Shown piece by piece: positions 1 to 64,000 of a stretch of DNA of 64,000 nt. The stretch's first letter is position 1, and each line of letters starts with the position of its first letter. The stretch is from Zychaea mexicana (lineage: Eukaryota; Mucoromycota; Mucoromycetes; Mucorales; Lichtheimiaceae): the NCBI RefSeq assembly GCF_025766255.1, contig NW_026516799.1:42390-106389 (forward strand), written 5' to 3'. The notes beneath the pieces were generated by a model that saw only the letters and a program-made list of their open reading frames with translations, was not told where the DNA came from and did no database searches. The position numbers were made by a program, and so were the translations under genes.

Positions 1-2484
1 TTACAAGAGTAGAGCTGGTAACAAAGGATATGATTTCATCGGGAGACGTATGGACGTGTCCAACAAACATACTATTACAAAAAGTTGAGGAATGAGTAAA
101 GGTTCACCAATGTATATTTTGATATTTGATGTATGGTATATGATAAACATGATGACTACTGACCTTTCGATAGGTTTCACAAAAACCAAGTACTTGACAA
201 ATGCGCGCGATAAGATAGGAGGTAAGAACCTGGCAACGATTTGATCAAGACCTTTTAGTTCGCGAGTCTTTTGATAATGAGTGACGATCATGATAGACTG
301 GTATGCATTTGACCAATATAAACGGCGGTCGGCGTCGTGCGTGTTTCTTGTTAGTAGCGTAGCGATCTCTGAACATCGCGCTGTCTGCCCATATGTCATA
401 TGCATCACGACGAAAAGAAGCATTTGCAAACGCTCAACCCTCTTGATGTATGTTGTAATAGCGGCTCTGTTCCAGTCCACGTCGACACCATCGATACCGT
501 CGATGTATGTTTCGTGTAATTTGGGATCGTTCAATATTTTACACAATACATACTGATAATGGCTGTGCAGGTCGTTGCACTCGTCGTACACGAATGAATA
601 CCCGATTGTGGTATTGTTCGGCTCATCATACAGAGCAAGGTAGGAGTTGTTACTGATGCCCAATATCACATCGAGACTGATACCGTGTGTCAGCATGGCT
701 ATTTCGTTTTCAATTTTCTTCATAATGCTACTAGCAAGATGTGATATATGATGGAGCTTGACAGTTTCACACGAGTCAGCCAAAGTCAACTCGGTAAAGT
801 TTCCTTTTGTGGACCAGAATATGTAAGGCAAGCAGGAATCATTTGCTACTGATGTCGATGCAAGACGGCTTATTTCAACAAGTGCACCAAATGGAGTTGC
901 ATGGGCATCCATGAGGAAAGGAGCATACGTTTGTTCGAGTCTTCAGAAAAACAATAGTTAAGTTACTGTAAACGTCATGGAATATTTGTTTATGATAAAA
1001 AAATGTATATAGACATGGATACTTACTTCTCTAAAGCATGATCGACTTCGGACGGCTGCATGATGTCACATAAGACCACGAGTCGTAACTAATACTTCAA
1101 TTTTGCGATGACCGGGGTTATATCACGGGTAGGAACAAACTTGCCAGTGTAATCCAATGAGTTGATTATGAGGAACCGTATGAGCACGTAGCCAGAGGGA
1201 GGGGTGTTTAGCAGCTTTTTTTCTATGAGCGCGATCAACATCATTTTGTGAATTAACCGTCGTGCACTGGTATACTGCCGTTCCACATCTGGTCTTTTCG
1301 TTTCAGCGGTGGCAACAAGGACAAGAGATTCAACAAGATTTGTAATTGCGATAGGCGGAGAAAGCAAATACAATGACTTGTTATGCCTGGATCGGATCAA
1401 GAACAATATGAAATGTACACCAGTAGTAGCATACTTGTGGACGCTACCATCGCCTCCTAGTTTCTGGAAACCAACCTTGGGCACTCGTTCCTGCGCACTT
1501 GTGAGCATATATTGGACGAAGAGGCGATGTTAGTCATTCAGACAAGAAGAATACAAAATAACAATATCAAATGAGAAAAGAAATTACAGTATACATACAC
1601 GTCATGCATCAGTAAGCGCCGGATAAAGTAGTCCATCGAATCAATATTATTGTGCATACAGTCAAATTACAATCGCACGGCCTTTATAACGTATTGCAGT
1701 ATAGCGTCGCCTGTATCAACTGGTTTCATAAGGTCGACCAGGTCTTGCATAGTCGCACCTATGAGAGAAACAAATTATATCAGAGCTTTTAGTATAGAAT
1801 TCATTATTCAAAGGCGCAATATCATGACTAATTGAAGCAAACGGTTTTTTATCATTACCAGTAGAGCACCAATCGGCGACATAATGATTCCACTTGAGAT
1901 GAGAATAAAACCAGCTTAGAAGGCGGTTGTCGCTGGTGATGGGCCTTCCTTCATCTGCAGTCGGTGGAGCAATGGAAGATCCAACATTCATGATTACTTG
2001 TTGCATAACTGGTGCTAACTCGTCTGAGACGTTACCACAATCGTCGTTACCACACGTGTCAACATTCATCACGACCGTTGTGTCGTCCGCGCCATAGCAT
2101 TCCTTCGTGTGCTGGTGCAAGTTGCTTATAGATGCTGCTGTATATGTAGCGGTACAGTGTATACAATGAAAAAGGTCGTCAGCGCCCCGTTCAATCACAA
2201 TTTTCTCACCTATAAAACACAACAAAGCTAAGCATTTGAAATTATTAGAGAGCAATATTAGCTTACTGTTCACTTTTAAACAAGGAAGGAAACAACAATA
2301 TATAGCATGACACAAAAAAAAATGAAAAAGACTTACCATCGGGATACGTGACAGTTGCATTCTTCTGATGGGCGATACGAACATGACGTTCACGATCGTA
2401 TTCGCTAGGAAACAGAGCACCACATCCAGCATGGCTACATTCAAATATACGCATATCAATAGGTGAGATGGGCGAGTTGGACAT
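1..2484 (-). pseudogene. C2H2 / telomere-linked RecQ-helicase-like N-terminal region (partial, decayed)
   Basis: Multi-exon minus-strand gene running off the left edge. Exon 1 (2484-2337) holds a C2H2 finger (C-x4-C-x12-H-x4-H) and ends at a GTAAGT donor. Exon 2 begins at 2209 after TATAG, in phase, and holds a second C2H2-like motif (CIHCTATY...HQHTKEC). Later exons (about 1764-1620, 1530-1030 and 940-1) carry a YAPF...TPFGALVEISRL block and a GQTARCSEI...HYQKT...ARFLPPILS block. I associate this block order with the region preceding the helicase in fungal telomere-linked RecQ-like genes; that is recollection, not a search. In-frame stops follow KAVRL (TAA) and IAKLKY (TAG), so I call it a pseudogene. 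No helicase motif lies inside the window. It could instead be a tyrosine-recombinase-like protein. Confidence 0.5.
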
Positions 2485-5400
2485 TGTAAAGAATAAGGAT
2501 GTTATAAAGCGAAGCAGATAAGCGATGATAAAATGTAATAAAGTATAATTAGCAAATTATGGCTTCATGACCGCGGCCTTTTATACTTTTTTTTTCTTTT
2601 TACAACAATGAGTAGAAGTCTCTATGTACTATGACAGTTCCATACAACGGCTTATCAAGAAAGCGGCGATTACAAAGCAACGGGACGATTAGAAATAGAG
2701 GATCAGCTAGAAGCAAAAGTGGATTAGCGATAGCTATTATCGATAAACTGTAATCTAATGACATCATTTCTCCTTTTTTTAGGAAAATAAGGGTAGAGGC
2801 GAATATGTGATGAGAAGTTGAATAGTAATTGATATGATCAACCATTAATTGTAATTCAGTTAGCATGAAAAACAAATGAGAGAGGTTCGCCTAATGAGTC
2901 TAATAGTAGATATAGTCGACATACCATGAAACCAATAGTATCATAGCTGCAGTTTGTTTATTTGGGAAAATGGATGCAGTGAGCTTTTGAAAAAAAGGGT
3001 CGATCACAAAAGAGAGTCGATTAGTAATAAGAACGCTTGCAAATTGTGAATTGATTAGTAACAAGTTTTTACAGGAAAGGGTCCAGAAAAAAAAGTAGGG
3101 TCCAGTTGAAAAAAGGGGTCAACAACTTGTGACAAATTTATGGGAATAAAGGGTCTGTGTGAAAAAGGGGTTTGTACAAAAAAAGGGTCGGCTAATATCA
3201 GACATGATCAACAAACTATTTATTATTGACAACATAGCAGCAACTGTTATACAACACAAGTTCGGTATTTTCCCATAAGATTTGCGCCTTTCACTTTTCA
3301 GGGTGGCGTCGTTTACAATGTAAAATATACAGCAATGGGCCACCAAGTAAAAAAAAACATAACTCGCGTAGATAAACGACAGCACCTGGACCACTTTGCG
3401 GCTGGACCTTTTTTTTTAGTTCATCGCTTTCAATCTCATATAATGCAATTTACAACGCAAATTATTGTATCAATGTATACAAATCGAGTTGGTCTTGCAT
3501 TTTTTAGAGCAAATGTATGTCATATTTTACATGGGTAAAGGATCACGCAGCAGCAGTATAGGGTACCTCTCTGAACAACGCGTCATTCTGATTTATAAGC
3601 TGATATGAGGACCACTGTGCGGTAGTTTGGTCGATCAGCATATATATTATGCCTTTTCCAAGCACGTATACAAGTAAGGCAATACAATCATAGTGATTAT
3701 ATTTACTTTTGTTGACTGTCAGCAGTAGTATTATAGTATCAAGCTCTTGTTTGCTTCCTCATTTACAATGATTTGAATCGCAATATCAATGAAGCTAAGC
3801 ATCATGATCAGCAGTGAAATCAACAACGTCATATAAACATTGTGGTAATTGTAGACTGGATTCACATCAAAGAAAACAACAACGTCATAAAGTTACTGTA
3901 ATAAGTTTAGACGTAGACAACAACAACAACGATAAAGAGATTGGTCTAATTACGCCATCGTAATGTATATCGATTCTTACATATAAGAGTGAATATGTAA
4001 TAACCATTACAAATTACAATAATAAAGCTTATAGTATAGAAGTACTACATCGTACGATACTGTTTTATGCGCTTCTTACTAATGCCACATACAACATAGC
4101 ATGTGCACGATTCGGTAGTTTGCTTGGTACAGAAAAAATATGCAATTGGTACTGAGCTATTTTTGCTTGTACTTTTATGTTCTTTATACGGATAGGTGCA
4201 CATGAAGATGGCGAGACCAGATTCAGACAACATCAACAAGATACTAATTATTCAATTAGATCAATTGCATCATTTCATTGATCTCATGAAGGATATGGAT
4301 ATCTCTGTTGAGTAAAAAGCAATTATCAACTTTTTGAATAATTACATATCAACTTGTTCTGTGTATAAAGATGCAAAGATTGTAGCGGTAATGATGTAGT
4401 TGTATATATGCATTTAACCTTATATTGATGTGGAAAAAGCCGAATGATATCATCTATAGTAGATCTTATAACAGCGATCAACATGAGGTACTGATTATTC
4501 TTCACATTAGTTATTTCGATAACGACATCATTATATCGATTCTTTCTGCTACATATATAGCATTTAATATGGTGGTACGCTTCAACATACTGCTGCGGTA
4601 TAACTATTATACAGTATCCAGGCGATTGCCGTTTTGTTTGAGCTGGTCTATTAAAAGAATTGGTTGAAAGGTATGTATCATATTTCACAAGAGATGTTTG
4701 CAAAAATGACTATATGCAAAAAAACCATGACGAAAGTTGGACTGAAAATTGAGTATAGATAGATGCTACCATTTTTTTATGGGAGGGGGCCAGTGTTTTG
4801 AATAAAATCATTACAATTTGCAACAGTGAATCTTTATTCTTTGACGAAGTGTTCATCGTCAACAACAATGATACTCAATTTACAGTAGATGCCATCGTCA
4901 AAATGATCCAAGATTGCAAATCAAAATGAATTCAGAGCGCTACTATGAAAGATATGAAGTACGGAGAATTGAGAATTTGTTTTATACGTAGATGTATAAT
5001 ATAAAGATATATGTTAAGCACTGCTCTCGACGCAACTTACTGCATTATTTCTTTTTTTCAGGAGCATCGAACAATAATGAAATGGCCAACAAGGCATTGA
5101 CGATGACGATTACGTTGGCCAAAACTTTAACTGCTAGTAATGTTGGTAGAGGAGGGAAAAGGTACTGGAAGTATTGTCGGTCACTGCTAGTTGACACACA
5201 GATATATAGATTTAGCATTCACATTTTTTCTCCTTGAGTGCAAGCATTATTCAACTAGTTTGACAATTGCAATTGGCAAGATCGTGAAAGGGGCTCTTAT
5301 TCCAAACAGCAATACCGAAAGTGAGAATGAAAATTCTGTAATACTATCATAATATGTATTATTGCTATTCTAACTTTCCTAATGTTTATTTTACTGTGCA

Positions 5401-6214
5401 TCCATTTTTTTCATTTGAATGACATTGGCGTTATATGACGGACGCAGATTGTCAAAAACAGAAGAATGCTCTTAGAATAATAATTACATGCGTTTATTTC
5501 TCATCCTCGCTGATCAATAAAGAAACCGTGTATTGATAAATGTGAAAGGAGGTTTTATTGAGAGAGAGCCTAATACCCTTTTGTAACGCTATGAAAGAGC
5601 TGGTTTGGTGATGTTGACGGTATATAAAAATTGTTCTACTCTGCTTTATCTATTGGTAATAGAAGGTGTCGTGGTATTAGTTATGCTTGGGACTTTGACC
5701 GCTTTTACAATTCCTGCAATCACAATTATGTTTGTAGTTAGTTATTCTGCAATGGTCGATTGGGATCTTACTTTTGGCATGCTGTATACATTGACACAAT
5801 GAAATAGGTAAAAACGTCTGTCCCTTAAGTCGCAGTATTTCAATAGCAGCAATTACGAATGCAGTGTATGGCTTTCAAATTTAATATCATGAACGGTGGT
5901 GTACGTCGTCAATTAGATCAAGGAGCACGGATAAGCTGTGAATAAAGACTAACCACATTGACTGTTTCAAATTCAAAGTATATACTTATATAATATGTTA
6001 CAGTATACTTCTATATCGTTATGTACATGCTGTCGTTTCATTGAGCACGAATAGCGATAAATCCGCTGGAGAAATGCTGTTATATATACATTACATTCAC
6101 GACAGCATAATATTGATATTATTGGCACAAGGTGTATAACCCTCTTATAGAAATCATCTATCATACATAGTCTACTATAAATTGTGCTTATGCACCGTTT
6201 ATCTACATAGTGTA
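2485..6214. other. AT-rich stretch without recognisable gene
   Basis: Only short ORFs of fewer than 140 codons, with no conserved motif, are seen on either strand. Between about 2990 and 3190 there is a cluster of A-run plus GGGTC motifs (separate finding). I see no tRNA, no paired terminal repeats and no transposase motif. Confidence 0.6.
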
Positions 6215-9200
6215 TGGTGCCCGTTACCTAGAAACGTAAATTTTTGGACCAATTTTTGATGTTTTATTTCAGCTTTTTTCACTTATACAACCTACTTTTT
6301 TGGCTTCATAGAACGATAGAGAGAGGCTCAAAGAGCAATTCTATGAAGCGTTTATATTTACTTACAGGCAAAAAAAATTGAGAAATAAAGCGTCGAAGTT
6401 GGGGTAGATTCGAAAATTTAGCAGAGGATTTTGTCAGAATGTCCACCCCACCATACACTAGTGTATGACATTGAATCGGCGATCTCCATATTAGGAAGGT
6501 AGTGTAACATTAGTGATAAGCGCCGGTGCAATATATACCTCAGCCTTCCAATCAACATTGACTGTAATGGTGCCATGTAAATTATAAGTAGGATGACAAA
6601 GTTTTATTGTTCCTTCTTCTTCCAAAACATTCCATACAATGGGGAGACTCAACAAGCGCCAGAAGCACCTTAAAAGCATGCAAGAGTCAAAGAACACACT
6701 CAAGTAAATTTCTTGTGCATTTAAAGAGAACTGTCAGGCTTTAAGAATCATTTGAGAGTAGTTTGTTTACATTAAGTCATCCTACCCCTCATTACTAGCG
6801 TTAATGAGCCTACTTGGGTACCACTTGTGGATAACGTGAACGAAAGTGAATACAATGAGCTTTTCGATTTCGACGATGAAATGTGGGAGGATACTGCCGA
6901 AAGTACCAATCAAGACGCTGCTGATGCAGAGGACTGGCAGCTGCTTGGAGTTTCTGCAACAACCTTAGTAGATTCTGCCACCAATTTGAGTCTTGAGTGG
7001 AGAGATGGTGCTGATGACTACCTTCCAGACTATAGAGGTGTGATTGACTTATTTCTTCTAGTTTGTTTGTTGACTGTTTTATCTTCTTACTGCAGTCGTT
7101 TCCAAATACAAGAAATGGCAAAAAAACTGCACAGCGCCGTCGTAGAAATGCAAGAGAGCTCGCTGCATCGGGTAAAAAGCATCGAAAAATAACAGAGTTC
7201 TTTGCTGCGTCATCGACCACTGATCCATCGTCATTGTCAGCTGCAGATGAAGTCTTGATCGTTCTCGAAGATCAATCGCTAATGAAGGAGAGACATGCGG
7301 CTTTGCAACAACTGATGCAGACCAGCAAAAACCAGCAGTCGCCATCAGGCCAAATGAAGCCATACGATGTCCTATGGTACAATTGTGTCTTGCAATTCCT
7401 GGGATATCTAATCGAGCACCAAGGCCAAAAGAAACAGAAAATCGTCGAATCTGAAAGAATTGCGAAACAATTAGGTGGTGGTTCCATACAGTATTTGGGT
7501 CGGGCAATCAGATCGTGGACCAAATCATATGTTCTCACTAGCGAAGTAACTGCTCATCGCCAAGGCAAGCATTCTAAGCGAATTTCTCTGCTTGCCGATG
7601 AGGATATCAAGCTTGCAATTTGCAAGTGGATCAAAGAGCAGCCCCCACAGCAAAGAAAAGTGGAGCTGATCAGAAAAAAATTGCAAGAAGATATCATCCC
7701 ACGAAAGCTTGGTTTGCTGGTATCGATTGGTGAAAGAACAGTTGCGAGAGCTTTGCACTTGTGGGGATACAAATTCCGAAAAAATATGAAGAATGTACGT
7801 ATGAATGCTTTTTACCATTTGACTATCTATATACATTGAGTGGATATATCGGCTGAACGGATTTAGAAGTTGAGTGGATGTAAAGATCAGCAGATATTGT
7901 AGGCTGAGCTCAGATTCTTTTATAAGTTTTTTACGATGGCCACGAAAGAGATGATGTGGTGATATATAGAAAGGAATGGACCAAGAGATTGCTGACATAC
8001 GCCAAAAATATGGTCACATACACCGGCGAGAGTATGGAAATCGAGTGTGTTCCGGACACTGTATGTAATGGCGATACCCGTTATGTGTTAGTTACATATG
8101 ACGAGTGCATTTTTTACTCAAACGACGGTGTCAAATCTGCATGGTTCACTGAGGAAGAAACCGTGTTGACACCTAAAAGTCAAGGTCAATCTATAACGAT
8201 TTCTGACTTTATGTGCCCCTGCCATGGATCGTTGAAGATTGATCCAGATGATGAAAGATTTAGTGATCTCCAATGCAGAAATCCAGAGCAATCTTCTATC
8301 CTGGTGCAAATAGGGACGGCTACTAGACTAGCATGAATATAGTGAAGCAATTACGCGAGCGAGCCATCCCTATCTTCAATGCACTACATGGAGACGATAG
8401 CATTAGTATGTGCACGTGAAGGGAGAATATTATATATTACTTGATTTTGAGTTTTTAACGATCGTAAGTAGCTGTTTTCTGCTTCGACCAGAGTAGCAAT
8501 CATAACGCGTTTGCACCAGATGCGTTATGCGTTAATAGAATGAGTCTGCATCCCACAGACGCGGATGCCGATCCTGGCAACCATTTTAAGTCCGGATGGT
8601 TTTATACCGAGCTCTCCGGGTATGGGAGGGTACCAAAGCCGCAAAACATGTATTTTAAAGATGATAATGGACAACTGAAGTTTAAAGGCATCAAAAGAGT
8701 AAGTGATCATATTTTTTTAGCTTGAAGCTAATGCCGATATATATGTTTTCTGTGCACTAAGATCTTGTCCTGTATCTATCATTTATAAAATGGTTTAGAT
8801 CTTGCAAGAGTGTGGCGCATGGATTCCTGGTCTATTGTTGACATGTAAGAACAGCCCTGGTACATCTGATAACCGCTGTTGCGCTCGTCATCTTCTTGGG
8901 TCCCATCCTGATTTTCGGAGACAGGTGACAGCTCTTGCAGAAACTGTTGAAAATGCTGGCCATGTATTCGATCTGTATCCCAAGTTTCATTGCGAATGCA
9001 ACTTTATTGAAAGATACTGGGGTGCTGTAAAGAGATTTGCCAGGGAAGAATGTGATTATAGCTTCAGATCCCTCTCCCAAAACATTACACAATATTTAGA
9101 TAGCATTCCTTTAGCTATGATACGTCGCTTTGAGCGAAAAGCATGGCGTTATATTGACGCATATGAGAAAGGACTCACTGGACGAAAAGCAGAAAAAGCC

Positions 9201-9350
9201 ATGAAGAAATATAAATCCCACCGGCGAATTTTCTACATTGATGATCTCACAGATGAAGAATAAATATCGCTAGCTAAAAATAGAAGTTTATAGAGGCAGA
9301 AATTAAAAATTTTGAAATGTCCACTTGTCGTTTCTAGGTGGCGGGCACCA
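6215..9350 (+). mobile_element. Tc1/mariner-like DNA transposon (element Tc1-1)
   Basis: The termini form an imperfect inverted repeat. The left end reads TGGTGCCCGTTACCTAGAAA and the reverse complement of the right end reads TGGTGCCCGCCACCTAGAAA. Both sides are flanked by TA (6213-6214 and 9351-9352), the duplication expected for Tc1/mariner. Length is 3,136 bp with one transposase gene inside. A short stretch near 6435-6470 contains another CACCATAC-like motif, possibly a subterminal site. Terminal identity is high and damage is light, suggesting a fairly young copy. Confidence 0.85.
6827..9263 (+). pseudogene. DDE transposase of Tc1-1, five exons, one stop and one frameshift
   Basis: Proposed exons are 6827-7039, 7096-7798, 7927-8405, 8472-8698 and 8799-9263; splice phases fit. 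The N-terminus is acidic, then basic and helical (NGKKTAQRRRRNARELAA). The catalytic core contains FYDGHERDDVVIYR, VTYDECIFYSNDG (first D region), FCFDQSSNH (second D) and FHCECNFIERYWGAVKR (final E), which is the layout of a fungal Tc1/mariner-like DDE_3 family. The frame shifts by one near 8275-8285, and TAG at 8324-8326 replaces an expected Trp after the PGANRDGY block. It ends with an Arg/Lys-rich tail. Without those two lesions the gene would be full length. Confidence 0.85.
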
Positions 9351-9509
9351 TACAGCTAGAGATAAAACTATTATTGCATTGAATACGCTTATCATAGCAG
9401 TGTGATGTGAGAAGATATGTTTTGATAATATTGCATTTGAAGTAGGCTGTATTTGTGCTACATCATACTTTTGCTACATTATATATTGCTTTGTGGTCGC
9501 AACATGCCA

Positions 9510-9775
9510 TTATTTATTACATCGTGTCTTACTACACCATCTTTGACTATACCGTATTTCTACCACGCAGTGTTCTACTACATCGTCTTCAACTACGATG
9601 CATTTCTATTACGTCGTATTTTACTACGTCGTATTTCTACCACGCCGTGTTTTACTACGTCGCATTTCTACCACGCCGTGTTTTACTACGTTGTCTTTTA
9701 CTATATGGTATTTCTATTACGCCGTGTTTTACTACGTCATATTTCTATTACCTCTTGTTTTTTATATGTCGTTGT
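9510..9775. repeat. Minisatellite with about 15/30-bp unit
   Basis: Degenerate tandem array whose unit alternates TTTCTACCACGCCGTG and TTTTACTACGTCGTA-like halves. All three plus frames stay largely open and give repetitive Tyr/Leu/Arg-rich peptides, so the ORFs here are by-products of the repeat. Units diverge toward both ends. Confidence 0.8.
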
Positions 9776-10459
9776 CTTAAATATGATATGTATTGAGAAT
9801 AGATACCATGTATTCAACTTGAGATAGTGCACTAGTAATGAACAATATAGACGTATTTTTTTGAAAGGATAATATGTCCGTATTACACAGATAAAAATAC
9901 GATCGTATTAATATGTCCATATTAAATAATACGATTTCATTAATAAAATGGACGTGCAAACAATATATTATTAAATGGTGGAAGCGTCGACGTCGATGGT
10001 AAAAGGAATCGGCAAAATGATCATGTGCGTTTGGAGCAAGAACAAAGACAAGAAAGGCCTTCGTTTTTACCACAATGCTATACCAACGAACACACACACG
10101 CGCACACATATATGTATATCTAATATGTACGTTCGTTCTTACCTCCATCTCACCATATATATTATAATTACGTGGTGATACCAACTTCATCTCGAATCGC
10201 TGTTACAGTTGTGTCTATTGGAATTGATTTGAGCAGGTTTGACAGTGACCGTTAGTATAAAAGTGCAGATGCTTATTTCTGCCGCAAATCGTAATTACTC
10301 TCCCTGTGCTATTTACTACCGCTCCCCGTTCTCAATGAGCTTTACGATGTACAGATGCACTTTCATAGTTACCTTGTCTCAAGATGAATGGCAGACTATG
10401 TAGTTACAATGCTTTTTTTTGATCGCTGACAAAACATATACTGCTGCATTCAATTTTTT

Positions 10460-10569
10460 CTCCAAGTCCCTTTATTCTGTGCCTGCTTCCCTTCACCTAT
10501 CTGACTTTCAAAAAAATTGAAAACTGGAGGGGGCCAAAGTTAAAGTCAGGGCAGAATAAGGAACTTGAG
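10460..10569. repeat. Small foldback element (MITE-like), about 110 bp
   Basis: The left arm starts CTCCAAGTCCCTTTATTCTG and the right arm, reverse-complemented, reads CTCAAGTTCCTTATTCTGCC. They can pair for about 24 bp around a pyrimidine-rich then purine-rich centre. It has no coding capacity. No convincing target duplication is visible. Confidence 0.6.
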
Positions 10570-10775
10570 GGTTACCCCCCCTTATGACATAATGGTGTTA
10601 TGCTGAAAAATCAAATTCTCAGCAAATTTGCTCAAAATTCAAATTCTCAGCAAATTTGCTGAAAATTCAAATTTCAGCAATCCTCATTTTTCCGACAGGG
10701 TTAGCCCCCCTTATGACATAATAGTGTTATGCTGAAAAATCAAATTCTCAGCAATCCTCATTTCCTCATTTTTCC
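10570..10775. repeat. Direct repeat of about 120 bp, two copies
   Basis: The block CCCCCCTTATGACATAAT, followed by GTGTTATGCTGAAAAATC and CAGCA-rich sequence, occurs from about 10574 and again from about 10705. Inside, AAATTCTCAGCAAATTTGCT recurs. Similar CAGCAAAAT-type sequence is found near 24917-24945. It is non-coding. Confidence 0.6.
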
Positions 10776-10832
10776 AAGCAATGTTAGAAATCACATCCTG
10801 TGCGGTCACCTCACGGGTTGACTCTAATGAAG

Positions 10833-11050
10833 GACACTAATGGTTCTCCTTATCACTAATAGTGTCATGAATATTTCTTTATATATTAATAGCTCATTCC
10901 ATTCACCACCATATATAAAGTTACCCTTTCAGGGTTAAAAGCTTCCTTCGGGAGCTAACTTTATATATTCATCATAAGGACAAAGGTATGTGGTGGTGTT
11001 GGTGTACCAACATGATGGAAAGGTAAACCTTTCTCATCAACCACTACCAC
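10833..11050 (+). ncRNA. Candidate structured RNA: hairpin plus two consecutive three-way junctions
   Basis: Visible pairings are GACACTA 10833-10839 with 10860-10866; TATATAAAGTTA 10912-10923 with 10956-10967, enclosing ACCCT-TTC-AGGGT (10923-10935) and a hairpin closed by C-TTCG-G (10940-10956); and GTGGTGGTG 10990-10998 with 11042-11050, enclosing TTGG-TGTA-CCAA (10999-11010) and GAAAGGT-AA-ACCTTTC (11018-11033). No ORF is present. It could be transcribed RNA, an organelle-derived double-hairpin element, or DNA foldback structure. No family is recognised. Confidence 0.35.
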
Positions 11051-11118
11051 TAGAGTTTTAATCTATAACAATTAATTTAGCAATAAATTGATAATTAATT
11101 TTAGTTATTCCTTCCACT

Positions 11119-11190
11119 GTCAAGCGTTCAAATAAAAATCTAACTTTGTTGATTTTTAAATGAACTGGGCGTCGTCGTACCTCCTAGCCT
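11119..11190 (+). repeat. Dispersed 75-bp repeat, copy 1
   Basis: The motif GTCAAGCGTTCAAATAAAAA, continuing through AACTTTGTTGATTTTTAAAT to AACTGGGCG and CCTAGCCTG, is found here and again at about 12216-12290. Both copies lie in very AT-rich islands next to or inside the gypsy-2 remnant, suggesting two insertions of one AT-rich element. Confidence 0.65.
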
Positions 11191-11410
11191 GTTTTAAATT
11201 AATTATTTAAGGATATAACAGCTTATACAATTTAAAAAGGTTTATATAAAACCTAAACCTTTTGAAGAATTATAAATAAAAAAAGTTAAAAAAATCTTAA
11301 ACATTTAAAAAACAAAAAAGTTATAATATAATTTTTTATTTTTCCTAAGCATGTTTAAACAATGATATATCTTTAATTAATAAAACAGTTAAAGGAATTA
11401 CAGTTAAGGA

Positions 11411-13320
11411 TTAACCCTCATCAAGGTCATTGCTTAGGCTTGCTTCGTTGCTTGATGACACCTCCGACCAAGTACTGTCCCAGTCTGTATCCGATCCGCC
11501 ATTGCCACTAGCGCTGCTACAACTATCGTCATCGCCGAAAGTATTGTCATCACCACCAGTTTCGCCATCACCATCGCTATCGTAGCCATACGCCTCTCCA
11601 GCTGCCACCGTATGAATCATCGCCGATGGACCTGTCGCGATTGTCTTGTTGCCTCAACCATGTAAAAACTTGAGCCCATCACGGATGTCCGCGTATGCCC
11701 TCTTATCTAAGGCCAACCAATGAGCAAGGCTCAAACCAGAATCAACTTGCTTCAGCCCCTCCCAGATGTCTACTTGGTCAAGCTTGATCAGTAACTTATG
11801 TGGGGGTTGCCGTTTCCTTGGCGCCTTGACTGCCTTCTCTTTGCTACTACTGGTCCCGCCATTCTTGCCGCTCTTGTTGTTGCCACCACTACTGCCATTG
11901 GGTTAGAGCATGGGCAAATTCAATGGCGCTATCACATTCTTGCCTTTCTTGTCCGCCCGAACATTCGATACCAACAATGTTTCCGACACACTGCACTTTT
12001 GTCCAATGGCATAGACATCGACCGCCTCCACTATGTGCATACCAGACGACGACGGAACCTTGTTTTCTTCATTATTTCTTATTGGGGAAGGGGAATTCGA
12101 TTAGACGACAGTGTTCCTGCCTACTACCACCCGTTGCCATTTCCCTGGTCAGAGAATAAACAATATCTATATTTGTTGTTATAAATAACAACATTATGAT
12201 ATTTTATTATTCTGTCAAGCATTCTAATAAAAATCTAACTTCGTTGATTTTTAATTGAACTGGGCGTTTTCATTCTTCCTAGCCTGGTTTTTCCCAAACA
12301 TAATGGTTGAGATTAATCCTAATGGTTGAGAATTTTATAGGGTTTGAGAAATTATTTTTTTTAAACAAAAAATTAATTTCATTATTTATTATAATCTCTT
12401 TAAAATTATATTATCTATAATTCTTTATTTATTTTTTATTTTATTAAAAACATAATACTAAGGTTTATCTTCCGTCCTTATGTATAAGACTCGGACACTG
12501 CGTCGATATATGGCCTTCTTGGTTACAGTTCCAACATTTGGGTGGGGGCCCTTAGTGGGTATTTGGGAGGGGTTCTTCTGTACTGCTGCGAGGGTCCAAG
12601 TTGTAATTGTAAGGCATGCAGACCTTCCGCCACTTGCGTCAACAATGTGTGTGTTTGCGACACCGAATCCTCTGGCGCCAAACTTAAAGGTGCCGCCCTG
12701 CCTGACGAAGCCATGCTGCTACCCACCACCTTGACTTCAAACTTTCTTCTTGATGCCACACCACTCGCCACCGAGACATCCAGGCTGCATAAATACTTGC
12801 TCCTTGCATTCTTGATGCATATTGCCTTATCTACCGCCACTTTCCATGACGTTGCCACCGCTGATTCTTCCATGCGAAATGTGATTTCTGGATCAATAGC
12901 TTGGATGAAATAATGGACTTGGTATGACTCCTCAGCTAACCCAACCAGAGAAAACAGCTCCTGCAACTTATATGCGACATCCTCGACAGTTTTGCCTTGG
13001 TCTTACTTTACGCATTCGATTTTCGCCCACTATGTCTCTCGATGTTCAGCTGAAATAAACCGCACCTTAAACGCCTCTTCGAATGTTTCCCATGTAACAA
13101 TGCTATCTTCGAGTGGCACCCACCAGAGCTCAGCTTGCCCCTTCAGATGCGAGGCCGCGATGAGCAACACCTCAGTGTCGGACAGGTTGCCTCATTGCCA
13201 GAGACGTTGAACTTGGCGAAGCTACACCATTGGATTCTCGCCCAAACCGGAACCAGAGAAGGAGTCAGGCGACGAGATAAACTTGAATATCTTGTTGTTT
13301 ACGGAATCGGTTTCGTTCAT
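11411..13320 (-). pseudogene. Gypsy-2 gag and gag-pro linker, decayed
   Basis: It starts with the ATG at 13320, about 60 nt inside the LTR. The reading frame holds a retrotransposon gag block (AASHLKGQAELWW...TWETFEEAF) with several in-frame TAG/TGA/TAA codons, then the open segment 12966-12523. After a frameshift comes a CCHC zinc knuckle (CWNCNQEGHISTQC, about 12535-12490). Beyond an AT-rich insertion, the segment 12150-11411 encodes a Ser/Asp-rich region, including an acidic 69-codon ORF at 11620-11411. No protease or RT follows, because coding similarity ends at 11411. The element is therefore truncated. Confidence 0.75.
12165..12475 (+). repeat. AT-rich island splitting gypsy-2, with repeat copy 2
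   Basis: About 300 bp of AT-rich sequence interrupts gypsy-2 coding sequence between the zinc knuckle (about 12490-12535) and the downstream acidic segment (from about 12150 leftward). It contains the second copy of the 75-bp repeat (12216-12290). No ORF or paired termini are recognised. The abrupt change of base composition supports an insertion. Confidence 0.5.
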
Positions 13321-13360
13321 TGTTGTTGATGCACGACACGGTCTTGTTCTTCAAATGATG

Positions 13361-13378
13361 ATCCCAGTCGACCCCCCA
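13361..13378 (-). promoter_or_regulatory. Primer-binding site of gypsy-2
   Basis: On the minus strand TGGGGGGTCGACTGGGAT lies three nucleotides inside the LTR edge. Its complement ends in CCA, as a tRNA 3' end does. The same sequence flanks a second LTR copy at about 53288, which supports a PBS rather than chance. The primer tRNA is not identified. Confidence 0.65.
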
Positions 13379-13381
13379 AAT

Positions 13382-13586
13382 TGACACGTGTGGTGTTTGG
13401 AAAAGGACAAAAGGTAGTATATAAAAGGGAAAAGGTAGAAAGGGGTCAGAGGAATAGGGTTGGTATGCAGTAAAATACAAATAGACAGAATCCAGAAAAT
13501 AAAAAGGAATCAGGGGTATGATGAACGCGAAATACAAATACACAGAAACACAATTACAATAACGGCAAGTTCCACTTCCAGTGTCA
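13382..13586 (-). repeat. LTR of gypsy-2
   Basis: A 205-bp segment bounded by TGACA...TGTCA next to the PBS and gag start, so it is the 5' LTR of the minus-strand element. It contains a TATATAAAAGG-like box on the plus strand (about 13419). A related LTR end occurs at 52085-53310. No partner 3' LTR is seen in the window. Confidence 0.6.
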
Positions 13587-14339
13587 ATTGTCAATCCATG
13601 AATATATGTCTGAAAACGCTTAATCTTTATTTTATCATGGGGTTAATCCCCTTTTATACACCTTGTCAACTGGGCGCGCTCAGCCGAGAATGACGCCAGG
13701 CACAGAGGACAACAATCTCTATTAGGTAGTTTGGACAGAGTAGAAGACGGAAAAATAGGGAAATGGATATAGCAATGTCTATATGATGGATGGAAACATA
13801 AGAGAGAGAGTACGATGGAAAATAAGAGGGGCCATGAAATTATAGGGTCATAGTAACAAGGTGAGGGTAATAAGGGAAAAGGACAACAGAGAATAATATA
13901 AACTGCGTAGGGCAGGTAGCATGAGTACATGAGAGAGTATAATATGGAAAATAAGGATGGATAGAAATATAAGGGACGGGTCCTATTAAAAGAAGCATAA
14001 AGAAGAAATAATATTCGGCGCCTATAGCTGGCACGATTTAGAGTTGAAAGAATGTAAAATGACGTGAGAGGAAATGACAGAATTATTTATAGAAAAAGAG
14101 CTAAGGGAAATAAGAAAAATAAAGAGAACTGACAAAAAGGGAAAAAGAAGTATGATAATCCCTAGATGGGGGGTGCGAGAAGAATTGTGGGGAGTTGGGG
14201 GGAACCTGTGGATCGGATGACCATCGCCGGCAGAAAGATCTGCCACCGAAATTGCCTATGATTGGCCGAAGCCAGAATTCGTTCGTCGGAAATGAATGAG
14301 GCCGAGAAGTCCCAGACACTTCGTGTCAGTTAACATATT
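13587..14339. other. Purine-rich spacer, no gene seen
   Basis: The plus strand is strongly purine-rich from about 13740 to 14180, so minus-strand ORFs here are low-complexity Pro/Leu/Phe/Ser peptides. It could be degraded LTR or UTR sequence of a related retroelement; I cannot support a specific call. Confidence 0.5.
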
Positions 14340-14412
14340 GGGGATGTAGCTCAAATGGTAGAGCGCTCGCTTAGCATGCGAGAGGTACTGAGATCGATGC
14401 TCAGCTTCTCCA
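14340..14412 (+). tRNA. tRNA-Ala (anticodon AGC)
   Basis: Full cloverleaf: acceptor GGGGATG with CTTCTCC (one mismatch and one wobble), D-arm with AGCTCAAATGGTAGAGC, anticodon stem CTCGC/GCGAG with loop TTAGCAT (anticodon AGC), and T-arm CTGAG-ATCGATG-CTCAG. No intron. The T-stem and acceptor differ from the usual fungal tRNA-Ala mainly by C/T changes, so it may be functional or slightly decayed. A repeat element begins 17 bp downstream. Confidence 0.88.
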
Positions 14413-14428
14413 GTTTCTAGTTACTTAG

Positions 14429-14477
14429 CTTAACTAGCTATAATTTTTCCGTTTTAGCGGCGCAACACTTTTACTAG
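14429..14477 (+). repeat. tRNA-adjacent repeat, copy 1 left part (continues at 24243-24400)
   Basis: TTAACTAGC and GGCGCAACACTTTT-type sequence here, joined across gypsy-1 to 24243 onward (CAGCAAACAATTACAACAGA...), matches the reverse complement of 39221-39054 and then 38660-38575. The match runs through the gypsy-1 insertion point, so this was one continuous repeat before gypsy-1 entered. It begins 17 bp after tRNA-Ala. It may be a solo LTR; class unknown. Confidence 0.65.
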
Positions 14478-14864
14478 TGTCGTCCTTTTTGTAAGATTGT
14501 ACCACGAAGAATAATGACGACCCACGAAGGAATAAAAACGGAGGGGAGACCACAAAGAAATAAGACCACGAAGGTATATGCACAAAGATAGATAGGTTAT
14601 TAGATGCTCTTTTTATTCAATCAAGTTGACCCATATTTATACTATTTCTACAATTATAAATATACATTTATACTGCTGCGGATATGATGATGATGATTAC
14701 AATGATAAGCTGCGGATATAATAATAGCTATGAATAAAGGTATGACTCCGACGATTAGTGTTGCGCAGTAAAGAAGTATAATAAGTGGGCAGCTGCGCAA
14801 CTTGATGACCGCAGTAAAAGAAATATGTACAGTTATTAATATAACCGAGTATTGTGCAACGACA
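14478..14864 (-). repeat. Gypsy-1 3' LTR
   Basis: 387 bp, starting TGTCGTCC and ending GCAACGACA on the plus strand. Compared by eye with the other LTR it differs by about ten substitutions, nearly all transitions, and one 3-bp indel in a GAT run. Confidence 0.9.
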
Positions 14865-14865
14865 T

Positions 14866-14878
14866 TACCCTCCCTCCA
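14866..14878 (-). promoter_or_regulatory. Polypurine tract of gypsy-1
   Basis: The minus strand reads GGAGGGAGGGTAA immediately upstream of the 3' LTR, the position and composition of a plus-strand primer. Confidence 0.75.
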
Positions 14879-14880
14879 AA

Positions 14881-15895
14881 CTATTGGTCAGCCTCGACCA
14901 ATTCAGGGGTAGAGTATTCTTGGATCAAAGTGCGGGCGGCGGCATGAGTGGCTACAGGATCAAACCAAGGAGACATGGGCGCTGATTTACTATGGATAGG
15001 GCGAAGTCGGTCTGTATGGACCCAAGATCTATACTCCTTGTCATTAAGGTCCTTGACTTTGTAGGTATCAGTATCTAGGTTGCGATCGAGAATAATGTAT
15101 GGCCCTTTCCAGTGATATTCCAGACTAAGTTTCTGTTCGTGGCGCATAAGAACTTGATCACCAACAGAAAAAAATTGATGTTTTAGTATGGAATCCCAGA
15201 TAGCCTTGTCTCGTTCGGCATTGGCTTTTAATCATGCCGCTGCATCAGCACGGGCTTCTCTTAGTCGGATAAGGGCTGGTTTGCGTGCATTCTCCAGATG
15301 TTCCAGGTCGTGATCTTGATCCAATGCTTGAGTAACCAAAGGTGGTAGGATATCACTAGGAAGTCGGGGTTCGACACCATATACCATAAAGTATGGACTA
15401 ATTCCGCTGGTTCGATGTTTGTAGATATTGCTTGTAAACACGGATTGTGACAAAAACTCATCCTACCTATGGACTTCGCCATTAACATATTTTCAGAGCA
15501 TTTGCTTCAGAATGCCGTTGGTACGCTCAACCTTGGAATTTGTTCTTGGATGGAAAGCGGATGTCAACTTGTGATGGACTTGACACGACCTAGGTAAGAG
15601 TTCAACACCTTGGACATAAAATTGCTACTGCAATCAGTGCAGATTTCCACAGGACTTGAGAATTGCATGAGAATGGCGTCATAAATAAAATCTGCAATAG
15701 CTTAGCCAGTGGCATCGGCTACTGCACGCGCGATCGTCCAGTTAGTGGCATAGTCAACGGCGACAAGAATCCAGTGATTGCCCTTAATTGTACGTGGTAA
15801 TTCGCCGATAAAATCGAGGTACCAGTGAGCAAATGGTGCAGGAACGTCCAAGGGTCGCATGGGGGCATGATGGGTGCCACGGTCGGCATTAGCAC
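14881..15895 (-). pseudogene. Gypsy-1 integrase core and C-terminal region, decayed
   Basis: Continues the pol frame past the stop at 15900. Core blocks are AHWYLDFIGELP (first D), CTDCSSNFMSKVL (second D) and, after a frameshift, HPRTNSKVER (E). The C-terminal part includes TSGISPYFMVYGVEPRLP and, at 15147-14881, a typical post-core segment (EYHWKGPYIILDR...SWVHTDRLRPI). In-frame stops replace expected Gln, Arg (CGA to TGA) and Trp (TGG to TAG). Not functional as it stands. Confidence 0.85.
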
Positions 15896-15899
15896 CGAG

Positions 15900-17507
15900 C
15901 TAACACTGGGGGCAATTGTGGAGCCAGTCTTGAATGTCTTCCTTCATATTTGGCCACCACCAGCGCTTCTTAATGATATCGTACAGTGTAACTTTACCAG
16001 CATGCCCTAAACTAGTATGATAATGTTGTACAAGATCGGCGCGACGGGCAAACAACGCGAAACGAATTTCTTGAACCTCAGATCCAATCTTGACTTTGCG
16101 AAAAATTTGGTGTTTCCTGACCAAGAACTTATCACGGTATTTATTGAGGAGATCCTTGTATGTTGCTGGCCACTTGGATTCGGCAAAAATGTAAAACTTG
16201 GGCCAGTCAGATTCCTCAATAGCTTTCATGGCATACAAATATCCAGGCTCAGTTGGTGCTTCAGCAGGGGTATAATCGGGACCATCCCAGCGAGACAGCA
16301 GGTCAGGGACAATGTTTTCCTTTCCTTTCTTGTACTGAATCTCAAGGTCGTAGAGTTCCAGCTCAGCCATCCAGCGTGTGAGGCGTGGTGGTAGCAGCTT
16401 GTGACGAGAACGGAAATACACCAGTGGGTGATGGTCGGTGCGAACAACAAAGTTTCGGCCTTCAACAAAGCAGCGCCAGGTGCGTAGAGCATGCAATATT
16501 GCCAATAGTTCACGTTCTTGAGCAGGCATGTTGTGTTCGGCAGATGATAGTTTCTTTAACTCATATGCTATCGGATGCATTTTGCCATCCTCCCCTTCTT
16601 GGAGTAGTACCCCTCCAACAGAATAATCAGAACTATCCACCTCGATCACATAGGGTTTCACAGGGTCAGTAGTCATGCAGGCTTTGATTTCCTCGAAAGC
16701 GGTTTGGCAGTCAGGTGTCCACGTAATTGCTCGTTTCTTTGCTCTAGTGCCCTTCATCAAGTCAATCAAGCACGCCGTAATCGAACTAAACGCACGAATA
16801 AAACGACGGTAATGGGAGCAAAGACTAATGAACTGACGTACTTCTTGAACATTTTTTGGGACTGGCCATTCTTGAATTGCTTTGACCTTCGACACTGACG
16901 GCGAAATACCACTAGCAGAAACATAGAAACCAACGAACTCCAACTCGGTCTTGTAAAATTCGCACTTCTTCTTGTTTGCCACGAGTTTGGCATCTCGTAA
17001 CAGGCTAAGGACGGTGGCAACATCACGGTCGTGGTCCTCTTTGGTCTTGCTGAAAATCAGAACATTGTCTAAATATAGCAGACAGCATTTATCGATATAA
17101 TCACGTAGGACCCCATTGAGTACAGCTTGGAAAACAGACGGCGAATTACGAAGGCCAAATGGGAGCACAGTCCAGGCGAACGAACCATAACGCGTATTAA
17201 AAGCTGTCTTGGGAATGTCTTCTTCACGAATATGCACTTGGTGATATCCAGATTTTAGGTCAATGCTTGAAAAATAGCGGGCCTTTGACAAGCGTTCTAG
17301 ACATTCATCAATGCATGGTAGCGGGTGTGAGTTACGCTTGGTGACCTGGTTGATGGCACGATAGTTGACACAAAGACGCAGCGACCCGTCTTTTTTGCAG
17401 ACGGACAGGACTGGGGCACCCCAAGGCGAAGCAGTTGGACGGATCAGACCCAGAGTGAGCAACTTGTCAAGCTGTTTGCACAACTCATCGAGTTCAAGTG
17501 GACTCAT
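15900..17507 (-). pseudogene. Gypsy-1 reverse transcriptase, RNase H and integrase zinc domain
   Basis: An uninterrupted 535-codon frame. The RT part has [43 protein letters not shown] and YLDNVLIF. RNase H follows ([29 protein letters not shown]), then the integrase zinc domain ([10 protein letters not shown]...CPQC). The active-site YxDD reads YLDN; codon AAT at 17064-17066 in place of GAT would be a single G-to-A change. The frame is open but the enzyme is predicted to be inactive. TAG directly after CPQC cuts off the integrase. Confidence 0.92.
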
Positions 17508-17567
17508 CTTGTATAGTGGGCGATTGATGGGCTCAGCATCGCCTGTATCAATCGCATGGCTAACATC

Positions 17568-18352
17568 TCAGACTGGTGGTAAACCAGGGAGCTTGTCTTG
17601 GAATACCTCTAGATACGCTTGATAGAGCTGTTGGGTTTTGTCTTGGTGGGGTGGCTCTGCCCCTTCTCCTCGATCGTCAGTAAAGAAACATAGGAACAGC
17701 TCGTCAACTTGGCTCCGCTTGGTCAGTCGGGTTAGCTGTCGATGAGAAATAAGGTAAGCTAACTCAGGAGTGCTGTGTGGATACTTTAGTTGGAGCAAAT
17801 ATTGGATATCATTGACTGCGAACTACCAAGTGTCTTGATCCCAATCAGGTACTGGTTTCATGCGTTTGATCCAATCACGGCCCAAAATTAAATCAAACTT
17901 GGTGTTCAACACAAATGCGGATACATCATGATGGAAACCGGCAGCATTCAGTGACAATGTTACAGCGCGATCAATAGAGAACATATGACCACCTGCTGTT
18001 TCGACTTCTTGGCCAGGAACAGAGCGAACAGGGCAACCAGCAGCCAAACGAGGGGAGACATAAGATGCGGAAGTGCCACTATCCAGCAATACATCAATCG
18101 GTTTCCCATTGCAGACCATGTTGTACAGGGTAAATTGGTGTCTTTTATTGAGTATATAAATTCGATGTGTCTAATATCATCCTCGAATACCTTCCATTCC
18201 TCCTCCTCCCCAGCAACTAGGGTATCATCCGACAGGTCGATCAATGGCAGCTGGTTTTCTCGAGCTGAAGTGGGGACGGACTCAGAACCAGGACCAGAAA
18301 CACCCGAAGAACCTTGACTAGATGCATCAACTATGTTAAGGGATGGATACAC
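17568..18352 (-). pseudogene. Gypsy-1 protease region
   Basis: The segment 18119-17823 encodes a retropepsin-like domain: PIDVLLDSGTSASYVS (catalytic DSG) and FDLILGRDWI (flap/hydrophobic block). It is followed in broken frames by a linker into RT (17798-17568). The upstream part, 18352-17960, is an acidic Ser/Glu-rich linker following gag. At least one frameshift lies between 18119 and 18180. Confidence 0.82.
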
Positions 18353-18369
18353 GTGCGAAGAGCCTCCCT

Positions 18370-18887
18370 TTAAGCTCGACGCACTTTGCCTTTTAAATCC
18401 TTGCGAGGCGGAAATGAACCAGAGCCAGGGTTCGAACTACACTTGCCTTGTGGTGGTGAGGGACAATCACGAGCGATATGGCCCTGACCATTGCAGTTAT
18501 AGCAACGGCGAGGGCGACGTTGTTGGCCATAGGTACTAGTGTAGTTATGACGGCTATCAATAGCATCCAACTCCATGGGGGTGGGTCCATCATAGGCAGC
18601 TAGTACGGCAATGGAGGATGACTGGGTGACCTGGTGACCATGGCCATTGGATGAAGGCCGGATGGGATCACGAATACCAGCAGTATACTTATGGACAGCC
18701 TCAAATGTCTCAGCAGCATTGTACGCAGCCACCAACAAACTAGGTTCCTGAAGCAACACCTATACACGTATGTCATAGGAAAGACCCTAGATAAACTCGT
18801 GAATGGCATCTTCTTCGAGTATACTAGACAAGTCAAGCATAGTATTCCAAAATTCAGTTACGTACTCACGAATGGTTCCAGTCTTAG
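18370..18887 (-). pseudogene. Gypsy-1 gag, 3' part with zinc knuckle
   Basis: Continues gag after the AT-rich insertion: TGTIREYVTEFWN, then an in-frame TAG, then a segment containing a CCHC knuckle (CYNCNGQGHIARDC, near 18500-18460) and a basic tail. Removing the 18888-23159 insertion and one TCTTAG copy joins this frame cleanly to the upstream gag half. Confidence 0.85.
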
Positions 18888-19438
18888 GGGATAAGTCGGT
18901 ATCAAAATGATTTCTAGAAATTTAAAGATATTTATATTAATGTAATATTTTTGAATTTTGTGTTAATAATTTTTTTACGTTAAAGTTTTTGTTATAATTA
19001 AAATATATAATATTCATATTTAAAAAGAATTAAAAACTTATACTTTATAATATAAATTGTTAACTATTTTTTTTTAATTTTAAATTTTAACTTTTATATT
19101 TTATAATATAATTTTTAAAACATTATAAGATTTTAAATTCATGTTTATACATTTATTAAAGATTTAAAACATAATTATATTAAACAAAATAATCAATAAA
19201 ATTATTACAATAAATTAAAAACTAATTAATATATAAATTCATTAATTCTGATTTTGTTAATTCATAAAGAAATAATTTTAATTTCGAAACCAAAAAAGAC
19301 ATAGTCTCCCCTCATAATTATTTTTATTTTATGTAGCATATATTTGAAAAGTTAATGAATAACGTCAGCTGTTATTGTAATAAACTTTTTATCGCCATAG
19401 CTAAATCTAATATTCCTCCATTATATATATATATATTT

Positions 19439-19804
19439 TTAATTTTTATTTTTTTTTATTTTTTTGATATTTATAGATTGTTTTCTCTCTTTTTTTTCTT
19501 TTTTTTTAGGTACATGTAGTTTACTATGTTGAGAACATAGAAAATCAGGTTTATTGTCACCAATATTTGTTCTTATTTTCCGATAACGTATATATCCTTC
19601 TTTTTTTCCTCTTTTATAAACATATGAATATATATTATTACTGCTATTGATATACCAAAAATAGTTTGTTTTTGTTTCTTCCAATTTTTCCTTTATGATA
19701 TTTTTCATTAGTTTTTGTTTTTCTTCTTTCAAATCACATAGAATTTCATCATCAAAATATTTATCCATAACTTGAGTCATGATATCTTTCATTGAGCTTA
19801 TCAT
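19439..19804 (-). pseudogene. Small AT-rich-element protein with partial CxxH zinc-like module
   Basis: A 121-codon open frame that begins upstream of the Harbinger insertion: removing it (19803-22975) extends the frame in phase to an ATG near 23020. The central part reads SYVYKRGKKEGYIRYRKI, followed by LCSQHSKLHVPKKK and a Lys-rich tail. A second decayed copy at 35.5 kb has Cys where this copy has Tyr and Arg. Together they suggest C-x-Y-x2-K-x5-G-x2-C...C-x2-H, probably zinc binding. Function unknown; perhaps DNA binding for transposition. Confidence 0.55.
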
Positions 19805-20062
19805 AGGTTGCTCTCATTTCACTCCGAACAGAGAACACCATACCCTAATATAGCAATGGCAAATACATTTTCCGTTCTCCTTCCAAAAGAGGGCTTCTCG
19901 GAGGCCTCCAATTTTGGTAGTGGCTTCTCCGATGGAAAGGCCTCCGTGGTGGCTCGCTCGGATCGATATAAAAGGAAACTGTCACTTTCATGAATAATAA
20001 AAGTATTGAAAGAAAAATACACCCTCTATTTTTCATCTATTTTATCTGCTTTTATCATAAAA

Positions 20063-21518
20063 ATGAACAATATTCCACCATCAGCTATTATTCGCCGCCC
20101 AACGCACAATCATCTTGAAGAAAAAAGACGTCGTCGAGCAGCATTCATCAAGCTCTTGACGCAACTTGTAGCACCCGCCATAGGAATGCTTCCTTCGGTC
20201 AATGCGAACATCGTCGCAGCTTACGCTGGTTCGCCGCATCATTTTCGAGCAGCCAAGATCCCAAGAATTCACAGCACGGAATATTGGACATTGACCCACT
20301 CGAATCTTCGCGATGACGACGGTCCTGGCAGCTATAAATATCATTACCGCATGCGCAAATCCATATTAGAATGGCTTGTCAATACTTTGTCTGTGCATCA
20401 GGAATTTGTGTCAGAGTCATCAAGAATGACACCAGTTTATATTCAAGTCTGCTGCATACTATGGCGTTTTACAAATACTCACATTGGATACAGAATGTTT
20501 GAGACGCAATTTGGCTTTTCTCAAGGATCGTACCACAACTTTACTGTGCGATTCATAAAAGCTATTTGCGACATCCATGGCTCCAAGATCAGGTGGCCAC
20601 GCTCTCCAGAAGAAGCCCGTGAAGCTTCCAACGCCTTTTCTTTGCCCTCCGGTTTACCTACCTCTCGAGATGCCTCAGCAAGGCTGCAAGGGGCGATTGG
20701 AGCTATGGATGGCAAGCTCGTGGTGATCCACAAACCAACGAAGCAAGGTCAATGGTACTTTGACCGCAAACTGCATCACTTGATAAACTTGCTTGCTGTA
20801 TGTGCTGCAGATGGGCGCTTTACTTTTATTGACGTGGGTCAATCAGGTACAGTAATCTATAAGAGATTTATTAATGTCTTGAACATACACGTTGCTAACT
20901 GCAACTGCATCACAAATATATGTTCACTAGGGCGAACTCACGACGCCCGCGCTTTCAATAACAGTGCGTTCAATACCAGACTGCTGAGTGATCCTGAACA
21001 ATGGTGTCCTAATGGAACATACATTCTTGTCGGTTAGTAGTCCTGTACTTTTGATGTTCTACAGCTTTGCTTATATTCTGCATTTGAACCTATTCATAGA
21101 TTCTGCTTTTCCTCTGCGGCCAACAATCATGACGCCATATCCTAGCTCATCAACTGATCCCGCGGAAAAGCGATTCAACAAAGTCCATTCTTCAATGCGA
21201 ATGGCTATTGAGCGAGCACTCAGTCGTCTTATTTCCCGGTAGAGGTTCATGCGACATTACATGTACCTCTTGGATCATACAAACCTGACGCTGGTGATTT
21301 ATGCCTGTTGCATACTCCATAATATCTGTATCGAGCAGCTCGATCCGCACTCTGACGAACTGTTTCCATTGAACACAGAAGAGGATGAACAAACCGGACG
21401 TATATCAATAATAGATACTGATAGACAGTCTAGTGCTAGAGAAGACAGTACGAGGTTGTTTGCACAAGGGCGTCAGAAACGCGATATGCTTAAAGAATCA
21501 TTGTCCTCAAATCAATAA
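20063..21518 (+). pseudogene. Harbinger-1 transposase, two exons, one internal stop
   Basis: Exon 1 is 20063-21032 and exon 2 is 21100-21518; the join encodes ILVDSAFPLRPTIMTPY, creating a catalytic Asp across the splice. Other motifs are GAIGAMDGKLVVIHKP (first D), YFDRKLHHLINLLAVC, GRTHDARAFNNSAF, and FNKVHSSMRMAIERALSRL (E region), the DDE_Tnp_4/HARBI1-like layout. TAG at 21240-21242 lies just after the E block, where Trp, Tyr or Gln would be plausible. An earlier in-frame ATG exists at 20006. Otherwise full length. Confidence 0.9.
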
Positions 21519-21784
21519 ACGCAATACCTTATACATTGCTCTAGTAATCGCTCTATATCTTTAGATATTGACGTGAAGTGCTGCTTAGTACTAAAAGTTC
21601 GTGTATTAAATAATTGGGCATCTTTTCGTAGCAGTTATTGTCTGTAATGGCATGACTAGTTTTCTTCTTCACATTCTGTAAAGTACAGTAAAGTGCTATA
21701 TTAGAAGATATTAATCATCACACAGGGTATTCTAGATACACTTTTAACAGTTCTGAATAAATGTCATATTATAATATAATAAAA

Positions 21785-22563
21785 TTTATTGTTCTTCTTC
21801 GTTATTATTACTAGGCTCTCCACTTCTATTTGTGTTTGTAGGGCTACCAAACAGATCTCTTAGTGTCTGCAAGTATATATCATACCGGCGGTCTTCTGCT
21901 TCCTACGCCTCTCGCGAACGCCGGTCTTCTGCTTCCTCAAACCGCTGGAATGCCTCGCTGATGCTGGCAATGAGGCGATCGGTTTGCCGATCGGCATTCT
22001 CAAGGACAAGCTCTTGAAATGCCGCTGTTCGTCGTTGCTGTGTGGGCCGCTCGCTGACATCGTTATCGTTATCCCTTTCTCGTTGGGTGCTATTGACAAT
22101 GAGGCCATCGAGGGAATCCATCGTGGCAGGAGGTACAATTGCAGGGTCAGTTCCCACAATTCTGTCTACAGCGTCATAGTAGCACCATCGCTCTTGACCT
22201 GAAGGGCCGTTCTCACCACTGTTGCGAAACGTAGGCCCTAGCATCGCGATATTCATCGACTAGATCTTGCCATTTCTTCTGTAATGCTTCTTTACTTCGA
22301 CCTAATGGATCAGTTGCAACATACTCAGAAAGTATTTCATTCCAGATGCGACCTTTGGCTTGCATTTCGATAACTGTCTTCAGTCTATCGTATCGAGTCC
22401 CTACAGCCATAATGAGTGCATCGATGTGGGCCTCGTCCCATGTATGGCGTCGTGCAGAGGTAGGAATGGGCGTCTGCGAACTGGGTAGAGGCGATGTCAA
22501 ATTACTATCAGCGGCCACTGATGCAGGCAATGCTTCTGGGGCTTGGGATTCCGGTGTCTGCAT
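21785..22563 (-). pseudogene. Harbinger-1 Myb/SANT-like partner protein
   Basis: The N-terminal frame (22563-22213) has a Myb/SANT-like trihelix segment: RRHTWDEAHIDALIMAVGTR ... GRIWNEILSEY ... KWQDLVDEYRDARAY. A one-base shift near 22215 passes into the frame QERWCYYDAVDRIVG (22256-21903). TAG then follows SREA before a last segment ending near 21785. The C-terminal part is a Glu/Arg-rich helix, possibly a coiled coil. In PIF/Harbinger elements such proteins assist DNA binding and nuclear import of the transposase. Confidence 0.78.
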
Positions 22564-22767
22564 CGGTGCTTCTGAATCTTGCTGTTGCTGTATCTGCTGC
22601 TGTTGCTGAGGATCTGATGATGAACTAGCGGGTGTCTACATCAAGATTTGAAAGTTGTTGTGGTTGTTGCTGTTGTTTGGCATAATAGGTATCAGAAAAA
22701 ATAGAGAGGCAATGGATGAAGTGAATTATAGAGAAATTTATTTATTAGCTTCTACTATATTCACAGC

Positions 22768-22768
22768 G

Positions 22769-22796
<28 letters not shown>
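22768..22796. repeat. (TA)n microsatellite
   Basis: Uninterrupted TA run of about 28 bp in the 3' flank of Harbinger-1. Confidence 0.9.
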
Positions 22797-22799
<3 letters not shown>

Positions 22800-23099
22800 T
22801 CGGGTACAAAGTTTCGTATGGCAATCGCGTTGTTATTCATGCAACACCTCGGGGTATATACAGAAAAGGAAGTTTCTCGGTGCGGTGCGCCTTTATGTTC
22901 GATCTGAGTAGAGAGGACTTTGAATTCTTGCAAAACTATTTTGGGTTCTCTGTTCAGAGCGAAATAAGAGCAACCATAGTTTGTTTACGTACAAGGATTT
23001 CTGTGTTGAGGATCACCATTTTTTTTATTAGTTAATATTATTGCGATTATATTTTTATATTATAAAAAAAATTCAATTTTGTTTTTTCGATTTTTAAAA

Positions 23100-23841
23100 T
23101 TCAGCTGATAATTAAAAATTTGGTAATAGTAAGTTATATAGTAATAAACCGATTAGTCCTCTTAGTCGAGTTTTGGGTGAGGGCACGGAGCTTGTTACGG
23201 GCCATTTGTTCTGCATTACGTGGTTTGAACTCTCGACGGAAAACCTCTTGGAATTCGCGCCAAGTCTTTGGGGTTTGATCCGAGCCATCGTCAGGATGTA
23301 CCGATATTTCCAAGTGTCGCTACCATGTTGCGGCACCATCACGAAGCAACGTCGAAGCATAGGTGACGCGTTCGTGGTCAGTAAGGTCGGCACACTCACC
23401 ATATTTATCTACAGTATGTAACTAGGCTTCGACCACTGACGAGGAGTGCACACCACGAAAGAGATTGGGTTGGACAGGTTTGATTTTCATGTTGGTGGGT
23501 TTGTTTGCTTGTTCACGGAAGGCCTTGATTTCTGCTTGTTGCGCCTGTAGCTGCTGAAGCATTGTTTGTATAGTCGTCAGCATTTGTAGGTCCTGTCTTA
23601 GTTGTTGAGGTTGATGTTGCTCGTTGTTGCTAGGAAATGATTCCATGAAACACTGCGCCAAGCCTTGTGCACGTTCTTGCATCACTACTAGTTGTCCCTC
23701 GGAAAAGTTGGTTCTTTGGTTATCCGGAATGTCGATTTGTTGTACGTTGGATCTGTAGGTATCACGAAGATGTTCTAGTAGATGTCGCACCACAAATTCT
23801 TGAATCACGAATTGTTGTTGTTGTTCGTCGGTGAAGTTCAT
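23100..23841 (-). pseudogene. Gypsy-1 gag, 5' part
   Basis: The ATG at 23841 lies only 17 nt from the LTR. The first 139 codons are Gln-rich and probably coiled coil (QMLTTIQTMLQQLQAQQAEI). After TAG at 23422 and a frameshift come TPKTWREFQEVFRREF and LRALTQNST, hallmarks of the retrotransposon gag family. The frame is cut at 23159-23165 by the AT-rich element. The PBS must overlap the gag start region (TGGTAGTGGAAG next to the LTR). Confidence 0.82.
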
Positions 23842-23858
23842 TTTCTTCCACTACCAAA

Positions 23859-24242
23859 TGTCGTCCTTTTTGTAAAATTGTACCACGGAGAATAATGACG
23901 ACCCACGAAGGAATAAAAACGGAGGGGAGACCACAAAGAAATAAGACCACGAAGGTATATGCACAAAGATAGATAGGTTATTAGATGCTCTTTTTATTCA
24001 ATCAAGTTGACCCATATTTATACTATTTCTACAACTATGAATATACATTTATACTGCTGCGGATATGATGATGATTACAATGATAAGCTACGGATATAAT
24101 AATAGCTATGAATAAAGGTATGACTCCGACGATTAGTGTTGCGCAGTAAAGAAGTATAATAAGTGGGCAGCTGCGCAACTTGATGACTGCAGTAAAAGAA
24201 ATATGTATGGTAATTAATATAACCGAGTATTGTGCAACAACA
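23859..24242 (-). repeat. Gypsy-1 5' LTR
   Basis: 384 bp, plus strand starts TGTCGTCC and ends GCAACAACA. Pairs with 14478-14864. Confidence 0.9.
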
Positions 24243-24480
24243 CTAGGCAGCAAACAATTACAACAGAATTCTGCCGCGCTAAAATATGTTGACAACACAC
24301 AAACAATGAGTAGAAGGCGGAATTTGACAGCATCGTAATTGTATCGTATTATATGGTTGTATCATCTGGCAAGTGCTGAGGCACTTTATTAGACAAAAAG
24401 ATCATAAATAGCCACGCGATCACAAGCAATAAAAAGTATCTCTTAACAACCCTCTATTCTCTAATTACCCTTTGGTCTTA
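24243..24480 (+). repeat. tRNA-adjacent repeat, copy 1 right part
   Basis: Continuation of the repeat begun at 14429; GAATTCTGCCGCGCTAAAAT, GTAGAAGGCGGAATTTGACA and GTGCTGAGG blocks match the 38.6-39.2 kb copy. The far edge is unclear. The repeat lies between the 3' ends of tRNA-Ala and tRNA-Glu once gypsy-1 is removed. Confidence 0.6.
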
Positions 24481-24595
24481 TCCTTTCTCATTGGCTATAG
24501 ATCCACCCACCAAAAAGCGACTCGATACGTAAGAAAACCAGATATTATACTAAGATAAGTAGAACCAAAAAATACATCTTTCTTATATGGTAGAA

Positions 24596-24667
24596 TTCCC
24601 CCACCGGGAATTGAACCCGGGCCACCGGTGTGAGAGACCGGGATCCTAGCCACTAGACCATAGAGGA
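24596..24667 (-). tRNA. tRNA-Glu (anticodon CTC)
   Basis: The minus strand begins TCCTCTATGGTCTAGTGGCT, with anticodon arm CCGGT-CTCTCAC-ACCGG and T-arm CCGGG-TTCAATT-CCCGG. The acceptor pairs through two G-T wobbles. No intron. Fits fungal tRNA-Glu well. Confidence 0.93.
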
Positions 24668-25777
24668 GAGACATTTTTCGAGCATTGCGCGCGATTAAAA
24701 CCACCTCGTTTTAAACTTTTTCTTCACTCTGCACCCCCAAAAACTCGTCCTTGTTTCCAATCACCCCCCAAAAATTATGACCTCTGAACTCGCCTCGCGT
24801 AACACCCGAGGCAAACGCTAATATTGGGCCTCATCAAAGTTGGTTGGACCTGGGATATCATAGGTCTCACAAAAAAATTAAATAATTTTAATTGGGTAGC
24901 GGAATTTTAAGCCCCCAGCAAAATTCAGCAAAATAGCTGGACCGTCTTTGATGCAGATATGTTTCTGAAGATACCTATTTTAGTAGGTTTCTCGGCCCTA
25001 CGAATATACCGGTTAATGCATTACGGATCAATTATTACACCGGTTAATGTAAAGAAGAGCACAAAACGTCAATAAACTATACATATCAGAATGAAATAAA
25101 AGGCATAACACTAGTATATAAGGACATATTGATTAAGGTTACTATAAGCCTTTCTATTTTTCTGCTATGTCATGTAAAAAAGTAAAAGAAAAACTCAAAA
25201 AATCTTGTTTGACGTTAATTTGTCTCATAGTGCAGCAAAAAATAAAAAAACTTTTGAGGCAGCAGCAAACAAACAACAACCTGGGGCTTTGTTTCTACAA
25301 ACAACATTTTGATTATGCTAATATAAACATTGAATAGAAGATTTTGTATTAGTTTAACAATTTTTGATTTGGAGTTAGACAATAATCTTCGTTCGTGTTC
25401 AAAATATAATACGTAAATGCTGTTTCTTGTACATTCAAGTTCTTCGTCTTTTTACATCAGCTTTGGAAAAAACTTCTCTGTTCCCAATTTCACTAAAATA
25501 TATAGTAACCAATTGCTTCCCATTCCTGGTTTCTACCATAGTCTGACCAATCAATCGCGTATGGCCTTTTCCTTTCTTGTTAATAAGTGTATGTATGTAA
25601 GTATATTCCCAGGGTAAACATCTTTTTCCTTTAAAACTAACCACTCATTTTTACTCATTTATGCGCATTTATGACTCTCGACCTAATGGACCACTCGTCT
25701 TTTCTCCTTCATGTACATATACGGCGTGCAATTGAGCCCCGTTTGCACCCAGTTTCACTCGAAGTAACATATATAAT
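24668..25777. other. Intergenic, no gene; contains a short dispersed repeat
   Basis: No coding motif seen. At 24826-24875 the sequence GGGCCTCATCAAAGTTGGTT and the following TGGACCTGG...ATAGGT recur in inverted orientation at 29657-29718. Confidence 0.6.
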
Positions 25778-27318
25778 ATGACTAGGTAAGTGACGGAAGG
25801 TAAGTACCAAAAATATCAATCAATTATGGCATAACATCGATTCAGTGTCCACATTCCAAACAACCCTGAAAATGGTCCCCAAACCAGTGCCCAAACAAGT
25901 TCGCAGCAGGACGGCCTCGTAGACAACAGTGTACCGACAAATAGCCCATCGTATGGAGTGATGCATGGTGCTGCATCTTTTTATCCATCATTCCCATATT
26001 CACAAGTTCCTCATTACCCTCCTTCTCCAATGACACAGACACAAACAGGAGGAGTGCCTTTGCTGCCAGCACCGCCCGCACAGGCCGAAGAAGCATCGAT
26101 ACCACCTGGTGACCAGCAAATCGCACAGTCTTCAGGATCACAATCGGCAACGCACGTACCAGATTCTATGATGGCTGGCCATTCAACAACTTCATCAGTA
26201 CCTACTATGGCAGCTACTACGCCAGCAGTAGCCTCTTCAAGCGCAGCAGCAACAGTACCTTCTGCAACTGCACCAACTACAACTGCGTCAGGTATAGGAC
26301 ATTTCTTTTTGTTTAGTTAATAATTGTTGTCGTCAATACACTTGTTTATCGTTTGAATATGTGTTTTAAGACGAGCCAATTGGACGAGTGAAGATATAAA
26401 GAAACTTGCCAAGGCAGTAGCAGAAAGGAAGCAGCGGTTTTTTGCAAACAAGTCGTCGACCGCTGCAACTATCAGCCGGACCATATTTGCCGCATCTTAC
26501 ACACAACAACAAGTACTCACTAAGGTAGATTGGTCGCGCGACAAATGGGAGAAGGACACGAGAGAAAAAAATCTCCAGTCTGGTAAAGGTGTTCCTGGCG
26601 GTCTACACTCACATATGACATGGGAAGGTAAGCTCAGATATAGTGGTATTATATCTACAAGGACGCCTATTGCATTGTATATACTAAACTGTATATAAAA
26701 AAAGCCTACATTAAATTTAAGTGGCCTCTATGGGAGGATTGCGAGAATATACTCGGCGACAGCATCGGTGCCAACTCTCAAATCCAAATAGATAGCTTAG
26801 GTAGGCTAGTAGACGAGAGCGATAATCAATCACAGCGAGGCGATGACGCTATTAGTGAAGAAGTTCAAGAAGCTTCGGGACTTAGACTTCACGTGGATGA
26901 TGAAACGTAAGCTTTTCAAATGCTCATTTCGATGGGCTATACGATATACAGATATTTGTTATTGACCGAATATTTCCTTTGTTTCTTTCTTTTTTTTAGC
27001 ATGGATTTTACTGAGAGTTTCATGTCTGAACGTTCGCGTCTTCACGTTGAAATACACAAGACTCGTCAAAAGCAGTTGGACCTTGCGATCGAAAAAATGC
27101 GAGCCCAGACTAGACACGAAGAAATGGCACATGAAGAACGCATGCAACGGCTGCACCATGAACACGAGACGCGATATATAAAACGTTTGCGACTGTCAAT
27201 TGAATTAGAAGAGATGAAACAAAAAAATGGGGGAGAGTACATATGGAGAGAAGAAAGAGAGGAGAGACGGGAGAGTACAGAAGAAGCGAGTAGTGTGGCA
27301 AGTAGTGTTGGAGGGTAG
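25778..27318 (+). CDS. Harbinger-2 Myb-like partner protein (multi-exon)
   Basis: Probable tiny first exon ATG ACT AG at 25778-25785, spliced to 25846, which gives an in-phase start MTSVHIPNNPENG. Exon 2 is Ser/Thr/Ala/Pro-rich and disordered. Exon 3 (from about 26371) contains RANWTSEDIKKLAKAVAERK, a Myb/SANT-like helix pair, then WSRDKWEKDTREKNLQ; exon 4 starts near 26722 (WPLWEDCENILGDSIG). The last exon (27001-27318) is a long charged coiled coil (RTRQK...IEKMRAQ...EEMKQK). The junction near 26291 is uncertain. Convergent with the transposase gene, as in Harbinger-1. Confidence 0.65.
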
Positions 27319-27387
27319 AAGAGAGAGAGTAGGTTTATTTTGTTTTTGATTTTAGTTTTAAAATATTACAATAAAAAACAAAAAGGC

Positions 27388-28908
27388 CTATCGAGCTGTG
27401 ATTCCAAGTGCTATCTTCAAGTACACTCGCATCATTTCGCCTAGGGTGATTTGACCTCTGTTACGTCTACTTGTGTCAACGAACTCATTACCTTCATCAT
27501 CATCACCCCAAAAGTCATCATCACCGGTCCGACGAAGCTCTCTTACATTGCTCATGTCTGCGTCTGGATTGCGGCGCCGTTGGAGGTCACCAATGACGCT
27601 CAAGTAAGAGCCGTCATCTTTCACGTTTTGCACAAAATTGTGCAGCAGACAACAAACAGCAATCCAGTTCATGCATCGCTTATAATCATGTTTGCTTCTG
27701 ATCATGATCGGTAGACATTTTAAGCTTTGCCATCTGTTCTTCAAAAACCCGATCGTACGTTCAACCTCCACTATACACAAAGTAGATCAAAAGAAAATGG
27801 CTCAACACACAAGAATACATGGACAAATTACAAATTCGTAATAATACAACGTACCTCGTACAGACGACAACTTTCGATTGAACTGAAGATTTTCCGGGAT
27901 CTGTCGTGCCTCCCCTTTATAGGGTGTGACAAGGCGCGGTGACAGAGGGTAAGCCACATCGCCAAGAATGTATTCAGATTCATCAAAGAATGAATCCAAA
28001 TTCTTTCCCATCATACTTTTACGGAAAGCGCGCAAGTCGTGTACCTTCCCTGTTTCACCAGCAGAGAAGTAACGGATCCGATCGTTGATATCACAAACGA
28101 TCTGCAGATTAAGTGCATATCTCTTCTTTCTCGTGAAGAATTGTTCGCCTTGCCAACTTGGCTTGTATTGCAACACAACATCAGTGCTGTCAACAATACC
28201 AATGCATTCTTTGAATGCGAGGTCTTTGATATCGCGAAGATCGGTCTTCAGTTGGCTGTGCTCGTCCTCATTAGGCCAGAATACGAATTCCTTGATATGC
28301 TTCAGTAATGCGTGAATTACCCTGTCTGTGAAGAGAGCAACTGTGCCCTTGCCGAAACCATATCTTGAAGCCACATCATCAAGATCGCCCGACAAGTGAC
28401 CGAATCGGTATAATGCGATTCCCAACTGAATTCGAACAGGTGTCTGTCGCATTTTCCTTTCGTTTTTGTTGAAGACGCGGTCATCCTTGATGAGATCGTA
28501 CAGTGCCTCAAACGTATTCCTGGTCATTCAAAATTCGCGTCGAAATGCGGCGTTGTCGCTCGTTGTAAACAAAAGTTCACGTAGGTCGACGGCTTTAGGT
28601 TTCCTTTTTCTTGATACCAAGTAACAGCTTGATAAGACCTTCTTGACAAATTCTTGGTCAAATTCCGTCAACTCGAGTTCTTCATCAACGAAGTCACCCA
28701 ACAATTCTTCGTCATTGAGAAGCGACATGTCAACTTCTTCATGAATGGGTATTGCTTCGTCCGAGATCAAACCCCATTTCCGGTCGAGATCGTTTAAGAA
28801 CTTATGCTGACCACACAGCATCTTGTCGGAGACCTTGCTAATGTTGACGAAGTGCCGTAAGACACGAGCTTTCTTGGTGAGGCGAATCTTCTTAGGCATA
28901 GTGGACAA
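27388..28908 (-). pseudogene. Harbinger-2 transposase, two exons, one stop
   Basis: Exons 28908-27855 and 27770-27388; splicing gives SSVRVEVERTIGFLKNRW with the catalytic Glu. Other blocks are ASRYGFGKGTVALFTDRVIH (HTH), KECIGIVDSTDVVLQYKP (first D), FFTRKKRYALNLQIVCDIND, GKVHDLRAFRKS, and YILGDVAYPLSPRLVTPY (second D). This is the DDE_Tnp_4/HARBI1 layout, typical length about 470 aa. The only lesion seen is TGA at 28528-28530, where CGA (Arg) is likely. The promoter region upstream is shared with the hAT gene at 58.3 kb. Confidence 0.88.
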
Positions 28909-29405
28909 GTGTGATAAACGTGGGTTGTGGATAGATTTTAGAGGTTAAATAAAAGACGATATGAAATACAGTGAGAGTCAAATATGAGATGATTTTTATT
29001 GAATGAATTCACAACCCTTTATATACTGTTGAAGATGGTGTCTAGACTTCCGTTTGGATGAACTGACGAATGGATCGCGGACATGCCGGATTTCGGATGT
29101 TTCAAAGATGAAGAAGGATGGGAGAGTTGAGTTTGTCGGTTATGATAATGATGGATGTTGTCTTCCAATTGTAAAGAGTCGTCTTTGTCTTTGATCTATC
29201 AGTGTGTTCTTTGTTTGGTGAAGTCTCATCTTTGTCAAGGCTGGAATTAGTATCCGCTCTTTGACAGGTACACTTCGCTCAACTCAGATAAGCTAGATTC
29301 ACAGGAAGTGCTGACTAACTCGAGAATAGGACAATGTGTATACAATGGTTGGTCCTGAGTTATTCTCGATTGTGATCTATCTTTGAGAGATTATCGATAT
29401 GGTGC
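28909..29405 (-). promoter_or_regulatory. Harbinger-2 5' region shared with the hAT element
   Basis: On the minus strand the sequence from about 29405 down to 28915 aligns by eye almost throughout with 57745-58205. Shared blocks include ATCGATAATCTCTCAAA, ACCTGTCAAAGAGCGGATAC, CATGTCCGCGATCCATTC, CATCCAAACGGAAGTCTAGA, the TATA-like AACAGTATATAAAGGGTTGT, and CTCATATTTGACTCTCACTG. The shared part stops just before each start codon. It probably holds promoter and 5' UTR. Confidence 0.75.
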
Positions 29406-29832
29406 TAATTATATAATATTTGATTCATCCGTGTGTGTGGTGTTCTCTCTACTGCACTCTAATGGTTACGAAGACGGCGGAGTGGGTTGAGTTGTCCGGA
29501 TCAATGTCAAAGTAGTGTGGTTTAGTTACCACTACAAGAAGCAAAGAAGGAGAAAACAAATCAAAGTGACAGAATTACTTATTTAGGCAACTTCACATAT
29601 TGAACTGCTTAGAACTGGGTCGTCAAAGTAAATTTTTCCTGGACCATTTTTATTGGTTTTAATTTTTCATCAGCGACACCTATAAATTTCCAGGTCCAAC
29701 CAACTTTGACAAGGCCCATTCCCACATCACCACACCTAACAGCTATGCACCTATCACCAGCAGTATGCCTCGCTCCAGCATTACCTATTAGTGCAAAGCT
29801 CCGTGCTTCAGAGCATGCTTTATGCATCTCTA
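29406..29832. other. Spacer with an unrecognised 78-codon frame
   Basis: The minus frame 29845-29609 contains the repeat shared with 24826-24875 and runs into E2, so its N-terminal codons belong to that element. I do not recognise a function. Confidence 0.4.
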
Positions 29833-31753
29833 GGGGATATACCAATACTTTTTGATTTTAATAAAATTTAATGATTGTTGTATATTTTATGATTATTATA
29901 AATCAATTTTAAACTCAATTACTTTTTTGTAAAAATTGAATTTTTATTTATTATATTAAGTAACCCTTAAAATATAAACATAATTATAAGTTTTTGACAT
30001 TTGTCTAAGGCTATAAGGTTCTTCCTGATTGCAGATAATACTGTTAAGAGACCTGTTTCATTGATATTATTGTTTATATTCTATTATCACTTATAAAAAA
30101 ATAGCTATTACTAATAATATGAAAGATCTAATGAAAATTTCAGATAATTGTGAAAATAATATAAATTTAGAAGCTGAAAAAATAATAAGCCAATATTGGG
30201 AATTCTTAAATGAAAATTGGAAAATTGTTAATTACAAATATAAACATCGTACTGAAATAAAAAAAATAAATAATATAGATAAAATTAAAAATGAATTAAA
30301 AAATAAGTTAGGATATACTGCAGTATTCTTTTTTTTAAATGTATTGTATTCAAATATTGAATATCCAGGACTATATAATGATATCGAAAAAGGTTTATTT
30401 TTACTATATCATTTAGTTTTAGGTAAATCGGGAAAAGATAATATAGAAAGATATCTACCTTATAGTTCAGTTTATGATTTTTATAAGAAATTTTGGATGT
30501 TTGAAGAAAATTATATTAGATTAAATAAAATTTTAAATAATTATTATAAAACCATGTTTTCATCTATCTTATTAAGATTATATAGTTCAAGAAAAAATAA
30601 TCCAGAATTATTTAAACATATTACTTTAATTATTGATGGACATGATTCTCGTATTCAATATATTGATACAGATATAAAAAAAGAAAGATTATATTCATAT
30701 AAATTAAAAAAGAGAGGTTTGCGTACATAGATTATTACTGATATTAATGATATGATTTTATTTATTTCTAATAGTGATTATTGCGCCGATAGTTCAGATA
30801 GGTCAATGTTTTTAAATATGAAGTTATATAAAAAAATACATAGTCATGATGTTTTAGCAATGGATGGAGGTTATATATTATTTATTAATAAATTTATTGA
30901 CTTAGCTAAAACAAAAGACATTGAATTTTCAAATAATAATTTTGTATTTCCAATTTGTAAAGAAAATAAAGTTAATCTAACAGAACCAGAAAAACATTTT
31001 AATAATGTATTTGGTAGTTTCCGTTCTAAAGTAGAAAATCAATTCGCTGGAATAGGTAATAAATTCAAAAGATTTAATAATAATAGTGCTGTAGTAAGAA
31101 TGAATAAGATTAAATTTTATACTTTACAATTTAAGGTTGCTAGTTTACTTAAAAATATACAAAAATTTGCTGAATCATTTAATGTTCCTATTTTACCTCA
31201 TCATAAACTTTGGGAAACTAATTGTTTTGAATTCCCCTCTTAAAAAAAATTAATAGATATAGTAATTACAAATGAAGAAATAAATAAACAAAAGTTAAAT
31301 GAAATGATAAATATACAAGATGAATTATTAGCTCTAAATATAGGTAATAATAATATAAATAATGAATTTAGTGATGATGAAATACAAGAGAATCAAAATA
31401 TTAATGATTCAAGTGAAGATGATATTCCTAAATTTAATGAAAAAAAAAAGAAAACATAAGAATAAAGTAAAACAATCAATAAAAACTTATGAAGTTGGAA
31501 ATATAATAGATCATAAATATGAAAATAATAAGTATTTATTCTTGGTTAAATAGAAATATTATGATGAAAATGAAAATACATGGATTCCTTATAATAATTC
31601 TAATGAGAAAGAAATAATTAATAAATATTTAGATCAAAGTCATATACAAATATAATAAAATATAAAATAATAGTCATAATAATAATTAAATAAAGAATGA
31701 TTTTCATAAAAACTAAAAATGTTTAATAATCTAATGATTCTGATATACTGCCC
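29833..31753 (+). mobile_element. AT-rich element E2 encoding a DDE transposase-chromodomain fusion
   Basis: About 1.92 kb of AT-rich DNA. The left end GGGGATATACCAATAC and the right end, reverse-complemented, GGGCAGTATATCAGAATC are imperfect inverted repeats flanked by TA (29831-29832 and 31754-31755). The left terminus resembles the E1 terminus preceded by TA (GGGGATAAGTCGGTAT). The duplication is short and could be chance. Confidence 0.6.
30119..31655 (+). pseudogene. DDE transposase fused to a C-terminal chromodomain (E2)
   Basis: The frame opens at ATG 30119 and reads to 31655 with stops at 30728, 31241 and 31551 and one frameshift near 31440-31460. Domains: a Lys/Asn-rich N-terminal region (about residues 1-160); a catalytic core with ITLIIDGHDSRIQY (first D), SYKLKKRGLRT, FISNSDYCADSSD, LAMDGGYILF (second D) and HFNNVFGSFRSKVENQF (E), like IS5/DDE_Tnp_4 enzymes; LQFKVASLLKNIQKF; an acidic linker; and a chromodomain-like end YEVGNIIDHKYENNKYLFLV followed by TAG where TGG is expected (the other copy has VKWKDYDE). 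A second copy at 56.5 kb has the same fusion. Confidence 0.8.
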
Positions 31754-31967
31754 TAATCAACTCCCTTATAGAGTCCACATTAAGCCGCCCCTCCCCCAAT
31801 TTTCCTCAAAGCCAGCAGAGTGGCCTCCACATTAACAAGAGCGGCCTACAACAACAGCTGAGGGACTTTGTGCTTTTTTTATTAAATAGTGTTGGCATTC
31901 AATTATTAATGGCAGTAGGCAGATGGAAAAAAGACAGTAACATAAAAAGTAAGTTTTTATTATATGT

Positions 31968-33381
31968 AGGGTTCCGTAAAAGACGATTCCTACCGATTCT
32001 TTGAGGGAATCGAATCGGTATCGTCCAAGTGAGGAATTGAATCAAATCGTCTTCGTAAGAATTGGTAGAATCGAAGAATCGAATTGGATATATCATATAA
32101 AAGAGAAAAAAAATCTGTATCCTCGATTATAGTCAAAATGTAGCTAAGTATAATAATAAATATGAACGCTACTATATTTAGAAAGAAAGAAGATATCAAT
32201 GCTTGGTAGAAATAGTAAGCTCAAATAAGCAATACATAAACTACAGTATTTCCAAAGAGCTGTAACATTCCACTATTAAAGTAATAATCTGCATTTCAAA
32301 ATTAAAAGGATGGATAGTATTTAGAGTAAGATATAGTTTTTTAAGTGTAGGGAAAAATACTACAACCCGTATTATGTATGGCTGCACATGTGCGTGCATT
32401 TTATGTCTGATAGAAGGCAAGGGAGGAAGCCAATAACAGAAATGTACCATGCTCAAATTGTGCAAACTTAATTAACGGGTCAATTGAAAATGGCGACATA
32501 AATCTCATAGTAGTACGTTATAAATGAGCAGTGTAATGAGTGGCAAGGCATAGTACAGTATGAAAAAAAATGCTGTAAGTGGTGACGAACTGTGAAGCAA
32601 TGATATTATATTATATTGAAGGAATTGAACTACAACCGGTAGTACACACAGCTACTATGTCTCTACGCATGTATAGTGTCTTATGAAAGGCAGGGTGAAT
32701 GAGTAAGATAATTCTCTTAACGGCCCTAATTACGCAATCTTAGATGGATTTCACAATCTTGATCCAAATGACTGAGAAGCTACGCTAAATCTAGTGAAGT
32801 AGTATGTCATAGAGAAAAATGCATTGTAAGTAGCATTGTAGGGAAGAAGTAATGATGTGCGTCACAGTTACTTCAACACCATCCAAATGCTGCTTCTCAC
32901 AGAACCGCCTCTTGTTCCCCCATACCCATAATCTATTGAAGCCAGAGTCAATTCAAAGGTTAATGCTTCTGCATTCATGGCTCTCTTTTGATTTCGGTAT
33001 TTAGAATAGCATTTTGTCTCTTCTTTTTTCCTCTCTTCCCCTCTATACTTTTTTCTTTTTGCACCATTTTCTCTTTGTTTCTTGTCCCCTTCCTTTCATA
33101 TATTATTTGGTAAAAATGAAAACACAACTTAAGTTTGGAGGTCACCTTTAAAGAAAGGAACTAGTTTCAGCTGTATTTTAGCGAAATATAAATAAATGTT
33201 CTACATTATGTAAATTAATGAAATCATAGAATATAGAAAAGGACTGATTCTTCGATTCTATGCAACCAAAGCCGAGACGATTCTAAGACGATTCTGAGAC
33301 GATTCTTGGTCGGAATCGTCCTGGGTTTTGATGACTTTAATTCGATTCGATTCCGATTCTTCGATTCTGATGTGGATCCCT
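31968..33381. mobile_element. Non-autonomous element C, GAATCG-rich ends
   Basis: Ends AGGGTTCC... (left) and AGGGATCCACATCAGAATCG... (right, reverse complement), with arrays of GAATCG/CGATTC near both ends. The internal sequence (for example GTAGTACACACAGCTACTAT) matches elements A and B. No ORF. It is more diverged than A and B. Flanks ACATAT... on both sides suggest a degraded duplication. It cuts a Harbinger-like fragment. Confidence 0.65.
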
Positions 33382-33720
33382 AGAAATATGTATGGTTGGT
33401 TTCAAGTACATTGATAATACGTAAAAATAGCTCGCGTTGCATGCATACAAAACCGATGTCGAAAAATATTTGTATCATGCATGCAGTTTTCATCAAAGTA
33501 GCCCTCCATAAGCAGCTTCTGAAAAAAGCCCCTGCATCGATCCTTGACACGCCGTCTAGGCATAGAACCACTACTGCCTTTGCATTCAGCGACAGTGCAA
33601 GAACACTGTTTATGTTTGTTCGCCAAACTCAAAGAGATCCATACTATTTACTCGAGATCTTGCTCTATTTCCTCATCGAGAACAATTGCTTGTTGAATGA
33701 CTTCGTTGAATTTGAATAAG
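33382..33720 (-). pseudogene. N-terminal fragment of a PIF/Harbinger-type transposase
   Basis: The minus strand encodes SGSMPRRRVKDRCRG, then LLMEGYFDENCMHDTNIFRH, RFCMHATRAIF and, after a frameshift, RELFLRIINVLETNHTYF. This resembles the R-rich, DYF...FRRRFRM...LFLRI N-terminal block of a HARBI1/ALP1-like family. Coding similarity ends exactly at element C. The catalytic domain is absent. The family call rests on pattern recollection. Confidence 0.5.
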
Positions 33721-34065
33721 TAGTTTATGTCCATTTTTGAGATCAAGGAAAAGGAAATAATTCTGTCCTACACAGCTTGTGCCTTCTTTATTATAGTATG
33801 GCGTGAACTTTCAAGTTAACAGTTCTAAGTTACAATAGCCGCTGAAAATGTCCGGTATTGTAGCACTATAAGGAGTTTACAAGTCCTTAAATTTACAAGT
33901 TTTGTTACAGGCACTGCTGCGAGTACTCTCATAGTAGCATAGTGTTACACAAAATACTTAAAAAGGAAATTTCTCTTGATACTAATAATATTTATAAAGA
34001 ATGATTTTTTATTTAAATTTATAAAGTTAAATATATTACATTTTATTATCCCGAATTAAATCCTA

Positions 34066-34870
34066 TTACTAAAGTATAAATTGATGAACGCAAGTTTGGT
34101 AGATAAAAATATAATTAAGGTAGTCGTGTTGAAGGTATTTGGGTTTTTGGTATGATCAAAAACTGTAATAGCTGAGCTGGGAAGGTATTCTTAATAATCA
34201 TGCCGGATCATACGGGTGATAGCCTATTGCCGCTTATCAAGCAGTATATGTGTCCTGGTACCACCATCATCTCAGATTGCCATGCACCATATATGTGCAT
34301 AGGTGATATAGAGGACAGGCATTATGTACATCATGCTAGCAATCATAGTATAGGCTATGCCACCACTATTCATGCTCCTGGTATTTCTGGTAATGATGCT
34401 GCATTGTACAATATGAATATGATTGAAGGTAATAGTCAAATGTATTTATACTTCTTTCCTTTAATATATAATGTACTCTCTACTAACTGTAGTTAATATT
34501 AGGGTTTTGGGCAGTTGTTAAGTAACAAAACAGCTACCGCCACTACATAGTTTCTACTTGCCCATAGAGACTATTAGAATTTCTATGGCGTAGAAAGCAT
34601 CGAGATGAGCTGTGGGGTGCCCTTTTATAAGGCCTTTCAGCAACTGAGTTCTCTTCTGAGAGACTTAGTGATGAGTATAGTGAATTTGTTTTAGACTCTC
34701 TCCCTACTAGGGTTCCAGGGGACTATACTTAGTATGAGCATCCAGCTCATAATGGCCCTTTTAATATAATGGAACTAGTCCCTAGCAGTAGAGAAGAAGA
34801 AGAGGAGAGCAATGATACTAGCACTGAATCAGATAATCTAGCAGGAGATTCTGATGATAGGTAATTATCT
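34066..34870 (+). pseudogene. Merlin (ISXO2/IS1595-like) transposase relic
   Basis: An in-frame reading from 34066 gives IDERKFGR and VEGIWVFGMIKN. Then come IIMPDHTGDSLLPLIKQYM, CPGTTIISDCHAPY (second D) and HHASNHSIGY, and, past a possible short intron or shift, blocks matching EG-W-VVK, LLEFLWRRKH and LWGALL. This is the DDE_Tnp_IS1595 order. There are four stops in the first 50 codons (TAA, TAA, TAA, TGA). The tail (34740-34870) is Ser/Glu/Asp-rich. Neighbouring DNA on both sides is AT-rich. Confidence 0.75.
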
Positions 34871-35469
34871 CTATTTATTTTCTATAACAATTCATACTCT
34901 TTTACTAATAAATAAAATCTACTTTAAAGTGAGTGGCTACCTCTGCTATCCAACAGGGAATAAGATCCAAGTGTGGTTACTGCTCAATAGGAGGAGCCAC
35001 GATATAGGGTGATCCAATTGTCTCTCCTCAGAATGTTTCCTTCTTTCCCTAGTGATAATGACCTTGGTCTTTAGTTATACTGGATGCTTTTATATCGTGG
35101 ACTAGATCACATCTAATTAATTTTCTGCAAATCCATAGGTTTTAATAGTTTTCAATTCTTCACATTTTTATAATCTTGCCTTAGTCCATATATTAATTAC
35201 ATAATTAAAGTTTTTTTTCCTTTAAATAATAAATATATGAAATTTTTGATTTTATCTAGTTAAACATAAATATAAATTAAAAATTGAAAAATAGAATTTA
35301 AAAAAAATAATTGTCATTCAAGTTTTAATAGAAATTATTTACTGTTTTAGATCTAAAAATAAAAAAAAAACAAAAACATTATATAAAACAATGGTATGCT
35401 TAAACAAATTTATTACATTTAACAAATTATTTTTAAAATATAGTCTAACAAATTAAATTACAAATATAA
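34871..35469. other. AT-rich spacer without gene
   Basis: Very AT-rich from about 35110; probably the non-coding part of the AT-rich element whose coding relic follows. No termini recognised. Confidence 0.4.
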
Positions 35470-35950
35470 TTGTTTTAGAATTTGATTCTTACCTTGATAA
35501 AAAAATTATTGAAAAATTTTATAATAAAATTAGTAGAAAGATTAATAATATATTTTATAATGATTTTTTTATAATGAAAACATAGCAAAGGATTATTGTA
35601 CATATAAGCATAAAAATAGAAAAAATGAAGGCTATCTTTGTTACTAGAAAATAAATACTAATCTTCCTGATATCAAAAAAGTTTCTTATGTATTAGACAT
35701 TCTATAAAGCATATACCTAAAAAAAGAAGAAAAATATATTAAAGGTTCACTTGAACATAATGTTCAACAAAATATTAATATTTTGCTAGATGAACCTAAT
35801 ATACAGAAAAATAATATAGAAATAAAACTTTTTAGAAAATCTAAAGAAATTAGAAAAATAAAGAAAAATAAAAAGTAAAAAGCTATTTATATTAGAAATG
35901 TTAGGCAATTAGATCTAAAGAGAATCATCAATAAATTATTAATAAAATAA
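35470..35950 (+). pseudogene. AT-rich-element zinc-module protein, copy 2
   Basis: The frame through 35605-35720 reads DYCTYKHKNRKNEGYLCY, then TAG, KINTNLPDIKK, and later KKEEKY with a Lys-rich tail. It aligns with the 19.4-kb copy over the block containing EGY-x2-Y-KI-TN. Here both early Cys are kept but the later CxxH is lost, and three stops are present. It shows that the small protein belongs to a dispersed AT-rich family. Confidence 0.5.
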
Positions 35951-36405
35951 ATCTATTTTTAATATTATTATTTGAAAATATAAGATAGAGACTATATGAT
36001 TTTCTTATTGAGAAACATTTTATATCATGATAAATAAATAGAGCTGCTTAAGCGACCAAATTTTTCCTTGCATAGACCAAATTTTTACATATAGGAGTTT
36101 AAACATCTGTTATACAGGTCCCCTCTACTATCTTCACTCCTTTAGTAGACCAAACTTCTCCCCACACCAATTTCAAATTTTCCTTACAATCTGTAATTCC
36201 TTATGTAGACCAAAAAAGGTAGAAGTATAATTCTTTGTGTAGACCAAAAAAAAATAATAGTGATAGCAAACACTCCATTACGACTTGTCAGCTGCAAATA
36301 CAAACACTCGAGAATTTACTTGAAACATTACTACGCTAGCTACTTCTTTACAAGAGCTGTCTGAAATTTTACAGCAACATTGAAATGTATACATAGTAGA
36401 ACCTA

Positions 36406-37429
36406 AGGATCTGTATCAGAACCGTAGAACCGGAACCGAACCGAACCAAAACCAAGAAAATACAGTTCGGTTCCTGTCAAGAACCGAACTGGAACCGAAC
36501 CAGTTCTGTATAAGTAGAACCGAAGAACCGAGAGGCAGAAGATTGCAATAAGCGATTCTGGTAATTAGTATAAAGTAGGCTATAATGGAAGTTACGAACA
36601 ATATTATTCTGAAAAGACCACGAAGTAGTGTATTTGCAAGCCATACTTTATTGAAAAACTTAACAAAACCTGCAAAAGCAGAAGGGAGGGAAAAATAGTA
36701 AAGAAGAGAAGAGAAAAAACACTTCTTCTGATGGCAGCTTGCTTTCTCTGCCCATGACGCACATTATTACTTGCTCCTCTACTTTGCTACCTACAATGCC
36801 TTTTTCTCTATGACGTACTACTTTACTAGATTTATTATGGCTTCTCGATCAGTTTTATCAAGTTTGTGCATTCCGTTTGAGATTGCGCATTCTGGGGCTC
36901 ATAACAGAATTATCTTACCCATTCACCCTTTGCCTTTTATGAGACAGTATACACTATACACACGTAGAGACACAGCAGCTGTATGTACTGCCAGTTGTGG
37001 TTCAATTCCTCCAATGTTACGATAACATATTGTACTAGTAATACTAAGTCGCTCTAAGTGAGTACTATAAGCTCCACTTTTTTTTGTAAAAACTGTGCTT
37101 CAATCTTTTAACCATGCAATGACCCACATCGTATAAGAATGTTTACATTCTGTTTCTCTTATTTATTTTGAGATCGCTGTTCAATGTACAATAATAAACT
37201 ATTCTTTTTTACTGCAGTATTCAAGTATACCGCGACATTTGAACACACACATCAGCTTTCATTTAAAAATACCGAATCTTGCCTTTTTTATATACATGAT
37301 GGGTTCGGTTCTTCGGTTCGATTCTTCGGTTCTACGGTTCTCGTTGGTTCTAGTCAGTTCGGTTCTTGCTTTAGATGGTTCAGTTTGGTTCCCTTCAAGA
37401 ACCGAACCAAACCGAACTGTACAGATCCT
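36406..37429. mobile_element. Non-autonomous element A, GAACCG-rich ends
   Basis: 1,024 bp bounded by AGGATCTGTATCAGAACCG and, from the other side, AGGATCTGTACAGTTCGG, with multiple GAACCG units at both ends that can pair. Flanked by an exact 12-bp direct repeat TAGTAGAACCTA (36394-36405 and 37430-37441). Internal sequence matches element B in reverse orientation. Non-coding. Confidence 0.85.
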
Positions 37430-37502
37430 TAGTAGAACCTATGATATAATAACAATTATCTTTATATTTTATACCCTGGATACTATGGGTTTAAAGGCAA
37501 AA

Positions 37503-37801
37503 AAATAATCGCAAAAACACTCCAAGACATGCTGGTACACGAGATCGATGCTGCAAATGAGCACATCAAACCGATGGATACCCCGGAATATATAGACTCT
37601 GTTTTTGTTCCAGAGGTTGGTATGCGCCTAGTTAGGGAAGATCTTGAGCCGGCCGGTGAGACAGAAGATTGTGATTGTACCATTAGCCTAACAGAAGAAC
37701 ACAGTTTCCTTAGCAATATGGTGCCTTTTCACATGGAGCGTAGCGTTGACTACGGCTGTTTTAAATATCTAGATGACAATGACTCAGACAGTGAAGATTA
37801 G
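37503..37801 (+). pseudogene. Gene 3' fragment carried inside element D
   Basis: The frame IAKTLQDMLVHEIDAANEH ... EYIDSVFVPEVGMRLVREDL ... acidic end NDSDSED, stop at 37799. The VFVPEVGMRLVREDL block recalls the C-terminal domain of fungal Rtc4-like proteins, but this is a weak visual match. No 5' exons are found. Possibly a captured host gene fragment, since it lies between terminal repeats. Confidence 0.35.
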
Positions 37802-38574
37802 GGCAACTAATAGCATCATATACTTTGATGAATAAGCAGCAGAACCATACCTTATCTTCTCCAACATATCCCTATACACTTTCTCTTTTTTTCTCTTTCT
37901 TTATATTCTTCTAATAAAAAAAAGAAAAAGAAAAATGTTTAGAATAGAATGTCAAACCTGTGTAGTAAATGGCTACTACAAGGATATTATATCTCACGTA
38001 TTAAACGTCACTACAAGGCAACTTAATAAAAGCTGGTCTACACAAAGAAGTATACTTTCACTTTTTTTTTAGTCTATGCAAAGAATTATAGATTGTAAGG
38101 AAAATCTAAAATTGGTGTAGGGAGAAGTTTGGTCTACCAAAGGAGTAAAGATAATAGAGGGGACCTGTGTAACGGATGTTTAAACTCCTATATGTAAAAA
38201 ATTTGGTTGCTCGAGCAGCTCTGTTAATAAATAATGTCAAAAACTTTTGATAATTTATAGTTTTCCTTCAAGATTATAATATCAATTGAGATAATGATAT
38301 GTAGCCTAGTGTCTATCCCTATATTATTATTTCATTATATTTCAATCTATTGTAGCTTTTTCTTTAATAATTCAGTCTTGTATATCATCTATGAATAAAA
38401 TAGCTTAGTCTAGATATTTCTCTGTATTAGCTAGTGACATATAAGCAGTAAAAAGTGTAGAAAATTATTTACCCTACTTCAAGATTCAATTACTCCACGA
38501 ACAATTACCGCTAAGCCACAAACATTCTACCGCTAAATAGCCTAACAACTTGGCTACTATGGTGCCAAATTTCA

Positions 38575-39221
38575 TTTGTATAACGTCACGTGAATGCTAG
38601 GGAACCCCTATGTTCGTATATTAGGTAGTAACCCTCAGTACTTACTATATGTTACAACAATACAGTGAACCCCCGCTTTTTGCACCCCCGTTTATTGCAG
38701 ATCCCCACTTATTGCAACTTTTTTGAGCAGATTCCCACTCAACACTTAGTAAAATTGCAGATTCCTCGGTTTTTGCAGATTGCAACTTGGAAATCGGGAC
38801 CTGCAATTTCCCGCTTCAGCCTTATATATTGTATATTAATCTCAAGCTTCAGAGACAGTGAGACTCGAACCAGTGACAAAAGAGATACACTATTGTATTC
38901 TATTATTTAAGAGCTTTTAAACTAAATAAGGAAAGATGTGATTGCCAGCTTATCGATCCCACTTATGTAACATATTCACATTTTGCAGTTCCTCAGATTT
39001 TGCAACTTTTTTGACTGTATTCCCGCTGTTGCAAAAAGCGGGGGTTCACTGTATAATATAATACAATTATGCTGCTGTCAAATCTTACCTTCTACTTATT
39101 GCTTATGTGCTTGTTTATATATAGTCAACATATTCTAGTGCAGCAGAATTCTGTCGTAATTGTTTGTTGTCTGGCAAAAGTGTTGTGCCGCCAAAACAGA
39201 ATAATTGAAGGCTAGTTAATT
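38575..39221 (-). repeat. tRNA-adjacent repeat, copy 2 (split by the MITE)
   Basis: The reverse complement of 39221-39054 matches 14429-14477 plus 24243-24340, and 38660-38575 continues the match (GTAAGTACTGAGG against GCAAGTGCTGAGG). It begins 52 bp beyond the 3' end of tRNA-Lys, in the same relative orientation as copy 1 to tRNA-Ala. Confidence 0.65.
38663..39051. mobile_element. Tigger/pogo-like MITE
   Basis: 389 bp with near-perfect termini CAGTGAACCCCCGCTTTTTG at both ends (inverted) and TA duplications (38661-38662 and 39052-39053). Inside, TTGCAGATTCC/TTGCAACTT motifs recur. Non-coding. Inserted into the tRNA-adjacent repeat. Confidence 0.85.
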
Positions 39222-39272
39222 TTACTATGACATCCCTAATTAAAAAAAATATCTCATTTGATGCTACAATAA

Positions 39273-39344
39273 GCCCAACGGGGGGATCGAACCCCCAACC
39301 TTGAGATTAAGAGTCTCACGCTCTGCCAATTGAGCTAGCCGGGC
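39273..39344 (-). tRNA. tRNA-Lys (anticodon CTT)
   Basis: The minus strand begins GCCCGGCTAGCTCAATTGGC. The anticodon arm GTGAG-ACTCTTAATCTC-A places CTT in the loop. The T-arm is GGGGG-TTCGATC-CCCCC and the acceptor pairs with GTTGGGC. Canonical and intronless. Confidence 0.94.
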
Positions 39345-39914
39345 TTTTGTTGTTTTGGCACGTTGTGTGTGCAATTTTGTGGCCTTATCCTTTTGGCAGA
39401 CACTGGAGTTAAAACCCGATTTCAGAGTGCTTTTAGTGTACTCTGAAATTTTTCTTTCAATGTGCTTTCAGTGTGCTTTCAGTGAGAATTTACTTTCAGT
39501 GCGCTTTCAGAGCCGTAATACAGCAAATAAATTAAAAATTGGCTCCCCCACTAAAATCCTTCTCCCCCAAAACCATCTAGGATGACCCCTTTTTTACACC
39601 ACCTGGACTGCTGTGCTTCTTCCCACTCTGAGACTTTTACTGCCACTATGCTTGTCTCCACCACTTTGCTTTCTTCTCCTTTTTTTTTATTTTTTTTGCC
39701 AATTACTAAATCAAAATTCTTCAACATTTTTATTTATTTGACCATCTATAAGTTGCTTGATTCGCCATTGCATTAGATTCCTTCAAAATGCTTTTCAAAT
39801 CTGAAGCGATTTCTATAATTCAAAACTTGTTCTTTATTTTATTCTCTACTACAACTAAAGCAGCATGAAGCCAAAAAAGAAAAAGACCAAGACCTGACTT
39901 AGGGTATTATGCTT

Positions 39915-42900
39915 TTAAGAGTAGATTACTTTTATTTTTCGTGGTAAATATGTAAGAGCACAGCTATTGTCTATTTGAATAGGGGTAACAACAACACCGG
40001 AATGGAGCCTCCCCAAAGGAACGACACACTGCCACATATACAGTTCGATTTCTAAATGGTAGACGTCCATGCCTAGCATCTTAAACGACTCAAAGACTTG
40101 CGTATTTGGTCGTAGGTACTCAACAAAAGCAAAAACGAACTGGCAGAAATTACCATCGGTGGGACTGCGTAGGTTGTGGACAAAGAAATATAAAATGCGC
40201 CCAGGACGAACGATCGCTTCAGTATGAAACTGAGTACTTGGGCAAACGACTCGGACATAGGTGCTAGTATTGATGTGGCGAGACATTGCAGAAATGAATG
40301 TTTGGCCCAGGAGATTGACTTTGCAAATTTGTACAGGTGATCGCTGACCTGATTACCACTAGTGCTAGCAAGTGACACAAAATTCATATCTGGGAACATC
40401 GATTGGTAATACTCGACAAGACAGTGGTAGTGGCGCGTATCTATGTACACCTTTTTACCCATCTTGAGGGGAAGACATGATGGTGGCAGCGGCTCCCAAC
40501 CAACTACACTTACTCCTGCGGCATAGTCGAAATCTGATTGATCCAAGAACGGCTGACAATTGTAATGCTCTTGCATGGCTTCTGATTGTGGCAGCAACAG
40601 CTCAGCAATCTGTCTGGCAATCGTGCTGTTGCCGCACCGCTCGACCACGACTCGTCGGACCATATCATCAGCGAACACGACACTCAAGAACTTCTTCATG
40701 TACGTAAGCTCGAAACAGTCTTTTTGGTTGGTGTACTGGTTCTTGATGATCTTGTTGAACCGCTCAAAGCTGAATACCTACATGTTATAGCAGCTGCCAA
40801 AATTGAGTACCATGTCACGAAGGTGAATATGCAAATGCATATTTGGCATGACTTGATCTCTAGAGTACAATCTTGAAAAGTCGTGGCCAAATTTGAGCAG
40901 TAGTTGGTAGGCTTCCTCGTTTTCGGCAATGGTGATGGATGGCTTACAGAGGAGACGTGCTGCTGTGACAAAGAGCAACCAGTGTGTCATCTTTTCTTCA
41001 AGCAATCTTCCCTTCAACAACGATGGCGAGAGTGCAATAGTCCACGACTTCCATTCATCCGACGTCATTCCAGTAAATCCAGTCGCAATACAGCTGCGAG
41101 CGATGCTGTATGATAGGGGCACCACCATCTTTTCGAGGCAACTCTCCATATCGGTCAAATGCTCCTTGGTCAAGGTTCCGTCATCTTTCCATATGGTGGC
41201 CATGCGCTTGGCTGTCCCACAGAACATGTTGTGCATACAGTCGACTATTGTCTGTGAAACGGGATCAAAGTATGGAAGACGATGCAACTCAGACCAGCGT
41301 GTTCTATTTGACTTCTCCAACTGTGTCCTTTCGGTAGCCGTTTTTGCTGCCTTCCAAGCTTTTGCGTCTGCCAAGTTCTTTTCCTTTGTCTGCAATCTCC
41401 AAGGAAAGTAAAAGTTGGAGTAATCGCACAGCTTTGGATTCTCTGATTGTGATAGCTAGGAAATGTCGCAATGGCTACATCTGTAGAATGAGTGTGGACC
41501 TGTAAACCTAGAAACCTTTCTTGAAGCTTGTATGTTGAATGAAACGAGCAATAGAGCTGCTCGCACTTTGACCAAGGAGCTGTCATCAATAACTATATCC
41601 TTGCCATGATATAAATGTAACAGATCGTCGACCATTGGACGCAAGAAATTATTGATTTGCTCTATCAATACAAAAAAAAAGAAAGGAAATCAGAACCACA
41701 CATGCGAGACTCCAGAATCAACGAGCAAAAAGATAAGTAACAGTGTAATCAAATTGGTACCTTTAGAACTTTCATGGGGTCCCGGTGCTATACCGACTAA
41801 TATGACATTTGATGACTTGAATCGTTCAGACCTTGGCAGGTTATTGATTGTCATATACAGTGCACCGACAGAATACGAAGTCTGCTTATCGAATGACTGG
41901 AACCAATCGACATTGAGCGTCAACATAAGTGAGTGCTGATTTCCGACACGTGCAACGAATGATACAGGATTTTCTGCCGTGGATTCTGGCGCCATTATCG
42001 ACCACCATTTGCGACCATCGTATACATCATCCAAAGAATTTGGTCGTGGGGTTCGCTTCCTCCAGTGCTCGAGTTTTTCGCCGAATCCTGGTCTATGCAT
42101 CATAATTGCAAGGCTTGCTGACACAGGATGATACGCATACACTTTGGGAGGTACAAGGTTTCTGTTTCTCAAATGAAACAAGTTCATGCCGCATGAGGCT
42201 CGGTGTGCTGTCATTGGATGGTGTGGAAACTTCTGGAACGAGCATTTCAAGTCGGTAGGTATATGTTCATTGGGATAGAGGCAGTGGCAGCTGGGACATA
42301 CAACGATTGCTTGACCGCAATCCAAGAGCTCGTTAAGACCGGATAAGCGGCGTACAGTAGCCATTGACCGTGGGATACTGATTGGAATGTAGAGACCCGC
42401 AAAAACGACAGATAGAAAATGGAGGAGCAGCTCACCACCAGCCCTGCTCAAATAGCGATCTTGGAACAAGGCCAGGAAAAGGTAAAACATGATAATGAAG
42501 TCGGATGGTCGTGTAATATCTGTGTAGAACATAGTGTATGAGATACTAATAATTTGAATTTCGTCCTACTATCTTTAGTTTATACGAGAACATAAATTTA
42601 CCATCGGTGTTTTCGTCCTCTTCTCCCTCAACAGTAATGTCGAATGTCGAAACTGATGGTGGCGGTTGCAGCAAGTCAATCGTGCTTGTAGCTTGGCCGC
42701 TGGTCTCACTCAAGCTTGAATCGAGCTCCATTGGTGTGGCTAATGGGTCAAATGGCAATAACGTTAATGGTCTGATCGTCGATACTAGCACCGAACAACC
42801 GAAGACGTTCCCACTCTGAAGACAAATGGCAACTTACAACTTTCGCCGGTGCTTGGCTGATCCGAATAGAGTAGCTGGAGGTTTGAACGACCTTCGCGCC

Positions 42901-43152
42901 ATGCAGAAACTAGAAGGATGGCCATTTATGTATTAGGAACCATACAACAATATATACACAACAACATATACAGCAATATATATACGACAACATACACTTG
43001 GCTATTCCATGGTCGTGACGATGGCGACGTTCTGTTCGTGCTGACACAAGCTTACAGTGCGAGTCGTTTGAAACGAAACAACTGTCGCAATGACACAGTA
43101 CGGCTCTGTTTGGATCCAGTGTAAGTGATGGAAGCGTGGGGGGAGTTGACAT
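39915..43152 (-). pseudogene. CACTA/Plavaka-like transposase, multi-exon, lightly damaged
   Basis: Exon 1 (43152-42996) has a Cys/His block (LCHCDSCFVSNDSHCK...RRHRHDHG). Later exons contain DDVYDGRKWWSIM, LTLNVDWFQSFDKQTSYSVG, LYMTINNLPRSERFKSSNVI, LVGIAPGPHES, SELHRLPYFDPVSQTIVDCM and MHNMFCGTAKRM, the order of the tnp2 family used by CACTA and fungal Plavaka elements. C-terminal blocks are NMHLHIHLRDMVLNFGSCYN, FSFERFNKIIKN and RPGRILYFFVHNL. Lesions: TAG near 41456, TAG for Trp near 40778, and a frameshift near 40310. Confidence 0.85.
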
Positions 43153-43705
43153 AATGAAGGTACTTGAAAAAAAATGGTTATATGATCCAAAGACTTATTT
43201 TATCCAGCTTATATATAGTCGAAGCAGAAAACTTATGCAGAAAGTACTTGGAAGCTATTATTGCTTTGGACTTTGGACGGATGAGGATGTTATATTTATT
43301 GTTGGAAATGCACAGCAATGCCGGTGTGGATGTGTAGTCGTTGTTGGTAAATGCTACTATGCAGGTAGAGTAAACACCGCTGTTTCTGAAGTGCGTTTAA
43401 TTTTTCACGCCCATCTTCATGTAGAACAGTAAGTTACAGATGAATTTTTTGCAGGTACAATTATCTTACACAGCAACTAGAGGGTAACAACATTTTTTTC
43501 ATGAAAGAATGAAATAAAAAACAGCTGCTCACAGCTGGATTGATAGTGTTTTTTCTATTATAATGTGATGGCGCGAACTGATGGAAAAACCAGGATGTGC
43601 ATATTCCACGTCCCATTGTGTAATGGTAGCTGCATGACGCTTACAGCAGCGAACGAAAAGAATAGGAAATGCACATGCACGAACAAGGCTTTGACCTAGT
43701 TGATA

Positions 43706-43965
43706 TATATTACAGCGGGCAGCATCTGGATTTGGTAACTTTGTCTATGCATGTTTTTTTTCTCCCGCACAATAAGATATGTATACTTTTGCCTTCAATA
43801 CGACGGATGATAAATGATGGGTAATATACAGCGGACAGCATCTCGATTTGGTATTGTTTCTTTGCTTGTTTTATCGTTGTCCCTACACTAACATATCCTA
43901 TCTTTCTTATGCATGACTTTGGCTTTAGTAATAGATAGCGTACAGCAGGCAGCATCTCTTTTTGG
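43706..43965. repeat. Degenerate tandem repeat, about 110-bp unit
   Basis: ACAGCGGGCAGCATCTGGAT..., ACAGCGGACAGCATCTCGAT... and ACAGCAGGCAGCATCTCTTT... start at about 43711, 43829 and 43937. Lies between the two genes of the CACTA element. Confidence 0.7.
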
Positions 43966-44431
43966 TATATATAATTTTCTCTCTTTCCTCCAAGCATCTA
44001 TGTATTCTGTCATGTACTACGCACTCATGGATGTTATACAACAGACATGCCCCGAATCTGACAATGCTGTCTCACTTACTTCAAAGCAAAACTATATCTG
44101 CATCATATAGCTAAGAAAGAGAAACAACAAATACCATCCTCGCGCGATTAGGTGCATCCCTGTCTATGATATATGTCTACTTTTCCTGAGACTTGTTTAC
44201 AGATTTTACACATCAAGGCATATCATGCAAAAGTGTTCCGGATGGCCTGTACCGAATAGCTCATTCAGAGAACGGACATCTAACTTATTTGGCCAAGACT
44301 TCTATCTAGTAGAGAGCTTGGTAACTTGGTGTCTGAATCATCCATTTCAACTAAAGTATAAATAGATAGGCCATTCTCTAGCATTGATAGGCATCATAGC
44401 AATCTATATCGTCACTACTTTCTCTACTACC

Positions 44432-45346
44432 ATGTTCCCAGCAGGTCAATTCCACCAACAAAGCTTTTCTCCAGTCAATAACAATGAAATCCAGTCATTA
44501 CGCCAGCAAGTAGGACAGCTAGAACAGAGAGTTGCGGCATATATTCAGAGCCACAATACAAGCAGAGCTAGAAGTGATACTAAGAGCAATAGCAGTAGTA
44601 GTATGATGGTACGTATTTGTAGAAGCTTTACAAATCGACAGTTATTTTGCATGGGCTATTATAAACATCTCGTCAACTTTTGAATTGTTTATTAGGGCCT
44701 TCTGCAAGAAGCCTATTCCTCTGTATGCAAGCACCAAGGTCTCGCCTGGGATTATAGCCTACGCATAAATGATGAGCCAAACTCTACAATCATGAGTCAA
44801 GTTCTTAGGACAGTGACGGAGAGTCGAGATTACCAGCTTTTTAACTGGAGCACCCAGGCTATGAAGAGGGCGCTCAGGGTTTCTTTTTACAATAAGAAAA
44901 ATTGGGAAACACAGCCGGACCACATAAATGAAGCTCGCCGACAAAAAAGCAAGAAACGAGCTGCGCGTGCAAGTGTAAGTTTATTTTCAACTTCTCTTTA
45001 CAGCATGGATTCACAATAACATACAATATATATTCGGTTGACAGTTGGCGAACAAGCGTAAGAAAACGTACAATGCAAACAAGACCCATCCGGCACTGTC
45101 CTTGTATCAAGATCCCGGAGACATCTTTGTTGCAGCATGCATGTCCGATATTGAGGATAGTGAAGTGATCTCTCGTCCAGCTTGGAGATCCGATAATGTA
45201 AGGACTAGCATGAGATCACTCGTACTCTATTCATCTTGATATATGCAGCATAGTCTAAATCAGCTTTATAGGCAACACGCTTTCTACATGAGATAGACAA
45301 AATCCGCGAACCTGGCCACACATCCTCCGTGAACGACCTACAATAG
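44432..45346 (+). CDS. Second gene of the CACTA element, intact four-exon protein of unknown function
   Basis: Exons 44432-44608, 44696-44974, 45045-45197 and 45272-45346, all phase 0 with GT..AG junctions, give 227 aa without interruption. The N-terminus has a short coiled coil (EIQSLRQQVGQLEQRVAAYI). The middle has WDYSLRINDEPNSTIM and a helix-rich segment, then a basic patch (RRQKSKKRAARAS). The C-terminus reads MSDIEDSEVISRPAWRSDN, then RFLHEIDKI. I recall similar acidic-then-RPxWRS tails in orphan proteins of mucoralean fungi, unverified. It is convergent with the transposase and less damaged than anything around it. It could be an accessory DNA-binding factor or captured host gene. Confidence 0.7.
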
Positions 45347-46430
45347 AACTTAACGATCGAACATTAGATGAAAAAGTTCGTCATGGCCTTGCGCTCTGGA
45401 CATATAAGAATTGAATAAAGCAGTTTTTTTATATGAAAGACGTGTTTCTTCAAAAGCTTCTTCTACGTGTATCTTTTTGCCGCTCTTTTTAATTATTTAG
45501 TATTCCGCTCTGCTCAATTCAATTTCGTCACCTTTTTCTCTTCTACCCACTTTTTTTTACGTTTGCTGTGCATCTCCAACTTATACTTTGAGCTTTTTTA
45601 CTTGAACGGCCTCATCAGATTGTCACATCTTCGTGCTGAATGTGTCTTCCTTGAAGTCCTTCATACTAACACCGTCGCCTGAGCACCGTCACTTGAGCAA
45701 CTTCACTTTCTTTCACTTCTGCCAATGAGATTGAGTTCACTTCACCAGCTATTCCTTCAACCTCTTTCATGTTACTAACCAGCTCGCTATAACCTCATCT
45801 ATCTCATCCCTCCTTAGGCTACAGTGGTCCATGAAAACGAACAAGATGATGTACTATAAGGTAAGTTTAAGGGTGGGGGTTATAACAGCGTGGAGCAATA
45901 GAGTATAGGACGTATTTTAATGGTTATACTTTTTCTCTTTTTTTTATTAGGAAATCTCTATGTACATCGCTGTAACAAGAATCCCTTAGTACTGCTGCTT
46001 TTTGAATACCATCAGCATGTGTAGTTTATTGAATAGTTTCTATATGGCTTTTCTTTTGTATTTTTTTCCCCTACTATTTTTTGTATACTATTATTCCATC
46101 CTTTTTTTACTACCTGTGCTGACGCGTCACCGTCAGTGCCGTGTGGTCTAATAAAGCACTATCATTGGCTATATGCACGTATGAGCAATATACTATATGC
46201 ATGTGTGAGCAATTTTGAGCAAATGAAAAGGGGTGTATGAGTGGTTTTTGAGCAAATAGAATTGGATAAAGGGAATGGAAGTTTGTTTCTCCCAACGAAT
46301 CATTAGCAAGCCTTAATGCACAGGAAGCCCCGAACTCGCCAATGTCACTGTGCCGCTTAAACATCTCCCCAACCAGTAAGAAGCTATGAATGGCATGCAG
46401 GAGACGTGTATCACCCGTAAACAAAACGGT
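45347..46430. other. CACTA element 3' flank, no gene seen
   Basis: Pyrimidine-rich, low-complexity sequence with short unmatched ORFs up to the subterminal repeat array. Confidence 0.5.
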
Positions 46431-46813
46431 CATTCAGTGTACTCTGAAAGTACTCTGAAAGCCATCATGAAAGCACTCTGAAAGCACTCTGAAAGTACCG
46501 CTTTCAGTGTGCTTTCAGTTCCTCTGAAATCGCTTGCCAACTCCAGTGACAGAAATCGAAGGCATGTGACTTTTTGAGGATGGTTGGCTCCTCGAGCAGA
46601 GCAAGAAATGACCATACGCATATCCGGCTTACGGTTTTCTATATTTTCTAACATACCTGTTTCCCCATGCTTAATTCCCCTTATTACTTAAAGATATCTC
46701 GCAATCTATTAATCCCCACACAAAACTCCCTTTATTGATGATTAAGTCTTATAAATTAATTATAACATAACTACACTAGGTCAAAAAAGTGTCCCAATGA
46801 TTGGGACATTTAA

Positions 46814-49334
46814 TCTCTAAATTATCACTGATACTAGATCTAGTGTTTGAGCTAATTTGGCACTAGATCTAGTACCGTGTTTAACCTTTTAGTCTCACCT
46901 AATAAAATTGCGCATAACATCAGCAAAACGCGAAAAGACAGTAAAGCATCATAAAAATTATTCTGCAGTAAAAAAATAATATTTACTTAGTACATTCATT
47001 CCCAATTCGAGTCAGAAGATCATGCCGAAAGACATTTCACATCACGCTCCGGGATCATTCGTGTCCTTCTTACTAAGAGCGCTTCAGACGACCAGGGACG
47101 CCATAGTGTTAAGAACGATGAAGACAAATAAGGAACGCTTGTATGGAACGGTCTCCTCAGTTGAAACCATCGGTAACTCGGTTGTGCTCGGCATTCGCGT
47201 TGTTAGTTTTGAGGGGTCAATCTACAAGATCAAGGCAGGCAATGTCACATGCGAAAAAAAACCTGTCTGGGGAGGATGAAAGTCCTGCTGGTATTGTTTC
47301 TGGGATGCAAACAGGAGATACAAGTGCCCTTGTAGATTTGGGTATTGACTATGAGTCGGCGAGTGATGAATCCAGTGACGAAGGAGAATTGGTTGAAGAG
47401 CACTTGCAGGAAGGGGACATTGAAGAAGAAGAAGAAACTTGGATCAGTGAACGTGTAATGATCGACAGGCGTTCTACAAGGCCGTCATACAAGGAAGCTG
47501 CCATTTTGAATGTGGCCAATTCCATCTTTGAGATGCCTCTTACTTTCTTTAAGAGGTTCCTCCCAATGATGTATATCACGACACATTGCATTCCTGCTAT
47601 CAATGCCCAAGCCACTGCCATAGATGTCCCAAACTGGCGCGAACTTACCCCCACTGAGTACTTCCTTTGGATTGGACTTTGGAGTATTATGGCATGGCTC
47701 CCCTGCAGTGACAGAGGCTTTTATTGGAGAACACATCCAACGATATTGGTTCCTTCTCCCCTTAACTTTGGACAATGGATGTCAAGACGCCAATTTGACG
47801 CCATTCTTGCAGCTCATACACTAGAGCATCCAAATATTATGCAATCAAGACGAGCCGAAGATCCTTTGATCCCTATTCGTGCATTTGTTGACGAGTACAA
47901 TGCAAATCTGGTTGATGCTATAGAACCTGGAAGCGTGTTGACAATTGATGAGAGTATGAACTGATGGGTTGGAAAGGTTTCGCGAATGCCCAATGTCAAG
48001 AAGATCATTTCCAAACCCCATCCTGTTGGTCAAGAATTTTAAACACTTACTGATTCAACGACCAACATCATTATTCGTCTCGATATCAGCGAGAAAACAT
48101 TTCAGTAGAAAAAGTTTGGTGATCAAGGTGCTGTCATCTCCACTGTTTTGCGCCTCTCCGAACCTTGGTTTGCGACTGGAAGAACAGTTCTTGCTGATTC
48201 CTGGTTTGGAACTCCTACATGTGCCGCTGTTCTTTAATAGCATGGGCTCTACAGCATTATGGCAATGAAGAAGAGAGCACACTGGCCACGCAATGTACCT
48301 CGTGATTTGCTGTCTCAACTTGGGGAGGAAGCTGGATCTTCAATTTCGCTGGTTGGAACCATCAATGAGGTCCTTATGGCCATCTGTATTCTTTGTGACA
48401 GAATACCGTAGTGCGTCATCAGCACTTACAGCACAACAACACTGGGCTCAGAGGTGACTCATGTCATGAAGCGGGGAAACCAAAGCTATCTTGCGACCTT
48501 CTGTCGTCCAACTGTTTTTGACGACTACAATGCTAGAAAAGGCGCAGTAGATATCAACAACAACAACCGCGATAACATGACATCATACCATGATATTATT
48601 CGCACACGTTCCTGGGAGATCCGAGCCTTTTCTTTCTTTTTGGCTTTAGCAGAAGCAAATGCTTTTCTTGCATGGCGATCATTCGGACCACCAGAGAAAT
48701 GAAACATTACTCACTTCGCATTTCGAGAGCAGCTCTGTACTGAGATGATATTCGAATATCAATCAAGTGTAGAAATGGCAACAGAAACCGAAGAACAACA
48801 GCAGCAGGACTAAGAGAATGAAATACATGATCTGCTATCTATTGGCCAACGCGTTGTCAAGGCAACTGGCAAAAAGTATTCTCGCCAGTGGATTTGCCAA
48901 TTCTGCAAAGCAAAAAGCACGTTGTACTGCAGCTACACTCCAACAAAGGGTCTATGCAAAGGTAGTTGTTATAGAATTCACCTACAAGCAAAACAAATAC
49001 AACATCAATGATAAAGCTTATATAGAATAATTTTAATTGTGCCATTCTACTATTCTATCATCTTTTTTCACCTCTTTTCTTTTGTTTTGAAGAATATAAA
49101 CAGTCCCGAAGTAGACACTAGATCTAGTGTATAAATTACCACCTGTTACCGACCGAATTGAAAGATGTATAACAAAGCAAACAATATGTTCTGAAACATA
49201 TCCAATGACATATAGGTACATCATGGCCCTGTGCTGTATATATTGAAATATTAGGAAAAAATAGCGAAAACTGCAACTGCTATAAACACTCAAAGGAGAC
49301 ACTAGATCTAGTGTTTGGTGTACAAAGGTACTCA
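46814..49334 (+). mobile_element. piggyBac element inside the Tc1-2 terminal repeat
   Basis: TTAA at 46810-46813 and 49335-49338 are the duplicated target. Rejoining them restores the Tc1-2 left arm. Subterminal ACTAGATCTAGTGT palindromes lie about 20 bp inside both TTAA sites, with further copies at about 46865 and 49117. The ends themselves are only weakly similar. Confidence 0.85.
47022..48978 (+). pseudogene. piggyBac transposase
   Basis: Acidic N-terminal region, then WRELTPTEYFLWIGLWSIM, WMSRRQFDAILAAHTL and PGSVLTIDESMN. Then TGA, DSWFGTP (second catalytic block), GLYSIMAMKKRAHWPRNVP, ARKGAVDINNNNRDNMTSYH, SWEIRAFSFFLALAEANAFL, and a C-terminal Cys-rich finger (ICQFCKAKSTLYC...LCKGSCYRIH). 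This is DDE_Tnp_1_7 order. Several stops (after DESMN, near 48040, 48108, 48235 and 48409) and frameshifts are present. Confidence 0.88.
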
Positions 49335-49681
49335 TTAACTACTTTCTCACTTTTCTATTGATATAGTGGACCAATCAGTGTGAAACTTTGTATACTAGAT
49401 GCTGGGCGTATATGCAAGCGGACTTTAGAAAACAAAACTGAGGGGCGGAGTGTTAAAGGAGCATGATCCATTTTGTATAAAGCTATCATTAGGACACTTT
49501 TTTGACACTTTATCAGGAGTTTTAATTTCAAGCCACAAAAAGGATTCTTAACAAGGACACTCCACTTTTTATGTTTTGATCCTTTTTCTTTCACCTTTTC
49601 TGCTTCATTTAATGTAAGTTACATATTATTTGCTCTACTTTTGGTGAAGTTACAGTACAGAACCTTATGAGATATCATTAG

Positions 49682-50700
49682 ATGAAACCTCTTTCAGCTA
49701 CCCAGCACCAGTCTGTTGTCCAAGGCCTACAGAAGAAGCTATCTATACGTCAAATTGCTAAAGCAACGCGTATAGGCAAAAGCTCTATCCAACGAACTCG
49801 AAAAAATGTTGTTACTATATCAGGAATCACTAAGAATGGTAGACCTTCAAAGCTGGGACAGCATACAAGGAAACTTTTGGCTAGAGAGTTCAAGTCTGGT
49901 AACCTTAAGAATGCTCCCCAAGGCTCTAAATATATTCAACAGTACTATGGTACCACAGTAACTCTAGAAATAGCTCAAAATATACTATGTAAAAGTGGCC
50001 TTAAGGCTTTCAAGAAACCAAAGAAGCCAGCCATTAGTGAGAAAACAGAAAGTAACGACTTAAGTGCACCAAAGAGCATCAGCACTAGACTATTGAAGAT
50101 TGGAAAAAGGTGGTCTGGTTTGACGAAACAAGAATCAATCGTTTGGAAGTGATGGTGTCGTTTATGTATGGCTCGATCCAAATATAAGGCTGACAAGAAA
50201 CCATGTTAGACAGACAGTAAAGAATGATGGACGAAGAATCATGGTCTGGAGCTGCTTTTCCTGGGATGGTGTTGGCTATATATGCGACATTGGTGACAAG
50301 GATATAGACAAGAACGATTACCTAGCCATTCTGGAGTCTGACCTGATGCAATCCTTACACCACTATGATATGAATAAGGATGAGACCATCTTTATATAAG
50401 ATAATGATCCCAAACACAAGTCAAAAGTTGTTATGGACTGGCTATATCAGCAAGCATTCCAAGTTATGAAATGGCCTGTATAGTCTCCTAATCTCAATCC
50501 AATTGAAAACATGTAGTCTATATTGAAAAGGATGCTTATAAATAAGTATCCTACCCTAGCATCAAATAGAGATGAACTGTTCCAGAGAATTGGTAAATGC
50601 TGGTATAGCATTGATGCAACAGAGTACTAAAAATATATTAACTCTGCCTAATCGAGTGCAGCAAGTTATAGAAGCAAAAGGATTATGGACATCATAGTAA
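49682..50700 (+). pseudogene. Tc1-2 transposase
   Basis: N-terminal HTH (LSIRQIAKATRIGKSSIQR), a second DNA-binding part (GRPSKLGQHTRKLLAREF), then after frameshifts KVVWFDETRINR (first D), RIMVWSCFSWDGVGYI, DNDPKHKSKVVMDW (second D; preceded by TAA where Gln is usual), and SPNLNPIENM followed by TAG where Trp is usual. Ends with a relic of the usual Tc1 tail, with TAA and a shift. Classical Tc1 family, DD34E-like spacing. Confidence 0.88.
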
Positions 50701-50951
50701 AAAGAATTGTACCTTAATAAAACATGAAGATTTTTGAAAGTATTAAAAAAGTATCTCAATGATAGTTTTAAAGAAAAGAGCTCCTGCTCCTTTAATACTT
50801 CGCCCATCATTATATTATTTTGAAGTTTGCTTGTGCATATTCATACCATTTAATATACAAAGTTTCATATTGATTGGTTCAGTATATCAAGAGGAAAAAG
50901 AGAAAGTATCCAAATGTCCCAATCATTGGGACACTTTTTTGACCTAGTGTA

Positions 50952-52080
50952 TTAGATGTTATACATCAATAATTAATGTTTAATTTGTATGAAACACTTA
51001 TGTTTCTAGCAGATATATTAATTGGGATATCTAATTTACTTTTAAGTTTTTAATTTATTAAATAAATATAAATAGTAAAATACTAAAACATTTTTTTAAA
51101 AATATCATTTTACTATCTATTCATATATTTGAAAGATTTTCAATCTTTCTAAATATATCCAGACGCAAAAATAAAAAAAAGAAATTTATTTCAATTTTTT
51201 TTTATTTATTATTATTATTATATATAAAAAGAAAAACAATTTCTTTCTTCTTCTTTCTATCTGGTAATATATCCAAGATTTATAATTTTGAGATATATTT
51301 TAATATGTCAATAATTGTTATTATTTTTGCTATTATTGTAGTAGAGGAGGAGGAGAAAAAACAATTTTGAAAAGGTAAAAAAGAAAAACAATTTGTTTTT
51401 ATTTTTCTTGGCATTTATAAAACATTTAAGAAAATCAAAAAAATTAAAAATTTCATTTGAATCCATAATAAATTTATATTTCTCAAATTAGAGTAAATAA
51501 TTGTTATTGTTTAATTCCCATTATTATTTTTATTATTATTATGTCATACTAGAGAGAAACATTTCTAATTTTTTTAATATTAATGCTTTTTTCTTTTTTC
51601 TGTTTTTAAAATGATGATGTCATTTTAAATTTTATTTAGATTTTAAATAATTTTAAATCCCAATTTTTATCTTTATTTTAATTGGTTCATTTGTTTATAA
51701 TAATAACTCCGACCTTATAAAATTATTGGGTGCTTGGTATTCTAAGGTTCCAATTAATGTCTTATATTTCTCAGAGCTATTATTAAAATTTCCCTGTTGA
51801 TATTCGATTATACCGTTACCTATGGTAGAAACCATGAATAATTCCAACCCATAGATAATTATTATATTTCCCTTGTCACCATAGCCTCTTTCCTATTATT
51901 ATCATTTCAAACTGTATTTCTGTTTTTCACACCGTATATGATCTTGCGTTATATTAAAGAAAAGGGCCGAGAAATAAAGAAGAGGCATCCAGAGTTTTCA
52001 GACAAAAAGATTAGACAAATTGATTTGTGAAGAGTGTGGATAGCCGCCCTAATTTGTATTTCTTTTACTGTATTGGCAAC
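50952..52080. other. Very AT-rich stretch, no gene seen
   Basis: Mostly homopolymer A/T and AT-rich DNA, with a slightly more balanced part after 51780. No terminal repeats or coding motif recognised. Confidence 0.5.
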
Positions 52081-52084
52081 TTCC

Positions 52085-53312
52085 CCTTTTATTTTACCTA
52101 CCATCAACCCTAGTTTTCTTGAACCCTTTTCCCTACATCTACCCTGATATCTACCCGAAACCTCGTTGTAACCCTTCTCTGTTGCATCATATCCTACCCT
52201 TTTGCCCTTACCTATTTCCTCTTTTACCTTTTCTTACATACACCTTTTCCGTCAGCTCAAAACACCACACATGTCTAGGGATCCGCACGGTTCGGTTCGG
52301 TTCGGTTCTTGAAGGGAACCGAACCGAACTGTCTAAAGCAAGAACTGAACCGACTAGAACTGACGAGAACCGTAGAACCGAAGAATCGAACCGAAGAACC
52401 GAACCCATCATATATATAAAAAAGGCAAGATTCGGTATTTTTAAATGAAAGCTGATGTGTGTGTTCAAATGTCGCGGTATACTTGAGTACTGCAGTAAAA
52501 AAGAAAAGTTTATTATTGTACATTGAACAGCGATCTCAAAATGAATAAGAGAAACAGAATGTAAACATTCTTATACGATATGGGTCATTGCATGGTTAAA
52601 AGATTGAAGCACAGTTTTTATAAAAAAAAGTGGACCTTATAGTACTAACTTAGAGCGACTTAGTATTACTAGTACAATATGTTATCGTAACATTAGAGGA
52701 ATTGAACCACAACTGGCAGTACATACAGCTACTGTGTCTCTACGCGTGTATAGTGTCTCATAAAAGGCAAAGGATAAATGGATAATATAATTCTGTTATG
52801 GGCCCCAGGATGCACAATCTTAGATGGAATGCACAAACTTGATAAAACTGATTGAGAAGCCATGCTAAATCTAGTAAAGTAGTACGTCAGGAGAAAAAGG
52901 CATTGTGGGTAGCAAAATAGAGGAGCAAGTAATAATGCGCGTCATGGGCAGAGAAAGCAAGCTGCCATCAGAAGAAGTGTTTTTTCTCTTCTCTTCTTTA
53001 CTATTTTTCACTCCCTTCTGCTTTTGCAGGTTTTCAATAAAGTATAGCTCGCAAATACACTACTTTGTGGTCTTTTCAGAATAACATTGTTCATAACTTC
53101 CAATATAGCCTACTTATACTAATTACCAAAATCTCTGATTGCAATCTTCTGCCTCTCGGTTCTTCGGTTCTAAGTATACAGAACTGGTTCGGTTCTTGGT
53201 AGGAACCGAACCGTATTTCTCGGTTTCGGTTCGGTTCGGTTCCGGTTCTACGGTTCTGATACGGATCCCTACATGTGTCAATTCGGGGGGTCGACTGGGA
53301 TATTCAAAGAAA
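52085..53312 (-). repeat. Gypsy-2-family LTR fragment with PBS, split by element B
   Basis: The left part ends AAACACCACACATG like the gypsy-2 LTR edge (AAACACCACACGTGTCA, minus strand). After element B the sequence continues TGTGTCAATTCGGGGGGTCG and ACTGGGAT, the LTR terminus plus the PBS seen at 13361-13378. No gag follows beyond about 53312. Confidence 0.65.
52277..53270. mobile_element. Non-autonomous element B, GAACCG-rich ends
   Basis: 994 bp, ends AGGGATCCGCACGGTTCGGT and, from the right, AGGGATCCGTATCAGAACCG. Reverse-oriented relative to element A and matching it over the whole interior (for example TGTACATTGAACAGCGATCT, GTCATTGCATGGTTAAAAGA). Flanks ACATGTCT and ACATGTGT suggest an 8-bp duplication with one change. 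Confidence 0.85.
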
Positions 53313-53329
53313 CAAGACTATGTCGTGCA

Positions 53330-54010
53330 CTAAATAGATACACTAAATATCAATCAGAAAATATTCAAGTTCATTTCATCATTAGGAACATTCTCAGTCA
53401 GTGGCTTAGCGGATGAGAACCCTATGGTATAGCTCAGATAAGTTCAACAGCTGTGGCAGTATAGCAACCTAAGAGGACAAGTCGCAGTCACACAGATTTT
53501 ATCACAATCTATACAAGTATAACTTATACTAGATAGTTAAATGTGGCTTTAGCTACTATAGCAATAAATAAAATCATATTTCTTAGAGCTTAAGATAAAA
53601 TTAATGTATGGTGATATATTAGTTTTTTCTCAATATAGCAACAAGGAATTTTACTATGTGACGGTCAATTTTGGCTGAAAAAAAACATACTTATTTATTA
53701 ACATAAAATTTGCTAAAGCAAATTTTATTATTAATTCATGTTTTATTTTTCTTAAAAAACACTGCTGGTTTATAATCTAATCATTTTAGAGAATTAATTT
53801 ATTACTAAGTTAACAATAGTGGGAGTATAAAAGTGTACTCTATTGAATAATATAATAAAAAGCTATATTATCTATTAAGAAACAAATATAATAATAGTTG
53901 AAAAAACCATATGATATAAAAATGTAAACAAATAATGGATATTAATATTATTGTATTAAAATATAAAATAATAAACTTTATAAAACAATAATATATTATA
54001 TAAATATATC
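53330..54010. other. AT-rich spacer, no gene
   Basis: Contains the near-palindrome AAAATTTGCTAAAGCAAATTTT around 53706. No coding motif. Confidence 0.5.
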
Positions 54011-54015
54011 AACAT

Positions 54016-54170
54016 CTACCTGCCTCGCTTCACTCAGCTGAATGAGCCCCTTTGCTGCGCTCCGGGTCATTCGATGGATTGGATGTTTCATGGGGGTTCC
54101 CCCTAGACCCCTAAGGTAGGGGTTCCCCCTACACCCCCCTTCTAAACCTAACCAAAGCTCGCTTCGCGAG
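54016..54170 (-). repeat. GC-rich hairpin cluster, possible Helitron 3' region
   Basis: Sharp GC-rich patch downstream of the helicase on its coding strand: GCTCGCGAAGCGAGC forms a strong hairpin, GGGGGAACCCC occurs twice, and GTGAAGCGAG and GGAGCGCAGC also appear. Helitron 3' ends carry a short hairpin before CTRR, so this may be the terminus, but I cannot fix the exact end. Confidence 0.4.
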
Positions 54171-54685
54171 CTTATTTATTGCTATGACTACATATAACCC
54201 TAAACGTTATCATTATTGCTATGACACGAAACCCTACTACACATTGGTTTGTCAAATTAAAAGGGACGACAGAGGAACTTTTGACTGGTATTTCACTATT
54301 AATGCGAGGATAACTTATTTGTTGCTATCGACAGCTCTTATATATTTTTGAAAGTTCATCAATGTGTCCACTTTCATTTGAACATTGTGGTAGATTATTG
54401 CTGCTTGTTGTAACTAGCTAAAAGGTGACGGCAGCTTCGCGTAGTTCTATATCTTATTGTTTCGCGTCAGATCTACTTACGAAAGATACCGTGAAGAGGT
54501 AAGAATATTCTATTGTATATTAAATGATAATAAGTGAAAATAAGAAATTAGAAGCAAAAAGAAAAAGAGCAGAAAAGGGCTTAAGGTGATGGAGGTGGAA
54601 ATGTGGTAATTGTTGTTGTGGGAGAGGTTGGTGGTGAATTTACAGCTGGTTCAGGAACAGAGGCCGGCGGATGTAAGAGAGCTTT

Positions 54686-56400
54686 TTAGTAGACGATGTT
54701 GGTGGTTTGTAGTGGTCCAGACCCTGAGAGATCGATGGCAATGCGAAGTTTGTTAGGTTCAGTTGCCCGAGATAGCGCAACATATAGTTGGCTATAAGCA
54801 AAGACATCTTCTACAAGGCGGACACCGACATATTGCAGGGTTTGCCCTTGCGCTTTGTGGATGGTCATAGCAAAGGCAGGGTGGACAGGGAATTGGCGGC
54901 GGCAGAGGATGAAGGGATAATCTCCTTCCATTGTACATATATAGATATATGGAAGGAAAAATTCCAGGCCACGATGCCGTTAGTCAATTCTTTTCACGGC
55001 AATACACCGATCAAGAAGCCTTGTCACGAATAATTTTGTGCCATTGCATAGGCCGGCGTCGGGATCCAAGTTGCGCATGAGCACTACAGGTATGCCAGGC
55101 TTGAGCTATAACGTATGGCTAGGTATGCCATTAGTGCTGAGATTGTTTAAAAACTCGACGGGATAGTTAACCACTGCTGCTTCTGGGTCATCAGTGTCTA
55201 TGATATGGTCATTGGCAGCATAATCGCGCCCTTCACCTGGGAAAATACCGTAGGCTGCCTCGTTAATCGCATCGCATCGACGTCGACGTTTTTTGCTGCC
55301 AATATGGCACGAGCGTTGAAATCTTCAGGTTGCGGCTGTGGATTGCATATGCTGGGATATATAGTGTCTATAAGACCCATGGTGTCTGCTGCATCCATAC
55401 GCCATTCCTGAGAAATTTCTACGCTTTCTGTATATGGAGCACGTCCATCGCCAATGGCAAGAAGTGTCTCAGCAAATGCGGGAGCAGCAGGACCAGTGTG
55501 ACGTACACGCATGTTGATAGTCAAATGCAATACTTGAGCATCACTCCAAAAAGAAGCAGAACGGATGCAATCACCAACAATTTCGGACCGAGTCCCTTTC
55601 TTGACGACGGGCAGCAACTGGTGAAAATCACCACCAAAAACGACAACTTTTCTACCAAAAGCAACATTGCACAGGCAAGGGTCAACGGCACCCATGACAT
55701 CACGAAGTGACCTGTCAACAGCTTCGAAATTCCATTTGCTGCACATAACAGCTTCATCCCAAATGATAAGAGAGGTACTCTGTATCAAGTGTGCATGAGG
55801 ACCACTGAGACGAACATTGCAGGAAGTGGACGCGTCTGCATTCAATGGAATCTCGAAGTGGCTATGTACAGTGCGCCTGCTGGGAAGCAGGATTGTAGCA
55901 ATGCTGGAAGAAGCAATAGGCAGTGCAATCATGTCGCGGGAGCGCGTATGGCTCAGAAGCGTCTTGAACAGCTGAGACTTGCCAGTTCCTCCAGGTTCAT
56001 TCACAAAAAAAACGCATGGCTTATAATCGTCGTCAGGTCAGCTGATGGCAGTAGATGGTGTCAAAGGCGTGTCGTTGATCGTTGTTTAATGTTGGCAACA
56101 GCGTCTGAAGAAGATGTCGCTGCTCTTCCTGATCGTACTCACACCATTCGACAATCTCGAGTGCTTCCAAAGGAGGCAACAGATCAAGTTCAGTAACAAA
56201 CTCTTGAGGGAGAGAAGGGATTCTGACAGACGATGACTGGTTGCTTGTAAACGTGACTCGATGTCACCAAGTGCTCTTTGGTAAACCTGGTCTAGTTGAT
56301 CGGGTGTCAGTTTAGCCTCATTTGGCACAGAGAGCGACCTACGCATCTCAAAAAAGTAGTCGTTGGCCATTCGATCGCGATAGGTGTTTCATAAGGACAG
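54686..56400 (-). pseudogene. Helitron PIF1-like helicase domain (partial)
   Basis: From the 5' side: EYDQEEQRHLLQ..., a shift, then NEPGGTGKSQLFKTLL (Walker A), SLIIWDEAVMCSKW (Walker B), VVVFGGDFHQLLPVV, LHLTINMRVRH, and, across a stop and frameshifts, the GLCNGTKLFV block and RRQFPVHPAFAMTIHKAQGQ...YVALSRAT. This is the Pif1-like helicase of Helitron Rep-Hel proteins. The HUH Rep domain is absent: the sequence is cut near 56431 by the chromodomain element. Confidence 0.85.
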
Positions 56401-56430
56401 CAGATCAGTAGGCGAGCAACTGGTAAGTAT

Positions 56431-57463
56431 GGGAACTAATCATTAAATATAGATTTATATTACTAGTATTAATTTTGAAATTATTTATTAATTAAATATA
56501 ATTTATAAAACATTTAATTTAATATTTAAAATCTGATATTATTTTTTATAAACTATTTTATAATTAAATCTTTTTCGTTAAAGTCTTTTTCATTAACCCA
56601 GAAATTTTGAGATTCATCATAATCCTTCCACTTTACTAAAAATATGTAATCATTATCATTTAATTTATGTTCTAATATGTTTTCTATTTCATAAAAGTTG
56701 TTATTTTTATTTATATCTCTAATTAAATTTATATTTATTCTTCTAGCACTTTTTCCTTTTTTTCTCTTTTTCTTATTTATATTTTTATATTCGGGAAAAT
56801 CAATTTCTTCTATTTCATTATTATAATTATTACTATCAATTATATTTTCAGTATTTTCTAAATTTTCATTATCTATTATCATTTCATTATTATTTATATC
56901 TAAATCATCAATTTTTTTTTGTATTTCTGATATATATTTTATTTTATCTAATTGTGTTATTTCATTATTTAATACTATATCAATTAATTTATTATCTGTA
57001 GGAAACTCAAAATTGTTTTCTATCCTTAACTTATGATGATCTTGTGTTATAATATTAAATGTTTCTGTAAATATTTTTATATTTTTTAAAAGAAATGCTA
57101 CTTTCATTTGTAAATTAATATATTTATAATCATCTGTTTTTAAAGTAGAATTATTATTTGAAAATCTTTTAAATGTATTTCCTAATTCACAAAATTGATT
57201 TTCTATACTTGACCTAAAAGAACCAAATACATCATTATAATGCTTTTCTTATTTATTTAAATTTTCATTAGGCTCTTTCCTAATTGGATAAAAGAAATTA
57301 TAATCATTTAGTTCTATATTTTTATTTTTACACAATTTTTCAAGTTGATTTATAAATAATGTATAACCGCCATCAATAGCAATAACATCCCTTTTATTAA
57401 TTTTATTATAAATTTTCATATTTAGAAACATACCTCCATCACTACTCACACCACATAATTCAC
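56431..57463 (-). pseudogene. Second DDE transposase-chromodomain copy (C-terminal half)
   Basis: Frames 57449-57249 and 57107-56553 cover MFLNMKIYNKINKRDVIAID, GGYTLFINQLEKL (second D), FGSFRSSIENQF (E), MKVAFLLKNIKIFTETFNI, an Asn/Glu-rich linker, a basic patch (NKKKRKKGKSARR) and a complete chromodomain-like end YEIENILEHKLNDNDYIFLV plus KWKDYDESQNFWV, with the aromatic residues expected of a methyl-lysine cage. A hAT element splits the gene at 57464; the flank beyond it (61003) restores VSDSELCGVSSDGG in frame. The N-terminal half is not found. Confidence 0.75.
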
Positions 57464-57744
57464 CAGTGTTGGCATTTCTGATGGCCCCTTTTTCCGACAG
57501 TGTCGGAAATGGGGGTTACCGACGTCGGAAATGGGCCGTAAATGATTTCCGATGTTAGTAATGTCGAAATTTATAAGGGTGATTTTCGAACTATGAATAA
57601 AGAGTAATTTTATATTTTAGGACACACATTGACGTTAAATAAGTAATGTTATTTGTATGATATCTGTATAGAAATCGTTAAAAACAGTCAGCAATTCATG
57701 CATAGTGTATCTTGGCTGCAGTCTATATTGACCACAGCATGAAG

Positions 57745-58205
57745 TCCATATACCATATCGATAATCTCTCAAACATAGATCACAATTGAGTCAGCTTCGT
57801 TTCAATCTAGTTTATCTGAGTTGAGCGCATTGTACCTGTCAAAGAGCGGATACCAATCTCAGCACTGATAAAGGTGAGACTTCGCCAAACAAGGAACACA
57901 CCGATCAAGGCATAATGACTCTTTACAATCAGAAGACAACGTCCATTATCTTGACCGCCAAACTCAACCTTCCCATCCTTCTTCATCTTCACAACATCCG
58001 AAATCCTGCATGTCCGCGATCCATTCATCAGTTCATCCAAACGGAAGTCTAGACAGCATCTTCAACAGTATATAAAGGGTTGTGAATTCATTTAATAAAA
58101 ATCATCTCATATTTGACTCTCACTGTATTTCATATTGTCTTTTATTTTTACCTCTTTTCTTTTATTATCTATCCACAACCTACGTTTATCACAACAATTC
58201 ATCAT
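57745..58205 (+). promoter_or_regulatory. hAT 5' region shared with Harbinger-2
   Basis: Aligns by eye with the reverse complement of 28915-29405 across about 460 bp, including a TATA-like TATATAAAGG at about 58070 and the following TTGTGAATTCATT. Ends about 65 bp before the hAT start codon. Confidence 0.75.
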
Positions 58206-58270
58206 CAACTACGTACACCACATTTCCATCTTTAACTTCATATTTTTACAAGAACCTACTACATTCCGAC

Positions 58271-60866
58271 ATGTCCAACAACGCTGAACGTACTAGCTTA
58301 AACTCTTCATCGTTAACTGCTTCTCGAGCTCCATTGGCCGGCCGTAGGGCTAATACCCTTACATCAAGATTTTTTGATACCTTTGATCAATTCAAGAATG
58401 GAAAGTGGATGTCGGACAAAAGTGCAAAATGCAAGGCTTGTCTTGAACGTAATCCACAAGGAGCAAAAGAATTTAGCAACACAAAAAAGAAGACATTGGA
58501 AAAGCATCTAAGGGTATGTTTTATTTAGTTGTCTAATAATCAAGTGCTGCTTTAAAAACAACAATCAGTGGGCACTAGAAGGTTGTTATTGTGCAAACAT
58601 ATACATGTAGGAGTGCCCTTATCTTTCGGATAAAGACAAGGCGGATCTTTGTCAAATGGAAGATATCGTTCTAGGTGATGATGTTTTTCCAGATGATTCG
58701 ATTAGTCAAGCATCAAGTTACTCAGAGACATCGGTTCAAAGAAGAAGACTCAACCAAACCTCCATTGCCAAGTACGGTTCCTTTGAGAACCCAGATTGGT
58801 TGGCATTGTTCCATAGGAAACTTTTACTTGCCACCGTTTCTGCTAATTTGCCCTTCCGTTGGATTGAGAATCCCAGAGTTCGTGATGTGTGTGTTCATTT
58901 GAATAGTCGTATCCAGGTAATGCTTTAACTTTTTATACTCACTGAGTGACTAAGCTTGAAAAGCTTTTAACCTAACAGGAGTTTTTTTATCATCTTAGTT
59001 CAAACCTAATGGATTGCCATCTTGTAAATATCTCGGAAACAAAATCTTGAGCGCCGTTGCCATTTAAGCAAATGCATCTATCATCGAGGAAGCCCAAAGA
59101 TCTCAAGGTGTGACCCTTACTTGCGATGGTTGGAAAAATGTATCCAAGGAGTCAATCCTAGATGTGGTGCTTAACACGGCTAAGGGAAGCAGCGTGGTCT
59201 GGGATGCCAAGGATATATCTGGTGAGATCTCAGGAACTTTAGAGGTCAAGAGTAAGCTTGAAAGCTTGCTGTTTGATGCCGCCGAAAAGATCCCTGAAAA
59301 CAATATCCAGGTGATCGTAGTCGTTACAGATTCGGCAAGTGCATATACTACTGCTTGTTCACAATTGCGCCGCGTCCACCAATATATCGTTTGGCTTCCG
59401 TGTTTTGCCCATCAAATGAATCTTTGTATCGCAGACATGTTCAAGGCCTTTACTTCGCTGAAGGACTACGTAGCCCAAGCCGTCAAAGTTATTGAAGCGT
59501 TCAACTGCTCCCCATATTTGACGCGAAAACTTAAAGATCATCAGACCGGTGCACCGCAACGACGTAGAGTTACCTTGCGACAACCTGCAAGTACCTGATG
59601 GAACAGCCATTTTGACGCTTTCAGAAGCTTGTGTAATACACAGATTGCATTGAAGGTACCCATTTTAATTCATAGTAATCCACGGTCAACTCGAACTTAA
59701 TGCAACAAGTTACTAATTCATAGATATCTTTAAGCAGCATACCATCTTGTCCTTGGAAGAAACGATGGATACTCGCTTGCCACCTGAAGTACCAAATATT
59801 ATCAAGGATGAAACTTTCTGGGTATATGTACAAGGATTGCAATCAAATGGTCCAGCCTTTTGCCACCAGCCTCGATTGTTTGCAAAGCGACCAAGCAAGG
59901 CTGTATCATATTGTTCATCAGTTTGCAAGTATCATCCCACACATCGTTGCAAACGACTTTGTTAAGACGTTACCGCAAGAACAGTTGGGTGCCTTTATCA
60001 GTCGATTGAAGCGACGCTAGTATCAGTGGGAGCAGCCACTTTTGCTTCTGGCATTGTACCTAAACCCGAATTATCGTCTCAACAATATTAACACTTTCCT
60101 GGATCCTTTTCACGGAGACACCGAGAACCGAGGCGTATCTGTTCTCGAGCTTGGCTTGTGGGCTGCGCGATACTTTTCTATGTGGACCAGACAAGAATCT
60201 CAGAGTATGATGGCGCAAATACAAAGGTACCATGAGTAAGAATACCCATTCAGTGCAAAGATGGCCAAGCAATTCCCATCAATAGAGCGATATTGGGCTA
60301 TGATGGAGCAAGCCAACCATGAGTGCAAGGATCTGGTATTCGTGGCTCGCTGCGTGCATTCAATTGGCGTCAACTCAGCTTCCTATGAACGCCTGTTTAG
60401 CGATATGGGATTCATCCACAGCAATCGACGAAACGAACTTGGGTGGGAGAAGGTGCTCAAAATTGCACAAGTCCGAGCCATGCTACGAAAAGAAGATGCG
60501 CACATGCGACGGATGCGCACTGAAACACCCACGCCCACTGCTCGACCCATATTACAGCAGATGGAAAGTAGTCAACGTTTGTATATAGAGGGCAGCATGG
60601 ACAACATGGACGAACAGGAGCCTGACGACGAAGACATGCATGAAGAAACCATAACTGGACATGTCGACGAGGAAAGTGCCGCTGTTTTGGCGTCCAGATG
60701 GAACGTTTTGGCGAACGAATGGTTCGAAATATTGGATGGAGAGGGTCAAGATTCTTGCCAAGACCAAGCGAGTGATGAAGTTCATCCAGCCGAAAATAAG
60801 AGATACAAGTGGAAGCTGGAATCGCTGTTTCTGCCTGGTTTGCCTCCACTAGAAAGCTTCGAATAA
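58271..60866 (+). pseudogene. hAT transposase
   Basis: Exons about 58271-58514, 58611-58916, 58999-59655 and 59724-60866. Exon 1 has a BED-type finger (KWMSDKSAKCKACLE...LEKHLR). Then TLTCDGWKNVSKESILDVVL, VIVVVTDSASAYTTA, IVWLPCFAHQMNLCIADMF and, after TGA for an expected Arg, WNSHFDAFRSL. The C-terminus has the dimerisation block (FVARCVHSIGVNSASYERLF...RNELGWEKVLKIAQV) and an acidic tail. Lesions: TAA near 59066, TGA 59596, a frameshift near 59845, TAG 60018, TAA 60237. Confidence 0.9.
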
Positions 60867-61230
60867 TGTTTTGTTATAGTTTTTTTGATAAATATATATT
60901 CTTTATACTGTATTTCCAACATTTCCGACATTTCCGACATTTACAACGGTCGGAAACTACGCTGTCGATTACCGACGTCGGAAACGCAACGCTGTAATTC
61001 ACTATCTGAAACTGTAATAACCGTCCTAGGAACAATGATTCCACAATGAAAAGAATACTAAACTAAAATTTGCGGCGCCCAGTGTTTTTGATATGGCCGC
61101 AAACCACAAATCCACGCCGCAAATTATGCCTGTACAGCTAATGACTTTTCCACTCATAGAGAAAGTAGCTGAGTGTGCCTGAATAAGCCTAACCCTTCGT
61201 TCCCATTTCCTATTATCTGTGCAAATAAGC

Positions 61231-62116
61231 ATGTCTTTCAATATACATCAAAAGCGTAAACAAACAACAAAAGCCTATCGATTCTTAGATAAAGGGAAGA
61301 AGCTTATCAGATTGACAAGCACGGTCAATAAGTCAACTGCAAGTGATATAACTACGCCATTCGAAATTCGAGCATCATCACTGCCAGCCATTTCTTCTCT
61401 ATCTGACGGATGGTCAACTGATGATGAGGTGGACGAAGTTGACTATCAGTCAAGACGTCAGACTGCAGCTGTTAAGCGTGCAGTACGCTAGTCTAGCCTT
61501 TTTCCTTCGTTGCTCAAAGCCTATAGAGAAGGGTATAAGCAAGCATAGGTCGCAGAGGCACTCGAGCCTGCCACCCATAAGATGTGTGGTTGTGCTGCTG
61601 ATAAAAAAGCCCACAAGGCTGTCACCTGTATCTTTAAGTGCGGTAAATATTGTTTTTAGGATATTTTCGCAAAATTTAACACCCTTGTCTTATCTAGGTA
61701 TTCGACAGTTTGACATCGAATACTGCAAGTCGTGCCCTGACTATGCTTTGCCTTTGGTGCTAATGCGCAGTCATATGATTCCTCTGACGCCAAAAGCCCC
61801 CAGCCATGCAGTGCATATCAAGTTGAGGCAGACAATCCACAATTTGCATTACATTTGCCGCGTCTCCGTGCACAATATTGCAAAATGGCTACAAGCAGAT
61901 TTTGAGCAAGAGGTATTACTTTTTGTAGGGCAATCTTTCATCTAGCGAGCTTTTAAATATACTTTTGTTTTTTAGGTTCCTGCTTCTCTCAAGTCTCGCT
62001 TGAACGATGTGCTGCCTATATTTGGCAGAATACTTCTAAGCTTGAAAAAGCAGTTGAGAGGAGAGTTTGGTGTAGAGAACAATATCTGCCCAGGTTGCAG
62101 ATACGTGGTACTGTAG
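61231..62116 (+). pseudogene. KDZ-type transposase N-terminal CxC region (fragment)
   Basis: Exon 1 from ATG 61231, with two TAG codons; then KMCGCAADKKAHKAVTCIFK, spliced (GTAAAT to TATCTAG) into GIRQFDIEYCKSCPDYALPL, MIPLTPKAPSHAVHIKLRQT and VSVHNIAKWL; the last exon ends ICPGCRYVVL. Paired Cys motifs followed by a P-x-P-x-x-A-x-H block are what I recall of CxC domains in fungal Kyakuja-Dileera-Zisupton transposases. The catalytic part is absent. Confidence 0.5.
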
Positions 62117-62217
62117 TGATTTAACTTTTTAATTTGAAGATATACAAAAGTATGTCTACTTATTTTTACCGTGGGTCCGCTGAAGTCCTCACAGGTCCAG
62201 CGGGTCTCGAAAATTCT

Positions 62218-62243
62218 GGGGTTTTTTCTTATAAAAAAACCCC
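62218..62243. terminator. Strong hairpin GGGGT(n)/A(n)CCCC
   Basis: GGGGTTTTTT pairs with AAAAAACCCC around a 6-nt loop. Weak inverted sequences (GCTGAAGTCCTCA and GGTCCTCAGC) lie outside it, so it may be the centre of a small foldback repeat rather than a terminator. It follows the KDZ fragment by about 100 bp. Confidence 0.35.
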
Positions 62244-62552
62244 AATGACCGAGCTAATAAGTGCATTTTTAACCCTGAGGTCCTCAGCCATTTTACTCAC
62301 TTAACCAGCATTGAGCTCTTGTGTCTTGTCGGAGGACGTGCATGATCGATGCTTTTTGAATGACCTTCGTATACATTGATCAATCTGATCGATCATGGTA
62401 ATAATTAGACTAATCGATTTTTTCTGTTCATGAAAAAATAAATTGTTATTCTTTCTACTGTATCACTCTCAAAGAAAAGTGTTCTTTCTTGATTTTTATA
62501 GAATACATAGAATACAACAAACTAAATATTGGCATAACAGATTTATTGACAT

Positions 62553-64000
62553 TTAGAAATCTACTTTGTCTACTTGTTCCCACAACTTAACATTCTTGCT
62601 CATCCAATCCAGGGATTTCGGTTTTATGACTCCTCCAGCACACCATTCAGCCTTTGGGTGCTTTCGCCAGTATTCTAACATAGCCAAAGCACGCTGCTCA
62701 TCCTGCTGTAAACCATGGCACTCGATAAACGCGTCGATACCTTTTACTATTTGTTGCCTGCGATACACCCATTTTGCCTTGTCTCCACGCCATTTTTTCC
62801 CGTAATCAGCCTCCAGCTTTTTGATGGCAGGTTTTCCGGATAGCCCATAATGCCATTCGCGGTGTAAATCCGGGATGCTCGTGACGTTTTCGCTCATCCT
62901 GTACTTTGGCATTTAGCTGCTTGAGGATGTCGTGGCCGGGGCTACCATGGTTGTATTTGGTGGAGACGCGGGCGAGTTAGCAGGGATAGGACAAGATGAT
63001 GATGCAGTGGTAGTTGAAGCGGCATTAGTGGCGGATTGGTCAAAAGCGGGATGGGATGATGATGTAGGAGAGGCGGCAAAGGTAGGATGTGATGTTGATG
63101 CTGTTGTAGAAAGTGCAGCTGCCTGCGATTGCTGTTGTGCGTTCCATTGCACCGTGATAGTCAGTCGTCCGTTTGCCAGATCACCCATGAATTGATTCAT
63201 GGTTCTATTTTGTTCTTCGACCGTTCGAGAAAGGACAGCTAGTTTCTGTGAAAGATCGCGATACATTTCGCGCATGTAATTGTGCAAAACTGGCATCGAC
63301 TTCTGCAAAGTGAGCTCCTCGGGTGGTGGTGCCGTTTCAATGGCAGTCTTCAACATACTAAAAATAATCAAGGTACGATTGGTAAATAACTCATATATAT
63401 ATAATCGCACCATGTAATAACCTCTTTAATGATATTTCAATTACTTACAGTTTGAAATCCAAATAATCTTGATCGCTGAACAGAGGCTGCTTCCAAACAG
63501 ATAAATCTGGGTGTCGCTCCATCATTAATACTGAATCTTACAAAAAGGTCCTTCGAAGAACACGCAGCATCTGAAGGAATCCGTCTGCCGCAACACTTTT
63601 GTCTCCTAGTCCTTGATCGATCTTTTCTTGCCACTCTTCAATCCACGGGAAAACTTTACAGAGCAAAGCTTCTCGAGGCTGAACGCTATCGCGCGGTAGC
63701 CAGAAATTTTTACCGTTGGCATCGAAAGCTGCCATCGCGCGCAATAATCGCCGTGGTAAGTTGGTCAAGTACGATCCCTCCATGGAGTCAGTGGTCCATC
63801 TTCCAGCACGTCGAATTGCCGAATCACCAGCTTCACCCAGATCTGCCATTTTACTACCGGATTTTCTACCAGCATGTGTAATGGCTGTTGAGTTGATCCT
63901 ACATGCTTCGAAAGCCTTAGACAGAGCCTTGTAATGCGCAGGCTGGGTGATGTTCTTGGTGAGATCGCTGTTGTCGGTCTTGCATAGCTTGATGTTATAC
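62553..64000 (-). pseudogene. Crypton tyrosine recombinase with GCR1_C-like DNA-binding domain (partial)
   Basis: Enters at the right edge. The recombinase C-terminal half reads THAGRKSGSKMADLGEAG (HxxR), RRAGRWTTDSMEGSYL (Trp at the second His position and the Tyr nucleophile) and WLPRDSVQPREALLCKVFPW. Intron 63358-63448 (GTAAGT...TTTTAG) joins DYLDFKL to MLKTAIETAPPPEEL. A Ser/Thr/Ala linker follows, then a GCR1_C-like domain (IPDLHREWHYGLSGKPAI, YGKKWRGD, YRRQQIVKGIDAF). Two in-frame TAA codons, at 63538-63540 and 62913-62915, sit where CAA would continue the protein. Confidence 0.88.

Follow-up and report, generated by a model that had tools for sequence, protein, structure and literature searches.

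A DDE_Tnp_4 transposase with a predicted HP1-like chromodomain at its C-terminus in DNA transposons of Zychaea mexicana and related fungi

Two transposon copies in Zychaea mexicana raise the question whether a cut-and-paste transposase can carry its own chromatin reader, and whether such a reader would steer insertion. Both copies lie in the window, a stretch of 64,000 nucleotides of contig NW_026516799.1 (GC 0.385), taken from a genome of 50.3 Mb in 305 contigs. The fusion of a DDE_Tnp_4 transposase with a C-terminal chromodomain is real, and in intact copies it lies in one open frame. It seems rather probable to us that the elements form an IS5/PHIS-type (DDE_Tnp_4) cut-and-paste lineage of Mucoromycota and relatives, in which an HP1-like tail would tether the transposase to silent chromatin.

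Copy 1 is complete and decayed, copy 2 is truncated at its 5' end and belongs to a different subfamily (Table 1). Copy 1 lies in a region of GC 0.226 (30001-32000) and is a pseudogene with in-frame stops at 30728-30730 (TAG), 31241-31243 (TAA) and 31551-31553 (TAG) and a frame change in an A-run. For its piece 30731-31240 a Pfam match to DDE_Tnp_4 was obtained (E 2.1e-7). The chromodomain of copy 1 by itself stays below the Pfam cut-off (E 0.16, part of the domain), but was located by tblastn with intact relatives. Copy 2 has lost the N-terminal half including the first catalytic D by truncation. Its core piece gave no Pfam match, but is matched by intact relatives in tblastn. The chromodomain of copy 2 exceeds the curated Pfam cut-off (E 4.4e-8) and contains the WKDYDE and FW residues that the initial annotation had picked out in this copy. 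That annotation had read both copies as a DDE core followed by a chromodomain; the Pfam and tblastn matches support this, and the ends of copy 1 agree with the extent given there.

For copy 1 the target duplication (CTA) is less well supported than the duplications of other copies, because the right flank begins at the edge of another repeat. No empty site was found for this copy (0 of 20 matches span the junction). In a general scan for inverted repeats in copy 1 the best 25 of 266 pairs were AT-rich and none of them lay at the element ends. The repeat that starts at 31753 occurs in several copies, some of them inverted pairs a few kb apart. Elsewhere in the window two further DDE_Tnp_4 transposase fragments (20006-21034 and 27805-28527), neither with a Chromo match, a PIF1 helicase (55201-56004), ORFs with DUF659 and hAT dimerisation domains (59-61 kb) and a DDE_Tnp_1_7 match (47 kb) were seen.

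Table 1 Features of the transposon family in the window and intact copies in the same genome
Feature	Position	Strand	Basis
Second-gene relic, 121 aa open, in AT-rich stretch beside Ty3-type sequence	19439..19804	-	tblastn, ORF, alignment
Copy 1, left 3-bp target duplication CTA	29830..29832	.	sequence and duplication tally
Copy 1, complete decayed element, 1920 bp, ends GGGGATATACC...GATATACTGCC	29833..31752	+	ends by alignment with other copies
Copy 1, N-terminal part of transposase, first catalytic D codon 30635-30637, ends in in-frame TAG	30119..30730	+	alignment of homologues
Copy 1, remaining DDE_Tnp_4 core, second D 30863-30865, E 31034-31036, ends in in-frame TAA	30731..31243	+	Pfam
Copy 1, linker, acidic then basic, frame change in A-run near 31440-31450	31244..31484	+	
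Copy 1, broken chromodomain with TAG inside	31485..31652	+	tblastn with intact relatives
Copy 1, right 3-bp target duplication CTA, flank adjoins edge of another repeat	31753..31755	.	
Decayed second-gene relic in AT-rich stretch	about 35564..35803	+	tblastn E 8.5e-6 and 3.0e-5
Copy 2, 5'-truncated element, second subfamily	56431..57463	-	
Copy 2, open frame, 184 aa: core end, linker, chromodomain	56553..57107	-	Pfam Chromo
Copy 2, chromodomain (WKDYDE, FW)	56562..56693	-	Pfam residues 139-179; tblastn to 56562
Copy 2, core part with second D (IDGGY), in-frame TAA 57249-57251	57249..57463	-	tblastn to intact relatives
Intact-ORF copies L059, L055, L019, L016 (protein identical to L015), L020, L021	same genome		

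In six different copies of the same genome a single uninterrupted ORF of 506-541 amino acids runs from the start to the chromodomain, with the DDE_Tnp_4 core, a linker and the C-terminal chromodomain in this order. A further ORF of 507 amino acids (L043) ends within the chromodomain, and L082, a member of a third group, has an ORF of 494 amino acids including the chromodomain. DDE_Tnp_4 and Chromo both scored above the Pfam cut-offs in all seven copies scanned (the six intact ones and L043; L082 was outside the scan), with the Chromo profile matched over part of its length only in L055 and L016. A match to rve was found in none of these seven ORFs up to E 0.1. GC is very low in the six intact ORFs (0.20-0.25; third positions 0.10-0.17) compared with the GC of the window given above. 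The catalytic residues proposed in the initial annotation (IIDGHD, MDGGY and the FGSFRS block) held in the alignment: 42 of 42 homologues show no change at the D of DGHD, the D of DGGY and the E that closely follows FGSFRS. These were full-length members chosen for having both domains, so the presence of both Pfam domains in all 42 is by construction. In the intact copies the chromodomain is significant and shares one frame with the transposase, as that annotation had held.

At least 197 loci of the family were counted in the same genome by searches with the core and the C-terminal part, matches being merged within 3 kb; the underlying lists comprise at least 150 matches each and hold the best-scoring matches, no random sample. 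A protein search, which reaches relatives sharing short exact words, gave 139 homologues, the best 120 of which reach down to about 35% identity. Among the matches listed, the hosts are Circinella minor, Lichtheimia corymbifera, Mucor hiemalis, Rhizomucor pusillus, Apophysomyces, Rhizopus microsporus, Rhizopus delemar, Pilobolus umbonatus, Zychaea mexicana, Mortierella and Haplosporangium. The taxonomy of four hosts was checked: three are Mucoromycota, and Haplosporangium belongs to Mortierellomycota. The remaining named hosts we take to be mucoralean or mortierellalean fungi. Most homologues sit on short contigs, which are probably metagenomic. On viral contigs no relatives were found.

The family is a cut-and-paste element with 3-bp target duplications. 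The collection of genomic copies proposed with the initial annotation allowed the ends to be rebuilt. With ends set per subfamily, 21 of the 25 complete copies are flanked by an exact 3-bp duplication; at shifted sites a 3-bp match occurred in 37 of 2250 cases (1.6%). Other lengths of 1, 2, 4, 5 and 6 bp fitted 15, 2, 1, 0 and 0 of the 25 copies, the 1-bp matches being frequent because many 3-bp repeats have identical first and last bases. End offsets were chosen after viewing the flanks, with one choice per subfamily for all its members (10 subfamilies). L046 was dropped since it shares its insertion with L045 (99.8% duplication), as were L048 and L017, which have eroded end bases and non-matching flanks; counting the latter two gives 21 of 27. 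Copies without one recognisable end were left uncounted, among others L010-L012, L021, L034, L036, L041, L049-L052, L055, L058 and copy 2 of the window. The 25 complete copies have lengths of 1.8-2.6 kb; their first base is G or A, their last mostly C, and they have no LTR-like ends. G-rich termini are conserved across the family. Copies are up to 99% alike, and recent activity is thus indicated.

A second gene was detected in part of the family. It is an ORF of 145-177 amino acids downstream of the transposase on the opposite strand, and hence convergent, in L019, L037, L014, L020 and L032. It was present in 5 of 5 tested elements of the clade of copy 1 and in 0 of 12 of the clade of copy 2; single-gene elements account for 12 of the 17 examined. 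Copy 1 itself has no second gene according to tblastn. The conserved core of the protein, CT..HKRGKK.G.MC.RK..TN....D.LC..HSK.H.PKK, has a Cys/His pattern that suggests zinc binding. No convincing match to its fold was obtained in Pfam or PDB, and neither Myb/SANT nor YqaJ was detected by Pfam. The genome holds at least 137 merged copies of this gene; among the matches listed, 54 sit downstream of a transposase and converge with it, 12 have a transposase nearby but are arranged differently, and for 71 no listed transposase lies within 3 kb. Seven homologues of the protein were found in a search. Two of them lie on contigs equal in size to those of transposases, P0155 with P0041 (9425 bp) and P0159 with P0023 (5420 bp), so that linkage is suggested. 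Five copies are upstream of and divergent from the transposase (e.g. C113:510507, C104:42035 and C16:64050), as if they were either another arrangement or nested insertions. In the window, the relic on the minus strand sits in an AT-rich stretch (18910-19810) in or beside Ty3-type sequence, which shows RVT_1, RNaseH and an integrase zinc domain (15903-17507) and, by eye, an ORF with a CCHC knuckle (18370-18759).

The C-terminal domain is, judged from its sequence, an HP1-like chromodomain with a methyl-lysine cage. In a profile comparison with solved structures HP1/CBX5 came first (E 5.8e-14), followed by HP1, Swi6, CDY and MPP8, with Polycomb lower (1.2e-6). The full set of three cage aromatics is found in 68 of 72 chromodomains, which together with the Pfam Chromo matches points to the HP1 class and supports the chromodomain reading of the initial annotation. 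Two deep groups of these chromodomains are on average 28% alike, and the first group is 31% alike to HP1. The best Chromo matches of the same genome (L001-L008) differ in chromodomain sequence from the transposon family.

Among 117 proteins with a near-full core, including six from the genome of the window, the chromodomain was present in 72 (at least 20 bits; 42 of these also built the counting profile) and absent in 45 (at most 2.4 bits; some of these are short, truncated or frameshifted predictions). In a midpoint-rooted tree of the core only (113 rows) the deepest split separates two groups that both include proteins with a chromodomain. A clade of 11 rows including Mortierellales proteins has no chromodomain (support 100). 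In a group of 28 rows (support 100) 22 are without and six with the domain; the 22 fall into several subclades, the largest with 11 rows (support 99). Presence and absence change at least nine times on well-supported branches, partly owing to truncated rows. In the same genome, two of four relatives examined out of 95 matches (L079 and L080) have no chromodomain. We read the tree of the core as early presence of the chromodomain and repeated loss. Because a tree of the chromodomain only shows no resolved branching, the pattern may also reflect repeated gain. As two supported clades manage without it, the domain is dispensable.

In the proposed mechanism the transposase would excise the element and reinsert it with a 3-bp stagger. 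The chromodomain would bind methylated histone H3, most likely K9me2/3, and once bound it would anchor the complex of transposase and DNA in silent chromatin. A new copy placed there would do little harm and would hence be tolerated. Such steering by the chromodomain is plausible by analogy.

Steering to methyl-lysine chromatin, as put forward in the initial annotation, was examined by comparing the positions of the family loci with those of DDE_3 and hAT elements, which have no chromodomain; all lists hold best-scoring matches, and kinase pieces adjoining an entered match were omitted. Among the matches listed, an integrase-core match is found at a distance of up to 10 kb from 20 of 197 family loci, 14 of 148 DDE_3 and 9 of 82 hAT elements, and a kinase match at the same distance from 1 of 197, 2 of 148 and 0 of 82, respectively. 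Random expectation, by simple arithmetic with contig ends ignored, is about 5% for integrase cores and about 4.5% for kinases. In 12 comparisons (10, 20 and 50 kb; Fisher) the family did not differ from DDE_3 or hAT (p 0.24 to 1). All three kinds of element tend to lie near repeats rather than genes, and selection is sufficient to account for this. Since the controls show the same distances, position carries no signal specific to the chromodomain, and targeting of this kind was not seen. The targeting idea rests on domain identity and the analogy to chromoviruses, not on position.

These positions fit a different role, in which the chromodomain functions without choosing the site: it would let the transposase find and act on the element's own silenced donor copies, or would retain the transposase on chromatin and limit its dose. 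The domain is conserved yet dispensable in two clades, as a regulatory add-on would be. This role is nevertheless less likely than tethering in our view, as the chromodomain of Ty3 chromoviruses steers integration to heterochromatin according to the available text of PMC12477314.

A separate observation concerns the DDE_3 (Tc1/mariner-type) elements. Many of their matches are inverted pairs of equal or nearly equal score, 2-15 kb apart in the same genome (e.g. G000:C240:743302 and 747469; C14:63333 and 66925; C147:23129 and 27078; C305:27344 and 30131). They look as if the gene were part of long inverted repeats at the termini of a larger element.

The relation to known transposons was considered with regard to the PHIS superfamily, whose members are described in the available part of PMC10045372 as making target duplications of 1-4 bp or none. 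The family resembles PHIS elements (PIF/Harbinger, Pangu, NuwaI/II, ISL2EU, Spy; bacterial IS5) in its DDE_Tnp_4 core (above the Pfam cut-off in 7 of 7 copies) with invariant D, D and E, G-rich termini and short duplication. The convergent second gene of one clade resembles that of the tail-to-tail Harbingers of Ectocarpus, as far as the available text of PMC12477816 describes these. With such features an ordinary PIF/Harbinger or Pangu element might be supposed, but this is improbable. The duplication motifs of the PHIS groups in the accessible part of PMC4482050 are TWA, ANT, CWG, TNA and AT. Of the 21 duplications found here 10 are TAT or ATA. TWA, expected for PIF/Harbinger, occurs in 0 of 21, ANT, expected for Pangu, in 5 of 21, and CWG and TNA of NuwaI/NuwaII in 0 of 21 each. 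Myb/SANT, which characterizes the second ORF of PIF/Harbinger, was found in neither protein; the second gene itself is absent in the single-gene versions of the copy 2 clade. Myb, a feature of NuwaI/NuwaII, is likewise missing. Pangu has a transposase without other domains and a motif-less second ORF; here the transposase carries a chromodomain, and such an ORF occurs in one clade only. ISL2EU is defined by 2-bp AT duplications, THAP and YqaJ; the duplications here have 3 bp, YqaJ is absent from the second protein, and no THAP was detected at E 0.001 in 42 members. Spy makes no duplication, unlike the elements described here. By the published descriptions, as available to us, the duplication motif and the partner gene speak against membership in a named PHIS subgroup, which was therefore rejected. 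We regard the family as a novel form of PHIS-type DNA transposon that may constitute a group of its own.

The protein shares its layout with the integrases of Ty3/Gypsy chromoviruses, a DDE recombinase with an HP1-like chromodomain at the C-terminus, presumably with the same use. Those, however, are rve-type integrases of LTR retrotransposons, while the present elements are DNA transposons with DDE_Tnp_4, without an rve match or LTR-like ends and of the short length given above. Mavericks/Polintons are much larger elements with an integrase-type recombinase. They share with the family an integrase with a chromodomain in a DNA element (available text of PMC10799480). Chromatin-related cargo is known in related elements, since HarbingerS with a SET histone methyltransferase and fungal DNA transposons with TET have been described (PMC12730594, in part available). 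Such elements, which belong to the same or to other superfamilies, carry a gene related to chromatin or DNA marks, as the present family does, but theirs are writers or erasers of marks, and no reader fused to the transposase is mentioned in the accessible part of that paper. As transposable sources of fungal chromodomains, Mavericks, chromoviruses and specific retrotransposons are named in the available passages of PMC10799480. The chromodomain passages available from PMC12477816, PMC3441728, PMC7998251, PMC4112212 and PMC5576322 concern Gypsy elements, and the accessible part of PMC6416283 contains nothing relevant. In the literature searched, seen partly in excerpt and with most subscription journals outside it, no published description of a chromodomain fused to a PHIS-type transposase was found, in agreement with the initial annotation, which knew of no common cut-and-paste family with this design.

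A survey of fungal cut-and-paste transposons is reportedly that of Muszewska 2017.

Purifying selection on the chromodomain was shown with 21 pairs of seven ORFs from the genome itself. Values of dN/dS were 0.11-0.51 for the core, 0.19-0.83 for the chromodomain and 0.29-1.54 for the linker, and in 18 of 21 pairs the chromodomain had a lower value than the linker; the pairs are non-independent and many dS values are close to saturation. A chromodomain that merely hitch-hikes as a fusion, with no function in transposition, would agree with its absence from 45 of the 117 proteins, some of which are truncated predictions. We regard this as quite improbable, as the cage is retained in 68 of 72 domains, dN/dS is below 1 and mostly under the linker value, and the domain is found in divergent members at 35-40% identity. 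An error of annotation or assembly that joined two genes can be dismissed as the source of the fusion, even though both window copies are broken, because six different uninterrupted ORFs of the same genome and homologues elsewhere carry both Pfam domains.

For the lineage with a tethering HP1-like tail, we put forward a more specific version tentatively: independent of chromoviruses, a reader borne by the transposase would steer insertion into H3K9-methylated chromatin, at least two reader-less clades would serve as a natural experiment, and one clade would have a new partner protein resembling zinc-binding ones. For an element demonstrably mobile and with a conserved reader, a targeting role is a good hypothesis by analogy.

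In other fungi the homologues, where named, bear machine names such as 'Chromo domain-containing' or 'DDE Tnp4 domain-containing protein'. Because the family is large here and its homologues have machine names only, chromodomains of transposons may pass for host chromatin genes. The findings touch the old question how DNA transposons survive without damage to the host. A DNA transposon whose transposase carries a chromatin reader would parallel the chromovirus strategy by convergence, and related clades with and without the chromodomain make the question of targeting directly testable.
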